This document shows positions 1 to 64,000 of a DNA stretch of 64,000 bases, in pieces. A program made the position numbers and the translations under genes. The stretch covers positions 806,001 to 870,000 of the forward strand of contig JARGXX010000002.1 of the NCBI GenBank assembly GCA_030374765.1, given 5' to 3'. Source of the stretch: Agarophyton chilense (taxonomy: Eukaryota; Rhodophyta; Florideophyceae; Gracilariales; Gracilariaceae). Within the stretch, counting starts at the first letter, position 1, and each line of letters begins with the position of its first letter. The notes beneath the pieces are model-generated. The model did no database searches, was not told the DNA's origin, and saw only the letters and a list, made by a program, of their open reading frames with translations.

Positions 1-1506
1 CCAGTGAGTGTTCAGTTTACTCTTGGGTGGGACACCGGCTGCGACTGTATCTGCTAGCACTGATACAGTCCAATGCACGTTTTTGATTGTTTTTATTATG
101 TTTCCTTCATTTCGCTTTTTACATCTTCAAAATCCGATCAAGCTGTTTTTTTTTATACATGAAATTCAAGGTCTTTACTGCATCATGGTCAAAACCACCA
201 AAATAATCTGTTCAGAAAGACTAATTTCACCATAAAAGCTTGCAGTCTTGATCTCATATTCTGAAGCCCCATCTTGAATAGACACTAGCTAGTAGGTAGT
301 CTATACGACTGGGGCAACTGCTCGAAAATGATTATTTTTTTTGAAGATTAATTCTGTTTCATACATCCAAAAAAGCCTGTTTTATATGCTAATATAGAAT
401 TTAGCCTGCTAATCAGATAAATAAATAATGATTTTGTTCCTATACTTTTCTTCTTTCATGTACGGTGGATGTTTTTGAAAAGGTGATACGAAGATTTTAC
501 TGCTTTAAAGTCAAAACATGAAAAGAATCCAGTCAAAAAAAAATCAGTTTGACCTCATATGAGGCCAGTGGTCCTATAGAGAAGTCTCTACTAGCTGGAG
601 GGCCGTGTTGTTTTATTTCTTTTTCTCAAGTTTCTGATAACTAATCGTATTATTTTTCAGTGAACATAATTTTTCATAATTGTAATGGCACGACCGATCA
701 TCGCTATGATAGTGAGGTTGTGGACATTTATTACAGAGTTTTCCTCTTTTTTTTTTACCAACATCCTCTTTGTGCTCAACCACGGAAACGAATGCTGCAG
801 TGGAGCATGAACATGATTACATGATCCCAAGTGATGTTGGTGTTCATGTTCCTGGCCCCAAAACTCTTTCAAACAGAATTATATCAATGAGGAATGTGAT
901 AACATCATCACATTGCCCAGTCCATTTATACAGACAGGGGAAAAGCCGCCCTCCCAGATTGAAGAAAAAGAAAGCGCAGTCACTAAAAAATGTAGTCCCT
1001 CTCGAGAAAAGAAAACGTTTTAGCCAAAACAGCTTTTCCCTTCGACAAAGGGCACGAGTCGGCGAAACGCAATAGGAAGCTCGGTTCAAAAACGTTCCTG
1101 TTACGCAACGTTTTAGGATAGATCTATCGTGCCCAACAATTACGCGTGACGTGCATTTTTTGAATATTTCGCTCACTATGGCCACGTGTACGCAAACCTC
1201 ATGCGGCGATGGGATCGCTGCCAAGTCCTGCTGTGCTTCCCCGCACACAGATGGTTTTCTCAAACGCGGCCGCGCTTGGTACATGTCACTGGTGCGTCCC
1301 AGGTTACCAACTTTGAAACAACTAATTGGTTGCAAACAGTTTATCGTGAAGAGGGAAAGCCAACGGCTCAGCATATCACCAATTTCGAAATGCGCTGAAG
1401 GAAGTGTTTCCACCTACTTTCACAAGCTCGTACCCTTCGTACCGGTCATTGAGGTTCTCAGTGCTTTTCGCTCAGTTATGCATCCAGTTCACCTGCAATA
1501 CACACA
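1..1506. other. AT-rich region upstream of MRE11, no supported gene
   Basis: I see no convincing gene here. Several 70-190 residue open frames overlap on both strands, but none has a recognisable motif. The first 700 bases are AT-rich with many homopolymer runs; the last 400 bases before the MRE11 start are more balanced and presumably hold its promoter and 5' leader. A fragment of a gene beginning outside the window cannot be excluded. Confidence 0.5.
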
Positions 1507-4005
1507 ATGACAACAAGACCTAGTCACCGCCGTCGAGTCGTCGTCGATACCGACCCCGAATCGCTGATAAAGATACTCATATCCACCGACAACCATCTTG
1601 GATATCTGGAAAAGGACCCCGTTCGCGGCGATGACTCTTTTCGTGTCTTTGAGGAAGTACTAGAGCTGGCAAAAACGAACCAAGTAGATATGGTGCTTCT
1701 AGGCGGTGATCTGTTTCACGATAACAAGCCTTCAAGATCAACAATTGTTAAGACTATGAAAATCTTACGACATGCTTGTCTTTCTCCTGAAGGCCAAGTG
1801 AGAATTGCAGTCCGAAGCGATCATTCCCAGGTAAACTACATGGATCCGTCAGTGGCAGTCAGCCTTCCAGTTTTTGTTATCCATGGGAACCACGATGATC
1901 CCACTGGCGGTACTGGCCTCGAGGCTCTTAGTGCAATAGACTTGTTATCACAAGCGGGGCTCGTCACATACTTTGGAAAGATGTCTACATCCAAAAAGAT
2001 TGATATTTTCCCCATATTGCTGCAGAAAGGACAAACGAGGCTGGCTCTTTATGGCCTCGGTAACATTCGGGATGAAGTTCTTTACGACACATGGGCAAGA
2101 CAAAGGAACGTCAAATGGCACAGTCCGGATGAGCCAGGAGGTCGCGAGCAATCCCAATCTGAAAATGAATCGGATGACCAGGACCCCTTACGTTGGTTCA
2201 ATTTGTTCGTTTTACATCAAAACCGTCTCACTCGTGGTTCGTCGCGAGGTATATCAGAGACGCTGCTACCTCCATGGCTGGACTACGTAGTCTGGGGCCA
2301 TGAACACGACAGTCTACCGGAATTAACATTATCAGAACCACCTGTTGTACAGCCAGGGTCAACAGTCGCAACAAGTCTATCCCAAGGGGAGTCCAAACCA
2401 AAGCATTGTGTATTGCTGGAGATATACAAAGGAAAACTGAAGCATCGCCCTGTACCACTCTATACCGTGCGTAATTTTGAATTCGAAGACATCGCTCTTA
2501 GCCAGCAAGAGAATCTCTCAGAAACTGACCCGGAGGGTGTAAAACATTTCTTGAGTAGTAAGATTACGGAATTGGTCGAACGTCAAGAGGCAGCATTTGA
2601 CGTGAAGCGAAGTAGCTTTCAAACGGGTACGTCTTTTGAATCTGTTAATGGCATAAAGTACCCTCCACGAGCCTGGTACATAAAAAGATTGACCGACAAT
2701 GTGCGTCGCCCACTGGTACGGCTGCGTGTGGAGATCACTGGAAATTGGGATCCTCCGAACCCTCAGCGTTTTGGACAAGACTTTGTGGGAAAGGCAGCTT
2801 CGCCCAATGAGATTCTTCTCTTCTACAGACACAAACGACGTCCCTTGAAACGTTCGCAGACGTTTCTTCAGGGACGACAGGGAGCTGATGTTGAACTCGC
2901 TTTCGAAGATGGGGAAGACAATGAAGGACTGGGACTTTCTCAGGACGGAAATACAACTAGTAATGTTATGCAGATTCCCAGGTTGGTGCAGTATTATCTC
3001 TATCATCATCGCGCGGGCGGCACAGGTCTGAAGTTTTTGGAGCTTGATACTCTTACAAATGCCGTCGACCAGTTTGTCAACAAATCTGAGAGCAAGGCAA
3101 TCGTGGATTATGTCGCATCGTATCTCAAAGTTCAGCAGGATAAGACCTTGGAAGAGGCCTTGAACGCTGACAAGTCGATTAATGAGGAGGAAATGCTCAA
3201 GAAGTTCCAAGCAGCTGCTGCCGCTGCCGCGAATCGTGCTCTTATATCTGGCGACAACACAGAAGAACAGAAGATCTCGGAAGAGACCGCCACGAACCGA
3301 AAAGGAAAGCCTAATTTGACTCAGGCCAAGAGTTCTGGGGACACACAATCACTGCGAAGTAAGCAAAAGGCAGCCAACCAGGGAGAAACGGGGATTGGTG
3401 ATGCACCTCAAGCCAGCGAAGGAGACCTGGTACAGAATTCCCAAGTTGGAAAGGCAGCATTCGATGCCAGTCTTGATGAAGTACATGCGATGGTAACTTC
3501 GGTACCTCGACTGGCAAAAGCCAGCGCCGAGAGGAGGAAGCTGGAAGATATGGACAACTCTGAAGTCGACGGAATATCTGCAATTGAACCTCGCAGCAGA
3601 TCGACCAGAGGCCGTGGACAGGGCCAGAGGAGAGGAAGAGCAAGGGGACGCGCAACCGAAAGGCAATCTGGAAGAGGAGCAGCCCCTAGCTCACGACCTC
3701 GGAGGACAGGGAGAAAGAATATGTCTCTGGCCGAATCCAGTGATAATGAGGACGAAATCATTCCCGAAAACGCGAGAGAAAGCGTGTATGATGAGGAAGA
3801 AGAATATATACCAACACCCTCCACTCGAAAGAGAAGGGCAACTAACAATGCAAGCGGTAGCAATGCTCGTGCCTCTGGGCGTGCTAGAACAGAATCATTG
3901 GCTTCTAGTGGATCACGAAGGACTCCATTTGCAAGTAGAATGAGGGTTCGAAGGAGCGCAGCAGTCATTGATCTCGACGAAGAAAGTGGTGATGATGCCA
4001 TGTAG
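1507..4005 (+). CDS. MRE11: MRE11 double-strand-break repair nuclease
   Basis: An intron-free frame of 832 residues. The N-terminal half is a calcineurin-like metallophosphoesterase carrying the MRE11 metal-binding motifs in order: D28-N-H30 after a beta strand, GGDLFHDNKPSR at about 66-77, GNHD at 127-130, LHQNR at about 236-240 and GHEH at 264-267. Capping and DNA-binding segments follow. The C-terminal third is low complexity, with a Gly-Arg-rich stretch at about 695-745 (the GAR motif of animal and plant MRE11) and a final acidic/basic tail. MRE11 is the nuclease of the MRE11-RAD50-NBS1 complex, which senses and resects double-strand breaks in the nucleus. The ATG at 1507 is followed by a short basic leader before the first motif, so the start is credible. 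Length is near the roughly 700 residues usual in eukaryotes, slightly long because of the tail. All nuclease motifs are intact. Confidence 0.97.
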   Translation: MTTRPSHRRRVVVDTDPESLIKILISTDNHLGYLEKDPVRGDDSFRVFEEVLELAKTNQVDMVLLGGDLFHDNKPSRSTIVKTMKILRHACLSPEGQVRIAVRSDHSQVNYMDPSVAVSLPVFVIHGNHDDPTGGTGLEALSAIDLLSQAGLVTYFGKMSTSKKIDIFPILLQKGQTRLALYGLGNIRDEVLYDTWARQRNVKWHSPDEPGGREQSQSENESDDQDPLRWFNLFVLHQNRLTRGSSRGISETLLPPWLDYVVWGHEHDSLPELTLSEPPVVQPGSTVATSLSQGESKPKHCVLLEIYKGKLKHRPVPLYTVRNFEFEDIALSQQENLSETDPEGVKHFLSSKITELVERQEAAFDVKRSSFQTGTSFESVNGIKYPPRAWYIKRLTDNVRRPLVRLRVEITGNWDPPNPQRFGQDFVGKAASPNEILLFYRHKRRPLKRSQTFLQGRQGADVELAFEDGEDNEGLGLSQDGNTTSNVMQIPRLVQYYLYHHRAGGTGLKFLELDTLTNAVDQFVNKSESKAIVDYVASYLKVQQDKTLEEALNADKSINEEEMLKKFQAAAAAAANRALISGDNTEEQKISEETATNRKGKPNLTQAKSSGDTQSLRSKQKAANQGETGIGDAPQASEGDLVQNSQVGKAAFDASLDEVHAMVTSVPRLAKASAERRKLEDMDNSEVDGISAIEPRSRSTRGRGQGQRRGRARGRATERQSGRGAAPSSRPRRTGRKNMSLAESSDNEDEIIPENARESVYDEEEEYIPTPSTRKRRATNNASGSNARASGRARTESLASSGSRRTPFASRMRVRRSAAVIDLDEESGDDAM

Positions 4006-4819
4006 TGGTAGGAAACGATGTTGAACACACGAGCGACTGTTTTCGCACCCCCAAGAGCGGACTCGCTCGTTCAAAGAGGTCTGGGTTTTACGTTCCGTTA
4101 AACTGGGGAAAGCACGAAGAAAGAATGCCTTACCTGTGCGCCTGCGCGACGCCGCAACATTCCTGCAACGGAGAAATGTCTCTGCGGGTGAAGTTAGGCC
4201 TTCTTTGTAGTGAAATTGATGGTGTCATCAATCTTCGATATGAACATATACAGAGGTTTAAGTGAGATCACGTCCAGAAGCAATTTTTAGCTAGCAATGC
4301 TGTTCTTTTTATCGTTTTATCTCTAGCAATCCGAACTCCAATTTGCCCAAACAATCTACGAAGGTAGTAGTAAAAACTTCTCCGTAACTTCTGACGTACA
4401 CTCATGATACACTATTTAGCTTCACACTTGGATACTGTGGGAGGGAGGGAATTATGGAAAAAACAAGATCTTGAAATTCTGCAGATCCAGATAATCGGTT
4501 TTCATGTTTTACAGGTTCGGCCATATCATCTACAGTGGATACTGCACTGCCAGGTCGCCGACGTTGGAAATGAAGAGTAGATATTTGCCGTGTCCCAGTT
4601 CGGATTCTTGACTAGTGTGTTACATTCATATCACATGAAGGTGTCTCTCTACGTGCTATCGGGAGGCTGTGCGAGGAGTCAAGAAAGGGGGTTTGGTTAG
4701 GCGCAATAGAGCAGGAAATCATTCTGCCCGCGAAGTCTTAAACGCACCAAACAAGGATCTCTTGAGGTGGCAAGAAAGGAAAAGTTCTGCTGCCTTGCCT
4801 TATTTCCATCCCAACTAAA
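4006..4819. other. Intergenic spacer between MRE11 and RNase Z
   Basis: This 814-bp gap lies between two genes in the same direction. The small open frames in it have no recognisable features. It must hold the MRE11 3' end and the RNase Z promoter, but I cannot assign individual signals. Confidence 0.5.
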
Positions 4820-7111
4820 ATGCATTCTTTTGTGGAGGTCATTGGCGCTGGAATCGAGGACACACCTTCGTGTGTCCAATTGTTCTTTGAAGATAGCCGC
4901 TATCTTTTCGAATGTGGGGATGGTTCGCAACGCCTATTCGCCGAATACGGCGTAAAGTTTGGACGACTAAAGGGGATATACTTGACTTCTGTCACAGCGC
5001 CGTCGGTTGGGGGGTTATTTGGGTTTATACTGACCGTTGCAGATGCCGGAAAGCGACAGCTCGATATCACTGCGCCTCAGGGCATATTGGGTTTAATTGA
5101 AGCTGCAAGAGGCTTTACGTACAGACCCACTCTTAGTTTGAAAATCAACGAGATTGACATCGAGTCCAAACCAGAAACTTTCCCAATCACTGTCGCGGAA
5201 GATGCGAATGTAACCATTCAAGCGGTTCCCATAACGAGTCGTCGGGACATGAAGATTGACACCGGATTTGGAGCTCACTGCGACGCTGTGACATACATTT
5301 GTCGCGTACGAGATGTACGAGGAAAGTTTAATCCCGCGCGCGCATTAGAGCTGGGTGTGAGGAAAGGGCGAAGTTTTGGAACGCTGCAAAAGGGTGGCAG
5401 CGTTATGACAGAAGACGGCAGGGTGGTCACTTCGGCAGAAGTGATGTCTCCCAAAACCCCGGGTCCGTTGTTTGTTATTGTTTCATGTCCAAGTGTTCAC
5501 CACATTCGTAGTGTGGTGTCATGTGCCGCACTGCGCCCAAATGAACTTGATCTGTACGACGACGTTGCGGGTTCTGAGCAAAGGATCAAACGCGTTTGTC
5601 TGCTTGTTCATCTGGCACAGAGAGACGTTCTCTACAACTCGGAATACCGAGAGTGGTGTGACTCGTTTGGGAAGGACGTTGGGCACATTCCACTACACTC
5701 GTCAGTTAGTCCTCGAGGATCTGCATTCATCACACATAACGAGGACCTTGCGCTGCTGCACTACACGCTAGATGATGAGCTTTTTTGTTTGCCTCCTAAT
5801 TCTGTAGATCCGGGCTCCCCGAAAACGTTGGAAGATGCCCGACAGCTCATGGAAAACAAACAGAGAGAGGGGCAAAGTGTTCTCAGTGAATATTCGACCG
5901 AAATAGGGAGAGGTTTGGAAAAAGAAGTATATGGTGATCGCCTTGGAAAATGGATGGTAGCTGAGTGCAAGCTACGATATATTCTTTCGCCCAAGGCAGT
6001 ATGTGGGCCAGACAACACAAATGTGCGTGCTCGCTTTGTAGAAAGAAAGAGCGGCCATCCGAAGAGACGGTGGAGGGAAACATGGTCGCCGTATGCAGGG
6101 GAACCCGTACCGGGCGGCCCGGAGGGAGAGACGCCGGGCTACATATCACGTCTGAGCTGTGGTTCCACGGCAGTGCGCTTCTTTGGAACCGGAGCATGTT
6201 TGCCGGGCAAACACAGGAATGTGTCGTCAACGATGATCGATTTGTTTGGACGCGGTGGAATCCTGCTTGATTGCGGCGAGGGCACATGGGGCCAAATGGT
6301 GCGTCAGTTTGGATTGGAGCGTGCCCAACGCACCCTATGTGCAATGAGGGTCATCTTCATATCACACATGCACGCCGATCACCATCTCGGGCTGATAAGT
6401 CTGCTACACGAACGAAATGTTGCCATGACCAAACACGAAGAGCTGCGAAACGGGCCGCAGCTGGTAATCGTCGGGCCGCCGTATTTGGAACATTGGTTGA
6501 GGACTTTTCAGGCGGCCGCCAAAGTGCCAATGCTGGAGCAGGTGCGCCAAGCGCAACAGTGCTTTCGGTTTTTCGACGCGGGCACTTTGACGGATCCGCA
6601 GGCGCCGGAGACGAAGATTTTTTCGGACACGTTTGGTTTTGAGCTGGGCTGCGTGGCCGTCATTCACTGCGCGTCTTCGTACGGCGTGGTGGTGAAGGAC
6701 TGCGTGTACGGGTGGAAGATTGTGTACTCCGGAGATACGCGACCGTGTGAGGCACTGGCCGAGGCCGGCAAAATGGCGACGTTGGCGATTCACGAAGCGA
6801 CGCTGGAGGATGGCATGGAGGTCGAGGCCAAGGAAAAGCGACATTGCACGATGAGTGAAGCGCTGGACGTGTGTGCGAATCGAATGAAAGCGTGGCGAAC
6901 GATTCTGACGCACTTTTCGCAACGCTATCCGAGAATTCCCAGGCTTGACGATGCGATGCTAGCAAAGTTGTACCATTGTAGAGCGACAGTTGCGTTTGAC
7001 CTGATGAGCGTGGATCTCACACGGCTGCAAGATCTGCCGCGGATCACGGCTGCGATGCGCGACACTTTCCCCAACGAAGTGGCGGTGGAAGGGATATCAA
7101 CGCTAGAGTAA
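4820..7111 (+). CDS. ELAC2: Long-form tRNase Z (RNase Z, ELAC2-type)
   Basis: A 763-residue intron-free protein with two metallo-beta-lactamase-type halves, as in eukaryotic long-form RNase Z. The N-terminal half (about 1-330) keeps the fold but lacks the catalytic histidine cluster, as expected for the family. The C-terminal half starts near the VRFFGTGACLPGKHRN segment and has the catalytic HMHADHH motif at about 516-522, then YSGDTRPC, an AIHEATLEDGM segment, a KRHCTMSEA motif and a THFSQRYPR segment, which supply the remaining zinc ligands. The enzyme cuts the 3' trailer from pre-tRNAs in nucleus and organelles. The ATG at 4820 begins directly with a short beta strand (HSFVEVIGAG); no obvious organelle presequence is visible, so targeting is unclear. 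It ends 74 bp from the convergent MED30-like gene. Confidence 0.96.
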   Translation: MHSFVEVIGAGIEDTPSCVQLFFEDSRYLFECGDGSQRLFAEYGVKFGRLKGIYLTSVTAPSVGGLFGFILTVADAGKRQLDITAPQGILGLIEAARGFTYRPTLSLKINEIDIESKPETFPITVAEDANVTIQAVPITSRRDMKIDTGFGAHCDAVTYICRVRDVRGKFNPARALELGVRKGRSFGTLQKGGSVMTEDGRVVTSAEVMSPKTPGPLFVIVSCPSVHHIRSVVSCAALRPNELDLYDDVAGSEQRIKRVCLLVHLAQRDVLYNSEYREWCDSFGKDVGHIPLHSSVSPRGSAFITHNEDLALLHYTLDDELFCLPPNSVDPGSPKTLEDARQLMENKQREGQSVLSEYSTEIGRGLEKEVYGDRLGKWMVAECKLRYILSPKAVCGPDNTNVRARFVERKSGHPKRRWRETWSPYAGEPVPGGPEGETPGYISRLSCGSTAVRFFGTGACLPGKHRNVSSTMIDLFGRGGILLDCGEGTWGQMVRQFGLERAQRTLCAMRVIFISHMHADHHLGLISLLHERNVAMTKHEELRNGPQLVIVGPPYLEHWLRTFQAAAKVPMLEQVRQAQQCFRFFDAGTLTDPQAPETKIFSDTFGFELGCVAVIHCASSYGVVVKDCVYGWKIVYSGDTRPCEALAEAGKMATLAIHEATLEDGMEVEAKEKRHCTMSEALDVCANRMKAWRTILTHFSQRYPRIPRLDDAMLAKLYHCRATVAFDLMSVDLTRLQDLPRITAAMRDTFPNEVAVEGISTLE

Positions 7112-7185
7112 GGGCAACAGTTCGACTAGAGCGGGGCAAGTTAGGTTTTTATGTGCAGCGAAATCGCGAGCGGCGCAACACAGAA

Positions 7186-7978
7186 TCACTTGTTGTGTCG
7201 CGACGGCGGGGCAGCGTTGTAGTAGGTGCTAACAAGGACGGTGATGTCGCGATGCAAATGGCGAAGCTGATCGATAAGCAGTTTGATCTTATCATTCTTG
7301 ACACGCACCTCCTCTACCAAACAACGCTTCTGCTCGATCAAGGCGGCACGCTGCGCGGCGGTGAGTAGGGTCTCGTCGCGCTCGGCGGCGGCCACGATGG
7401 CGGTATGCACGGCGACGGTGTTGGCGACGGCGGCGCGCAAACTCTCAAAGCGCAGCATGACGGACTGCAGCGTGCGCGGCGGCGCGGGCGCGGCAGGCAG
7501 GTACGTTGCAGCAGGCGGGTGCGCGGCGGGCGGCGGGTGCGGCGCGGGTGCGGGCGCGGCAGGGCCGTTGGCTGTGGGCGCTGGGGCGAGCGTGGGCGTG
7601 GGCGCGAGTGGGCGCGCAGACGTGGGCGCGGACGTGGACGTAGGCAGTGGTAGATTCGGCATGTCGGCGTCGTGGTGGCCGCTCTGTGAGGAGACGAGGA
7701 GAGGAGGGGGCCGGAGAAAGGAAGAGTTAGAAGACGTGCGAGGGCGATGAGCGACGGAGACAACGTACGGCTACAGAGGTGAGAACGAGTTTGAGCGCGG
7801 CCAGAATGGCCTCCAGCTGCAGGCGCGCGTTGTGAACGAGCACGGGGAGGTCAGGCGGCGCGTGCGGCTGCGCGGGGTGCGACGGTTGCGGCGGGCGCTG
7901 CGGCGAGGGCGGACGCTGCGGCGGCTGCGCGGCGGGCGGCTGCGCGGGCTGCGGCGGTTGCGGAGGCAGCGCTTGCAT
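7186..7978 (-). CDS. MED30: MED30-like Mediator subunit, two exons
   Basis: I model two exons on the minus strand: 7978 down to 7769 (70 codons) and 7683 down to 7186 (165 codons plus stop), giving about 235 residues. The intron at 7768-7684 (85 bp) begins GTACGT and ends CTCCTCACAG, and both sides join in phase 0. The protein has a Pro/Gln-rich start, helix DLPVLVHNARLQLEAIL, a Pro/Ala-rich linker, a helix beginning LQSVMLRFESLRAAV, and a C-terminal coiled segment ending VKNDKIKLLIDQLRHLHRDI. The last segment resembles the C-terminal helix of animal MED30, which has the pattern KN..LK..MDQLR.L..DI. MED30 belongs to the head/metazoan part of Mediator, bridging transcription factors and RNA polymerase II. 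The assignment rests mainly on that helix; another helical Mediator subunit is possible. Confidence 0.55.
7684..7768 (-). other. Probable spliceosomal intron (85 bp) in the MED30-like gene
   Basis: The minus strand shows a strong 5' splice site (GTACGT) and a pyrimidine-rich 3' end closing in CACAG. Removing it joins two frames in phase 0 that otherwise lie in different reading frames. It is the only intron I can support clearly among the recognised genes. Confidence 0.6.
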
Positions 7979-8041
7979 GGCGGGGCGTGGCGACGAACGC
8001 GGGGAGAGGGGGGGAGGGAGGAAGTGGGTGCGGGAGATGAC

Positions 8042-8139
8042 GGGGGGAGGATGGCGGGGGGAGGATGGCGGGGGGAGGATGGCGGGGGGAGGATGGCGGG
8101 GGGAGGATGGCGGGGGAAGGAAGGCGGGGGAAGGAAGGC
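8042..8139. repeat. 14-bp minisatellite upstream of the MED30-like gene
   Basis: Five tandem copies of a 14-bp unit (GGGGGGAGGATGGC) are followed by two copies of a variant (GGGGGAAGGAAGGC). The array is strongly purine-biased on the plus strand and lies just upstream of the chosen MED30-like start, in its leader or promoter. It causes spurious long open frames in several frames here. Confidence 0.9.
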
Positions 8140-8566
8140 GGATGAGAGAGAAGGTGCACAAGGCGCGCGGGCTGCGAAATGCGGTCGCCAAAGCGGTCGG
8201 GGAAGCGGTCGGGCGACGCAAACAAGCGCAGCAGAGGCGGCAGTGGTCCGTTCGGGGCGCGCGGTGGCCGCTAGTGCGCCCCATTTAGGCGAGCGCGTGC
8301 GCGAAAAGGGACCAAAAAAGTGGCGCAACGCGAAGGGCACAACATCGACGTGGCAATAAACATCTGCGCGCGGCCGCAGCGCGTATGCTCCCACACTGCT
8401 CCGCCTATCCCCCCTCCACAAGCGTCTGTTTTACTGTGCAGTGCGATAGAGCAAGAGCCCTCGCGACGAAAAAGAGAAAAAAAGGGATAGCAACAAAGCA
8501 CGAGCAATGATAATAACATGGTGCATGGCGTTGTGAATGAATGTAGCACATGCATTTGGCATGCAT

Positions 8567-9724
8567 TCATGTGATGTGGTTGAGAAGCTGTGTACGACGC
8601 GTGAGCAGTAGCGCGCGTTTCTCCTGGCACAGTTCATGGCGCATTTCGTGGCGCATTTCGTGGCGCATTTCGTGGCGCATCTTGCGTAGGTTGTGGTCAC
8701 TTTGCGCCCACCACAGGTTGGCCTCAAGCGAGCGCACGAACGGCGCCACGCTGAACGCACGCGCACGCATGAGCTTGGTCAACAGACGCTTTGCCTTGAG
8801 ACGCGCATTACCGTCCGTCTTGAGTAAAAACTGATAACACGGCTGCAACGCCACATGCAATTGCACCAAACGCTTCACAAGCGGCGCATATTGTTCAAAG
8901 CTCATTTGCCAAGCTCCGCGACGAAACTCGCTCACTCGAGCACAAGCGTCCAAACAATAGTGCAAACGTTCCACAGGCATGCGCTGTTGGGCCGCCAACG
9001 ATTGCACAAAGTGGTGTGCCATACAAACGCGTTGAAAGCGGCGTTCATCATCGATGACAGCGCTTTTCACGTGCGGCAGCAGCGCCGTCACATCGGGGTG
9101 AGTGGCACGTGCGGCGCGTAACAGCGCAACAAGCGAGTAGAACGGTCGTTTGCAATCAGATTGCAGCATTGCGTATACACGAGGCAACGGCGGCGTCGGT
9201 GCGAACAGTCGAGTGGACGCTCGTGCAGATAACTTTGGTAAAGGTAGCTTCGACAAATGCACACCATCAACGCGAAGAAAACGGGCGGCATGTGCCTTAC
9301 TGAAGCACACCGCGGCGGGTAACGCGGCGTCAGCGCGTCCAAGTTTATCACCCAGCTGACACAGCAGGGTCAATTGTCGCGCCACGCGCTTTGCGCGTAG
9401 CGACGGCGCGCGTGCAAGTAACTTGAGCACGCGCAGAAGCGCAACGGCCTGTGGACGGCACAACGGTTCGTGTGGGAATAGGGCGTACCATAGCTTACGC
9501 TGCAGCGTGGCCGTGGCGATGTGTTGCAGCTGCACGTTGGTCTGCGCTAGATTGGCTAGCGCGGGCGGTGCGAGCTGCTCCGCTATGAGATGCCACACGT
9601 CTGTTGGTAGCGATGGGGCGCGCCGTTTGTCAAACGGTTGCTTGTTCGGTTCGTTTGCGCTTGGTACGCTGCGCGGGCGCTTTCGCGGACGCACTGGCGG
9701 CGAGATTTGTGCCGTTCTTCTCAT
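8567..9724 (-). CDS. F-box-like protein with C-terminal tetrapeptide repeats
   Basis: I start at the ATG at 9724, giving 385 residues; the frame stays open upstream but becomes low-complexity hydrophobic sequence with no supporting feature. After a basic leader, residues about 35-80 read PSLPTDVWHLIAEQLAPPAL followed by NLAQTNVQ and a KLWYALFP segment, the pattern of an F-box (LP.D....I...L....L..L...N......L.....W). F-box proteins bind SKP1 and recruit substrates to SCF ubiquitin ligases. The rest is helical, Ala/Leu/Arg-rich and has no recognised substrate domain. Near the C terminus a 12-bp tandem repeat encodes MRHE four times. Codon use is GC-rich, like its neighbour MAD2. The gene is divergent from MAD2 with a 757-bp gap. 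Confidence 0.6.
   Translation of the reverse strand: MRRTAQISPPVRPRKRPRSVPSANEPNKQPFDKRRAPSLPTDVWHLIAEQLAPPALANLAQTNVQLQHIATATLQRKLWYALFPHEPLCRPQAVALLRVLKLLARAPSLRAKRVARQLTLLCQLGDKLGRADAALPAAVCFSKAHAARFLRVDGVHLSKLPLPKLSARASTRLFAPTPPLPRVYAMLQSDCKRPFYSLVALLRAARATHPDVTALLPHVKSAVIDDERRFQRVCMAHHFVQSLAAQQRMPVERLHYCLDACARVSEFRRGAWQMSFEQYAPLVKRLVQLHVALQPCYQFLLKTDGNARLKAKRLLTKLMRARAFSVAPFVRSLEANLWWAQSDHNLRKMRHEMRHEMRHEMRHELCQEKRALLLTRRTQLLNHIT
8637..8684. repeat. 12-bp tandem repeat coding MRHE
   Basis: Four tandem 12-bp units (TGGCGCATTTCG on the plus strand) lie inside the end of the F-box-like gene and keep the frame. Each codes for Met-Arg-His-Glu on the minus strand. The last unit has changed at its 3' end. 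Confidence 0.9.
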
Positions 9725-10481
9725 GGCGAGGCGGAGGGCGGAGACAGATCCAAGCGAGGGGGAGGGGGGGTGAAGAAAGCGAGGGTGAAGCTGGGCGGAG
9801 GGGAAGAAGAAGAACCAGAGAGGGATCGACGACGACGGGCGAAAGGCATGCCAGCACGGCCAACGCAGCACGACCAAGCGACAAGAAAAGGGGGGGCGAA
9901 AACAACGAAAGACGTACGCGGAAAGCGGGGTGAACACACGGGGCAGCGCAGCACCAAGCAGCGACGAGGTGAACGAGCGCGTACGTCGGGGCGGCGCCGA
10001 CACACAAAAAAAAAAAAAAAGAAGCCAACACAAAGCTTTCAGAACGTACGCCACACGCGCGACGCGCGCGCCACCCACTCTGCGTGCGAGTACGAGCGCC
10101 TGGCGCCTCGCCCCTCGCGCCAGCCACAGCCACTAACGGCCGCGCGTTCACCGCCATGCCGCGTCGCCGCGCCGTCCTTCGGGGCAGCGCCAATTCAGCG
10201 CTGCTGTCTGCTGCGTCGCGTTCGTGCGCGCGCCGTGTTGTGCGCTCTACCACGTGGCCACGTCTATGCCGTGTACAACTTTAAATCTGCTTCAAATCTT
10301 CGCCGTCCCGCGCTTTTTGCTTTAGCTTTTCGTTTCGCGTACCCGTTCGTTTCGCGTAGCCTTTCGTTTCGTGTAGCCTTTCATTTCGCCGATCTGCTTG
10401 CGCTTCGCGTTTTCACTCCGCGTCTGTTGTTTCGCCCCCGTTGCTCCGCCCTCACTTGCTTGATTGAGTCCACCCGCCGCC
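9725..10481. other. Divergent promoter region between F-box-like gene and MAD2
   Basis: This 757-bp gap separates two divergent genes. It contains a poly-A run near 10006-10020. Long overlapping frames here look like by-products of high GC and low complexity: they are very Arg-rich and have no domain. A short run of TTTCGTTTCGCGT-type repeats precedes the MAD2 start. Confidence 0.5.
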
Positions 10482-11207
10482 ATGGCTCCACTGCCCGCCG
10501 CTTCGGGCGCCGCCGCCGCTTCGGGCGCCGCCGCCGCCTCGGGCGCCGCCGCCGCCTCGGGCGCCGCCGCCGCCGCAGCCGCACCGCCGCCCGACCACTC
10601 CATCTCGGTGTCGGGGTCAGCCGACCTGGTGGCCGACTTCTTCTCCTACGGCGTCAACACGCTTCTCTACCTGCGTGGCGTGTACCCACCCGAGACCTTT
10701 TCACCGGCACAAAAGTACGGCGTCACCGTGTACGTATCCACCGACCGCGCCGTGCAACGATTCCTACAAAGCGTGCTCGCCCAAATGCGCACCTGGCTAC
10801 ACACCTCATCGCTGCGTCGCGTCGTTGTCGTCATAGCCTCAGCCGCAACCAAGAAGGTGTTGGAGCGTTGGGCGTTTGATGTTTGCGTCTCCGACCCTTC
10901 TCATCCCTCCTCGGATGCGTCCGACGTGTCCGCCGCGTCCGCCCCCAAGAAGCACGCCGTCATAATGGCCGAGATACAGGCAATTATCCGACAGATCAGC
11001 GCCAGCGTCGCTTTCCTGCCCATTCTCGACGAGGCCTGCTCCTTCGACATGCTCATCTATACCGACAAGAGCACCGAGACCCCCGCCAAGTGGCAGGAAT
11101 CCGGGCCGCGCATCATTCCTGACGCCCAGCATGTCACCCTACGCTCATTCTCCACCTCCGTGCACGACGTCAGCGCCCGCGTATCGTACTCAATGTCAGA
11201 CAATTAG
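10482..11207 (+). CDS. MAD2: MAD2 spindle-checkpoint HORMA protein
   Basis: Start chosen at the ATG at 10482, in a good context (GCCGCCATGG), giving 241 residues. Residues from about 45 onward form a HORMA domain very close to eukaryotic MAD2: segments SADLVADFFSYGVNTLLYLRG, PPETF..AQKYG, a VLERWAFDV strand, IRQISASVAFLPILDE.CSFD, YTDK, W.ESGP, and the safety-belt end VTLRSFSTSVHDVSARVSYS. MAD2 binds MAD1 and CDC20 at unattached kinetochores and restrains the anaphase-promoting complex. Usual length is about 205 residues; the excess is an Ala/Gly/Ser-rich N-terminal extension coded by an 18-bp repeat. It converges on USO1 with 87 bp between stop codons. Confidence 0.96.
   Translation: MAPLPAASGAAAASGAAAASGAAAASGAAAAAAAPPPDHSISVSGSADLVADFFSYGVNTLLYLRGVYPPETFSPAQKYGVTVYVSTDRAVQRFLQSVLAQMRTWLHTSSLRRVVVVIASAATKKVLERWAFDVCVSDPSHPSSDASDVSAASAPKKHAVIMAEIQAIIRQISASVAFLPILDEACSFDMLIYTDKSTETPAKWQESGPRIIPDAQHVTLRSFSTSVHDVSARVSYSMSDN
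10500..10571 (+). repeat. 18-bp in-frame tandem repeat at the MAD2 start
   Basis: Four tandem 18-bp units (GCTTCGGGCGCCGCCGCC and close variants) code for repeated Ala-Ser-Gly-Ala-Ala-Ala at the MAD2 N terminus. The frame is kept. The unit looks like replication slippage in GC-rich DNA. Confidence 0.9.
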
Positions 11208-11294
11208 AGCAACCTCTCACAACACACACTACTAATACATGTATTTTTTTTAACAAACTCATATACCTTTACATTTGCATACAGCCCCGTTGCT

Positions 11295-14200
11295 TCAATC
11301 CCTCCCCAGCTCTTCTCTTAATCGCGTCACCTCCACCTCTAGGTCCGCTAGGTACACCAGCAGCTCGTTGTGCTCCTCCTCAAGTGGCTGCAATCCATTT
11401 CCACCTCCGCTCTCCCTCAACTCCCGAATCTCTCCCTTTGCCTTCGCCAGCTCCGTCAAAACTTCCTCTCCGCGCTGTTCAGCGCCTTCAGCCCGAGCCC
11501 TCAATGTCTCCAGGTCCGCGTCCCGCTGTCGCAAGCTGCTCTTCACCCCAAACAGCTCATCAGAGACAGAAGCCAGTTCTGCCAACTCTCGTTTGGCCAT
11601 TGCCAGACACGTCTCCAGCGCTGCACACCGTTGCGCCTTCTCCCGAATAGCCTCCTCCGAAGTGCTGAACTTTGACAGGTGCTCCTCTCTGATTTCGCGG
11701 ATCCGCCGCTCAAGTTCTTCAGATCTGCGCTGCGATGACTCTCGTGCAGCCTCAGCGCTCTTCTTTTCCCTCATACTCTGCTGTAGTTGCTCCTGCATAC
11801 TGCCAATAGTTTCCTTGTTTTCCTTCACTTCTTTGCTCATCTTCGAGTTCTCATCTGCTGTTTTTCGCTGTAATTCCAATGTCTCTCTTAAACTCCTCTC
11901 AACTTCTTCAAAGTTTACCATCGAGTTCTCCAGCTCGCTCGCCTGCTTCTCCAAATCAGACACCCATTCACGGAGGTCTTTGTTGTCCTGTTCAAACTCA
12001 TCTCTGTTTGCTTCTGCCTTTGCCAAAGTCTTGCGAAGCTCTCTTATAGTGCCCTCCTGCATGCCCTTGGTAGAAAGCAACCCTCGCAGGTCTTCCTCTT
12101 TCACACCAATCGTAGCCTCAAGCTCCCGAATGCTTCTCTTATTCTCTGAGACTGTCTCCTCCAGACACATGATTCGTTCGCGACTCTCAGCAACAGACTG
12201 CCTTTCGTTTCCCAAATCCTCTCTAAGTCCTTTGCATGTGCTTTCCAACGACTCGATAGTCGAAAGAAAGTCTTCGTTCTCCCGTTCCAGAACCTCTTTG
12301 CATTCCATTTCTTCTTTAAGACTGGCTTGGAAACGTCTCACCTTCTCGCTGGTTTGCTTCACTTCTCCCTCGAGCATTTCCCTCTGCGCGCGAAGTGAAG
12401 TGATTATGGACACGTTCGAGCGGTTTTCCTTCTCAAATTTTTGCCTCGCTTGTTCTTCCTTTCGAAGCGCATCCTTCGTATTATCGAGCTCGGCACTGAC
12501 GCTGTCCAGGTTGCGTTGAAGTATTTCTCGTTGTGCTTTGCGCTTCTCAATTGTTCGAACAAGTTCATTCTTCTCCGTGTTGAGAGAGGAAACATCCTCT
12601 TCGTGCTTACGGTGTTCTTCCTCGCGTAAAGCTTTCAGCGAAGAATATTTTTCGAGTAGGCGACTGCTTGACTCCCTCTCGCTTTCCAGCTCCGACAATT
12701 TTCGCTCCAGATGCAGGTCGACATCTCGTTTTTCATCCACTAATTTGTCATAACTCACCTTCATCATTTGCTCCGAATCTCGCATCTTTCTTTCGACGAC
12801 CTGAAGCTCACGACTAATGCGATCTATTTCATCTTCGTATTGCTTGGCTTCGCTCTCCCGCTGCTCCTTAAAGTTAGCTCGTTCCTGCTCGAAAGCTGAT
12901 TTTGTTGCTTCCAACCCCGCTTCAAGGTCTTTGAGAGCACTCTGTAGTTCTGCCACCCTGAGTTTCCCGGCCCTTTCTTCTTCCTGCAGTTCTTGCACTT
13001 GATTCTCTGTGGTGTTTAGTGATAGTGTTAGCTTCAGTTCTGATTCCTCGAGTTCTTTAGTTCTTTCCTCAAGATGTTTTATGTTAGTATACGCTTGTTG
13101 TAGCTCTTCTTTACAGTCTTTTAGTTTCGTTTCTGCTTCTTCCAGCAGTTGCTCTTTTCGAAGAATTTTCGCTTGTAATGAATCCGATTCCTCCTCAAAT
13201 GAGCTCTTCAGCGATTGAATCTCTCCTTCCAAGTCCTCAATTGCTTCTTCTTTGCTCCGAACAACGTTTTTCAATGCCGTTTCGACTTCTACTCGTTCTT
13301 TCTGCTTTTTGTCTCTTTCTTCTCTGGTTTTCAGCTCTAAAGTCGATAGCTCGCTTCTTAAAGATTCTTCAGCAGATCTGGACAGCATAAGAAAGTTTTC
13401 AGATTCTTTTAAGCGACGTTCGATGCCTTTCACAGATTCATAAATCCCCATCATCAAATCCAGAGCCGATTCTGCTTCGTTCATGGACCGTGAGAGGGCG
13501 CATCTCAGGTTCTGAGCATCTGCATTTGCACAGTCCAGTTGCTGCGAGATTTCGACAGCCGGGTCAACTGCAGAAGACACCGCCGGAACATCAGACGAAA
13601 GATGGTCTGCATCGGATATTTCGGAAACGGTCGCACTTTTGACGACTCTATGTTTGTTGTTGTCTTCAGCCTGCTTCTTCAGATCGTCTATTAGGTGGCG
13701 AGCGTTCATCAGTTGTGCATGCATCGAAGTCTTGTCAGCAGAGATTTCGACGAGCAAACCTTGGGCAGCAATGAGTTCTAGGTTAGTTGCTGCAACGGTT
13801 CTTGCTGCATCTCGCAGAGCATCTTCAAGTTCAATTACCCGGTTGGCCGATATTTCAGATACTGAAGCGTCACTTTGGGGTTGAGCAGACGTCTCAGTGG
13901 TGGAGCCTGCAAAACGGGATTGAAGATCAGAGATGTGAGCATTGGCAGACACGTTCTCAGCCCTCAACTTTTCTTCAACTAATCTGGCGTTGTCGAGAGC
14001 CTGCTTCAGCTTGCTTTCACCATCAACAGTTTGTTGAAGATCATGAACCTTTGAGGCCATCTCAGTCAATTTCTTTTCGTAGTCCGAACATTTAGCTACT
14101 GCTTGCTCTCGCTCAGAGAGGATAGCATCCATGTCAACTTTCTTTTCAACATTGAACTTCAGATTTTCTTTGAGAAGCGAATTTTCTTCCAGGAGTTTTT

Positions 14201-17200
14201 CCTGGGCCACCCGCGTTGTGGCAAGCTCCCGCTTTAAACAATTCGATTCGCCTTGGTGCGAGGCATTCAACACGACGGTACTGACAACATTCTGAACCTG
14301 CTGAGCAATGAAACTGCGATGCAAAGCATCCTGTAGACGCCTGACAGTCTGCTCGTGTTCAACTACAATCTGGCGGCCAAACTCAATTTCTTTCGTCATT
14401 TCATTACTTTGTTTTTCGGACAGCTTGCAGGCTTGTACCAGAGTGGAAAGCTCTGCTGCTGTGTCGGCGCGTTTTCGTTCGCAGCAACTCAGCTCTTCTT
14501 CCAATCGCTGTACACGGGTTGCGTCTTCAGTGGAATGAGCTAATCTCTCAAGCTCAGTCTTTTTCTCTTCACAATCCTGTGCAAGTTGGTCTCTTTCCAT
14601 CTGCACTACTGATGATACAACTTCCACTTCGCTAACCTGTTTCCGTAGATCCGTGATTTCCCTAGCGGCGGTTGCAAGTTGATCTTTGGCCTCTCGCAAA
14701 GATTCCCTTAATACACTTATTTCATGCTCCATCGCATTCAGCTCCTTTGTTGCTTCTTCATTTCTGGATTGAGTTAATCCTGCGACGTCCCTAGATTGCA
14801 AGCTCGCGCGCTGCTCAGATTCCTCCAGTTCTTTTCTCAACGCAACAACCTCCAATGTGAGATTCCGTTTGGCCTCTTCTGCCTCGTTTTGTGAGAGCAT
14901 TTTCTCGTTCAGTTCATCAACTTCTTTCTGTAGTTCATCGCTTTTATGCTGAAACTCCATTACTGCTTTTTCGAGAGCTTCGGCCTTCGCTGCAATAGAA
15001 TCTCTGTCGCTGGCCTTGGCATGAAGAAGGCTTTCCTTATCCTTTTTATCTGCAATAGTTTCCTTCGCAAGACTTAACTCTTCTTCCAAAGCCCTAATCG
15101 TTTCCAGTAATCTTTCACTATCCTTTGTTTCCAATGTATCTTCCCTGACTATGTCCGTTAGTTTATTTTCGAGTGCTGTAACGCGAGATACCAGTTCTTG
15201 GTTGGTTTCCTCCAGTCTAGACTTCTCGTCCTCTATTTCAAACACCTGTCCAGACAGACGTATGCTCTGTTCAGTTCTTGACGCGAGTTCATCTTTCAAG
15301 ACGGCAGATTCATCCTCCGTTCGCCGCCGCCCTTCTTCAGCCTCAGTACACTGCTGTTGAAGTTCTTCGACTCGCGATCGCATCATATTCGACGTCTGGT
15401 TCTGCCTGTCAACAGTCTCATTTAACGATCGGACCTGACTTTCAAGACCTTGCACGCATTGGTTTAGACGATTTATCTCATAGAACTGTTGGTCCCTGAC
15501 AGATTCACTGGCTTGCGCACGCTTCTGCCACTCTGCAACAGCGTGCCGAGTGTCAACAAGCTCGGCATTCAGCTGTTCATTGGAGGTATGCACGAGACTA
15601 TATTCGTTTCTGAGTTGATCCAAAACCTGTGCTTGCTCAAAAGCCGGGGAATTTCTAATGTTACCTTTTTCCTGTTGAAGCTCTGCTTCGACATCTGCCA
15701 GCTTTCGACGAAGCACAACAACCTCTTGCTGCCTTGAAGCTGAAACCGCCGCTGCAGTTTCTCGGGATTCCTTCATTGTAAGAAGTCTTTCGGATCTTAG
15801 GTTCTCAATTTCAGCTTTCATCTCTTTGTGCAACTGCTCAACAGCAGAGAGAGAGGAGACCGCATCATTGCGTTCCATCTCGGTCATTCTCATTCGAGTT
15901 TCAAGTTCCGTAAAACTCCGTTGAAGCGAGTCTAGATCAGCTTGGCGAGCTCTCAAGGTCGCCTCAGCTACGTCTGCACGTCTTTGATTTTGGATGGCCT
16001 CAGCATATGGTGGAGCCACTCCCGATTTTAAAGCTTCAAGCTCATTTCTGAGAGATATCAGCTCAATCTCCCGATCTTTAACAACCGTGTCAAGTAGCAT
16101 TACACGGTGGGACATCTCTCCTTTCACACGAACCTCTTGCTCCATTGAGTTTTTCAAAAGATCGTATTGACCTCGTAATCGCTGGATTTCTCCAGAAAGC
16201 ACCTCGTTACTTTCTGATGGTGAATGCTCCACATTAGAGGATTGCTCTTCTTCTAATGTAGCATATGCCTCTGATAAAGCTGTGAAGTCCTTTTCCTTTT
16301 CTTCCAATAGAGATTTCAAGGACTCCCTCTCAGCCAACACTCTATCTTTTTCTTCTATTACATTTCGCATGTTTTCTGCGACTTTGGATGCCGAGACCTG
16401 ACTTGTTTTGGACTCCAGCTCGATCTGTGCCTCTTGTAATGCAGCTTTTAGGCTACTTATTTCTTGGCGGGACATGTTCAGAGATTCGTCTTGATTGCGA
16501 ATGAATTCCTTGTAAGAGTTCAAAACTTCGTCCCGAGCTGAGTCAGCTATGACAGCGTGTTCATCCGAATTAGTTGAATGTTCAGTATTGTGTCCGTTCA
16601 TAACTCTACTAGGGGTTGGTTGGGAAGACACGAGATCAAGAGCCCGAGCACCAATTCTTTCGTAGACATTTCCGACGACGTGAAGAATACCATCCCCGTA
16701 CCAGTTTTCATGTCCAAGATTCCCCGACGAAGACAAAAGCCCGGTCTTTTTCTCTAAGGTCAACAGACTCTCCACAAAATTCCATGGAGTCGCATACGCA
16801 TCTCCGGCTTTAAAAGATTTGGCAGCAATGAGGTCATCGAGACACGCAGTAAACTCTGCAACACCGACTCGATTGCGTATCACGTTCGCAACAGTTTCCC
16901 GTGGAATAACAGTGGATGGACCTCCACCCGATAGAAACCCGCTCTGACTCGTAGCATCCGAGGTGCCTTCGGTTGTAAGCCAACAAATGCCCAAAAGCAC
17001 GGCAGCCAATCCGCGAGTGTGAATTTCGGCAATATCTCCTCGGGTACCAGTCCTCTTGATAGTGTCGACAAGAAAAGGAAGATTCATTGCCGACGATAAG
17101 AATGCTGAGACAGCGGATGGACTTTCATAAAGCCACACACATGAAAGCGAGAAAAGAGAAATTCGCACTTCTGGCGGACCACGCTCGCGCTCCAGCTTAC

Positions 17201-18881
17201 CAATTGTTCGTAATACCTGAGACAAGAGGGAACTGCCATTCACATAACAACCCAGGAGACGCTCTTTGGCACCTTGAACGCGATGCACAACCCATGATAC
17301 AAGGGATGCGGCGTAGAACACACCTGCAGCATCCGCGATGTCTGGCCATCCCACCAAAGCCTCTTTAAGGAAGTCCGATATTAATTCCATGGAGTTGCCT
17401 GACGAAGCAAGCTCGCTTGCTGACGAGAGTGAATTAAGAGATAGATTTCTTCTCTCGTCGACGAAAGTAGTAGTCCCTGAGGAGCTAGTCAACGCGTTGA
17501 GGAGAATTGTGGAGGGAAGATCTAATCCCGGATCCACGACAAAAGAGTCGCGTAGCAAAGTATAAGCAGCGGCCCGAACCGCTGATGAATACTCTTTGAG
17601 CATTGTCTTTAGAGCAATAATCTGAGGACTGGTGGCCTGATCTCCACTCGCTACCGAATATGCTGAAGCATTGAACATCGTTCGAAATTCGTCAAGTCCG
17701 CGCACGAGCGTGGCTATGGTCTTCAGTGAAGTTAAGCGGATATCCAATCCAAGCTCAGAATTGGAATTAGATGATCGTCCTGAGAAACCAAGATTCAGTA
17801 GTGTCCGAAAGATATTAGAGGTAAACAAATCGTTTCGCAAACGAATACTTTCTTCGTCAGTCCCGTCTACCATGTTAGAGATGCATTGCAAGGATAGTAA
17901 CAAATTTCTCTCTGCTTGTCGCTCAAACGCAGTTTTCCCCCCAGCTGACGCGGTACTTCCAGAGGATGTCTCGGTCTCGTTTGTAATAAGACCAGTATCA
18001 ATGGCGGAGCGCTGGAGAATACTGACAAGTTTCGGAATGCACGCAGTATCCCGTAAGAAGGTCTTTGTTGTCGAAGTACCAGCCAGAAGATTATGAACAA
18101 CGAGCAGTATGTCATGCACGAAAATAGCGGTTTCAACATTCTCTTTGTCAAGTACGTCACCTGAAAAATCGTCCATCGTAACCTCAGCTGACAAGGTCTC
18201 AAGAAGAGCGAAAAGTTTCTCCAGCACTCCAGCAAAAGCGACAATCTTACATATTTCGGCGGACTTGACGCAAAGCGTGGAAAGAAGCAAAACTGCGTTG
18301 ACGCGAATGTGTCTATCCGGGTCATCCAGCATATCACACACGCGGGGAACTCCTTGCGAGGATGATAGAAGCGCAGACTGAAGTGTTTCACGCGAATTGG
18401 CTGCCATTGCAGTCAGAAGTTCTATCGTGCCAAACTTGATGTAAAAGTCATTCTTTTCAAGCTGCTGCAAGACCAGGGATACGGCATCTGGCAAAGCTAG
18501 GAAGGCGTCAACGTTCTGTTTAGCAATCTCAGCACTAGAGGACTCAAATTTACCCTGTTCATCTTGCGAGAGCTTTTGCGGTATGGAAGAAGGTTCCAAA
18601 GAGCCGCAAAGAGTGATAAGTAAGTCGAGGGCAACTTTGATCGTCTCGTCGTATTCATTGTCCTGTTCCAAAACAGCGTATATAATTTTGATAGCAAGAG
18701 AGCCGGCCTGGCTCTGTGCTTGAGGAGACTGCTTGGCGGCTTCGTTTAGCTGTTGAATGGCTGTGCGACGGTCAACAGGTAAAACCGACGTCTTTATCCG
18801 GTCAACCAAACGAGGGACAACGCTCTGCGCGTCTGATTCGCCACCGGCTACGTAGCGGAGCGCGCCGGAGAGGTAGTTCAT
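11295..18881 (-). CDS. USO1: USO1/p115-like vesicle-tethering golgin, very long
   Basis: Starting at the ATG at 18881 (MNYLSGALRYVAGG), the protein has 2528 residues in one exon. The first 700 or so residues are helical armadillo-like repeats and begin like p115/Uso1 (MN.L.G......, then a DRR.A...L segment and a VLEQDNEYDETIKVALDLL segment). From about residue 770 to the end there is almost unbroken heptad-rich, Glu/Lys/Leu-rich coiled coil, finishing with an acidic stretch. p115/Uso1 tethers ER-derived vesicles to the Golgi and supports SNARE assembly. Human p115 has about 960 residues and yeast Uso1 about 1790, so this one is unusually long, all of the excess in the coiled coil. A GTG further upstream keeps the frame open, but the ATG matches the family start. 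Coiled coils mimic each other, so the assignment rests on the head. Confidence 0.85.
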   Translation of the reverse strand: MNYLSGALRYVAGGESDAQSVVPRLVDRIKTSVLPVDRRTAIQQLNEAAKQSPQAQSQAGSLAIKIIYAVLEQDNEYDETIKVALDLLITLCGSLEPSSIPQKLSQDEQGKFESSSAEIAKQNVDAFLALPDAVSLVLQQLEKNDFYIKFGTIELLTAMAANSRETLQSALLSSSQGVPRVCDMLDDPDRHIRVNAVLLLSTLCVKSAEICKIVAFAGVLEKLFALLETLSAEVTMDDFSGDVLDKENVETAIFVHDILLVVHNLLAGTSTTKTFLRDTACIPKLVSILQRSAIDTGLITNETETSSGSTASAGGKTAFERQAERNLLLSLQCISNMVDGTDEESIRLRNDLFTSNIFRTLLNLGFSGRSSNSNSELGLDIRLTSLKTIATLVRGLDEFRTMFNASAYSVASGDQATSPQIIALKTMLKEYSSAVRAAAYTLLRDSFVVDPGLDLPSTILLNALTSSSGTTTFVDERRNLSLNSLSSASELASSGNSMELISDFLKEALVGWPDIADAAGVFYAASLVSWVVHRVQGAKERLLGCYVNGSSLLSQVLRTIGKLERERGPPEVRISLFSLSCVWLYESPSAVSAFLSSAMNLPFLVDTIKRTGTRGDIAEIHTRGLAAVLLGICWLTTEGTSDATSQSGFLSGGGPSTVIPRETVANVIRNRVGVAEFTACLDDLIAAKSFKAGDAYATPWNFVESLLTLEKKTGLLSSSGNLGHENWYGDGILHVVGNVYERIGARALDLVSSQPTPSRVMNGHNTEHSTNSDEHAVIADSARDEVLNSYKEFIRNQDESLNMSRQEISSLKAALQEAQIELESKTSQVSASKVAENMRNVIEEKDRVLAERESLKSLLEEKEKDFTALSEAYATLEEEQSSNVEHSPSESNEVLSGEIQRLRGQYDLLKNSMEQEVRVKGEMSHRVMLLDTVVKDREIELISLRNELEALKSGVAPPYAEAIQNQRRADVAEATLRARQADLDSLQRSFTELETRMRMTEMERNDAVSSLSAVEQLHKEMKAEIENLRSERLLTMKESRETAAAVSASRQQEVVVLRRKLADVEAELQQEKGNIRNSPAFEQAQVLDQLRNEYSLVHTSNEQLNAELVDTRHAVAEWQKRAQASESVRDQQFYEINRLNQCVQGLESQVRSLNETVDRQNQTSNMMRSRVEELQQQCTEAEEGRRRTEDESAVLKDELASRTEQSIRLSGQVFEIEDEKSRLEETNQELVSRVTALENKLTDIVREDTLETKDSERLLETIRALEEELSLAKETIADKKDKESLLHAKASDRDSIAAKAEALEKAVMEFQHKSDELQKEVDELNEKMLSQNEAEEAKRNLTLEVVALRKELEESEQRASLQSRDVAGLTQSRNEEATKELNAMEHEISVLRESLREAKDQLATAAREITDLRKQVSEVEVVSSVVQMERDQLAQDCEEKKTELERLAHSTEDATRVQRLEEELSCCERKRADTAAELSTLVQACKLSEKQSNEMTKEIEFGRQIVVEHEQTVRRLQDALHRSFIAQQVQNVVSTVVLNASHQGESNCLKRELATTRVAQEKLLEENSLLKENLKFNVEKKVDMDAILSEREQAVAKCSDYEKKLTEMASKVHDLQQTVDGESKLKQALDNARLVEEKLRAENVSANAHISDLQSRFAGSTTETSAQPQSDASVSEISANRVIELEDALRDAARTVAATNLELIAAQGLLVEISADKTSMHAQLMNARHLIDDLKKQAEDNNKHRVVKSATVSEISDADHLSSDVPAVSSAVDPAVEISQQLDCANADAQNLRCALSRSMNEAESALDLMMGIYESVKGIERRLKESENFLMLSRSAEESLRSELSTLELKTREERDKKQKERVEVETALKNVVRSKEEAIEDLEGEIQSLKSSFEEESDSLQAKILRKEQLLEEAETKLKDCKEELQQAYTNIKHLEERTKELEESELKLTLSLNTTENQVQELQEEERAGKLRVAELQSALKDLEAGLEATKSAFEQERANFKEQRESEAKQYEDEIDRISRELQVVERKMRDSEQMMKVSYDKLVDEKRDVDLHLERKLSELESERESSSRLLEKYSSLKALREEEHRKHEEDVSSLNTEKNELVRTIEKRKAQREILQRNLDSVSAELDNTKDALRKEEQARQKFEKENRSNVSIITSLRAQREMLEGEVKQTSEKVRRFQASLKEEMECKEVLERENEDFLSTIESLESTCKGLREDLGNERQSVAESRERIMCLEETVSENKRSIRELEATIGVKEEDLRGLLSTKGMQEGTIRELRKTLAKAEANRDEFEQDNKDLREWVSDLEKQASELENSMVNFEEVERSLRETLELQRKTADENSKMSKEVKENKETIGSMQEQLQQSMREKKSAEAARESSQRRSEELERRIREIREEHLSKFSTSEEAIREKAQRCAALETCLAMAKRELAELASVSDELFGVKSSLRQRDADLETLRARAEGAEQRGEEVLTELAKAKGEIRELRESGGGNGLQPLEEEHNELLVYLADLEVEVTRLREELGRD

Positions 18882-19560
18882 CGCATGAAAAGCCGAAACC
18901 CCAGCGGAGGGGCTCACTGACCGTTTGGTCACAGCTCGGCGGGCGACAAAGACGCGGGAGAGAGGGCTGACGGCAGAAGGAATGAGTTTTTAGATGTTTA
19001 GCGTACAGAGGGCGACCGTAGACTGCTCATGATTGGCCTCTACCCAGTTTAGTCCACACAAGGAATCGCTGTAGTTCCGCGTTGCCTCGGCAGTCCAAAG
19101 CCCGGTCGTTGGCTGTCCTCGTGGCCACGTAATACACGTTTCACAATGGTAGTCCCTCACATATTTAGCCCATTACAGGAGATACCAAAGGTAGCAATGC
19201 TTCCCCGCTTAGTTGTTCACGACCTACCGACAACGGAAGATTCACCACCTCAGCAGGTGCTTCTTCTCTCCACAGTTCGGTGTTTACACGCCGACTTCGT
19301 GAGAAGATTCTTCTTGCGAGGTTTTGCCTCGAACCTTCCGAAAAGCTAACTAGAAAAATCTCTTTTGGCCTTGGGCACCTCGCACCCGAACGACCCGAAC
19401 TGGCCTATCAAATTACATTTTCGTATGGTTTCATAACACAGGAACCCATTTCAACACGAATGTAGCACGCAACTGTACACCGCTCGCAAGCACAAATGAG
19501 CGTGATATGCCATCCAATTTCTTTCCCCCTACGATAAAATGATTACCGAATGCAGCCTCT
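18882..19560. other. Spacer between USO1 start and the DUF5060 gene end
   Basis: This 679-bp stretch must hold the USO1 promoter and the 3' end of the next minus-strand gene. Short open frames on the plus strand carry no recognisable features. Confidence 0.5.
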
Positions 19561-21510
19561 TCACCAATGCGACGTATTGGTACCGAAAGTTAAACTCCCT
19601 GGGATAAGATCGTGTGGAGATACACTGCTCGCTTTCGTGGCAGTATTGCTTAGAGGAAAAGTCCTGGAAACAACAATTGCCCAATCGCGACCGCTTTCAA
19701 ACGGTGGCTTTCCAACTTCGACCTTGGCACCACCTCCAACAACTGTTAGCACACTTCCGAGCTCAAGATTCGAAGAGGAACTTGGGCGGGGATTGAACCA
19801 TCTCACGTGGAATTTTCCAGTAACTCCGGAAAGATTCAGCAATGGTTCAATCTCACCGCTTTGGTAGATGACGTAAACGTCACCACGTTTGGCAAACCCG
19901 TACATCCACTGATTGTTGTTTAGCTTTTTCTTTGGGCTGACTATATCAGAATAAGCATGCATAGCCCAAAACGGGATGTTATGCTCATCAAACAGCCGTA
20001 GAGGGCGCGAAAATTCTGCCCATATTGAGTCAAATTCCCGAAAGTTGGAGAGAGATTGATCCACCCTCCCAGAAAACACTTCAACACCAGCACCTCCGGC
20101 CATGATGTTACCCCAACAGAGGACAGCGCGAAAGCTCATATTTGGCTTTCCAGCACTCGCAGGAGGAATGCCCCCAGGCAGGCCTTCCCAGTCAGCCCCT
20201 ATTTCATCTGCCGCAACGACCCACGGCATACCATGCACAATGGATTGATCAACCCAATGCTTGGTTTCATGATAGGTCGACCACTTTCGGCCCATCTGGA
20301 GAGAGGCTGACTCATGGCGAACTCCGCTCCGAGGACCGAGCATGGGAGTATACACTTCATTTTTGAGTGATGGATATGTGTGCACTCCAATAGGAGATTT
20401 GTAGGGATCGGTATCTCTGATAAACCGCGAGAATATTTTTCGCTGTTGGTGAGTATTGCCTACTCCCCACGGGAACCCCCCGCCGTTTTTTTTCTCTTCC
20501 GACCAACCGTTCTCTTCGCCAATTATAGTAGCGAATCCGAGATGGTGCGAGAAACGAGCTATGATCTCTCTGTAGTAAACTTTCCTTGATAAAGCGAAGC
20601 CAGTTTGTTTTGAAATCTTCTCTTCATGTTCGAAAATGGCTTCGTTCTCAGTCTCGCAAAAAGCCAAATTGAGTGAGATTCCCTTTCGCTCGGCATGATC
20701 GAAAACAATTTCCCATTGCTCTAGCTTGCTTACGTCATATCGAATGCGGTCGGATCGCGAACGCCATGGATGAACTTGTCCATCGCTGTCGCCCTTTACA
20801 GTCATTGAAATGGCAAACAAAGAGTTGACTCCCATTTTGGAGAGGTAGTTGACAGCTCCAATCATTTCCTTGCCGCGACCACTGTCACCCCATGTCGGGT
20901 CTCCACTCCTCCAGTCCTTCAGATGCGACTCAAAAGACAGTGGTGTCGGTTCCCCATCGAACCCCTCGTAGGCGAGCAAATTTTCCGGTGTATTCGTGCC
21001 GAGTTTCAGTTTGTATTCTCCGTTGGCGTAACGATAATATCTCTGACCAACGTATTGGAGTCTGCCCTTTGCCCGCAAATCCGGTGCCTTGAATTCGCCC
21101 ACACCTACCGTAAAATCCCCACTCTCGCCATCGAAAGATGCCGGAACGCCATCTATATCTTTCACTGCTATGAAATTGCCCTTGCGAAAAGAAGCGACAT
21201 AGGACCACTTCCCAGTTCTTGCAGGTGTGAAACGCACGCGCCAGATGTTTCCGCTTTCTGCTGAAGTGTGAGCGGCATTTCCATCTGCTGCATAAAAGCC
21301 AGGGATGACATGTTTGACTTTGGAAGAGTGGTGAGTGAAAGTGACATCAAGACGAAAGTTTGTGAAGGGGTTTGGTGTAGCGACTTCACTGGTGCGCGGG
21401 CCTTCAAAGTCAATTGTAACAAGCTCCCATCGCGCAGGTTTCGCTGGAGAGACCTCAGCAGCCCGTGCAAACGCAATGAAGCAGAGAACAAGATACGTAG
21501 AGGACCACAT
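19561..21510 (-). CDS. Secreted DUF5060 / glycoside-hydrolase-like protein
   Basis: A 649-residue intron-free protein. Residues 1-17 form a clear signal peptide (MWSSTYLVLCFIAFARA). Residues about 27-120 look like the beta-sandwich DUF5060 domain (W....IDFEGP.., NPF.., a VIPGFYAADGN segment, RVRFTP...GKW.Y). A TIM-barrel-like central part (about 170-480) has MGVNSLFAISMTVKG, a WEIVFDHAERKGISLNLAF segment, an EENGWSEE segment and GMPWVVAADEIGADWEG, where the acidic residues are candidate catalytic groups. The end (about 560-640) resembles the putative collagen-binding beta domain that closes such proteins in marine bacteria. Related bacterial proteins act on algal or plant polysaccharides; here a role in cell-wall galactan turnover is an inference only. 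Domain order suggests bacterial ancestry. Substrate cannot be told from sequence. Confidence 0.7.
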   Translation of the reverse strand: MWSSTYLVLCFIAFARAAEVSPAKPARWELVTIDFEGPRTSEVATPNPFTNFRLDVTFTHHSSKVKHVIPGFYAADGNAAHTSAESGNIWRVRFTPARTGKWSYVASFRKGNFIAVKDIDGVPASFDGESGDFTVGVGEFKAPDLRAKGRLQYVGQRYYRYANGEYKLKLGTNTPENLLAYEGFDGEPTPLSFESHLKDWRSGDPTWGDSGRGKEMIGAVNYLSKMGVNSLFAISMTVKGDSDGQVHPWRSRSDRIRYDVSKLEQWEIVFDHAERKGISLNLAFCETENEAIFEHEEKISKQTGFALSRKVYYREIIARFSHHLGFATIIGEENGWSEEKKNGGGFPWGVGNTHQQRKIFSRFIRDTDPYKSPIGVHTYPSLKNEVYTPMLGPRSGVRHESASLQMGRKWSTYHETKHWVDQSIVHGMPWVVAADEIGADWEGLPGGIPPASAGKPNMSFRAVLCWGNIMAGGAGVEVFSGRVDQSLSNFREFDSIWAEFSRPLRLFDEHNIPFWAMHAYSDIVSPKKKLNNNQWMYGFAKRGDVYVIYQSGEIEPLLNLSGVTGKFHVRWFNPRPSSSSNLELGSVLTVVGGGAKVEVGKPPFESGRDWAIVVSRTFPLSNTATKASSVSPHDLIPGSLTFGTNTSHW

Positions 21511-24500
21511 GAGGCTCTCCGGTGGAGCTGTTTTTCTTAAGAGCAGGGCGAGTACGCTTCTATAGCTGGAGGCGAGACTGCATCAATTAAGCGTTTCATA
21601 GAACTGTCAAGAGAATAACTGCGACAATATTGTTGAGCAGAGCAGAATGTTGACAGGAGCACGTGGGGCAGGCGAAAAAGAAGAGATGTTGTGCAGAAGT
21701 TGAAGATGAGGCCCATTCTCGAGGTCGAGCCAGGGACGAGACACAGAAGGTTGGGCGACCCCTCGTAACGAAGTCGAATATACGCCATGAGTGGAGGCGG
21801 CCGAGAAATGGACATACTCTGAAGAGCTCACGTGAGAAGGAGTAGTCTTCTCGTGCATATGTGTCTTTCCTGTGATGGCAGACACTGTACTGCTGTGTGC
21901 GGGGGTGTGCGAAGGGTAGCAATCTACATGTCTGGTTGAGAACAAGCGATGACTGCGCTCCGCCACTTGCGGAAATGGTCCAACGTGGTGTCGTTGCCAT
22001 GGCACCAATTGCCGCAGCCGGAGGTTGAAGTTACTTTCTGGCCGTGCCTTTCCGTGAGTATCACGCGCATTATCTCAGCATGCTCATGGACCGAGTGACG
22101 AGGCGTGACGGAGTGGAGGCAAGGACCCATTCTCACACTGTACAAGCCCAAGATTCGGGCCAAACTGTTTTCGAAAAGGCGTCAAACATGAGCTCCATCA
22201 ACAAATCTTGCGTGAGCCTGCACGCCTGTACTGTTGTATTGATGCAAAGGCTAAGGGTTAGGATTGCTAGCTGTCTACCTATCGCTCAAGAGTAAGCCAT
22301 GTTCATACTTAACGGTCAGAACAAACATCTTCAAACACTGGACTCGATTCCTCCAGTTTTATCACTATTCGTCAATCCGGGCGAAATTGATGGGTTGAGA
22401 CACAGAACTCCACTTCGATTTGGAAACGATATCTCCAGTGTCGTTCTTCGTTTCATATCTATGTGAACCAGGCTATGATCATGAAAAATAAGCTGGAACT
22501 GTATTGCATTTGCGGCCCGCTCTGTACTTTGAAAGATACAAAGAAGAGCTGATTAAATTTCCACGTCTCTGACCCCACAACCTCCATTTTACACCTAAAA
22601 ACATTTGTCCCGAAGAAAGCCTAGTAGTATGAGGAACAAGAATGGACTCCAATGCGTGTAGGACAATGATGCCACGGCAACCAATGCTGCAACCGTTGGA
22701 GTCCTATGCAGAGTAGGGCAATTTTGGGGCGAGTGCCAAACGAACTCTGAGTACATCTTCAACCACGAACTGCAATAAAGACGAGTTTGAAAAGAGCATC
22801 GTCCTGCCCTTTTCAAAACACATAATTATATACAACAGATGTGGATATCAAATATTTTTCGAATAGATATGACTAGAAATAGCTGCAAAAAAGTTCTTTC
22901 TATGTGTCGCTTGTGCTTACCATAACAGCGGAAGCCTAATATCTTTTAAAACCCAAGGCATTGTCGTTAAAAACCAATCAACATCAGTTTTTGGGTTGTC
23001 TTCTGCCTGATTTGGCTCTAAATGCTTTAGACGTTTGCAGAAACTTAGTTGTAGGACAATAGTTAGACAAAACGAATGGGTTGTCTGAATAATAACTGCT
23101 GTATTATGTGCTCTTTATTCACAACGAAACTATGACACATGGAAACTTAGGACAAACACAGAGCCTTGCTGAACGTAAACTACTCTCGAAATACTCTTTT
23201 TACGTATAATCTTCAAGTAAGATTACGTCTCTCTCTTTTTATTCAGCTTGCTCTCCAAATCAATACGGACATGAAAAGTTGCATGTAACCTGAACTCCTT
23301 GTTTATGTAGTAAACAAATTGAAGGGGAGACATTTTACTGCTGCCTCGTCTGACGCATCAGGTTGTTTCCACTCTCTTAAAAGATCTATAGCTGTCGGAA
23401 GATGCCTCTTATTTGTGTGCTAATGGGAAAGAAAATAAGCAAATAACAATGGGTAAGTACTATCATGACATTCACGTGAAAGAACGTGATGCAGATGAAC
23501 GATTCTTTATATTTTCTTGTTCATAGGGGGTATTAACAAGAAGACACTTTCTTTCCAAAGAATATTGGCCTAATAAAAATGAAAGAAGATGGGACGAAGA
23601 AGTCTCGTAGCCAAAGAATCTTAATACTAACAATAAACCCCTATTCCGATTGCAGGGCGATGCTTCGAAAAACAGAATTCTTTCCGAGCGGAGGTCTTTT
23701 ATTAGCGAAGGAAGATAAAGAAAAGCCAAATTCGTAGCGATACAGACCTACACATATCCACAACCTCCTAAAATTTTTGGGTTGATTCGTTCTGTTTTTA
23801 AGTACGATATGCTGCATGAAGCGAAAGATAGGAAACCTCAGAACCAAGCCGTCTTTTCGAAGAAAATTTTGCAAAAGTTCCTTTGAAGAATACCGCCAAC
23901 TTTTCCTCGATCTTCTTGTCTTGGAATATTTCTATTTGATAAATCTCAAACATATGATCAAGGCATCCGCCGAGAAGATGACTTCATGTTCGTGTACTAA
24001 AGAAGCATACATGCTCATCTTTGGTCAGTGGATAGAGTTCCAATTCGGACCCGAGTATCAAAACTTCTTTTAATTGTGAACAACTCTATCTACTTCTAGG
24101 CTGCGACAGAAATGCTTCTTGAAGCAGTTCTCGTCGTTGAGAAGGCAAACATTTGTCTGACAATTGTTCGGAGGTACTTCAAATAAAAAAATGTCGTCTG
24201 TACCAGCCATCACCACCAAATCCGTATGTTCGTCAAACCCGGATAGTTGATGATAAGGGACTGTTGTACGAAGCGTAGATACTTCTTTTCAAAAGATTTT
24301 CGTCATCGTCCGTATCTCGATGCCGTCCTCGGAATCTCATGTCTGCTTGGAACGACATCTTGAATAATACCTGTAATTTGTGAAGATAACTAGTTAATAA
24401 ATCTTGTAAGTTTTATGATCTCGATGCATTGCATGTACAGTACAAGGACTAAGTGCTTTTTGAAATGCGAGGGTTATGCAAAGGACAACACGTATGCTAC

Positions 24501-25584
24501 GTACAGTATGAGGGTTCACCCCTTTTTCGCAATTCCCCCTCAAGCCCCCTTTTTGTCTGTAGTAGCCTGGCGGCTTCAGCCCGTGTCGATACAACAAGGC
24601 TTTTCTCAATAGGACTTCATTCGGCACTCGTCTACTGTTACCGGAAACAGTCGAAACGAAAACATCAAATGAGCGGAATGCAATAACATTTTCACAGCTT
24701 TGGAAGTAGGGCAAGAATACTTTATCTGGCTAGTCTCGTACAACACCACTGCAAGGGGCTACGTACCCAAATTCAGAGAGCTGTCCAGGCAAGAACCTCA
24801 TATCGGCTTCCAGAATCGGGTAGATGTTTGTCCCACAGAGAAAGAAGACCAAGTTGATAGAATCACAGCAAACTCTGAGTTAAATCCGAAACGGATGTCT
24901 CGGATAGATACTTGTAAGGAAAAAGTACAACCCTCGTTGTAACAACAGGTAACCCTGTACCCTCCGTATTTCGAGCGAAATGAAATTCTTTTCGTGTTTT
25001 CTATCTTCCTAGAAAGGTCATCGCCGGCATTCAACACGATGAACACCGAAGAGGCACGGAAATCAAACTCATCTGCGACAGTTGAGCGTTCGAATCCTCA
25101 AAAGTTTCGCAAAGCCCAAAGCAAATCTACACATTCAGATGCAACTACGAAGGTATCTCGTACCAACTTTGAGAATGACCAAATTAAGAATGAGCTTCCG
25201 AGAACTGGTTTACAGCGAGTACAGCTCACTAACCAACGGTTGTGTCGTGCCCTTATGCTGGCGGATCCCTGCGACTCACTTCACACTGCTCGGTACAATA
25301 CAAACGTAGAGCACACGAATGAAAATGGCGTGACATGCTCCGTGTAGCCTATTCGCAGCACCGGGATGAAGCCACTTCTTGATAGAGTAATTGGACAGTT
25401 ATTTGAGTTATAGACTCTCGACTGAAGATCACCCGCATTCTGTCGAAAAACTAACTGAAAAACAAAGGAATCCTGCAAAAACTCAATTACTGGCAAAGCA
25501 TTCTTTCATACCAACAGTTTTTTGTACACATCTCGAAGCGGATCCCATAACAAGGGTTGAAGCCTTTGTCTGTTCGCGACTTCA
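21511..25584. other. 4-kb AT-rich gene-poor gap
   Basis: Between the DUF5060 gene and PP5 I find no recognisable gene. Overlapping minus-strand frames at 21.6-22.2 kb are probably chance. At 24700-24942 and 25039-25347 on the plus strand two hydrophilic frames (80 and about 102 residues) lie on either side of a possible intron at about 24951-25011 (starts GTAACC, ends CTATCTTCCTAG). They could be a small hypothetical gene, but have no motif. The rest is AT-rich with stops in all frames. Confidence 0.45.
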
Positions 25585-27078
25585 TTACTGAGATCCCATG
25601 AGCAGCTTGGACGCGTATTGCATTGGTGGGACATGAGGATGAGGTACAGCACTGAATTGAACAAATGAAGGTTCCATATCAGATTTGAACCGTATAAAGG
25701 CACCTTGGTTACCCATCTGATCGCAATAGTTCGGAGCTGAGAAAATTGTTACAAGGCGACCATTCGCTGACACTTCATAACCCGCGTCCTTCATTTCATG
25801 AGACCTGACCACGATATCGAGACCATTGAGATCCAAGAAGCGGTGGGTGACGTCAGGACCAAACGCCACACCAATACCTCTCTTCGAGGGACCCCATCCG
25901 TCTTCATCCTGTGGATCACTCCACAGCATTTCGGCCATGAGTCCAGAATCCGGCTCGCATTTTCTGTTGAGAGCATTTATGTCAGCAATAGTGACTCCAT
26001 CTTTGGAGAAGAGTCCACCATGCACAACAAAAGCCTTTCTTCCATCGGACGTGCTGCTTCCGTCAAGAATGTAGGCCAAAGGCAAGCTCTGGAAAGTCTC
26101 AGAAAACAAGCTGAATATTGTCTCGGTATACTTGACTTTGACTTCGCCTTCAAACCCGTATATGCGATTCATGCTAAGCGACTCGTGATTCCCCCGTGTG
26201 AGATGTACGGCCTCAGGACACCAAGCCTTGAAAGCAAGCAGGGTGAGAATGACTTCCACGCTAAACGACCCCCTGTCAACAAAATCACCGTTGAACAAGT
26301 AGGGATTCTTCGCGCTTGGAAGCCCATTTCGCTCAAAAACGCCATTTGTAAGATCATAGTACTGACCATGAACATCGCCACAGACGGTGATAGAATTGCC
26401 AGCAGTGACTGGTAACTCAACAACGTTGGGCAACTGATCAAACAATTTCTTAGCAGCAAGCACGATCATAGTGGCGTACTTGACGTGTAAGCTCTTCTGG
26501 TTTCGGAAACATTCAATAAGATCGTGCACAAATTTCTCGGTGATCTGACCGTCCTCTGATATTCTAGGGCCATCGTATGAGTCAGGAACTTGCATGGAGG
26601 CAACATCGATAGTATCACAGACGCGGACGCGCAACGAGTCGCTCTCTATAGCCTTTGCGAAGGCAGCCTCCTTGATTCTTTTCTCGCACTCTTTGAGTTT
26701 TGCAGCGGTATCCTTGTTCTCCGGAATTCTCTGGGCAATGATGGCGTAGTCTCTCTTGGCGTCCCTGTACCTGCTGAGAGCAAAGTGAGCGCTGCCGCGC
26801 CGATAGTAGGCCTTGATGTAGTTCGGGTCGTGTGAAAGGGCTTTGGTGGCGTCAGAAATGGCGTATCCATATTGTTCAAGCTTTAATCGGGTGAAGGCAC
26901 GATTGCCCAACAAGACGGCCTGGGTCTTGGAGTCAGCTTGGTGAAAATCAGCTTGCTTGAGCGCTTCGGTGTACAACTCCTCCGCTTCATGGAGGCGATT
27001 TTTCTTGAAGCAGTCATTGGCCTTCTTCTTGAGTTGGTTGACCGGGTCAAGCTTCTCACTCACCACAGCAACGCTCAT
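25585..27078 (-). CDS. PPP5C: Serine/threonine protein phosphatase 5 (TPR-PP5)
   Basis: With the ATG at 27078 the protein has 497 residues, the usual PP5 size. Residues about 15-125 form three TPR motifs (KKANDCFKKNRLHEAEELYTE, a LLGNRAFTRLKLEQYGYAI segment, a YIKAYYRRGSAHFALSRY segment). The phosphatase part has GDVHGQ, GDFVDRG, RGNHES, HGGLFS, a LWSDPQDEDGWGPSKRGIG segment and the closing FSAPNYCDQMGNQGAFIRF region, so every metal and phosphate ligand motif is present. PP5 is a PPP-family phosphatase that binds HSP90 through its TPRs and acts on chaperone clients and signalling kinases. The frame stays open upstream to 27297 and would add a hydrophobic leader, but the internal ATG fits the family start. 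It is divergent from the PHD gene. Confidence 0.97.
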   Translation of the reverse strand: MSVAVVSEKLDPVNQLKKKANDCFKKNRLHEAEELYTEALKQADFHQADSKTQAVLLGNRAFTRLKLEQYGYAISDATKALSHDPNYIKAYYRRGSAHFALSRYRDAKRDYAIIAQRIPENKDTAAKLKECEKRIKEAAFAKAIESDSLRVRVCDTIDVASMQVPDSYDGPRISEDGQITEKFVHDLIECFRNQKSLHVKYATMIVLAAKKLFDQLPNVVELPVTAGNSITVCGDVHGQYYDLTNGVFERNGLPSAKNPYLFNGDFVDRGSFSVEVILTLLAFKAWCPEAVHLTRGNHESLSMNRIYGFEGEVKVKYTETIFSLFSETFQSLPLAYILDGSSTSDGRKAFVVHGGLFSKDGVTIADINALNRKCEPDSGLMAEMLWSDPQDEDGWGPSKRGIGVAFGPDVTHRFLDLNGLDIVVRSHEMKDAGYEVSANGRLVTIFSAPNYCDQMGNQGAFIRFKSDMEPSFVQFSAVPHPHVPPMQYASKLLMGSQ

Positions 27079-27867
27079 GGTAGCGACAACGACAGCGACA
27101 AATAGAGCGCAAAAGGAAGCGAAAGGACCAAAGCTATAAGCAAGTAGATAACAACCGAAAAAGGAACGGAAGCGGTCTCGCTGGAGGCAAGCGCTAGAGG
27201 TAAGGGATGTGCGATTGCGAAGTAAGGAACGTAGAGACACGCAAGATCGACGATGACAAAGCAAGGGGAGAGGGGACGACGGAAATGGAGCAAGCATGCG
27301 CAGTACTCATCACAGTGACTCTGTGAAGAGTGTCTGAACGGCGGGAGAGGGGGGGGGGACGGAGCGTGGCAGCTCGCCATTTCGACATGTCAGGACGCCA
27401 TCTAAACACACGCGGCGGAGATGCACGCAGGGCACACGTGGCGCTGCCACACGCGCGGCCCAGCGGACCCGCGAAGCCCCCGAGGGGGCACAACCAAGCC
27501 GAAAATACGTGCGCATGAGGTGCGCTCGCTGAGGCAAGTGCGGCGCGCGTGCCACGCGCCCGGGGGGCGCAACGCGCTGCGTGTCGCCTCCAAGCACCGC
27601 ACCCCATTCTGCAAGGGTACCTTTGTAGAGGCCGCCCCTGCGCTGTCAACTCCGACGTATCGCATCTGTCTTCTTCGCGTAGCGCTTGCGTCTCACCCAG
27701 CGCGCCGAAGACGGTGCTTCCGTCTTCTTTGTCGCTCTTACTGCCCTCCCGTACCGCCCACCCCCTTCCTTGTCTCCCGCCACTCTTTTTACCATATTCT
27801 CCCACTCCGCACTTCGTAGCCTTTTTTGCTTCATTCCTTCGCTGTCTAACAAGCAAGCGCTTCAGAC
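27079..27867. other. Divergent promoter region between PP5 and PHD gene
   Basis: A 789-bp gap between divergent start codons, GC-rich in its middle. Overlapping frames on both strands show no domain. The plus strand becomes pyrimidine-rich just before the PHD gene start. Confidence 0.5.
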
Positions 27868-28983
27868 ATGGCCGCCTCTCTCGCCGCCCCGCAGCTCATC
27901 ATTTACGACGACTTCGTCATCGAGGCGTACTGTTCCATTGCCCACGTTCCCTTCGCCACCGTTAGTGAGCAGCGCGGATCCGCTCCGAAGACCTCCGAGC
28001 AAGAGCGCAAGGACGGTCTCTACGGCCGATGCCGCACCTGCCTGGCAGCAAACAGGCCCGGTGAGCAGATGTTGCTCTGTGACAGTTGCGACCGCGCCTT
28101 TCACCTCGGCTGCATTCACCCCCGCCTCAAGGATGTCCCCAAGGGTGAGTGGCACTGCGCCAAGTGCACTGCAGAGGCGCGATTCAACTGCCATACTCGT
28201 GCAGCCACCGTCGCCAACTTCCGCAACGTGCTCGACGACATCGCCACCTTCCCTTCTCTCCCGCTCAAGCTCCGCGTCAAGATGTTGGATCTCTACGCTT
28301 CGACACACCGTCCACCTCACCGTGCGCCACTAGCCAACACGCCAACAGCATGTGCTCCCGCGCCACAAAGCACGCCTCAAACGCCACTCAAAACGCTTCC
28401 GCCAAAGGCGCGCAGCAAGCGCATGAGGACAGCGCAAAAGCCCGCTGCGAAGCCTGCTGTGCAGAGCTGTCCGTCTCCCAACGTCGCGCCTGCTGTACCA
28501 CAGCAGTCAAGCTTGTTTGCCGAACCTGCGCGCAGCATAGTGCGCCTATCTCAGCATTTGCAGCCCGTTGCATCTATGCTGGGTAATCAACAAGCGGTGC
28601 GCCAAGTTGCAGTCCTGAACACCCACTTCACCTACCAACAACAGAAACAGCAAAACATCGCTCCTGCGAATACAAACCCGCCAAATACTCCGAAGAGAAC
28701 TAGCGTTCAGTCATCGGCGTGTCTGCAAAAGCCCATTCCTAAGACCACAGGCCCCCCAACGGCCCCCATCAACAGTGAAAACGATACATCTACACCAAAC
28801 GTGACGCTTCCGCCCATAGACGACTTCATGGTAGTCGCCGTTGCACGAAACCCGAAAATGGTCAACCCGAAAGTGCCTGTTCCAACTACTCTTCCCAATT
28901 CAATTCACGTCAGCGCACGACCACCACTTTCGAGCCACGGCGTGGTATTAACTCCGCCTCATAATAAAGTCCAACTCACATAG
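27868..28983 (+). CDS. PHD-finger protein
   Basis: A 371-residue intron-free protein. Residues about 55-105 are a C4HC3 PHD finger: CRTC, then CDSCDRAFHLGC, IHP, and GEWHCAKC, with the conserved Trp two residues before the last CxxC. PHD fingers of this type read histone H3 tails. The N terminus (MAASLAAPQLIIYDDFVIEA) and a helix after the finger (a NFRNVLDDIATFPSLPLKLRV segment) are otherwise unrecognised. The last 220 residues are Pro/Ala/Thr/Gln-rich and probably disordered, with a short ordered-looking segment PPIDDFMVVAVARNPKMV. A chromatin-reader role is inferred from the finger only; no catalytic domain is present. Confidence 0.85.
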   Translation: MAASLAAPQLIIYDDFVIEAYCSIAHVPFATVSEQRGSAPKTSEQERKDGLYGRCRTCLAANRPGEQMLLCDSCDRAFHLGCIHPRLKDVPKGEWHCAKCTAEARFNCHTRAATVANFRNVLDDIATFPSLPLKLRVKMLDLYASTHRPPHRAPLANTPTACAPAPQSTPQTPLKTLPPKARSKRMRTAQKPAAKPAVQSCPSPNVAPAVPQQSSLFAEPARSIVRLSQHLQPVASMLGNQQAVRQVAVLNTHFTYQQQKQQNIAPANTNPPNTPKRTSVQSSACLQKPIPKTTGPPTAPINSENDTSTPNVTLPPIDDFMVVAVARNPKMVNPKVPVPTTLPNSIHVSARPPLSSHGVVLTPPHNKVQLT

Positions 28984-29832
28984 CCGTGACGGCAACGCTT
29001 GATATTTTTGCACGGGCAGTTATCCCCACGATAGTGAACACATGAAATGGGGTGATACCCATTCGGCAATAGCGTCGATCTTTATCCCATCCTCCGCTTT
29101 TGACTCTCTGGCTGCGCTGTGACAAAGAGACCAACACAACTGCGAACTTTCATCTTTCTCTTTTCGGCCCGGAGCCTTCCCTTTCTGTGCTGGGACTGAG
29201 GCTGCAGGCAGAGACGGTCTGCACTGCAGAAAGAAATCTGGCTAGTCTATGGGATAGCGTTGGGTATTTGTTGCCTGAACTTTGCCATACTTCCGCTCCA
29301 TTCAAACGAAAGAAGTAATCCACCACTGGAGTACGCATTAAAATGATAGCGGGTGATGAAAAGCAGTTAGTTGTGCAGAAGAGTTGCCGTAAGTGAAGCG
29401 ACATTTCCTAGGAAACTAAATGGTCAGACAAGTGCCGAAAACAACTTTGATGTGGATACTTTGATATCATTTGCTTTAAGAGACTGTCTTTGTTTGCTTT
29501 CTTTTGCTTTTTTTGGCGATTTCTGCGCGTGGCGACGGAAACAATGAAAACCCGTCGACAAAAATGTATTGACAAAACGTGCATGTACCTTTTCAACATT
29601 CTCTTTCAAAAAGAAGGCCAATTCAAATTCGAAGTGGACTAATGTATTCGAGCAGCGCAAAGTCGGTGAGAGTGGTGAGCTGAATGGCTCCCACACTTGA
29701 TACGATTGCAATGTCATCCAACAAAACGAATTACAGGTGCGGTCCATTTCTTTCATTTTCGAAGTGTCATTTCCATGCACATGATCGTTCCCCCATGAAA
29801 CAAGCGTCAATGCACCAAGATGCAGAACAAAG
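28984..29832. other. Convergent spacer between PHD gene and pfkB kinase
   Basis: An 849-bp gap between two stop codons. Short frames on either strand have no recognisable motif, and several T/A-rich runs are present. Confidence 0.5.
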
Positions 29833-30969
29833 TTACAAAGAAGGTAAAGTGGCTGTGAGAGTGTCTGGAATATGTTCCCGTCTCGGCAATGCAGTTCTGG
29901 ACCCAAGAGCTCCAAGTTTTGTGGCAGCAACGTAAGAAGCAAGAGATAGCATTCGTTCCAAATCCATATTTGCAACTATCCCATATGCGACACCGGCAAT
30001 AAAAGCGTCTCCAGCACCGGTTGTATCGACAATCTTATCAACAGACCACGCAGGGCATTCCAAGAGCTCATACTCTCGTTTTGAACTATCATCTAAAAAG
30101 CTTCTTCTCTGCACCAAGACTCTAACTCCTGAGCTCATTTTTCGTGGAGACTGTGCGCGCACGAGTATGCTACCGGATGATCCGCGAGTGGATATGACAA
30201 AGCGTGCTCGGCAATGGTCAAGCATCTTCCGGAGTGCTTGGGCTGGTGTGATTGCCTCGGGGGAAAAGACGAACGGATATGTACTGTTGGTGATGATGTA
30301 ATCGGCGTATGGAAGTAAGTTCTCAATGTGTGGGCGATTGCGTTCAATGTCAAGAAGAACTGGTATTCGGCGCTCCGCAGCCAGTTGTGCGAGACGGATT
30401 GCAGCGATTGTATGTCGGCCATCAAGCATAACCAAATGCACACCATCCAACATGAGCTCATTCACATCGCTCTCAAAAAGGTCTTCTCTGGCGGGAGTAG
30501 ATATGCAAGTGCGGGTGTGATGTGTGCTATCGACAATAACATACGTAAAGGTTGTATTGACGCCGTCTTTGATCTGTACAAAACGCGTATCGATACCATC
30601 CCGTTTCAATTCCTCCAATGCAACGCGTCCATACATGTCATTTCCAAGCTTGGAAGCCAAACGACATTGAACGCCAAGTCGCCTGACGCCCGTGAGCGAA
30701 TTGGCCACATTTCCGCCGCCAAACACGCGAAGCTCCTCGGTGCGAATCTTGTCGTCCGCCTTCGGAAAGTGCTTGACCTTGGCAAGCAAATCGACGGCTG
30801 AGAGCCCCAAGCCCAGCACGCGCACGTCCCGCAGAAAGTTCGGCACCTCGACAGGTGATGCACTGCTGTCCCCGGATGTCATGCGTGTGGGAAAGCGACC
30901 ACACAGTGGCGGTGGGCGCGCGACGCGCAGCGGAAACGTGGGAATGAAGGCCGTGCCTGGGATGGCCAT
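29833..30969 (-). CDS. pfkB/ribokinase-family carbohydrate kinase
   Basis: I choose the ATG at 30969 (378 residues); the open frame continues to a GTG at 31029. Residues from about 53 match the ribokinase fold: VLGLGLSAVDLLAKV, the first signature-like GGGNVANSLTGVRRLG, a LGNDMYGRVALEELKRDGI segment, NRPHIENLLPYADYIITN, and the C-terminal signature DTTGAGDAFIAGV with the catalytic Asp of TGAGD. The family phosphorylates sugars or nucleosides with ATP. Substrate cannot be told. The first 50 residues are rich in Pro, Arg, Ser and Thr and low in acids, so an organelle targeting peptide is possible. It is divergent from the methyltransferase gene with a 322-bp gap. Confidence 0.92.
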   Translation of the reverse strand: MAIPGTAFIPTFPLRVARPPPLCGRFPTRMTSGDSSASPVEVPNFLRDVRVLGLGLSAVDLLAKVKHFPKADDKIRTEELRVFGGGNVANSLTGVRRLGVQCRLASKLGNDMYGRVALEELKRDGIDTRFVQIKDGVNTTFTYVIVDSTHHTRTCISTPAREDLFESDVNELMLDGVHLVMLDGRHTIAAIRLAQLAAERRIPVLLDIERNRPHIENLLPYADYIITNSTYPFVFSPEAITPAQALRKMLDHCRARFVISTRGSSGSILVRAQSPRKMSSGVRVLVQRRSFLDDSSKREYELLECPAWSVDKIVDTTGAGDAFIAGVAYGIVANMDLERMLSLASYVAATKLGALGSRTALPRREHIPDTLTATLPSL

Positions 30970-31291
30970 CTCACGTTCGAAGGTCTGTGAGGAACTTGTG
31001 CAGCAATGGACATGTGCTACCTTGTTCACATTTAAAGTGAGTTGCGAAACTGCAGAAGTAAGAGTGGTTGAACTCTACACGGCCTGAAGCATTTTAACTA
31101 AACCGGAATCACGCGCGAAGAATGGAAAAAACGGACCAGCACGGTCAGACGAAAGCCGCGTATCTACCAAAGGTACCTTCGTACACACAGCACAGGGACG
31201 TGCAAGCCGAGCGGTTCCGCTGAAAAAGTGTGAGGTGCAATATATGTAATTGTACTTTCAGCGCAACGTGTGGCCAACCGAAAGGCGCCTG

Positions 31292-32341
31292 ATGTCGAAG
31301 AACACCGCCAGGAAAAGTTACGGTGCGCGCGCCTCGATGAGAGAAAGCAACGGGCGCTTCATGTTCGTGTCGCCAGCTTGGCGAACGCAAAAGCCACATT
31401 GGCATACGTCGCGATGCGTGCGACGTATTTCGCGCTGCTGCGCCGCAGCGTCGCCGGTGTTTGTGCTGTCGCACTTCGAGGCTCAAGATCTGCTATCGCT
31501 GCGACGGCGCGCCACCGAGCTGCTCACTCGTCATGACGGCCCGTTTGCGGTTGACCTGGGGCAGTCCTCTGTACAGACGGTCACGATCGACAACGAAGGC
31601 GTTTCGCACGCGCCGCACGCACACCCGCTTCTGACGTGGGCGCGGCTGCAGAAGCTGTGCAAGCGCAAGAGCTCAGGCGCGTATGAGGTGTTTCCGGACG
31701 GAAGCGTGCAGAAGATTGTGGACATGAGTGAGGTGACGAATCGGGTGGGGTCGTTGATGCCAGTAGCGCCGTCGGCGCCGCCCACGCTTGTCTTGGCGGG
31801 GTTTAGTATGCATCGCGTGAAGAGCGTTGATCCGGGCACCGATACGGCCAATAAAATTGCGGCGGTGGGCCGTCTGAGGGGACGCGTTCTTGACGTGTGC
31901 ACCGGGTTGGGATACACGGCAATCGCTGCGGCTCGATGCGAACAAGTGAGTGAGGTGTGCACAATCGAGCTTGATCCCATGGTGATTGCTGTGGCGCGAC
32001 GCAACCCGTGGTCGCAGCAACTATTCGGTATGGCGAACATCCGGTGCATTTGTGCGAACGCCACACAAGTTGTACAGACTTTTGATGACAAGTTGTTTGA
32101 GGTCATCGTGCATGACCCTCCTGCGCGTGTTCTGGGCGGTGATTTATACTCGCTGAGGTTTTATCAGCAGTTGCATCGCGTGTGTGCGCGCAATGGGGTG
32201 CTGTTCCATTACATTGGGGATCCAAACAGTCGGGAAAGCGGCAGGCTGTACAGAGGGATCGCTGATCGCCTGGAACAGGCTGGATTCTCCAACATTCAGC
32301 TCAGGCCGAGGGCGTACGGCCTGGTGGCGAAGCGCGAGTGA
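31292..32341 (+). CDS. SAM-dependent methyltransferase, archaeal COG2521-like
   Basis: From the ATG at 31292 the protein has 349 residues. The N-terminal third is a variable leader, perhaps targeting, followed by a conserved strand region. From about residue 195 there is a class I methyltransferase fold: motif I LDVCTGLGYTAIAAARC, an acidic loop CTIELDPMVIAVAR, a NIRCICANATQVV segment, and then IVHDPPARVLGGDLYSLRFY with an LFHYIGDP strand. The DPP...GDLYS..FY...HRV pattern is typical of a small methyltransferase family known mainly from archaea (COG2521). Its substrate is not known to me. Motif I and the acidic loop are intact, so it should bind SAM. The start is uncertain because other ATGs lie downstream. 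Confidence 0.75.
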   Translation: MSKNTARKSYGARASMRESNGRFMFVSPAWRTQKPHWHTSRCVRRISRCCAAASPVFVLSHFEAQDLLSLRRRATELLTRHDGPFAVDLGQSSVQTVTIDNEGVSHAPHAHPLLTWARLQKLCKRKSSGAYEVFPDGSVQKIVDMSEVTNRVGSLMPVAPSAPPTLVLAGFSMHRVKSVDPGTDTANKIAAVGRLRGRVLDVCTGLGYTAIAAARCEQVSEVCTIELDPMVIAVARRNPWSQQLFGMANIRCICANATQVVQTFDDKLFEVIVHDPPARVLGGDLYSLRFYQQLHRVCARNGVLFHYIGDPNSRESGRLYRGIADRLEQAGFSNIQLRPRAYGLVAKRE

Positions 32342-32561
32342 GTGAGAGATAAAACAAGCTTACAAAAGCTCCACACGACCAGCATTGTAGTGACGACCAA
32401 GACACAGGCAGCGTTGGTTGCATCGGGTGCCATGCTTTGAGAGCTCGGGGGCCATGTGCCGTGGGCGCGCCGAAGAAAAGCGCCATGCACGCGGCGTGGC
32501 GACACAGATTGCATTCCGCCTTGTTGACTGAGCGCGCGCCGCGCGAGTACAATTCGAAGTG

Positions 32562-32600
32562 CGCAGCACTCGCGCGCAGCACTCGCGCGCAGCACTCGCG
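32562..32600. repeat. 13-bp tandem repeat
   Basis: Three exact tandem copies of CGCAGCACTCGCG lie just upstream of the tiny Ala-rich ORF; a fourth copy is partly degraded. Confidence 0.85.
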
Positions 32601-32636
32601 CGCAGCGCGCGGCACACTTTCCGGCGCGCACACGCA

Positions 32637-32837
32637 ATGAAGCTCTGGCTCGACAAGCTGCGCCAGGCGATGGCACGGCTGTGGCAGCCGCGCGACCACA
32701 ACGCCGCCGCCGCCGCCGCCGCCGCCGCGCCAGACCTCATCCCCGACGACCTCTTCTTCATCAACTTCGACTGCAGCGCGAGCACCAAGCCGCAGTGGTG
32801 CGCGCCGCGCGCCGCCACCAAGCAAAAGCTGCTGTAG
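32637..32837 (+). CDS. Possible 66-residue Ala-rich small protein
   Basis: A short frame begins MKLWLDKLRQAMARLWQPRD, an amphipathic basic helix, continues with a nine-Ala run coded by a GCC repeat, and ends in a segment with DDLFFINFDCSAS and a basic tail. I do not recognise it. The amphipathic start and acidic/aromatic middle look more like protein than the overlapping frames, but length and repeat content keep confidence low. It lies between two convergent genes. Confidence 0.35.
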   Translation: MKLWLDKLRQAMARLWQPRDHNAAAAAAAAAPDLIPDDLFFINFDCSASTKPQWCAPRAATKQKLL

Positions 32838-32930
32838 CTGGCGCTAGCGCGAGTTCGCGCGAGCTCCATCGCTTTATAAACAACCGTCGCCCCGTTAAAC
32901 TCGATCCCCATCGCCGTCATCGTCATCTTT

Positions 32931-32954
32931 CTCTCTCTCTCTCTCTCTCTCTCT
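32931..32954. repeat. (CT)12 microsatellite
   Basis: Twelve uninterrupted CT dinucleotides lie just beyond the 3' end of the WD40 gene. Confidence 0.95.
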
Positions 32955-32971
32955 TGCGCGTGTGCCCACGC

Positions 32972-34036
32972 TCACAGCGAAGCGTCCCAGAGCGCAACGC
33001 AGCCGTCGCGGCCGCCGCTGGCGAGGCGACGGTCATCACAGCCATAGTCCACGCAAGCGACGCTTCCCTGATGCCAACGCAGCGAGCACACGCGCCTCAA
33101 CAAGGCACCCGCGCGTCGTCGACCGTCCCACACGCGCACGACGCCGTCCCATCCCGCGGTGGCCAGCGTGTGTCCGTGACCACTCCACGCCACCTGCGCG
33201 CAGCCGACACCGCTGCGTAGCGTGGCGGTCTCCAGCACACGCGCGTCGCAACGCGTCACATCGCCTACGGCAACCACCTTGTCGAAGGCGCCCACAGCGA
33301 CGCCCACGCGCCCGAACGGGCTGCATGCCACGCTGGTGAGCGCGTCTGGCGCCACTTTGGTGACGCTTCGCGCGCGCGCGGCGTGGCGCAGATCCCAGAC
33401 AGCCAGCGATCCGTCTTCGTGCGCGGTGAGCACGTCGTGGTCGCAGCAGCACACGCTCATGACCATGCCTGCCTTGCGCGCGGCATTGGGATGGGCGTTG
33501 GCGTCGTCGGCGCCCAACTTGAGGCGCTGTTGTATGGTTACTCTCTCGCGGTCGTCGTGAAGCACGGCCACTTGGTCGCCATGGGCGCAAGCGCCGACCC
33601 AAACGGCGCTGGTGAGGTGGCAAATGGCACAGAAGCCATTAGTGAGCACGGCGTGCGGATGGTAGCCATCGAAGGCAAAGTCGGGGCGCAGGAGGCGGGC
33701 GTCAGCAACATTCCACGCGCACAAGTCATTGTTGAGCGCGCCGTACTCCAAGTGCAGCTTGCGCACGACGCCACTCTTGTGATGCACACGCAGATGCAGA
33801 GCGTCGTGCGGGTGCTGCAGGATGGTGAGTATGGGCGACTGGCGCAGATGTGACGGGCGGCTGAGAAGAAGCACCGTCTCCTCGTAGCGGCAGTCCCACA
33901 TGCGCACGTCGCCGGCCTCGTCGCCGCTGTACAACATGTGCGCCGCGTCTCCGCTCTTGTGGAAGGTGAGCGCCGTGAGCGCCGCGGCGTGCCCGCGCAG
34001 AACGGCGCGCGCCTGCGGGCGCCGTCGCCCGCGCAT
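32972..34036 (-). CDS. WD40-repeat protein, GNB1L/ASA1-like
   Basis: With the first ATG (34036) the protein has 354 residues. It is a WD40 propeller: the first blade has RAVLRGHAAALTALTF and DVRMWDCRY, later blades have SLAVWDLRH, LATAGWDGVVRVWDG and finally LASGGRDGCVALWDASL right at the C terminus. The order, the weakly conserved central blades with a QHPHDALHLRVHHKSG segment, and the size fit ASTRA-associated protein 1/GNB1L, which works with the TTT chaperone complex in maturing PI3K-like kinases such as ATM and TOR. This subfamily call is moderate, since many small WD40 proteins look alike. Very GC-rich codon use produces long antisense frames. Confidence 0.8.
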   Translation of the reverse strand: MRGRRRPQARAVLRGHAAALTALTFHKSGDAAHMLYSGDEAGDVRMWDCRYEETVLLLSRPSHLRQSPILTILQHPHDALHLRVHHKSGVVRKLHLEYGALNNDLCAWNVADARLLRPDFAFDGYHPHAVLTNGFCAICHLTSAVWVGACAHGDQVAVLHDDRERVTIQQRLKLGADDANAHPNAARKAGMVMSVCCCDHDVLTAHEDGSLAVWDLRHAARARSVTKVAPDALTSVACSPFGRVGVAVGAFDKVVAVGDVTRCDARVLETATLRSGVGCAQVAWSGHGHTLATAGWDGVVRVWDGRRRAGALLRRVCSLRWHQGSVACVDYGCDDRRLASGGRDGCVALWDASL

Positions 34037-34057
34037 CGCCCTGCTCGTCGTATACAC

Positions 34058-34573
34058 ACTTCAAACTACACTGTCATCATCGTAATGGGTTGCGCCGTTG
34101 TTCAGCGCTAGAAATGCATCAAAAAGTGAGCACTGTTTCTGAGCACTCCGCAGTTTCGTCTGTTGCGCCACTTGCTGTGCGCCGCCAATTCGCCTCCACA
34201 GTATGGAGTCCACCACACACGACATGCACAGGAGGATTTGGGAGTTTGACTGTCACAGACGGAGCCGTATCTACAGTGAACTGGCCGGGGAGATGTTCAA
34301 ATGGATGAAATGACCATAATATGCACCACGTGTCAGTATGAAAGATATGATTGGCTAATATCGGCTTGGAATTACGCGAAAAAATGGCAGCCATTGGACA
34401 TTCGAAGTTACGCGAAATGTGTGCTTTCCGGCAAGTGGGTGTGTCGAGTACACCATAAGAGCGTGACTGGGCAACTTCCACATACCTTGCGCAACTCTCA
34501 AGTGGAACGGTGCAAGTTCACGTCGAAGGCAAATCTCTTTGTTACTGTTGATGGCTTTCTTGGTCTTTTATTA
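34058..34573. other. Boundary between gene island and transposon-rich block
   Basis: Upstream of the WD40 gene the GC-rich coding texture stops and AT-richer sequence with broken frames begins. The frame that continues into the zinc-motif ORF is open from 34301, but its N-terminal 90 residues have no counterpart in the second copy. Confidence 0.4.
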
Positions 34574-35278
34574 ATGAAAAAGACATACTCCTGCGTTGAA
34601 AAGGAACATAACAATTGTCGGGTAGCAGGTGGTCTGATTGGATCGGATCCAAATCACCAATGTCTGATATGCGAACTCCCGATTCATGTCATCTGTGGAA
34701 CATCACCTGTTGCTTCCATCAAAGAAAAGTATGCCCCCGACAGGGATTTGGAAGGTCGCGTTGTATGAAGTGTACGTAAAAATCCTGCCCATCGAGAGAG
34801 TGGTGATTCCATTGCAATTGTCACGAGAGAAAAGCAATCTCGTGATCAGATTGGTGACCAAAACGTACTGCGAGTGGTGCGTGACTTGGTTCCGTCAGAT
34901 GTGAACGTAATCTCATATATTGAAACCCAAGAAACTCCAGAGAAGACATGTTTTAAAGAGCACATGCACTACCTATGCGTCGATGGATCAAATGCTCGTT
35001 CCGCCAGCGGAAAATGTGATCGAGCTCGGTTGATTCTCCCGAGAACATCACAAACAACATACTGTGCAGACGCTTATCTTCAAATTGAAAAGCGCCGGGA
35101 AAATGTAGAGAAGGTTCGACGATATCGGGCGAGACATAAAGCAACAGAAAACACAAACGCACAGCGTCGACATCATGAGAAAAAAGATGCCCAATCGTTC
35201 TCTAGCAGTACGGCCTCCGACAATAATTACGAAACAAACTGGAGGAAACCAGTTTTTCATGACACCAGCTGGGACTAA
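34574..35278 (+). pseudogene. Zinc-motif/basic-tail family, copy 1, one in-frame stop
   Basis: One reading frame of about 235 codons is interrupted only by a TGA at 34766-34768. It starts MKKTYSCVEKEHNNCRV, then has GLIGSDPN followed by HQCLICELPIHVICG, a Cys/His metal-binding pattern, and after the stop ends in a basic, Arg-rich tail (RRENVEKVRRYRARHKATEN and onward). A second copy lies at 61349-62238. In that copy a CxxC occurs where this copy has the stop and an Arg, so this copy appears to have lost the second zinc knuckle. Motifs of the form C..C..P.H..CG occur in proteins of several transposon families; that link is inference. No transposase is adjacent. Confidence 0.6.
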
Positions 35279-36844
35279 GAAGGGTATCCGGAACCGACCA
35301 AAATGTCAAGGGCAACACCACGTCCATACTGTCACAGACACTTATGAAGCTCGCCGAAGTTTTCAAATGTAGACCGAAGTGGATGTAACCCAACAAAAGG
35401 AAGGAGAGAAGCTCATTGAGTTTCAATCCGACGAAACAGGTGGTACACGCCTCGGCTCTGTCCCTTTCCAATCTTGAAAAGCTTTCTACCTTACGCTGAA
35501 GATTTATTGTCCTGTTCCTTGCTCTCACGGAGCACCCACTTAACGCTGACGGAGAGCATGCGCATTGTTGTAGATAGTGCAACTTCCACTGATGTATCAC
35601 CGGCAGCGGAATATACGCGCCTGCAGGCCGCGAGCATCACGTGCTGCGACAGAGAAAGAGTCCACTTTGGGGACGAAAAATCACCGAACATCGCGCTGAT
35701 CTTGCGCCGAGCTTGGATTGCACCAAAGGTTACTTGCTCTATTTCATCGTTGGTGTGGCCAAGGTCATTATATGTGGAAAGAAAATGCAGAGTTAGGGAA
35801 TGCTGTGAACGAAAAGCCTCTGTCCTTCCAAGAATATTTTCCAGCTTGGCTATCTGTTCCATCTTCTCGTCCACCTTTATCTTAGGACAAGCTCGATACT
35901 CGGTACATTTCTCCAATCTGCCTCCAACGATTTGATACATCCGTAGCTATTGACGTTGCGAGCATTCCGATTCGTTACATTTCCGAAACTTGAACTCCAG
36001 CTTAGCGACGGCGTTGCTGGTTTTGATACTGCGCGACCATCATTGCAGGTTTTCTGGCCATCTGCACCTTCCACTTGCGTTTCTCCAAACCGGCAGCATC
36101 ACCACCAGCTCGCGATGCGTTGTCATGACGTGAGCACCAAACGCTCGTTTTTCGTGGCCGTGTGCTGCCGCTGCGACAGTGACGGTGTCCCACGCGCCGC
36201 GTCGCGGCAATGCTGCAGCGCGCGCGCTGCCGGGCAGTGGGGAGACGCCCTGCTACTGGCCGCGCTTGCCACCACGCATCGCGCACGCGCCGCGGAAACC
36301 GTCGAACAACCGTGCACGTGCGACAACTAAACTAGCGAAAACGCCCTTGGGGACGTAGACCCATTTGTGATCGAGCCGTAGAGCCATTTTTGAAGTAGCT
36401 GCCTATCACTCACCGGATAGCGATGGGTGTTCAACTATCATCTTACAGCTTTGCGATACGCTACGAAGCGGCGGTTGGGATGGACGTGTGGCCACTGGGG
36501 AAGGCTGTCTGGAGGTTGAGGAGTTTGAGCGTCGCATTTGCGGCCCGGGGTGGTGTCGATGGTGGTCAGCGGTGGGCGTGTGGATAGTCGTTTCTTGTGA
36601 TTACGCGGCGGGGACATAGTCGCTACTTGAATGGTTGGTATGTTGCGTTTGGAGTCCAAACTTTGGACGCGTTGTGGAGGGGATGCATGTTTTGTACGAG
36701 GTGCATGAGCGCTTTGGCGCGTTGAGAGCGCCGGTGCGAGCGCCGGTAAGAGATGCGCCGGATGTGCTGTTGTGAGCGCGCAGCTTATTGGCGAGCGCAA
36801 CGCGTGACAGATGCGCTACGTGTGTTTTTGTTTGTCATTTTGCT
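35279..36844. other. Fragmented region left of the MULE
   Basis: No gene here can be named. A minus-strand frame at 35491-35940 is listed separately. A Cys-rich GC-rich frame at 36115-36330 (+) and a Pro/Arg/Ser-rich frame at 36438-36800 (-) are possible but unsupported. The latter begins about 45 bp from the MULE insertion point. Confidence 0.35.
35491..35940 (-). CDS. Unidentified 149-residue ORF
   Basis: This frame has a balanced, protein-like composition, with MYQIVGGRLEKCTEYRACPK, then helical segments (IEQVTFGAIQARRKISAMF and LSQHVMLAACRRVYSAAG). I do not recognise it. No start context or neighbouring exon could be confirmed, and it may be part of a decayed element. Confidence 0.35.
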   Translation of the reverse strand: MYQIVGGRLEKCTEYRACPKIKVDEKMEQIAKLENILGRTEAFRSQHSLTLHFLSTYNDLGHTNDEIEQVTFGAIQARRKISAMFGDFSSPKWTLSLSQHVMLAACRRVYSAAGDTSVEVALSTTMRMLSVSVKWVLRESKEQDNKSSA

Positions 36845-36854
36845 ATAGTATCAT
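36845..36854. repeat. Left target-site duplication of the MULE
   Basis: ATAGTATCAT directly precedes the left TIR and is repeated directly after the right TIR. Confidence 0.85.
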
Positions 36855-37142
36855 GGCAAAAGGCCAAAATACACGACGTCTGGTATGTATGAAATAGACT
36901 AGATTTAGACCAATTAAAATTCTGGCCGCATTTCAGATACCGTACAATGCACCGTGGCCCCCTACTCGGAGTGCGCTCTCTGAGCTCGCATGGCGCTCTT
37001 TGCGCATATGCGTATCAGGCCAATCACACATCGTCCACATCGTCCCACATCGTCCTCGCTCTCTCCTCGTCCAATGCGCAAGCCGGCCGCAACTCGAACT
37101 CCTTCTCCCCAAATCACCTCGCGCCAAGTCCTCGCCATGTAG
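36855..37142 (+). repeat. Left terminal inverted repeat of the MULE (288 bp)
   Basis: Begins GGCAAAAGGCCAAAATACAC and pairs with the reverse complement of the right TIR. I count about three mismatches over 288 bases by eye. Both copies contain a direct CGTC.CACAT mini-repeat near the middle. Confidence 0.95.
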
Positions 37143-37952
37143 CTAAGAAAAAATGGCGCGACATTTGAACCTGAGAAAGGGTCGTTGAAGTTGAGAAGTA
37201 GTCGTGCGACTAGATGGTAGAGCAGTCATCCGTCCCTCCCAGGTTCAGTTCTTCTTTCACCATCATTTTAACGCACGTCTTGTGCGAGAAGTGAAGTTCG
37301 CTCTGCCGCCGTATCACGTCGCAGAAAAAGCAAATGTTAGGCATTTTGTAAGTGTTAATACTCATAATATTGAAAGTGTGCTTTTATATCTATTTAACTT
37401 ACGCTGTACACTTTAAATGATTCCTATTGCTTTGGCTTGCGCGTTTTGCGTTTTGTATCTCAAATTGGGAAGGTAGACTCATTGTTTGAGATTGAGAGCC
37501 ATAAACGGCAGTACGGTAGAACTTTGGAGCACCATGTCGTTGCTTTTTGGTAGTAAATCTCTTAATGAAGCTCTTCTTCCGTTTTGAAGTCCTAACAGAT
37601 GAAGAGATTGGTGGTAGGATTTTGGAGAAGTCGATTTGATCAACCGATGAGGAATCGAAGTGGTTGGTCTCCGCCGAAATGGTTAGACTCTCAGGTTCAT
37701 AATTGGTTATTAGAGACAGTGAAAAAATAGGACCATCGGAAATCATTTTCTTCACTGTTTCGAGTAGTCTATGTACTCTTTGAATTGCAACATTACCCAT
37801 GCCCGAAGCCAAGCGATGTATTTGGTCGTACATGGCCTTTCCATCTGAATAATGTCCGTAGTTCTGAAGCTCTACATCCGAATTCCGGTTACCAGATCAC
37901 TAATCTCTGCATTGTTGTCTTCCTCCCCATCAATGGGCAAGAGATTCGACTT

Positions 37953-38525
37953 TTACGCATCTGCATCAATCACACCGGCAGTTTGACGAATATTGGACAC
38001 TCTCGAAATGTTCCACTCCTCGGAGTTTCTCTTCCAGTACGTATCAAACAATTTATCGATTGCAATGTACTCCGAGAGTACTACCTTAAACCGCGGCTGA
38101 CGTAGAACCTCCTCCCCATACACCATCGCGCACCGAACTACATGACGGCATGGGAAACCCATCGTGATGCTGTTTCTACAGCTGCAGCGCACTTCCAGAT
38201 TTTTCTTCGCTTCTGTGCCACTGCCACTTACTCTGCAAGCGAAAAGCACAGTGATGGGTAGTACTGGCGATGAATTTGCAAAGGAATGTAAAGATGATGG
38301 CGGATTTGGTTGCGGAAAAGGTTTGGACGCTGCGGCATACTCTTTTCTCCACATTAACTCGAACTTCGCCACAGGGCCAACATAGCTCCCATCTTGTACC
38401 ACCTCACGCCATTCCACAGCTTCGATGTCTACTAATGTTGCGCTTAGAACTGCGTAGGACTTCGACGGAACTATACTGAGCTCTTTAAACTTCAAGAGCG
38501 CGTAACTGGTGTACTCGTTGATCAT
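37953..38525 (-). pseudogene. MULE transposase C-terminal part with SWIM zinc finger
   Basis: A 190-residue frame, shifted relative to the transposase core, carries VRCSCRNSITMGFPCRHVV, the CxC...CxH SWIM finger that closes MULE transposases. The stretch before it (YAVLSATLVDIEAVEWREVV) fits the usual linker. The offset from the core needs one frameshift or an unrecognised intron between 38656 and 38525. A further basic frame at 37833-37399 (with RTSKRKKSFIKRFTTKKQR) is probably the end of the same protein. Confidence 0.8.
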
Positions 38526-38655
38526 ATAGTTCAGAACTGGGGGGGAATAGGGAGTTGTGTGTCTTGGATTGATCTATGACGTGAGCTGAGCGGAGTAAGG
38601 GATCTGAGGTGTGAGGATCGCCTTTCAACTCTCCTTTTCCTTGTCAGTCGAAGCA

Positions 38656-40524
38656 TTAATAAGGGATCTTAGAGAAAGGCACCTTCTTCGACAGAATGTA
38701 TGCTCGGTAGCCAGAGTTAGATGCCTCCGTGTAGCCTGTATCCTGAAAAAGATACCTCTTCGGTACTGCTGCATCTCTGAAACAGACCACTAACATGTGC
38801 GGTTTGGAGTGGTAGAGGTACTTGAACCAAAGCGGAGGGTTGCGTCGGAAACCGTAAAAGTGTTGTCGTTCGAACGCTTCTCTTCTACACACAAAACTGG
38901 GCATACTTCTCGACCTTCTCAAGTTGAAGAGGTCTCGGGACATAACATCACACCATGTGCTCCTTCCAATCTTTCCACACCACGAAGTGACGTTCTTCAT
39001 CTGGTTTTGATTTAGATGCCACTCGTCAAGCGATATGAAAGATGTATCAAAGACCTTCTACGTCGCGTTAATACATGGGAAGCTCTGGTCCATAGTTATC
39101 ATTGCCGGAGAGAACAGGATAATGGACTTGAAACGCGAAAGTACCTGAACGAAATCCTCTTCTCTCTCTCCGGCAATGAAACCCATGAAGAACGTTAGCG
39201 TGAACCCATCATTTGACGTCCCATTGATGGTAAACAACGGATATCCAAACCGATTTGCTACAGCCTTACAATCCACCGAGATGCCTGGCACAATTCCGTA
39301 GTCCTCGTAGTCATTAAGCCACTCCTTGAAAGTCCAACACGCTGACATCATTCTTCCAGAGCTATCGCAATTGAAAAAGAACTTGTTACCAGGGTCTTCT
39401 TTGTTGAGGGCAACGAGTGCTTCACAAACTCTCATGCATTCCAAATCCTTTGGATTGCTTAGCGAGCCAGCGTACCCAAGCTGCTTTCGAGCCGCTATCG
39501 GATTGATTACTTTCTTATACTTGTCCTCCAAGTATCTCAAGGTATCTTGGAAGGACATTCTCAGAGTGTTGGTCATGTGAAGCGCTTCAGAGCGCATCTT
39601 CGGGGCCAGACGCTTCACCCCACAGCTTTCTTCAGGTTTATGATTGTGTCTAGCCCCTGTGAAGTCCGCAACGTAGGATTTATTGCCTCCGTCTTCGTCT
39701 GAACCGACTGTTTTGATAGTAAGAGAGAAATTGCATCGCCCAGGCTGCTTCGAGTTGTACTTCTCGCACTTCAGGAGACCCTTTTGTAGCACACGACGGT
39801 CTCCAGCCACTCCATTTGCTTCAGTTCTATTCCTGTCGCCTATGTAGATCGATGTCCTCGTATAGAGATAGTATCCCATTCAATCGGCGATGTGCTGCAC
39901 TTCTTTCATTACATCGTGGCCGGGGGCATCGAAAGAAAGGCTTTGAAAGCAAGCAATGACCGCCGACTTTAAGCATTCTTCAATATGCTCCTTGTCGTCT
40001 TCCACCTCGCCAGTCTTACTCTCAGCTATACTAACCTTCTCCATCTTTTCTTCTTGTCCATCCTTGACATGCACTTCTAATTCATCATCACATTCAGTGT
40101 CGTCATCGTCGTTGAGAGATTCTTCTACGTGGAAAATATCTAAAGGAATCTCTTCCTCGTCATCTAAAAACAGAAATCGATCGATCAGTTCTGAAGTTCT
40201 ATCATCCAGTCCAATCTCATCATGTATCCCTTCCGTACCACTCTTGCTCTCCATTCCCTCGTCTACAGCGGATCCAAGCATGCTGTTGGGTGTTGCCCTT
40301 GTACTAAACTGATAGTTTGAAGTAGAAGAGTAGGAAGAAGTGTGTACATACTCAATGCTATGTTTGGAGTAGTTCTTTGGTTCCCTGTCCGGGCTCGGTA
40401 TCCCCGGGGCTCCTGTTCCAGACAGTGGGGCTGCTAGACCACTCACGTCTCCTACGTCATTACCATTTACGCCTCGTAATTCATTACCAGTCACGTCTCC
40501 TACGTCGTTTCCTAAAGACAACAA
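38656..40524 (-). pseudogene. MULE transposase core, two in-frame stops
   Basis: One minus-strand frame runs from 40524 to 38656 and is broken only by TGA at 39880-39882 and TAG at 39058-39060. The part before the TGA is acidic with repeated ELRGVNGNDVGDV-like units at its start. The TGA falls at the beginning of a FAR1-like domain (MGYYLYTRTS..., LLKCEKYNSKQPGRCNFSL, and YVADFTGARHNHKP). Then follows the DDE core: VDCKAVANRFGYPLFTI with the first Asp, GFIAGEREEDFVQVLSRF, and MITMDQSFPCINA with the second Asp. The TAG follows directly, after which the frame has a conserved-looking WHL..NQMKNV segment. The transposase would cut at the TIR ends; this copy cannot make a full protein without readthrough. 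Confidence 0.85.
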
Positions 40525-40613
40525 GTCAATGACTCTTCTACCTCAGGTTGTGGAGACCTGTTCTGTTTCCCATTCACGTCTCCTACACGCTGGCACGAAG
40601 TACTATACTGGAG

Positions 40614-41867
40614 CTACTCTTCAGGAGTGGGAAACTGCTCAGCGCGGCGAAGAGAAGGGTTGTTCGTCGTTCTATTTGGCGTTGGGGACGTGAAAGGCTT
40701 GACTTTAAGTTTTGGCGCAATTGGCGGGCTTCTCCTGAAAACGTCTCCCTTTACCTCGCAACCCAGAATGTCGGACATAGAATCATCTTCATTCTTAGTA
40801 AACAGTTCATCATCTTCTTTCTTTGTAAACAGTTTTTCTTCTAACGCTTCCCAATCTATTGCTCTCCTGCTCGCGCCTCTAGAAAGCTCCTCCTTCCAAC
40901 TCTGATAGCGAGCTCTCAATGAGCTCTGAAGAGCTTGACAACGCTCCTTAATGACCTCATCAGCTACCTTGAGGGGTGTGTGGTTGTGTCGTAGATCTGC
41001 AGAAACGTACCATTTCAGACTTTTCCATCCCAAGCTGAAGTTAATGGTCGAAGGACACCGAGTGGGTGCTTTGCTCTTGGCACAACGAAGTCTCCCAGTA
41101 AAGAGACGATCGCTCTGCCTCATTTTCCTTCTTATCAATCGAAAATGGTGCATGACATACAAGAACCCATGCCTTGATGCTGTCGAGCACATGAAAGCAC
41201 TCATGTCGTCTACTTCGCATACGAATTTCAGTCCGGGACCACTAAGAGTTTTCTCTCCCACTCTTGATGCCACTGAAAGAGCCATCTCCTCATCTCGGTT
41301 ATCGTTTTCGTTCAAAGACCTTTGAACAGAGACGACTACGGCCTGATCAATAACATGATCAACTACGGAATGCACAATTGGGGAAGCGTCCAGAGAGTGT
41401 AGGCTGCGAGCAGATGTTCTGCCCATCACTTTATCAAGGACTTGATCCATAATTGAATGAACAACGTCAGAACTATCCAGAAACTTCACTATTCGAGTAG
41501 ACCTCCTTCGCAGGAGGGGAGACAAGCATGAATTGGAGACGTCAATCTTGCTCCGAACCTGTTCCTTAATGTCTCGCCGACATTGCGACGACCGCTCTTT
41601 CTCATTTCCCTCAATCATCTGCACAATCAAGTCCTTGAGTTGCTCATCGTCTTGCCTGCGCAACACAATATCGATGTCGGATGGTTTTTTCATCCCCTCC
41701 CTCTTCGCTACGTTGTCTACATCTTCATGATGATCGCGTCCCCGGAGAGGAGCTGCGGCGCTGTCTGAATATATCGCTGATACAGCTTGTGAGGGAGATT
41801 CAGTCGCCTTTCTCTTCGTCAGAATCATATCACCTCGTTCCCTAACAGGGCTGCGGATCTTCTTCAA
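40614..41867 (-). CDS. MULE ORF with FAR1/FLYWCH-like metal-binding domain
   Basis: This 417-residue frame has a basic and Glu-rich N-terminal half with two similar segments (SSDVVHSIMDQVLDKVM and ASPIVHSVVDHVIDQAV), an internal duplication. From about residue 215 there is a domain with FVCEVDDMSAFMCSTASRHG, RLRCAKSKAPTRCPSTINF, a WYVSADLRHNHTP ending, i.e. a C..C....W....HNH pattern as in FAR1/FLYWCH/WRKY-like zinc folds that begin MULE transposases. It probably binds element DNA. The start is uncertain because the frame is open back to the Ulp1 stop. The C-terminal part is acidic with a repeated LFTKxEDD motif. Confidence 0.65.
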   Translation of the reverse strand: MKKIRSPVRERGDMILTKRKATESPSQAVSAIYSDSAAAPLRGRDHHEDVDNVAKREGMKKPSDIDIVLRRQDDEQLKDLIVQMIEGNEKERSSQCRRDIKEQVRSKIDVSNSCLSPLLRRRSTRIVKFLDSSDVVHSIMDQVLDKVMGRTSARSLHSLDASPIVHSVVDHVIDQAVVVSVQRSLNENDNRDEEMALSVASRVGEKTLSGPGLKFVCEVDDMSAFMCSTASRHGFLYVMHHFRLIRRKMRQSDRLFTGRLRCAKSKAPTRCPSTINFSLGWKSLKWYVSADLRHNHTPLKVADEVIKERCQALQSSLRARYQSWKEELSRGASRRAIDWEALEEKLFTKKEDDELFTKNEDDSMSDILGCEVKGDVFRRSPPIAPKLKVKPFTSPTPNRTTNNPSLRRAEQFPTPEE

Positions 41868-41891
41868 GCGGGACTTTCCCTGCTCTCGAGT

Positions 41892-42640
41892 TCAATAGAT
41901 ATGACGACGGTGATTTAAGCGGTAGTCCTGCAGCATAGTCTCGGAAACTTCTTTTCCTTCGTAGAAGTCGTAGGCCATAAGAATGTGAACTATACGGCTT
42001 CTGATGGCCATCCACCTATAACGCTCAGATAAAGCAGGGCTGAAGCCGTGCGCAAAACTTCGACCTGGTGCCAACCCTCGATCTGCAGCAAATTCAGCCG
42101 CTGCGGATATCACATAACACCCACAGCTATGTCTATCTTTCTGCAGAGGGTACTGTTTTATGTCAAGCATAAAGTTCTTCTTCGACAGAACTGCAGAAAC
42201 CTCGCCATTCAGAATAGTATATTCAAACGCTCGCTTGAATAGAAGTAGAACTTCTCCGGGCATTTCCAGCGTAAACTGTCTCCGAAGAAAACTGTAGGCT
42301 TTTTCCTTTTCTTCGACCTACTTCCAGGCGACTTCTGTCCTACGAGAACCCCCCAATGCTGATTTGAGAGGTTCAAAGGGACTACTACAGTGTGAATGGC
42401 GCAGTTTGTGCCCGTAGCATTCCTTGAGAGCGATTTAGATAGCGGCTTCAGTATCAGTTCTACAATGTCTTTGGAAGTCATCCGTCCTGTCTCCATCCTG
42501 TTTGCGTAGCCTGTCAGAGATGTGCCTGTGTCACAGGGACAGATACAAACTCCTGGTTTGGGCTCCATGTCCATCAGAGCAGAAGTGATAAGATCACTGC
42601 ACAGGTAGGCGGTCTTGCTCGAACTATGAACAAAAGACAC
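41892..42640 (-). pseudogene. Ulp1-type (C48) cysteine protease of the MULE, frameshifted
   Basis: Two overlapping minus-strand frames (42640-42209 and 42263-41892) form one C48 protease domain with a frameshift near 42.2 kb. The first holds VVPLNLSNQHWGVLVGQ, with the catalytic His before Trp, and VFFGDSL with the catalytic Asp. The second holds LDIKQYPLQKDRHSCGCYV, with the Gln of the oxyanion hole and the catalytic Cys. Ulp1 proteases cut SUMO from proteins; the job of these copies in transposons is unknown. The frame ends in TGA at 41892-41894, after which the same frame stays open into the next ORF, so it may once have been a fusion. All catalytic residues are still visible. Confidence 0.85.
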
Positions 42641-43115
42641 AGGAATTGTTTCACGTTCCTCTGCTTCGACAATGTCATAGACGTGTCGGTGGACAACTGA
42701 AAACCGCAGCTTGGACGATGTTAACTGTAGTCTACCATACTTTTCCAGGTTCTTGTAAAACTCAATACATATTTTGGAAACACCTTCTTTTCCATGACTT
42801 CTACAAAATAATTCAAGAACATCTTCTATTTCACAGAAAATGAAAATGTTAGAACGGTTAGAATAAAAGGTTCAGAAACAGCCTGTTTTCGATATCTTAC
42901 CTTTTTTATCATGCATTTGTTTAGGAAGAAAAAGAGTTTTTGTAGTGTAGAATCGATATGAAACGGGTAACAAGGAATGAGAGGATTCAGTTCGTTCGAT
43001 ACGATACGGATTGGGGTGATGGGGAATACAATATTGAGCCGCACAGTGAGCTCAGTTTATTGAGCGCCAAAATTGCGCCAAAAGTTTTGAAATATGGCTG
43101 GAAAGTGGACGTCAT

Positions 43116-43403
43116 CTACATGACGAGGACTTGGCGCGAGATGATTTGGGGAGAAGGAGTTCGAGTTGCGGCCGGCTTGCGCATTGGACGAGGAGAGAGC
43201 GAGGACGATGTGGGACGATGTGGACGATGTGTGATTGGCCTGATACGCATATGCGCAAAGAGCGCCATGCGAGCTCAGAGAGCGCACTCCGAGTAGGGGG
43301 CCACGGTGCATTGTGCGGTATCTGAAATGCGGCCAGAATTTTAATTGGTCTAAATCTAGTCTATTTCATACATACCAGACGTCGTGTATTTTGGCCTTTT
43401 GCC
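43116..43403 (-). repeat. Right terminal inverted repeat of the MULE (288 bp)
   Basis: Reverse complement of the left TIR with about three differences, ending GGCCTTTTGCC at the element border. Confidence 0.95.
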
Positions 43404-43413
43404 ATAGTATCAT
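43404..43413. repeat. Right target-site duplication of the MULE
   Basis: ATAGTATCAT directly follows the right TIR and matches the left copy exactly. Confidence 0.85.
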
Positions 43414-43800
43414 CACTAACGTCGCCGTTGCTCCCCCCACCCAAGAGCCCTTGTCCGTTCTCTTTTTCTCGCGCTGTATCCATTGGGTATTACAGCTGAA
43501 TGGCTGTTATACTATTTGACGCTCTCTTACGTCGACACCCAAAGGCTTTACACTGTTTCTCTACCGAACAAGTTCAACTTCGCATTTTTGAATTTGGGAC
43601 ATGGAATCGCATTGTACTAGAAATGTACATGTACTTTGGCCCATATATGTTTTGCCATATGCTACGCCAACGACGGAAAAGGCTAGCTTCTGAAACTCGA
43701 TTGCATTTCTCATTGTAATTCTCATGTCATTCTCGCCCCTGTTGTTTCTCATATTCCCAAGATTCCGTAGCAAAGAGAGCTAATAATACGCAATCTCACC
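43414..43800. other. Spacer between MULE and HIBCH fragment
   Basis: No recognisable gene. The missing N-terminal half of the HIBCH fragment is not found here. Confidence 0.5.
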
Positions 43801-44562
43801 TTGGGACTTGCACAAGTGTGCCGTACGGAAGCCGTATGGATTACTGGATCCCGCTCTAGGGTTGTACATTGTTCTCGCAGGAGCACAGTTAAAGGGAGAC
43901 CAGGTTCTTCATGCCGGAATAGATACTGGTTTTATTCCTCAAAATTCGATCCCTCGCCTTCTGAAATCTTTTCAAGAGAAAAGTATCGATTCCAGAGCAA
44001 GCATTGAAGCTGTCTTGCGAAGCTTTACCGAGTGTAGATCGCCTTCCGCAGAAACCACATCGCTCTTATCCGCTGTTAGGGAAGTATTTGCTCTTCCTTC
44101 TCTCGAGGATATCATAAACAAACTGAGCGAGATCAGCTCAAAAGCCGACAACATGCATTCAACTTTCGCAGCGAATTGTTTGCGGACAATACAGAACCTT
44201 TGTCCAATGTCGCTAAAAGTTGCATTCGAATCCCGAAAAAGAGGATCAAGCGTAATACTCGACGATTGCTTAAAAATGGAGTTCAGATTGTCGATCGTTG
44301 GACGAGACGAGAAGACTTTATCAAAGGCGTCCGGGCTGTACTGATAACTAAAAAGATGGTAACACAATGGTCACCTGCTCACTGCTGTGATATATCTGAC
44401 AAAGATGTATCCAAGCTGTTTCTGCCATTGGAAGATTTACGAGTTCCAGAACTGGACTTATCACACCGTGGTTCGCATGACTTGGAAGGCATGCTAACAC
44501 AGGCTCGGATGCGGAAATCCAGATCCAGGGTCATTTCCTACTTGTACAAATCCTGTCATTAA
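43801..44562 (+). pseudogene. HIBCH: 3-hydroxyisobutyryl-CoA hydrolase (HIBCH) fragment, truncated and frameshifted
   Basis: The first frame (to about 44310) has ALGLYIVLAGAQLKGDQVLHAGIDTGFIP, a FTEC..SP segment, CPMSLKVAFESRKRGSS and LDDCLKMEFRLS, which follow the C-terminal half of HIBCH (GLYLALTG.RLKG.D....GI.THFV ... SP.SLK.....). The next frame continues with EDFIKGVRAVLITKKMVTQWSPA, the family's F.EGVRA.LIDKD..P.W.P.. segment, after a frameshift at 44300-44312. HIBCH acts in mitochondrial valine breakdown. The enoyl-CoA-hydratase-like N-terminal half, with most of the active site, is absent, so this is a dead fragment. It lies about 390 bp from the MULE. Confidence 0.82.
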
Positions 44563-45165
44563 CTTGCCATTCATAAATTGTATGAGTAGCATAAAAAGTG
44601 GAGGTAAACGGTTACAGCAGAGTTGTGAAAACCCCACATTAGCAGGGTTTTCCTTCAAACCTTTCTGTCTGTTGTGACTGATTCGGAAACTAACACATGC
44701 TCTTTGTTAGGAGACAAACGGTGCTTTAGAATCTGCAATTTCGAGAGCCCAGGTGACAGTACAGCTCGCTCTTCTTCCGAAATCGTTTGCTTGATGGCAA
44801 GATATGGCACGAACACATTGTAACGCTGTAATCTTGAAGGGGTCACCAAGAACGTGAACAACAGTACAGCAGCTTCCGCTTTTTCTATCATTGTTATATC
44901 AGAATTAACTCATATCCATCGCACATCGAAAGGGCATCTAACTCATATCACGCGTACCTTTATCCAACGCATATCGAACGGGGACCTTTATCAAAACTAA
45001 AATATATTTGTAGCAGAAAACCAGATATGCTCAAAGTTATATCTACACTGCATCGATTCTATATTCTCCGTTCAGACCCTTAACCGCACTTCATACCAAA
45101 GCTATATCTATTAGTTGTAAAATATATATCCAAAAAACTTGTTTTATATCGGACTCATATCTATC
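44563..45165. other. AT-rich spacer with ATATC-rich segment
   Basis: A 78-residue minus-strand frame at 44655-44891 is unrecognised. From about 44900 to 45170 the sequence is AT-rich with many ATATC/TATATCT words, suggesting a decayed low-complexity repeat. Confidence 0.4.
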
Positions 45166-48054
45166 TTATATCTCCCATTTCCACTTGGTATCCAAGTCCA
45201 ATAGGTGAAATTCGTTCTCCTTTACCCCAGGATCCTCCGATTGGACCTTACCCATAAGGTAATCCGTTTCCGTATAACCCTGAGGTCCATCATCTGTGAA
45301 GGGGGTTTGAATGAGTTTGTCCAATGGAGTGTCATCAGTTCCGTCGGTAATGATTCGCGAGAGGGTATCTTCCGCCTGTTGCTTGATTCCTGGCATACAG
45401 GTTATATCCTAGTCATACTCTGAAAGCCTGAGGCGCCAACGAGCGAGGCGACGTGATGCATTCGTCATATTGAGAACCCAGCCGATTCAATCGTGGTCTG
45501 TCCTAATGGTAAACCTAGTTCTCTCGAGATATAGACGGAGTGTCAATACCATACGATGGCTGGAAATTCCTTTTCGTTAGTACTACATGTTCGCTCCGCA
45601 CTGGTGAGTGTTCTGCTCCAATATCCAATATTTCGATAGTCCTTCCCTGACTCCTGTTCATGTAGCAGTTCACATCCCACTTGGACATTCGAGGTGTCTG
45701 TGTCCAGGACAAAGGGCCTATTAGGTTTTCGTAAAGCCAGTATAGGTGAGTTCAACAATTTGTCCTTTAAGGACTGAAATTCCTGGTACTGGTCGTCGGT
45801 AAGGGCCTCAAACTGAAAGACAATGCCCTTCAAAGGGGTTTCTTCGCAGGACTTAGGAAGTTCGCTCGCTTGAAGACTAGCTTGATCTATGACAAGCTAT
45901 ACCGCTATTGCATGCTGACGGCCGGTTAGGACCGGAAGTGCACACGGGTGGAACACGTGGACTGTACGGATGCAAACGCTCGAGTACGAGGCGTGCCACA
46001 CGTGGCCCGGATTCTACCTAATGGTTCGTATTATTTAGTAATTTTTAGTATTTATTTGGCTACGCTATCGCTATTTAGTGTCTACTTTTCGGGCGCGCGC
46101 CACACTACTTAGGAGGTTGAGCACTGCTCCCCAGTAACGACCCTCTTCGGAGATACCAAGGAGGGAGTCTTGGCTCTGAACTTTTCGCCTTCGGCGCGTT
46201 TTCACCGCATACTGCGTGAGCGCCCGTGGCACGTTAGTTCATCCACCACTTTTTCAACTAGAGTGCTACCACCACCGTGGGTTCATATTTAATCGCCGAC
46301 ACTTGTCTTAATCTCGCCCCTGTATAGGGTTTCGCCCCCGTTTTTTTCTTGTTCTCCTTTTTGGCTCTCGTGAGTGGGTGCCCCACTCACCCCTCTCGTC
46401 CACCTCATACGAGTGTTTCCTCGCTCCTTTTCCGACAACCGCCGTGATACCGCTCCGCCTAGGATTGGTCACACCCCGGACTGTGCCGTGCTCACCTAAA
46501 CACTCTAGGTATATCCCGCCGGACTGGCCTCGGTCTTACACCTGACTTCGTCGTGCCTTTCCAGAGTGGCTCTGTTTCTGTGCTCCGCTGAGACGCGTCT
46601 CCTCCGCCTGAGGCGTGTCTCTCAAGAGAGGAAGATCCCGAAACATCTTCGTGGTGTCTCCGCTCTAAGCGTTGTCCTACACAAACTCCGAAGGTGTTCC
46701 TTTCTTCAGCATTGCGTTGAGAGGGGCCGAGATCTTGGCAAACCATTGGACTAATCGCCGAAAAACATTGCACAAGCCCACGAAGGGTCGTAGTTCCGTG
46801 TGGGTTCATGGAGATTTAGCCCGACGGATTGCATTCGTGGTTTGTATGGCTACCTTTAGCTTTCCTAGGAGGGCGACGTGAATGAGATAGTCCACAGAGG
46901 CCTGGAAAAAGGCGCATTTGCGGATTTACAGTGTGCTGTAGGATTGTTAGCACCTTTTTCACATGACAAAGTTGTTACTTCAGGGTACGTGAGAAGATGA
47001 TTACGTCATGTAAGTAGAACAGGGCGAATTTCCATTTGACTGGACAATATGATGTCTATTACTAGTTGAAAGGTTGCTGGAGCATTCTTTAAACCAAAAG
47101 TCATACGAGTAAATCTGAACATACCTTCATAGGTGGTAAAGGTTGTCAGCACTCTAGCATCTTCGGCCAAAGAAATTTGCAAATATCCGCAGTTAGCTGC
47201 CATTTTGGTAAATACGACAGCTTCGCATAAGGAATCCAGACAGTAATCCATGCGGGGTTTTGGGTATGAGTCCCTCTTTGTTACTGCGTTCAGCTTCCTG
47301 TAGTGGACACAGAACCTGACGGATCCATCCTTCTTAGCCGCGAGGACAAGGGTAATTGCCCATTCGGATTTGTTAGGAGGCGCCGGCTCTATGACGTGAG
47401 CTTTGCGCATTTTGTCCATCTGGTCGGCGACAATTCCCTACCCTTCAGGCCTGTACGGTATGGGTGTTGGAACTGTGGTCTAGAATTGTCCTGAAGTTCA
47501 ATGCGGTGTGCAGTGGCTCTATTTTTTCTCAATCTACCTCACCAAATGTCCTGGTATTCCCTGAGGAGATCAAGTACCTGGGGCGTATAGGATTCGAATT
47601 CGGCACCGATAGTGACTGTGCCCTCCCAGGATTCGACGTCCTCGTCGGGAGTTGGAGTGTAAAGGTTATCCAATTTGGCTTCCATGATGACCACGGGCGC
47701 ATGTAGAGTGATGCCAATTACTGTACCTTTAGCTAACCGTACAGGTTTATCTCTGAAGTTGCCGATTGTGACGAAGAAGGGCATGTTGGGGCGAATGTCC
47801 ATTACTCGATTGGTCATTAAGGTATGGTGCTTCAGAACCGTTTTCGGGTGTTTCTGAATCGTTACAAGACCCGAGGACTGGGAATGGAGCGATACAGTGA
47901 TTTGGGTCACCGGGGGTATCGTTATGGCGTTTGACAGGCGAACCTAATTGAAATTCGTGTTTTCAGAGATAATTGCTCGTTTGCGGTTAGCTTCGGGCCC
48001 TGGGGCAAATCCAGTTTTGTAAATTGTGAAGGAGCAGCGATTTAGGCTGAGTCC
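45166..48054 (-). mobile_element. Ty3/gypsy retrotransposon relic, split by a solo LTR
   Basis: Minus-strand remnants in pol order: a pre-RT segment at 47910-47539 (with VTIGAEFESYTPQVLDLLREY); RT at 47419-47006 (KSEWAITLVLAAKKDGSVRFC, YRKLNAV..RDSYP.P, FTKMAANCGYLQI, FRFTRMTFGLKNAPATFQ); the shifted YLHD equivalent of the catalytic box near 47000; a connection segment near 46800-46690 (RPFVGLCNVFRRLV, APLNAMLKKGTPSEF); RNase H at about 45808-45543 (RPFVLDTDTSNVQVGCELLHE); and a post-RNase H piece at 45396-45166. Several frameshifts and stops are present. Insertion of the solo LTR at 45814-46681 falls between the connection and RNase H. No integrase or LTR of its own is visible. Confidence 0.85.
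45814..46681 (-). mobile_element. Solo LTR, copy A (868 bp), in the Ty3 relic
   Basis: On the minus strand it begins TGTAGGACAA and ends TTGTCTTTCA, so it has the TG...CA ends of an LTR. It is flanked on both sides by CAAAC on the plus strand (45809-45813 and 46682-46686), a 5-bp target duplication. Removing it together with one duplication joins ...GTPSEF to EALTDDQ... in frame in the Ty3 polyprotein. Copy B at 53301-54186 is the same family in the opposite orientation. No internal coding part is present, so it is a solo LTR left by recombination. Confidence 0.92.
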
Positions 48055-48470
48055 TGTAAGCCGCCGGGGCCTGAGGTATCCTATAGACGCCACGTGGACT
48101 TGCCGACCTCAGCTGGGCTCATTTAGATTATTAGTTTATTTTAATTAGTGTAATAGATTACCATTACAGTGCCAGGGAGGTCCCAGCGCCTCGCCGGTAC
48201 TATTTACATGGCTCGAGCGATGTTTCTCCCTTAGAGTATTGTAGGCACCCTTCCGATGCTAAATAACCCCCTTTGGTTTATTAGTTCCACCAATTGGTCT
48301 TCAAGCCATCGTTTCCGTAGCTCCAACCTGTAGGACTACGCAGTAAACGCCAGCCCATTTCACCAAGTACTCTGGGAGTGCCACCGTCAAGGATTCCAAC
48401 CTTAGGACCCGCTCCACCCCGCTACCACCGGTCGAGACCCGTACGCTGACCCACCCATCAATGCGTTACA
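48055..48470 (+). mobile_element. Candidate 5' LTR of a second LTR element
   Basis: The segment begins TGTAAG and ends GTTACA, giving 5-bp inverted ends TGTAA/TTACA. It is followed at once by TTTTGGTCTCCCGACTTAG, which looks like a primer-binding site (TTTGGT...CCGAC). A gag-like frame starts about 200 bp further on. No second LTR copy is in the window, so the left border is inferred only from the end sequence. Confidence 0.45.
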
Positions 48471-48673
48471 TTTTGGTCTCCCGACTTAGAATCCTATAGG
48501 AATATTTGAAAGGACCACTGGAACAAAGATTTATCCGGATTCTAACCTTTGGTTTAATTCCCCAACGGACCAAAAGTTCAGAAGCAACCGCCATTATGGA
48601 CGCAGGAAACACACCCAACTGACCAGACCATAGGACTCCCACGGCAGGAACAGTTGCCACTGCCACGCTGAGG

Positions 48674-49370
48674 ATGTCGCCTGAACCTCAGGTTAATAAT
48701 TTTAGCGACCGCATGAGCACGGAAAGCCAGCCGCAAGGGGTACTGAATCCCCTAGACGACCCCAAAAGGATTCGCTGAGAACCCCCGGTAGCAGCGCGTT
48801 TACGAGAACGCCGCACCAGGGCCACCTCTATGCCAGGAACACCACAAGGAAACCCTCGTAATACCGAATGAATTAGAGATAATATTCCCGCCGGGCTTAC
48901 GGACCTTCTTTGGCCCCGTTTTCATGAGCTCTGCTCAGCCCACGTGGATTCCATTGTGGACATGCGACTCGCCACTGCGATCGCTGACCATACGGATTAC
49001 CTCGTTATGCGAATGGTCCCCAAGTAAATGGAGTCTGAAATATTCTTAGACTCCCTCATTCAGGCCGTTCAACGTCTGTGTTTGCTTAAAGCTAGTATTG
49101 GGTGCTAGATTTCTAGTTTGGGTGTGCTAAAATGTCTGTGGTTAGCATTCCAAAATTCTCAGAGTTTTGATGCCAGAATATCTATCGCAAAAACACTAGC
49201 CCCAGTGAATTCTGGGAAGAAAGTAGAAAACTAGCAAACGTCCGTACTAACACCGGCACACTAGGAAGAATCGAAGAGAACTTCGAAAATATCTTTCGAT
49301 ACTCATTAATCCTAGACCAAGAATTCTACCGACAGTGAAAGGAATACTGAACGCTATCTAGCGCATGATC
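48674..49370 (+). pseudogene. Gag-like ORF remnant with several stops
   Basis: From the ATG at 48674 a plus-strand frame reads MSPEPQVNNFSDRMSTESQP, then has TGA at 48776-48778 and further stops, with clear coding texture between (LTDLLWPRFHELCSAHVDSI, MESEIFLDSLIQAVQRL). A later part reads VSIPKFSEF and EFWEESRKLANVRTNTG. Position after a candidate LTR and primer site, and a Pro/Arg-rich start, suggest gag, but no zinc knuckle is seen. It runs opposite to the Ty3 pol relic, so it belongs to a different insertion. Confidence 0.4.
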
Positions 49371-49583
49371 ATTCATTTCGCGCAGGTATCGTAGCTAGTA
49401 TGAGCCGTTCAAATGCAGTGCACATTCAATTTAATGTCCTCTGATGACCCTAATGGCCAGTGCATGATACGGCGATCCTGCAACTGAGACCCGAAACGGG
49501 TCCCCGTTGCACGTGAAATGAGATCTTCCCAATTCTCATGCGGTGACCTGCTTTGCATCACATCCCCCGATCGTTGCGCTTCA

Positions 49584-49612
49584 CTTCGCGTCGCGCTTCG
49601 CGCGACGCGAAG
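49584..49612. repeat. Perfect 12-bp palindrome with 5-bp loop
   Basis: CTTCGCGTCGCG, loop CTTCG, CGCGACGCGAAG. The arms are exactly complementary and CpG-rich in an AT-richer surround. Confidence 0.9.
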
Positions 49613-49899
49613 AGCCCTCCATTCTCCGAGAACCGTCTAAGCAGTACACCAGTTCACCCTTCATCAATCCCAAATTCCTACATAAGTAGATAGACATCAC
49701 AAAATCACACAAGCTAGAGCCCAATTCCTCGCTTCATGCAAGCACATTCCATATAAACAAACTTACCTCTGTCAAACATGTGCTCCTTGTCTTGCTCTCA
49801 CTTTGTGCATTCGCATCAATAAATAGACAAAATTCAGATCTCCGTCACAAAACAAACCCAAACCACATCAGCATGACACTCACTTCTATAGCGACCACT

Positions 49900-50620
49900 T
49901 ATCCCACCTCTTGTCCAATCTTATCCCACTTTTCCCTTGCAGCAGCAAACAACGGCAAGCCAGATCTCCTTCCCTAACGCATACAAGGTACGATTGAAGC
50001 TTGCACTTACCTTTGATGCACCCATTTCCCAATCAACCATTCTCGTAAAAACAAAGAAATATAAGTCAGACTTCCACCAAAAATAGAAACCAAATTACTT
50101 CAATGACGCACTCACCTCCTAAGAACATTGCTCGGCCCAGTCCTTCTAGAATATCTCCCTCCTCACCCAATCGCTCCTTTCTGTCGCTTCGCAGCAGCAA
50201 AAAATGACATGTCAGAACTCATTCCAAAAACAATACCAGACACAAGTAACACTCGCACTTACCCGCACTTCCATCATTCCCCCTTCATACAACGTCACCC
50301 GCACTGTCGTAACAATCAAAAATACAAGGCAGATCTCCGTCAATATCAGAAAGAAATTTCCTCAGCGACTCACTCACCTCCTAAGCCACTTGCTTGATTC
50401 ACTTCTTTCAAGGAAGTTCTCCTCCCCACCCAATCTTTCCTCTTCGTCGCTTCGCAGCAGCAAACAAGAACATGTCAGATATCTTTCCTAAATCTCTACG
50501 AGACACCAGTAGCACTCGCATTCACCTTTAACTCAACGAATCCTGCCCCCTCATTCCAATTTTCGGCCGCTTCGCAGCCACAGTCAAAAATACGTCAGCT
50601 CTCCGTCCAGATTTCAGAGC
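49900..50620 (+). repeat. Degenerate repeats built on CGCTTCGCAGCAGCAAA
   Basis: At about 49940, 50177, 50449 and 50563 the sequence repeats (GC)TTCGCAGC(A)GCAAA, followed 10-20 bases later by a (GTCAGA/CAGATCTCC) word and then by a CACT..CA(C)TTACC-like word. Spacing is irregular (about 115-270 bp). This looks like a subterminal repeat array of the transposon. Confidence 0.6.
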
Positions 50621-51396
50621 AGAAAACGTACCAAACTCACCTGTTCATCATCATGAGGGCCGCTGAAATAGATTTCTCATGTTAGCAACCAGAAGGAGAA
50701 CAAACACACCAGGTCAACGGAGCGCGCCGCGTACCTCCAAATCACAACCCACTCACCCGCCTATCCTCCACCCCACGCTGCATCACCCATCGCTCGCCTC
50801 GTTCTTCGCCCGCTTGCATATGACCACAAACAGTTTCAAGGCACCAGATCTACATAGACGACGTACATCTCAATCACAAGCTGGTCAACCCGTCACCCGC
50901 CACACCGCACCCCATAACTAAACGCCCCGGTCGTGCTCCGCCCGCTCGCGAAGAAATAGAAACAAAGTCATCACTTGTGGAACGCACGCGCAATACCGCT
51001 TCTCACGCACCTAGAAAACGCTAAAGGTCCACAAGGACCAGAAGACATCATATCAGAGGATCTCAAGATCCCACAACCGCTCATCCGGCCACTACTCAAA
51101 ATCAATACAAGTACACGCCGCCACTCAAAAATATACAACTTTGAATATTTTCATTCCAACCCACTTTCCAAGCCATATATGCGCCGTTTCTGTCTTGCCG
51201 CACGACTTGTGGGTGTCTCTGGCGCATCAATTGGCCTTAGTGAGTACGCCTGATAAGTTTAAACTCTCCTCACCGTCCTCCTCGTGCATCTTCCTCACCT
51301 CCAGCTTGTATATAGTATCCCCCTCTCTCCCCGTCTTACCTCTTTTTCACCTCCCCGATTTTCTTTCCGAGATCGCGCGCAGGCACCCTCCACACC

Positions 51397-54300
51397 ATGC
51401 AGCCTTGTCACTTCCCAAGGTGCACCTTCGAGGCAAAAGGTCATACCTCCCTTGTCCAACACCAGCGCCGGTGTCGCTACTGCACAACCCGCAACGCCTT
51501 CCTCGCCACCACCCCAAAAGATGGAACTCAATTCCCACCACGCACGAAGCGCCCACGCGTCCAGACCGCAGACACCTGCTCTGTTGGCATCTCCAACCGC
51601 CTTTCCAACATCGTTCCGCTGGTTGAAGAGGACAACTACCATTCGAGCCAGCTCGCTCTGGCCATACGCTCTGCAGACACCGCCCACATTCTCAACGCTT
51701 CTCTTCGCTCCCCTTCTCCCATCCCTCGCCCACTCGTGAAGCTCCATCCCATCGTCTCCTCCATCTCATTCATCGCCACCAAGCTCGGCAAATGCAAAGC
51801 CGACGAACTCATTACCCTCCTCAAGGACCCAAAATACTCTTAAGCACTCATTCAACAGGTTAACTCCGTCTCCCACTGCCTTTAACTTCATTCGAAACTA
51901 TTAGAGGACATTGTCGGCTCCATCGGCTTCAAATCCACACCTGTTCGTCAAAATCCCTCAAACATCACTGCAACTCTCTACCTCAAAAACCCCGTCGACG
52001 TCCTTCTCCAGCAACTTGGCTACGCCACTCGCGCTAACACCTTCTTCCACACCGTCAGAAAGTGTTCTCCAGATGGTTCTCCTGCACTCGCTCATCCCAT
52101 GGCTTCAAAACTCGGCAGTTGTGTTTATCCAGATCTCAAACATCACATCCTCTGCTCTCAAGACCCAGGTGTTATTTGGAACAACGCGGACATCACTGGC
52201 ATGGAATCTTTCATCGGCGTCATCCAGCTCTACTCGGACAAGTCGTCCACCTCTCTTAAAAGCTCCTCTATCACGTCCTACCCCCTTCACATCACCCTCC
52301 TCAACTTTTCAGACTCCTTCTGCTGCCATTGCATCTCCCGCAACTACACCCTCCTTGGCTACTTCCCCACCTCGTTCGACGCCCCTTCCTCCACATCCGA
52401 CGAGGACTCCATCGAAGTCCACCTTCTTCCTTCAGCCCTCAGCCGCACCACCCGAATGGAACTCACCCGAGAATCTCTACAAACCATCCTCGAACCCCTC
52501 GCTGCAGTCACCCTCAAGGGTTTCCCTTTCCGTGATGAAGATCAGGTCATCCGACAGTGCCACCCAGTCATCGCAAACTATGCTGCAGAAATTCCAGAAG
52601 CAAAAGACATCCTAACCTTCCTACACGGCACAAACCCATCCAAGCCGTGCCACCGATGCCTAACACCTCGCTCCGACCTCAACATCCACCTCACTTCCGT
52701 ATCCCCTCGAACTATTTTCCACACCCGTCACACCAGATCCGCACACGACGCCCTTCTCAAGGATGCCAACGACGCCAAACAACTTTGCCGACCGCGCGTA
52801 GCAAGAATTCTCAAAGACCAAGCAGCATCTCTCCTCCGCACAAACTCCCTCTCCGCGCACCACTCCTTCTTCGAAACATACCCTCTTCTTAATATATCTC
52901 CACTCTTCACCCCTTACCCTATCTTCTCCTTTGAACCTCTTCACAATTTCCATCTGGGTATCTCCAAGCTCGTCAAACTGGAAACCATCAAACGCTTGAA
53001 GTCCGACAGCCTCTTCACCACTCTCGCGTCCTCCAACGGCTCCTACAAATCCTTTAAATCCATCCGAAGCTCCCTTCTCAACCACGCCAACAACATCCTC
53101 GCTGATATCGAAGCCAACTTCCCCGCACCCGGACTGCACATCGACTTTTCCACACCCGAAAAGGGGACATACCGAAACGGGTTCTTTACCTTAGACGGCA
53201 TCAAAGGCATGCTCGAGGCAAAAGACTACCGCGCTGTCGACATGGTCTTCCCCTTCATAGGTGCCTTCTTCGACCGTTGTTGCGGTGAAGTTCACACAGC
53301 TGTAGGACAACGCTTGGAGCGGAGACACCACGAAGATGTTCGGGATCTTCCTCTCTTGAGAGACACGCCTCAGGCGGAGGAGACGCGTCCCAGCGGAGCA
53401 CAGAAACAGAGCCACTCTGGAAAGGCCCGACGGAGTCGGGTGTAAGACCGAGGCCAATCCGGCGGGATATACCTAGAGTGTTTAGGTGAGCACGGCACAG
53501 TCCGGGGTGTGGCCAATCCTAGGCGGAGCGGTACCACGGCGATTGTAGGAAAAAGAGCGAAGAAACACTCTTATGAGGTGGACGAGCGGGGTGAATGGGG
53601 CGGCCACTCACGAGAGCCAAAAAAGAGAACAAGAAGAAATGGGGGCGAAACCCTATACAAGGGCGAGACTACGACAAGTGTCGGCGATTAAATATGAACC
53701 TACGGTGGTGGTAGCACTCTGGTCGACAGAGGGGTGGATGAACTAACGTGCAACGGGCGCTAACGCAGTATGCGGTTATGACGCGCCGAAGGCGAAAAGT
53801 TCAGAGCCAAGACTCCCTCCTTGGTCTCTCCCAAGAGGGTGTTTACTGGGGAGCAGTGCTCAACCTCCTAAGTAGTGTGGCGCGCGGCCCCTGACAGTGG
53901 GCGCGTGCCCGAAAAATATACACTTAATAGCGATAGCGTAGCGTAATAAATACTGATAATTACTAAATAATACTAACCATTAGATAGAATCCGGGCCACG
54001 TGTGGCACGCATCGCACTCTAGCATCGGCATCCGTGCAGTGCACCTGTTTCACCAGTGTGCACCTTCGGTCCTAAACGGCCGTTGGCACGCAATAGCGGT
54101 ATAGCTTGTCATAGACCAAGCTAGTCCTCAAGCGAGCGAAATCTCAAGTCCTGGGAAGAAACCCCCTTGAAGGGCATTGTCCTTCAACAGCTCCCATCAC
54201 CTCCATCTTCACAGCATACGCAGACCTCTTTACCGCCGCACTCCACCACAACACCACCTCAAAATGGAGAGACCAACAACTTTGCGCCCTCCAGGAACTA

Positions 54301-55461
54301 ATCAAGCACTTAAAGCCTCTCTGCGTTTCCGTCCTCGCCCCTTTCCAAGCTTCTCACTTCGGAACACTGAAGTTCCACTTTCTGGACCACATCATTGCTG
54401 ATATTGATCTATACGGAGGTCTTCAATTCACTGACGCCGACATCTACGAACACGCACACCTCCTCTTCAGAAACAGCTATCGACGCACATCCCGGAGATC
54501 TTCAACCGCTCACAGAGAAACAGTCGACGCAATCCAGCTCACAGAAGGCTTCCGAAACTCAACCGCCATTCCCTACCACATTTCCTCCTCCTCAAACTCC
54601 TCCTTTCGTCGTGCTCGACGGTTTTACATGGTCCGCTACGGTTCCACCGTGCTCTTCCGCGACATCATCACTGCAAAGAAGTACTTCCATGCGAACCGAA
54701 ACTGCTCCAATGCCTCTCTCTCAAACATGGTCTCCTCTTCCACCCTTTCTTTCATCACCGAAATCTCAGGCGACGCCATTTCACCCTTTCATGACCTGTG
54801 CCTCGAAGCTCTCGGACTCTCTTCCTCTTCCCTGTCTCTCTCCTCTCTTACCTTCTCCCTCGTCAACTCCGCCTTCATCCCCAGCGGGTTCACCCCAGCC
54901 TTGCAAGATGTCGACCAAATATTCAACTGCATCCGCTTCAGAGAACCACCAGTCCCCGTCACACAGAGTATATTTGCCACCTCCACCTTCGGTCCTTCTA
55001 AACTTCCAAAGTTCTCTCACATTCTCGTCTTCGGTACCCCACCACCTAACTGCAAATTCCCCACTATTTGGGTCTGCAAGCTCCTCGCCCTTCTTTGCTT
55101 TCCCAAAAAAGATGAAAATCCTGACGAACGCGAATACAGTTTCGTCCGCTTCTTCGAACTCACAACTCCCCTCGATCACGTTGATGAAACCCTGAAGTGC
55201 ATCACCCTCCGTTGGGCAACAGACGATGAACAGGACCACACCATCCCCCCCGCTGGTAACAGATTCCAACGCTCTGGCTCCTATGTCGCACCCTGGTTCG
55301 GTCTCGTTCCCTTCTCCGCCATCCTCGGTTCTGTCCATCTTGTCCACCAGAACTACCCAGCACGCCCTTTCTTCCTGCCCCTCCCCTGTCATGAACATCG
55401 CTTCTATATCAACAGATTCTACCGCGAACCACGAGCGAGAGCTTGCTTATCTACAAAATAA
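51397..55461 (+). pseudogene. Plavaka/CACTA-type transposase gene interrupted by a solo LTR
   Basis: The frame from 51397 to 53300 and from 54192 to 55461 is one continuous reading frame of about 1058 codons once the LTR and one 5-bp duplication are discounted, broken only by TAA at 51841-51843 and 51883-51885. The N terminus has a zinc-finger-like CHFPRCTFEAKGHTSLVQHQ followed by RRC. The middle has IQLYSDKSS, a YPLHITLLNFSDS segment and NYTLLGYFPTSF, matching the family's ILYSDK...YPV.LT..N....LLGYLP pattern; then CHRCLTPRSDL and FEPLHNFHLGISK. After the LTR it continues with KFHFLDHIIADIDLYGG and a YEHAHLLFRNSYRRTSR segment, typical of TNP2-like proteins. Such enzymes move the element by cut and paste. 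C-terminal half has no further stop to 55461. Confidence 0.75.
53301..54186 (+). mobile_element. Solo LTR, copy B (886 bp), inside the transposase gene
   Basis: Begins TGTAGGACAACGC and ends GCATTGTCCTTCA, with near-perfect inverted ends (TGTAGGACAA/TTGTCCTTCA). Flanked by ACAGC at 53296-53300 and 54187-54191. Same family as copy A but in opposite orientation, with visible substitutions and small length differences between the two. Its insertion splits a Thr-Ala codon pair and removal restores the frame exactly. Confidence 0.94.
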
Positions 55462-55504
55462 TCAACTTGAAGCAAATGACACCCATCTTCTGATAATAAA
55501 GTTA

Positions 55505-58370
55505 TCACTCATCAAAAATATCTTGTTCAACTCCGCCTTCCACCCCCTCCCCATCTCTCTCCTCCCCTTCCTCTTTCGCCTCCCACATTTCTTTCTCCTC
55601 CGCTAACAGCTCCCTAAACTCGCGTTCTTCAGGCATACAACGTCCGACGTAGCAATCAAATACATACCCGAGAAAAGTCGTCATCTCCTCCAGAAACACC
55701 TCGTAACGAACACCCAGATATACCAGTTGGTTCGAAGGCATCCAAAACGCAACGGTCCCTTCACATTCCTTATTTCCCAGCACTTCAGTCGGGTCCTCAT
55801 CCTTCACACCATGGTTCACCAGCTCCTCTGCGTACTTCTCTTCCACCTACCTTCTAGCTGTCCGTAAGATATCCTCCACAGCATCTGGCAGATGCTACGC
55901 ATAAAGTTTCGAAAACAACATCTGTCGCTTCCCTCGTCTACCCATCTCTTCATCCAACGCCTCTACCACGGATGCAATCCACGCATCCAAGCGGGCCGGA
56001 TGCATCACAATTCCATCCTCATACTGTGTATCCCCTTCCTTCCACGGTTGCTCCACATCGTACCCCATTTACTCTCACATCACCTCTAAACTCAATCCGT
56101 TCTTGAAGTACAAGACTTCAGGTTCATCCCCATACTTTGTCGAGGTCACATCTTACCCTGAAAAACATAGGATCTCCAGGTTGTCCAACCTCCATGCAGA
56201 TATGACGTGCTTTCCATTCGGTTCTTTCGGCAAGAACTTCTCCCAAACCTACATCTTCTGCTCTTCATACAACACATTCAGTTCTTCATCATCCTCGTTA
56301 AGAGGTTTCCTAGCAAGTAGAGTATACCCCATACCCCAAAATAGAAATCCGTCGTATTCCCTTTCCGCACCTTCACAGCATCACTTCGAGCCTATTTCAT
56401 CGGCCTCCTCAAACACGTATCCCTCCTCAACTCCTCTTCACATTTCTTTTTCATCCCAATCCCTGCAAATTTTCTCCATATCGGATTTTCCAACTCCATC
56501 CGCACCACATGCGACAACATATCCTCACTCCCCCCCTGAAAAGACGGAGTGTATGGCTTTGGTCCCCACGAATTCCTTCCTGTTGCTAGCTCCATAAAAA
56601 CTAAAGGCGCCATCTTCTTTTCATTTATAATTAGAATAATCTGGTTGCTTCCCGCCCTCACTTCTTTCGCTCGGTTCGACCAGTTTCGCTCCGGTTCCCG
56701 CCTTTCGAAGCACAATTCACTCGTCTCCTCCTTCCCATAACGCAATATATTCTCGAAAACTCTCGAAGCTACTCCAATAAATCGCATATCTACTTCAATT
56801 CCATACCAATTTTGACCCCCCTTCCCTTCTTTGCCACCCACTTGTCCTGTTCGACCACGAAGAGTCTCTTGCAATGACGTCACCAGCACTTCGATTTTCC
56901 TATCTTCCCCCTCCAGCCTCTTCATCTCCCTTTGTGCGAGTTTCAAGCTTAGTTGCAAATTTGCATTGTCATCCCTTGCCCTTTTCAGCTCCCCAATCAT
57001 GTCTCCAAGCATGGCCGACAGCTCATTCCGCCCCATAAACTTCGTTTCTCCATATTTCATCCCTTCGTGTTCGCCTTTCTTCCCCGGGCGAATTGTATCC
57101 TCATCATCCTCACCCCCACCCCAGAGTCCATCTCCTTTTCAACCTCACCTCCCTTTCTCTACTCCCTCACACTCTGGTTTCTCGGAGGTTTCTCCGCGCC
57201 CACTCGGTCGTTTGACTCCTCAGCGTCCCCTTGTTCGACACTCTTCACTGCAAGATCCGGGTTCTGTCGATAAGAAGACCGTTGCATTGATCTGTTTGCC
57301 GGGATTCTGCGAATCTGCACACCCTTCCTTCCAACAGCGACTGCTTTTCGCTTAGGCTCCGTCCCCTCACGTTTCTCCCCGCTCACACCTGGTACGGCTT
57401 TTGGCAAAAGAACTTGGCCCTTATTCCGTCCCGTACTCTCACCTGGAAGAATTTCGTCCTTTGCTTTGTCAAATACGTGTTTCTTTGAAACAGAAGTGCC
57501 TCCGCGTACCTTATTCTTTCCTGCAGCATTCCTCTCTGCCTCATTGCCGTCCCCTTTGTCATGGAAGTTAGCACCATCGGAACCACTAAAACTTCACCTC
57601 TTCGCTTCTCTCTCGGTACCATTCTCTTTGTCACTAGCTAAGGTTGGAATGTCGTCAACGGCCCGATTATGAGTCACCGGATCTCCCGGCTTTCGTTCGT
57701 TCCTCCTCACCACCTCGCTCACCGTATCTTCCATCGCAAACGACGAACCTCTTTCTTGCTTTTTTTCGTTCACCGTGTTAGCGGACGGCTTCTTCGCTGA
57801 AGGTGCAGACGGAGCCGAGGACGGTGTCTGCGGAAGAGTCGCCGCTTCGCTACCATAACGTTTCATCATGTTCACGTCCCAGCAACAGAAAGAGTTGCCC
57901 TCCATATCTCCCAGACGTTTCGGTACGGTATATGTAGTTTTGAACGGATAAGGGTAATCCATTCCTTTCTCTTCCTGAATCAACACTTTCCATACCACCA
58001 ATGGTTTCTCCTTCGCCTTCCCGACCAGTTTGTGACCATGCAGCTCTCTCACCAAATCTCCCATAAGCCTCCCCGTCTCATCAACCGGACCCCTTCCAAA
58101 TGCCTTCCCCACGACCTTCTTTTCACCGTTCGGCGTGGTTACCAACAGAGTCACCTGCTGGTCAGGTTTCGGCTTCCATGGTCGGGTTCCTACCTTCTTC
58201 GCCCGCGTTGCTGCCCTGCACGTTGTAGGCATCGCGTCGTTCCTGCTAGAAGCCGTAACAGGCGGCTTGGGTTTCCGAGAACTCCAAATGAGTCTCCTGT
58301 TCTCTGCGTTTTTGCGCTGCATCTCGTGAAACTTTCGATGAGCGCCTCGGAACCTCTCGTAGACCTTCAC
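55505..58370 (-). pseudogene. Antisense accessory gene of the Plavaka-like element, decayed
   Basis: Minus-strand coding remnants run 58370-57594 (258 residues, basic start MKVYERFRGAHRKFHEMQRK, then a VTLLVTTPNGEKKVVGKAFG segment and a Ser/Pro-rich end), then after TGA the same frame stays open to 57159, then shift to 57060-56392 (coiled coil with LGDMIGELKRARDDNANLQL, then WYGIEVDMRFIGVASRVFEN), then shift near 56360 into a frame to 55505 that has six stop codons but otherwise reads as good protein (a LVNHGVKDEDPTEVLGNKEC segment near the end). I recognise no known domain. Position head-on to the transposase and shared decay suggest an accessory gene of the same element. Confidence 0.5.
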
Positions 58371-58400
58371 GAACAGCAGGGCGCGCTGACAACGTAAATA

Positions 58401-59046
58401 AACACTCTTTGGCTACGTAGCCGTTCAATAGAGCTCACGGGCTTGCTTGAACTATCGCCGACGATGGCGAATAGAAAGGTGCCCAAAAAGGGAATGAACG
58501 CTGTTTGAAGTCCTCTTCAAGTCCAAACGAATCGTTTTTTTTGGGTTCTTGATCTGGATGTGTTCCCGTCGGGGAGAAAGGTCTGCGACCACACTTCGCA
58601 CACATAGTACAAGCAGCGTAAGAAACGGAAAAGGCGTGTGTGACTCGAGCCGTGCAGCAAGAACATGTGCCTCAAGATGATTGAATGCGAAAATATCTTT
58701 TTTTGCTGCTGCGCTATTTGGGGAGCTGCTCGATACCGAACGCGGAGACAAACGTCCATTCCGGGTCCCATAGTAGCTACGACGGCGTCTAAATCTTTTT
58801 CGAATAGTTTTGCGTCATAAAGTGCCGGACTAATCACTTTATCAATGACAGCAGCATGGGCATCTCAACGAATGATATGTTCTGTCTCACATTCGGTGTT
58901 TCAATTCCGTCATTTCGTGGAATTGAAGCGGTGTGACGGCGTTCACGCCGTTGTGGGATTTCATCCGTGAAGGTAAAAGGAGTTGTTGTCTCCTCTGTTC
59001 TAAACCAATTCTCAGCGCTCAATGACCTATGGAGATCGGCTCTCTT
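58401..59046. other. Spacer right of the Plavaka-like element
   Basis: No supported gene; only short frames without motif. The right end of the element probably lies here, but no terminal repeat was identified. Confidence 0.4.
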
Positions 59047-60588
59047 TCAAAACAACCTCTCTGTTGAAGCTCTTTGCATTCGCAACACGTTTTTACGGCT
59101 AATGCTTTGCCTCTCGTAGTCCTTGACCGCATCCACTGTACTCTCTTCGCTCTCAAGAACCCAGAGGGTGGGAGTAGTTTCCGGACTATCGAGGCCGGAA
59201 ACCAGTGGAGGCGAAGGATATACCGTCGTGCGATTGGAAAAACTGAATTCAGAGCTCTGAGGATTTCTGTTTCGCATACCGCTGTCACTCGAGCGTCGAG
59301 CATTGCAACTTGAGGTTCGGCTTGTGGTGTTTTGACACGGGCTCATTCTCGAGTTTGTTTGCAAAGTAAATGCAGTCTTCCATTTTTCATCATTCGAATC
59401 GTTTCTGTTCCTTTCACTGTCCGAAAAAAGGGGGCACAACCAGCTGACTTGGTGGATTATGCCATTCGTCTTCCGAATCCTCACTATCCAAGAGTTCCAC
59501 AACGCTCACGGAGCTTCTATAGCTCCGATTTGATCGTGCATAGCTGAACGATGGCCGTCTTTCGGTTCGAGAAATCCGTGATCGTTTAGTAGATATATAT
59601 TGAAAGGGTGATCCTCGTTTCCCTGTTTTCTGTTCGGTGTTCCGACGGGATTCTTGTTTGACGTGAGTTGATTTGATTTTTTCCTACAAGAAGAGTGGTC
59701 CAGTTGCAAACAGCGTGTCTTGAAAACTGTTCCCTGAGTAGGCGAGCAGGATCATCGGAACATATGACGAAAAGGCCCGCCCGAGCGTTCCTATCATCCA
59801 CCAGACGAAAAAGAGAATGATAAACGTTTACAGTAGAATCGCCTCCTCGAGAATCTGATATAACAATATCCCACGTGTTGACAACTTGGTTTTCTCTGAT
59901 CGCTCGTTGCATCTCATTCCAACTACCTGTGTCTTTCAAGGGTTTATCTGCGAGGGTCACAACCCCAGGTGATTGCACTATGCGCAAGCAGTTGAGAGAA
60001 GTGATTCGTGGCGCGCACGCATTCCGCAAAGTAGTGACTTTGACCTCCTCAAGACCGCAAATGAGCTCTTTCTGCCACACTTTAGCGCCTGAAGCAGTGC
60101 GCGGAATGATTTATACAGCACGTGCAGCGTCAGATGCACGATGCAAGTTAAAAAGCGTATGCCAGAGCAGTAGCAACTTGCGAGAGTGTATAACCGTAAA
60201 CGATAGAAACATCAGGCGCCTTCCAAAGCGCCAACTCGAGCGGTTTGATCAAATCAGGGATGTCATCGATAGCTACAGCAACAGGCGACCGTAATCCAAG
60301 CTGGTCATCCGACGACGGTGCATCTTCAACAGCGCAGGTTTTAGGCCGCTCACTCGCGTGATCAAAAAGCTCAGGAGCGGGGGAGTGCGGTTGAGAGTGG
60401 GGAATATCAGAGGAAGATGAGGAGGATGAAGACGAGGGGGGCGATATGGGAATGGAGGCATCTCGCAGTGAGACGAAGACCCTCCCCTTAGGGGGAGAAC
60501 GCAGATATAGGTCTGAAATGAAGGCCGGGGAGGGGGTGAGGTCGAGCTCCCTATCGTAGGTAAGCGGCTGCATGATACCAATCTGCAA
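59047..60588 (-). pseudogene. Unidentified split coding region
   Basis: Three minus-strand pieces look coding: 60588-60148 (Ser/Pro-rich, with DLIKPLELALWKAPDVSIVY at its end), 60080-59586 (another frame, with NTWDIVISDSRGGDSTVNVY and RAGLFVICSDDPARLLREQF) and 59709-59047 (first frame again, one TGA at 59506-59508, Ser/Thr/Asn-rich). The pieces follow in order with small offsets, as for a gene with introns or a decayed gene. I found no convincing splice pair and no family. The middle piece alternates strands and helices like a Rossmann or receiver fold, but this is weak. Confidence 0.35.
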
Positions 60589-61348
60589 ATGAAGGCTTCC
60601 AAGATAGAGATGGTCGCATTTTTTCGCAGGGGGCAGCTGTGAGCCGGTTCTGCACGGTGTTCCCAGCTCGAAAGTCGTATGTTTACAATGGCTTGCTCGC
60701 TACATAAGCAAGGCGGGAGCTAAGCGAGGGGATGAGGGCGACCATTGGGGGTTGAAGGGGAACCGCAAGATGCAACGCGACCGCGCACATGGCGAAGATA
60801 CGCAGGAGTGGAGGAGCAAGTGCGGCGATTGCGACTGTTAGACGAGCTGGACGGAATCAGCCGCGCATTGCGTTAGGCCAATGGAAAAGAGGATGACGAT
60901 TCGGCAGCGCGATTACGAGATATTGTAAAATACTTGTTTTTGATTGGACTAGGCGCTTCTGAAACTGGTTACCCGAGTTTTCGGGAAAGCTTTGACCTTT
61001 TAGAAAACAAGTCTGCTTCGCCACCCGAACACCCCGTACCTCACTTTCAAGGGATTATAGTGCTGCGTTTAACATTTTTGGCAAGTATGAAGCGGCATAC
61101 GGCCGTGTGTCTTGGGGCTCAATGTCATTCTCGTGTTAGGGCCAAGCTTTCCGGGTGCCTCAGTGATTCCACAGTTGTTGATATGAACCCAACGCTCAGT
61201 TCATAATCTCGATCTCGATTTCTGATATCAAAATATAGCATGTTTTGGACCCTGTTTAACCTTTGTATCGTGAAGCTTCCCCGAAAGAAAGAATTGGCTG
61301 GAATTTATGACACCTGTTCCCTGTTCGATATAAATATAAGTTTAGGTC
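60589..61348. other. Spacer without supported gene
   Basis: Contains only short frames. The sequence just before 61349 (GGTCTTTTATT) resembles that before the zinc-motif copy at 34.56 kb, so homology of the two copies may begin slightly upstream of their ATGs. Confidence 0.4.
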
Positions 61349-62238
61349 ATGGTCTTTTATTGCATTGAGAAAGAGAAGAACAGGTGTCGAGTAGGAAACG
61401 GTATCATTGGAAATCAGGCCGCACATAATTGCATCAAGTGCACAAAACCAATTCACGCCATTTCTGGGAATCAACCTTCTGATGAGTTGCTTCAGAAGTA
61501 TGTTGCTGGGAACGACCCCAAAGAAAGAAGACTATGTACTACGTGTTTAGCAGATGAAAAACAATGTGAAAGAAACAAAGGAATGGAGCAAACCATGAAT
61601 TCGAAAGCTGGAGTCTTGCCAAGCGCATTATCAGTTGTTCACGTGGAATGTAACACTCAATCATCGCAAAGATCAACATCTAATCGCCTTGATAGAACTG
61701 TTGTGCGAAAATTGGAGGGACCATCCGTCTTTTTCATTTCGGCACTTTTGCCAGAGAACGCTACCTCTTTTTGGTATCAAAATGAACCGCCGCTTCTCCA
61801 TATGATTCCAATCGGTAGTGAACATTTTTCGGGCTCTGCTTTATCATCTAATGCTCTTACTAATAAGGCACAGGAGTTGTACCAGCCCTTTTCTACTGAG
61901 TTGTCTTGTAATTTGAGCGATTCATCAACTCCTTCTCTGGAAAAAATAGGGAGAAATTAAGAAAAAACAGAGCCAGAATCAAAGAACGAGATAATCGGAA
62001 CGCGAGAGAACGGTATAGGCTGCGCAAATCTCAGAAGAGAGGACTTAAGGAGCCTGTGTGCATACGAAACGCAAAGCTTTTGGACCACTGCGTTTCTGAT
62101 AACAATGAATGTCCGTCGAAGAGTCAAGGTGTTTACAAAGTTCAAGCTGTAAAACCTGTGGCTGAATTTACGCAGTTCTACTATTCCTCTACATCTCAGA
62201 CCACTGGTACCACTAATGGGAAAGCTTTGGGCATTTAA
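61349..62238 (+). pseudogene. Zinc-motif/basic-tail family, copy 2, frameshifted
   Basis: The first frame (203 residues, 61349-61960) starts MVFYCIEKEKNRCRVGNGII, has HNCIKCTKPIHAISG, then RRLCTTCLADEK, giving a Cys/His cluster that aligns with copy 1 at 34574. The middle is Ser/Asn-rich. The frame ends just where the basic tail should begin; the tail is found in the next frame from about 61942 (EKLRKNRARIKERDNRNARE and RYRLRKSQKRG) and runs to 62238. The shift falls at a six-A run (61941-61946). Parts align with copy 1 over most of their length, with the second CxxC kept here. Function unknown. Confidence 0.6.
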
Positions 62239-62307
62239 GAAACGATAAATGCAGAGCGAAAAGTCCTTGGTTCATATCCCTTTAGTATTGCTCAGACTCG
62301 CTAGGCA

Positions 62308-63030
62308 GTGCTGGTCTCATCGAGAGATGTGGCAGCACGTCCGGAAGAGACGCTGGGAGAAATATCGGTATCGCGCCAGGAGATCCTCGAGGGGTGTCGG
62401 AACTGCCCGAAGGATGAGAACTTATGGATTGAGGCGGCACGCATGCATCAAGAGCGAAAGATCGCCGGTCGTATTCTGGCGAGGGCAGTGAGGAACGTGT
62501 CAAAGTCGGGCAAGATTTGGCTGGGATCAGCGGCGCTGGAAGTCGAAAAGTCAGCAAAAAGGCTGGTATTGCGAAAAGCGCTGGAGGTGATTCCGAAGCG
62601 GGTAGAAGTGTGGAAGGCTGCAATCGAACTGGAAGATCCAGTTGGAGCGCGCATGCTGCTTCTCAAGGCTGTTTAAAGCGTACCCCAGGAGGTAGATATG
62701 TGGATTGCACTGCCGCACCTAGAGAGTTATGAGCGGGCAAGATCGGTTTTGAAGCAGCCGCAGAGGGTGGTACCTGGGCACGCAGTGGTTTAGATCACAG
62801 CTGCACAGCTAGAAGAAGTAGAACATGCCAAGAAAACGGAGGAGATGGTGAGAATCATGCGGGAGGGCGCCAAATGCGTGAACATTTCGCGGGAAAGATG
62901 GATCGAAGAAGCAATTGCAATGGAGGCGGGCGGGTATGCTGGCACTGTGCACGCGATTGTGGAAAATGCGATTGGAATAGTTTTAGGAGAATGGAAATGC
63001 GACGAACGTTGGTTCGAAGCGGTCGTGGAG
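62308..63030 (+). pseudogene. PRPF6: PRPF6 (U5 snRNP, HAT-repeat) gene fragment with two stops
   Basis: One frame reads NCPKDENLWIEAARM, then RILARAVRNVSKSGKIWLGS, KRLVLRKALEVIPKRVEVWK, AAIELEDPVGARMLLLKAV, then TAA (62674-62676), VDMWIALPHLESYERARSVL, TAG (62791-62793) at a place where the family has Trp, then ITAAQLEEVE and ISRERWIEEAIAMEAGGYAG. These follow the central HAT repeats of PRPF6, the splicing factor that bridges U5 and U4/U6 snRNPs. About 230 of roughly 940 residues are present; both ends are missing. It fades into G/T-rich repeats after about 63030, so it is a dead fragment. Confidence 0.8.
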
Positions 63031-63660
63031 GTGGTGGTCAGGGGAGTGGTAGTGAGGGGGGCGATGGTGCGAGCGGTCGTGGTGCGTGGGGTCGTGGCGC
63101 GAGTGGTTGTGGTACGAGCGGTCGTGTGATTTGCCGCGAGGGGTGTAGTGGAAGCGGTGATGGACTGGGCGTCGGTGAAGGCGGGCTATTTGGAGTGGGG
63201 GTTCGTGAGAGGTTCGTAGTCAGAGATAAGGTGGGAACGGTGGTTGAGGGGGAGTTGTTGCGAGGGTGAGTTACTAACGAGGTTGCGGCGGTGGTGGAGG
63301 GAGAGTTGGAGCGGTGGTTCGTTGCGGACGGGGTTGCCGACGAGGTAGTGGCGGCAGATGATGTTTTGGTTGTGGTTGTACAAACCTTGATTGTGAAGAC
63401 GGAGTTGGGCTTGGCATTGTATTTAGCAGAAAGTCGAGGAAGGTATGTCGCACTGAGAAGGGCGGTGGAGAGGATATGTCTATGTGATGGTTAGTTATGG
63501 ACGGGGTTGCGGCGAAAGATGATGTGTTTGTGATGGTGGTACAGACGTGGGTTGTGAAAGCTGAGTTGAAGTTTCCAGTGGATTCAGCAAGAGATCGGTG
63601 AAAGTGTGTTTCCATGAGGAGGGCGCTGGAGAGGTTTGGGATCACGGCGACGAAGGTTGA
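62990..63660 (+). repeat. G/T-rich low-complexity tract with diverged tandem units
   Basis: The plus strand is strongly G and T biased. At 63000-63130 short GTGG/GGTCGTGG words repeat. At 63324-63480 and 63500-63650 two diverged copies of a unit of about 155-165 bp follow one another (each has GACGGGGTTGC, GATGATGT, GTACA.AC, TGTGAA, GAGTTG and GAGGGCG.TGGAGAGG in order). Confidence 0.6.
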
Positions 63661-63922
63661 GGCAAAGCAAAATGAAGTGTGGAAGCAGTCGGTGCGGGGA
63701 TCCCAACAAAACGGCGAGTTGGAGGGTTGGCTTTCGGAAGGTGGGTACGTAACGCACAGCTTTGGATGCGGCCTCGTTGAAAGCGCTGATGGAGAAGGGA
63801 GGAGGCGGGTGCTGGGGTACGGGGGTGCAGGGATGGGGATGGCGGGCTTCGGCTGTATGCCGGGGCGCGAGCAGCGCGGTAAACGTTTGCTGCGTGAGGA
63901 GCTGGGGCTCAAAGATGACTAG
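63614..63922 (+). CDS. Doubtful 102-residue ORF at the window end
   Basis: The frame begins MRRALERFGITATKVEAKQN and ends in Gly/Arg-rich sequence. Its start lies in the second tandem unit. It may be one more HAT-like remnant or a chance frame in G-rich DNA; nothing decisive is seen. Confidence 0.2.
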   Translation: MRRALERFGITATKVEAKQNEVWKQSVRGSQQNGELEGWLSEGGYVTHSFGCGLVESADGEGRRRVLGYGGAGMGMAGFGCMPGREQRGKRLLREELGLKDD

Positions 63923-63974
63923 GATTGAGAGAGAAGGAAGAGGAGGGGCCAGAGAAGGGGAGAGATGGGGTTCT

Positions 63975-63997
63975 TGGTGGTGGTGGTGGTGGTGGTG
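63975..63997. repeat. (GGT)n microsatellite at the window end
   Basis: About seven GGT units run up to the end of the window. Confidence 0.85.
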
Positions 63998-64000
63998 TTT

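Follow-up and report, generated by a model that had tools for sequence, protein, structure and literature searches.

A MULE family of the red alga Agarophyton chilense with a predicted Ulp1-type protease and a DDE transposase in one reading frame

The window, that is, the whole 64,000-nt stretch of Agarophyton chilense DNA analysed here, contains one copy of a Mutator-like (MULE) family of cut-and-paste transposons that is present in multiple copies in its genome. This copy has decayed to a relic, although both its ends are intact, and the protease and transposase domains that it carries in pieces form a single frame in sister copies. We regard it as an even call that intact members encode one protein of ~1700–1800 aa, ordered Ulp1-Zn-Zn-DDE-SWIM, whose protease strips SUMO at the element ends. 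The observed part of this explanation comprises the ends, the target-site duplications (TSDs), the single frame of the sisters, a long-standing and conserved association between the two domains, and a protease dN below dS.

The window element occupies 36855–43403 (6549 bp), with its coding strand on the minus strand (Table 1). A sequence-only reading had described complete ends with 288-bp terminal inverted repeats (TIRs) and a 10-bp TSD, and these were confirmed at base level, the TSD being exact on both sides. The span of 36845–43413 given there has the ends correct but takes in the TSDs, which lie outside the element proper. The left TIR had at least 40 matches in the genome searched (79.76 Mb, 135 contigs; 40 of 77 candidates scored), so its occurrence is not due to chance. 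Alignment to the intact sister copy L010 shows several frame breaks in the coding region of the window copy, together with six in-frame stops. Its protease motifs can still be read, with His in NQHWG, Asp in GDSL and Gln-x5-Cys in QKDxHSCGC. The Pfam scan took in seven window ORFs and recognized MULE in one and SWIM in one; the remaining scanned ORFs gave no Pfam match or weak sub-threshold matches to unrelated families.

Table 1. Features of the MULE copy in the window (window coordinates)
Feature	Position	Strand	Basis or remark
Left target-site duplication ATAGTATCAT	36845..36854		Exact match to 43404–43413
Left 288-bp TIR, begins GGCAAAAGGCC	36855..37142	+	285/288 identical to right TIR
Broken remnant of single Ulp1-Zn-Zn-DDE-SWIM frame	37398..42871	-	Alignment to L010 1824-codon frame
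SWIM zinc finger	38136..38216	-	PF04434, 20.1 bits, cut-off 19.6
MULE DDE transposase core	38674..39603	-	PF10551, E 7.8e-4 in window
Second CCHH zinc-fold-like segment, directly before DDE core	39604..39873	-	Motif
First CCHH zinc-fold-like segment	40833..41192	-	FAR1/FLYWCH-like by motif only
Ulp1/C48 domain, split by frame break in window copy	41883..42574	-	Motifs, alignment
Predicted 75-nt intron GTAAG...TAG	42826..42900	-	Sequence only
Predicted exon 1 (ATG, MHDKK...)	42901..42916	-	ATG, donor and 75-nt spacing common to window, L009–L012 and L024
Right 288-bp TIR	43116..43403	-	3 mismatches vs left TIR
Right target-site duplication ATAGTATCAT	43404..43413		Identical to left duplication

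Elsewhere in the window, a Plavaka-type transposase was found at 51886–53442 on the plus strand (PF18759, E 1.1e-18), with at least 123 matches in the genome, and a 2564-codon open frame without a Pfam match at 0.001 lies at 11298–18989 on the minus strand. LHC had nine genome matches. Four LHC proteins were retrieved, and the two of them compared with PDB best matched chains of 7y5e/7y7a, which we take to be a red-algal megacomplex; a red-algal origin is plausible on these matches.

Both ends were found in 13 of the 20 TIR-matched stretches examined, and one end in the other 7. Together with the window copy and two elements of a second subfamily (L029 and L030), the 13 fetched copies make 16 complete elements. 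Exact TSDs of 8–10 bp flank 14 of these (9 bp in nine elements, 10 bp in four and 8 bp in one), with the left edge of L015, L016 and L018 moved by 1–2 bases to the full TIR and one edge of L029 shifted by one base by the scan; L014 and L028 have 10-bp TSDs with 1 and 2 mismatches, respectively. The assignment to the MULE superfamily, which could have failed on the TSDs of other TIR copies, was thus not refuted. The superfamily features present are a TSD of 8–11 bp, long TIRs, a PF10551 DDE domain and a SWIM finger C-terminal to it. In protein scans, PF10551 (cut-off 27.6 bits) scored 28.7 in L029 (E 1.8e-6), and below the cut-off 25.2 in L010 (E 2.3e-5) and 20.3 in the window copy; in a six-frame genome search it gave 40 matches, with the L010–L012 sites (30.9 bits) and the window site (30.8) over the cut-off. 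The SWIM finger passed its cut-off in the window (E 4.5e-4) and in L029 (19.9 bits) and fell below it in L010 (16.8). Four copies, L009–L012, differ from one another at 3–10 positions per 6546 bp (5 of 6 pairs compared) and occupy different TSDs, which therefore indicates recent movement. One further copy, L018 (C95:2084212-2088115), is a 3.9-kb deletion derivative that has kept both ends and the TSD and lost the protease half.

An uninterrupted frame of 1824 codons opens upstream of the protease in L010, L011 and L012 and extends beyond the SWIM finger, taking in the Ulp1 (C48) protease, two CCHH zinc-fold-like segments and the DDE core. L029 has a stop-free frame of 1680 codons with the same domain order, in which Met is the second codon. 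A single stop interrupts L009, in the C-terminal part of the frame, and the frame is broken in the other 10 of the 14 copies that share the TIR family, window included. Protease, zinc fold, DDE core and SWIM finger had been listed as separate ORFs in the sequence-only reading; because intact sister copies have a single frame, the window's ORFs are instead the debris of one gene. Separate genes for protease and transposase were ruled out by the same frames in L010–L012 and L029.

Spliced at the predicted 75-nt intron, L010 would encode 1814 aa from Met to stop. The intron sites match in the window copy, L009–L012 and L024 and are altered or unmatched in the rest of 12 copies. A donor-like GTAAGT also overlaps the L010 stop codon, which together with the predicted 5' intron suggests that splicing may be in use. 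Such signals would suit a fusion at the DNA level only, with splicing or internal starts yielding a separate protease and transposase; against it, L010–L012 and L029 lack any stop between the domains, and we consider it improbable.

Identity between L010 and L029 was 49% in the protease and 64% in the DDE core, 31% and 44% in the first and second zinc segments, 26% in the linker after the protease and 35% in the other linker. Both proteins keep C, C and HxH in the first zinc fold and C, C and HNH in the second, and Pfam gave no support for these segments in the window, L010 or L029 scans. Both also carry Asp in SVDC, Asp in MDQS and Glu in EASN, which, from MULE families, we take to be the DDE residues. 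The duplicated VxHSxxDxVxDxxV segment, put forward earlier as a mark of a separate lineage, is present in L010; it does not define the lineage because L029 has not kept it.

One long frame that opens with the protease and continues through long, weakly conserved linkers would also be expected of a polyprotein processor, which would cut itself and the first zinc fold off the transposase in the manner of same-clan viral proteases. In the two proteins compared, the single GG of L010 lies in the second zinc-fold segment and that of L029 elsewhere, and matches to [MLI]xGxG do not coincide. Self-processing becomes less likely because L010 and L029 share no diglycine or adenain-like site, and we rate it as unlikely, somewhat above the DNA-level fusion.

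Both second-subfamily elements examined contain, downstream of the ORF, a 94-bp inverted copy of their own protease-coding segment (L029:1530-1623 with 6105-6198; L030:4990-5083 with 414-507; 97–98% identical). A transcript reaching this copy could fold back on the protease.

The description of the protease as a C48 enzyme with visible His, Asp, Gln and Cys stands as far as the motifs go; neither window fragment of the protease matched Pfam C48, and L010 and L029 gave no match at E < 1. The homologue L031, a deep lineage 28% identical to L010 (tblastn E 1.8e-32), passes the C48 cut-off (27.3 vs 20.7 bits), and the HWG (H), DS and Q-x5-C motifs align across L010, L029 and L031. Among six aligned copies H, D and Q are invariant and Cys is replaced by Ser in one (L015). 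Across the family, protease residues are lost in several copies, with Cys to Ser in L013, L015 and L028 and loss of Asp in L023. A profile of the six copies matched five PDB sequences at E ≤ 10 (three of XopD, Ulp1 and RickCE; best E 0.0062), all of them C48 relatives, which supports C48 identity. With the whole L029 protein as query, PDB gave no match at E up to 1. When the protease alignment was used in one scan for relatives in viral contigs, 20 stretches fit a pattern and none was confirmed. We treat the domain as a predicted SUMO-type protease of the Ulp1/C48 family, with a predicted activity and substrate.

Of 21 Pfam C48 hits in the genome, 18 are not among the listed matches of the MULE protease query. 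These 18 include a 985-codon frame in three equal-scoring copies (L040:2725-5679, at C116:25872; C121:19603; C1:18701), all within ~26 kb of a contig start, and a hit with a 759-codon frame at L007:1027-3303. Among the three L040 ORFs scanned, C48 was the sole Pfam match, the two ORFs beside the C48 frame giving none. A tie of these hits to Plavaka transposons was considered and rejected, since a by-eye comparison of positions gave no neighbours.

The protease query gave at least 151 genome matches (150 parsed), merged to 115 loci among the matches listed, and the DDE query at least 105, merged to 94 loci. An Ulp1 match lies within 6 kb upstream in 65 of the 94 listed DDE loci, on the same strand in all 65, at a chance expectation of ~0.009 per DDE locus. 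The sole downstream match among those listed is the inverted fragment in L030. With the Pfam MULE hits as the base, a protease lies within 6 kb upstream in 28 of 40. Identities of protease and DDE core to L010 rise together (rho 0.94, n = 65 listed pairs, which are not independent), and the protease is found across lineages down to ~29% identity with the order unchanged. The protease–transposase pairing is old. An old association, or else repeated capture, had been proposed from the window, and a check had been suggested on whether related copies lack Ulp1; Ulp1 is present in the relatives, which supports an old association over a one-off insertion, and we reject a recent one-off capture. The protease-upstream order read in the window likewise holds in L010–L012 and L029.

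The 29 listed DDE loci without Ulp1 within 6 kb may reflect truncation, nested insertion or true absence. Twelve have a same-strand Ulp1 match 8–25 kb upstream and 17 have none within 25 kb; conversely, 49 of the 115 listed protease loci lack a DDE match within 6 kb. Two unpaired loci were examined, L038 and L039. L039 (C68:923367), one of the twelve, is related to L029 but truncated, and the 6 kb fetched gave no protease match. Among the 17, C95:2086037 is the deletion copy L018, and L038 is another.

L038 carries an uninterrupted 897-codon MULE transposase of the Ulp1-MULE lineage (L038:293-2983; G000:C128:1104793-1107483, minus strand). Neither TIRs nor a protease were found in the 6.5 kb fetched, no close copy exists (identity drops to 44% in the next best long match), and two catalytic residues have been changed, the first Asp (SVDC to SIEC) and the Glu (TEASN to TDISS). 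Judged by these features, L038 is a possible candidate for a domesticated, protease-free transposase.

Selection was estimated from copies compared with L010 (Table 2). Protease dN/dS ranged from 0.25 to 0.60; it was below linker 331–560 in all nine comparisons and below linker 681–1000 in seven, lying above the latter in L014 and L024. Relative to the DDE core it was lower in four comparisons and higher in five, with the widest gaps in L013 and L028. Fisher tests of dN < dS, on back-calculated sites in L016, L017 and L028, gave p = 3e-4, 0.003 and 2e-10 for the protease and 9e-5, 0.003 and 1e-37 for the DDE core. The linkers gave 0.22 and 0.10 in L016; the one linker tested in L017 gave 0.04 and is thus also below neutrality.

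Table 2. dN/dS of four regions in copies compared with L010 (comparisons not independent; 9 of 11 usable, L009 being too close and L018 having no protease region)
Copy	Protease	DDE	Linker 331–560	Linker 681–1000
Window	0.25	0.37	0.66	0.71
L013	0.53	0.25	0.67	0.58
L014	0.60	0.44	0.95	0.23
L015	0.28	0.41	0.59	1.16
L016	0.32	0.31	0.76	0.69
L017	0.41	0.42	0.59	0.68
L019	0.35	0.31	1.49	0.58
L024	0.59	0.67	0.65	0.35
L028	0.34	0.11	0.42	0.46

These ratios bear on the reading that the element recently captured a host ULP gene as its protease and has no use for it. MULEs often capture gene fragments, according to the accessible parts of PMC2528002 and PMC13317346. Against such a capture stand the dN/dS values in all nine comparisons, the depth of the lineages that share the protease in the same order, and the absence of the genome's five top-scoring Pfam C48 loci, taken as host ULPs, from the 150 parsed protease-query matches. 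We give this reading almost no credence.

Ulp1-bearing MULEs have already been described in plants, hydra and lancelet in the accessible parts of PMC2528002, PMC2836005 and PMC13317346; the present family differs from them in combining a protease-first order within one ORF with long TIRs. It resembles Kaonashi or KI-MULEs (KIU-bearing VANDAL) as a MULE with an Ulp1-type protease domain (PMC2528002, PMC13317346, as excerpted). In the Arabidopsis KI-MULEs, as the available texts of PMC2528002 and PMC13317346 have it, the element is non-TIR and ULP forms a separate gene that points the opposite way to mudrA, whereas here the TIRs are 288 bp long and the protease is N-terminal in the transposase frame. 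Neither the non-TIR structure nor the reverse ULP gene that mark Kaonashi/KI-MULEs was found in the window element or in L010–L012. Melon, rice and grapevine also have ULP1-bearing MULEs, presumably of the CUMULE type. The accessible parts of PMC2528002 give both orientations for the melon and rice ULP MULEs, with TIR-MULEs bearing ULP also in melon, so that direct orientation and TIRs occur there as here; the grapevine elements differ from our family in that their ULP-like sequences follow the transposase ORF on its downstream side. It is by that description that the three are set apart, and a same-frame case is possible in van Leeuwen 2007. The statement that the alga has the same combination as land plants therefore holds for a MULE with an Ulp1-type protease and is otherwise too strong, as TIRs and orientation vary among the plant elements (PMC2528002, in part).

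In the available portion of PMC2836005, hydra and lancelet Mutators share with our family a transposase linked to Ulp1, and a legend mentions Ulp1 in 'Mutator TPases'; Ginger1 shares a transposase–Ulp1 fusion and differs in a C-terminal Ulp1 and an integrase-type DDE domain. Ulp1 and OTU proteases occur in several unrelated transposons, where their role is given as unknown in the parts available (PMC2836005, PMC13317346). Among red algae, Dupeyron et al. 2019 list two MULE-Cc groups, 36 (Jittery sub-group) and 38, with one ORF, SWIM and TIRs of 192–640 bp; group 38 has a 9-bp TSD and group 36 carries inserts of various kinds, potentially host derived (PMC6446971, in part). By these table features, both groups agree with our family in one ORF, SWIM and long TIRs, and group 38 also in TSD. 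The main text of that paper contains no word beginning Ulp1, protease or peptidase. None of the literature matches listed, a set that excludes supplements and most subscription papers, describes Ulp1-MULEs from red algae.

Under the explanation that we favour, the zinc-fold-like segments, probable DNA-binding folds, would bind the TIRs, and the protease, in the same chain, would thereby be delivered to the element ends. There it may remove SUMO or a related modifier from host chromatin, silencing or repair proteins or from the transposase, and this deSUMOylation would favour transposition or escape from silencing. The covalent fusion predicted from intact copies equally suits a protease acting in cis only, which would strip SUMO or ubiquitin from the transposase and so stabilise it, leaving host silencing and repair proteins unaffected; the known deconjugation chemistry of C48 proteases also fits. 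We hold cis-only action to be a minority reading, though one with a real chance.

The old pairing of protease and transposase hints that the element comes equipped to counter a host control system. More tentatively, and with somewhat less confidence than the main explanation, the transposase itself may be a SUMO protease in an ancient algal MULE lineage, carried by its DNA-binding folds to its own ends to strip off SUMO-dependent silencing or repair signals. It would be an anti-silencing device of separate origin from plant VANC/KIU, with the transposase since domesticated by the host without its protease at L038. With the protease predicted to lie in the transposase polypeptide, dN below dS and near-identical, recently moved copies at hand, its role should be testable in one construct.
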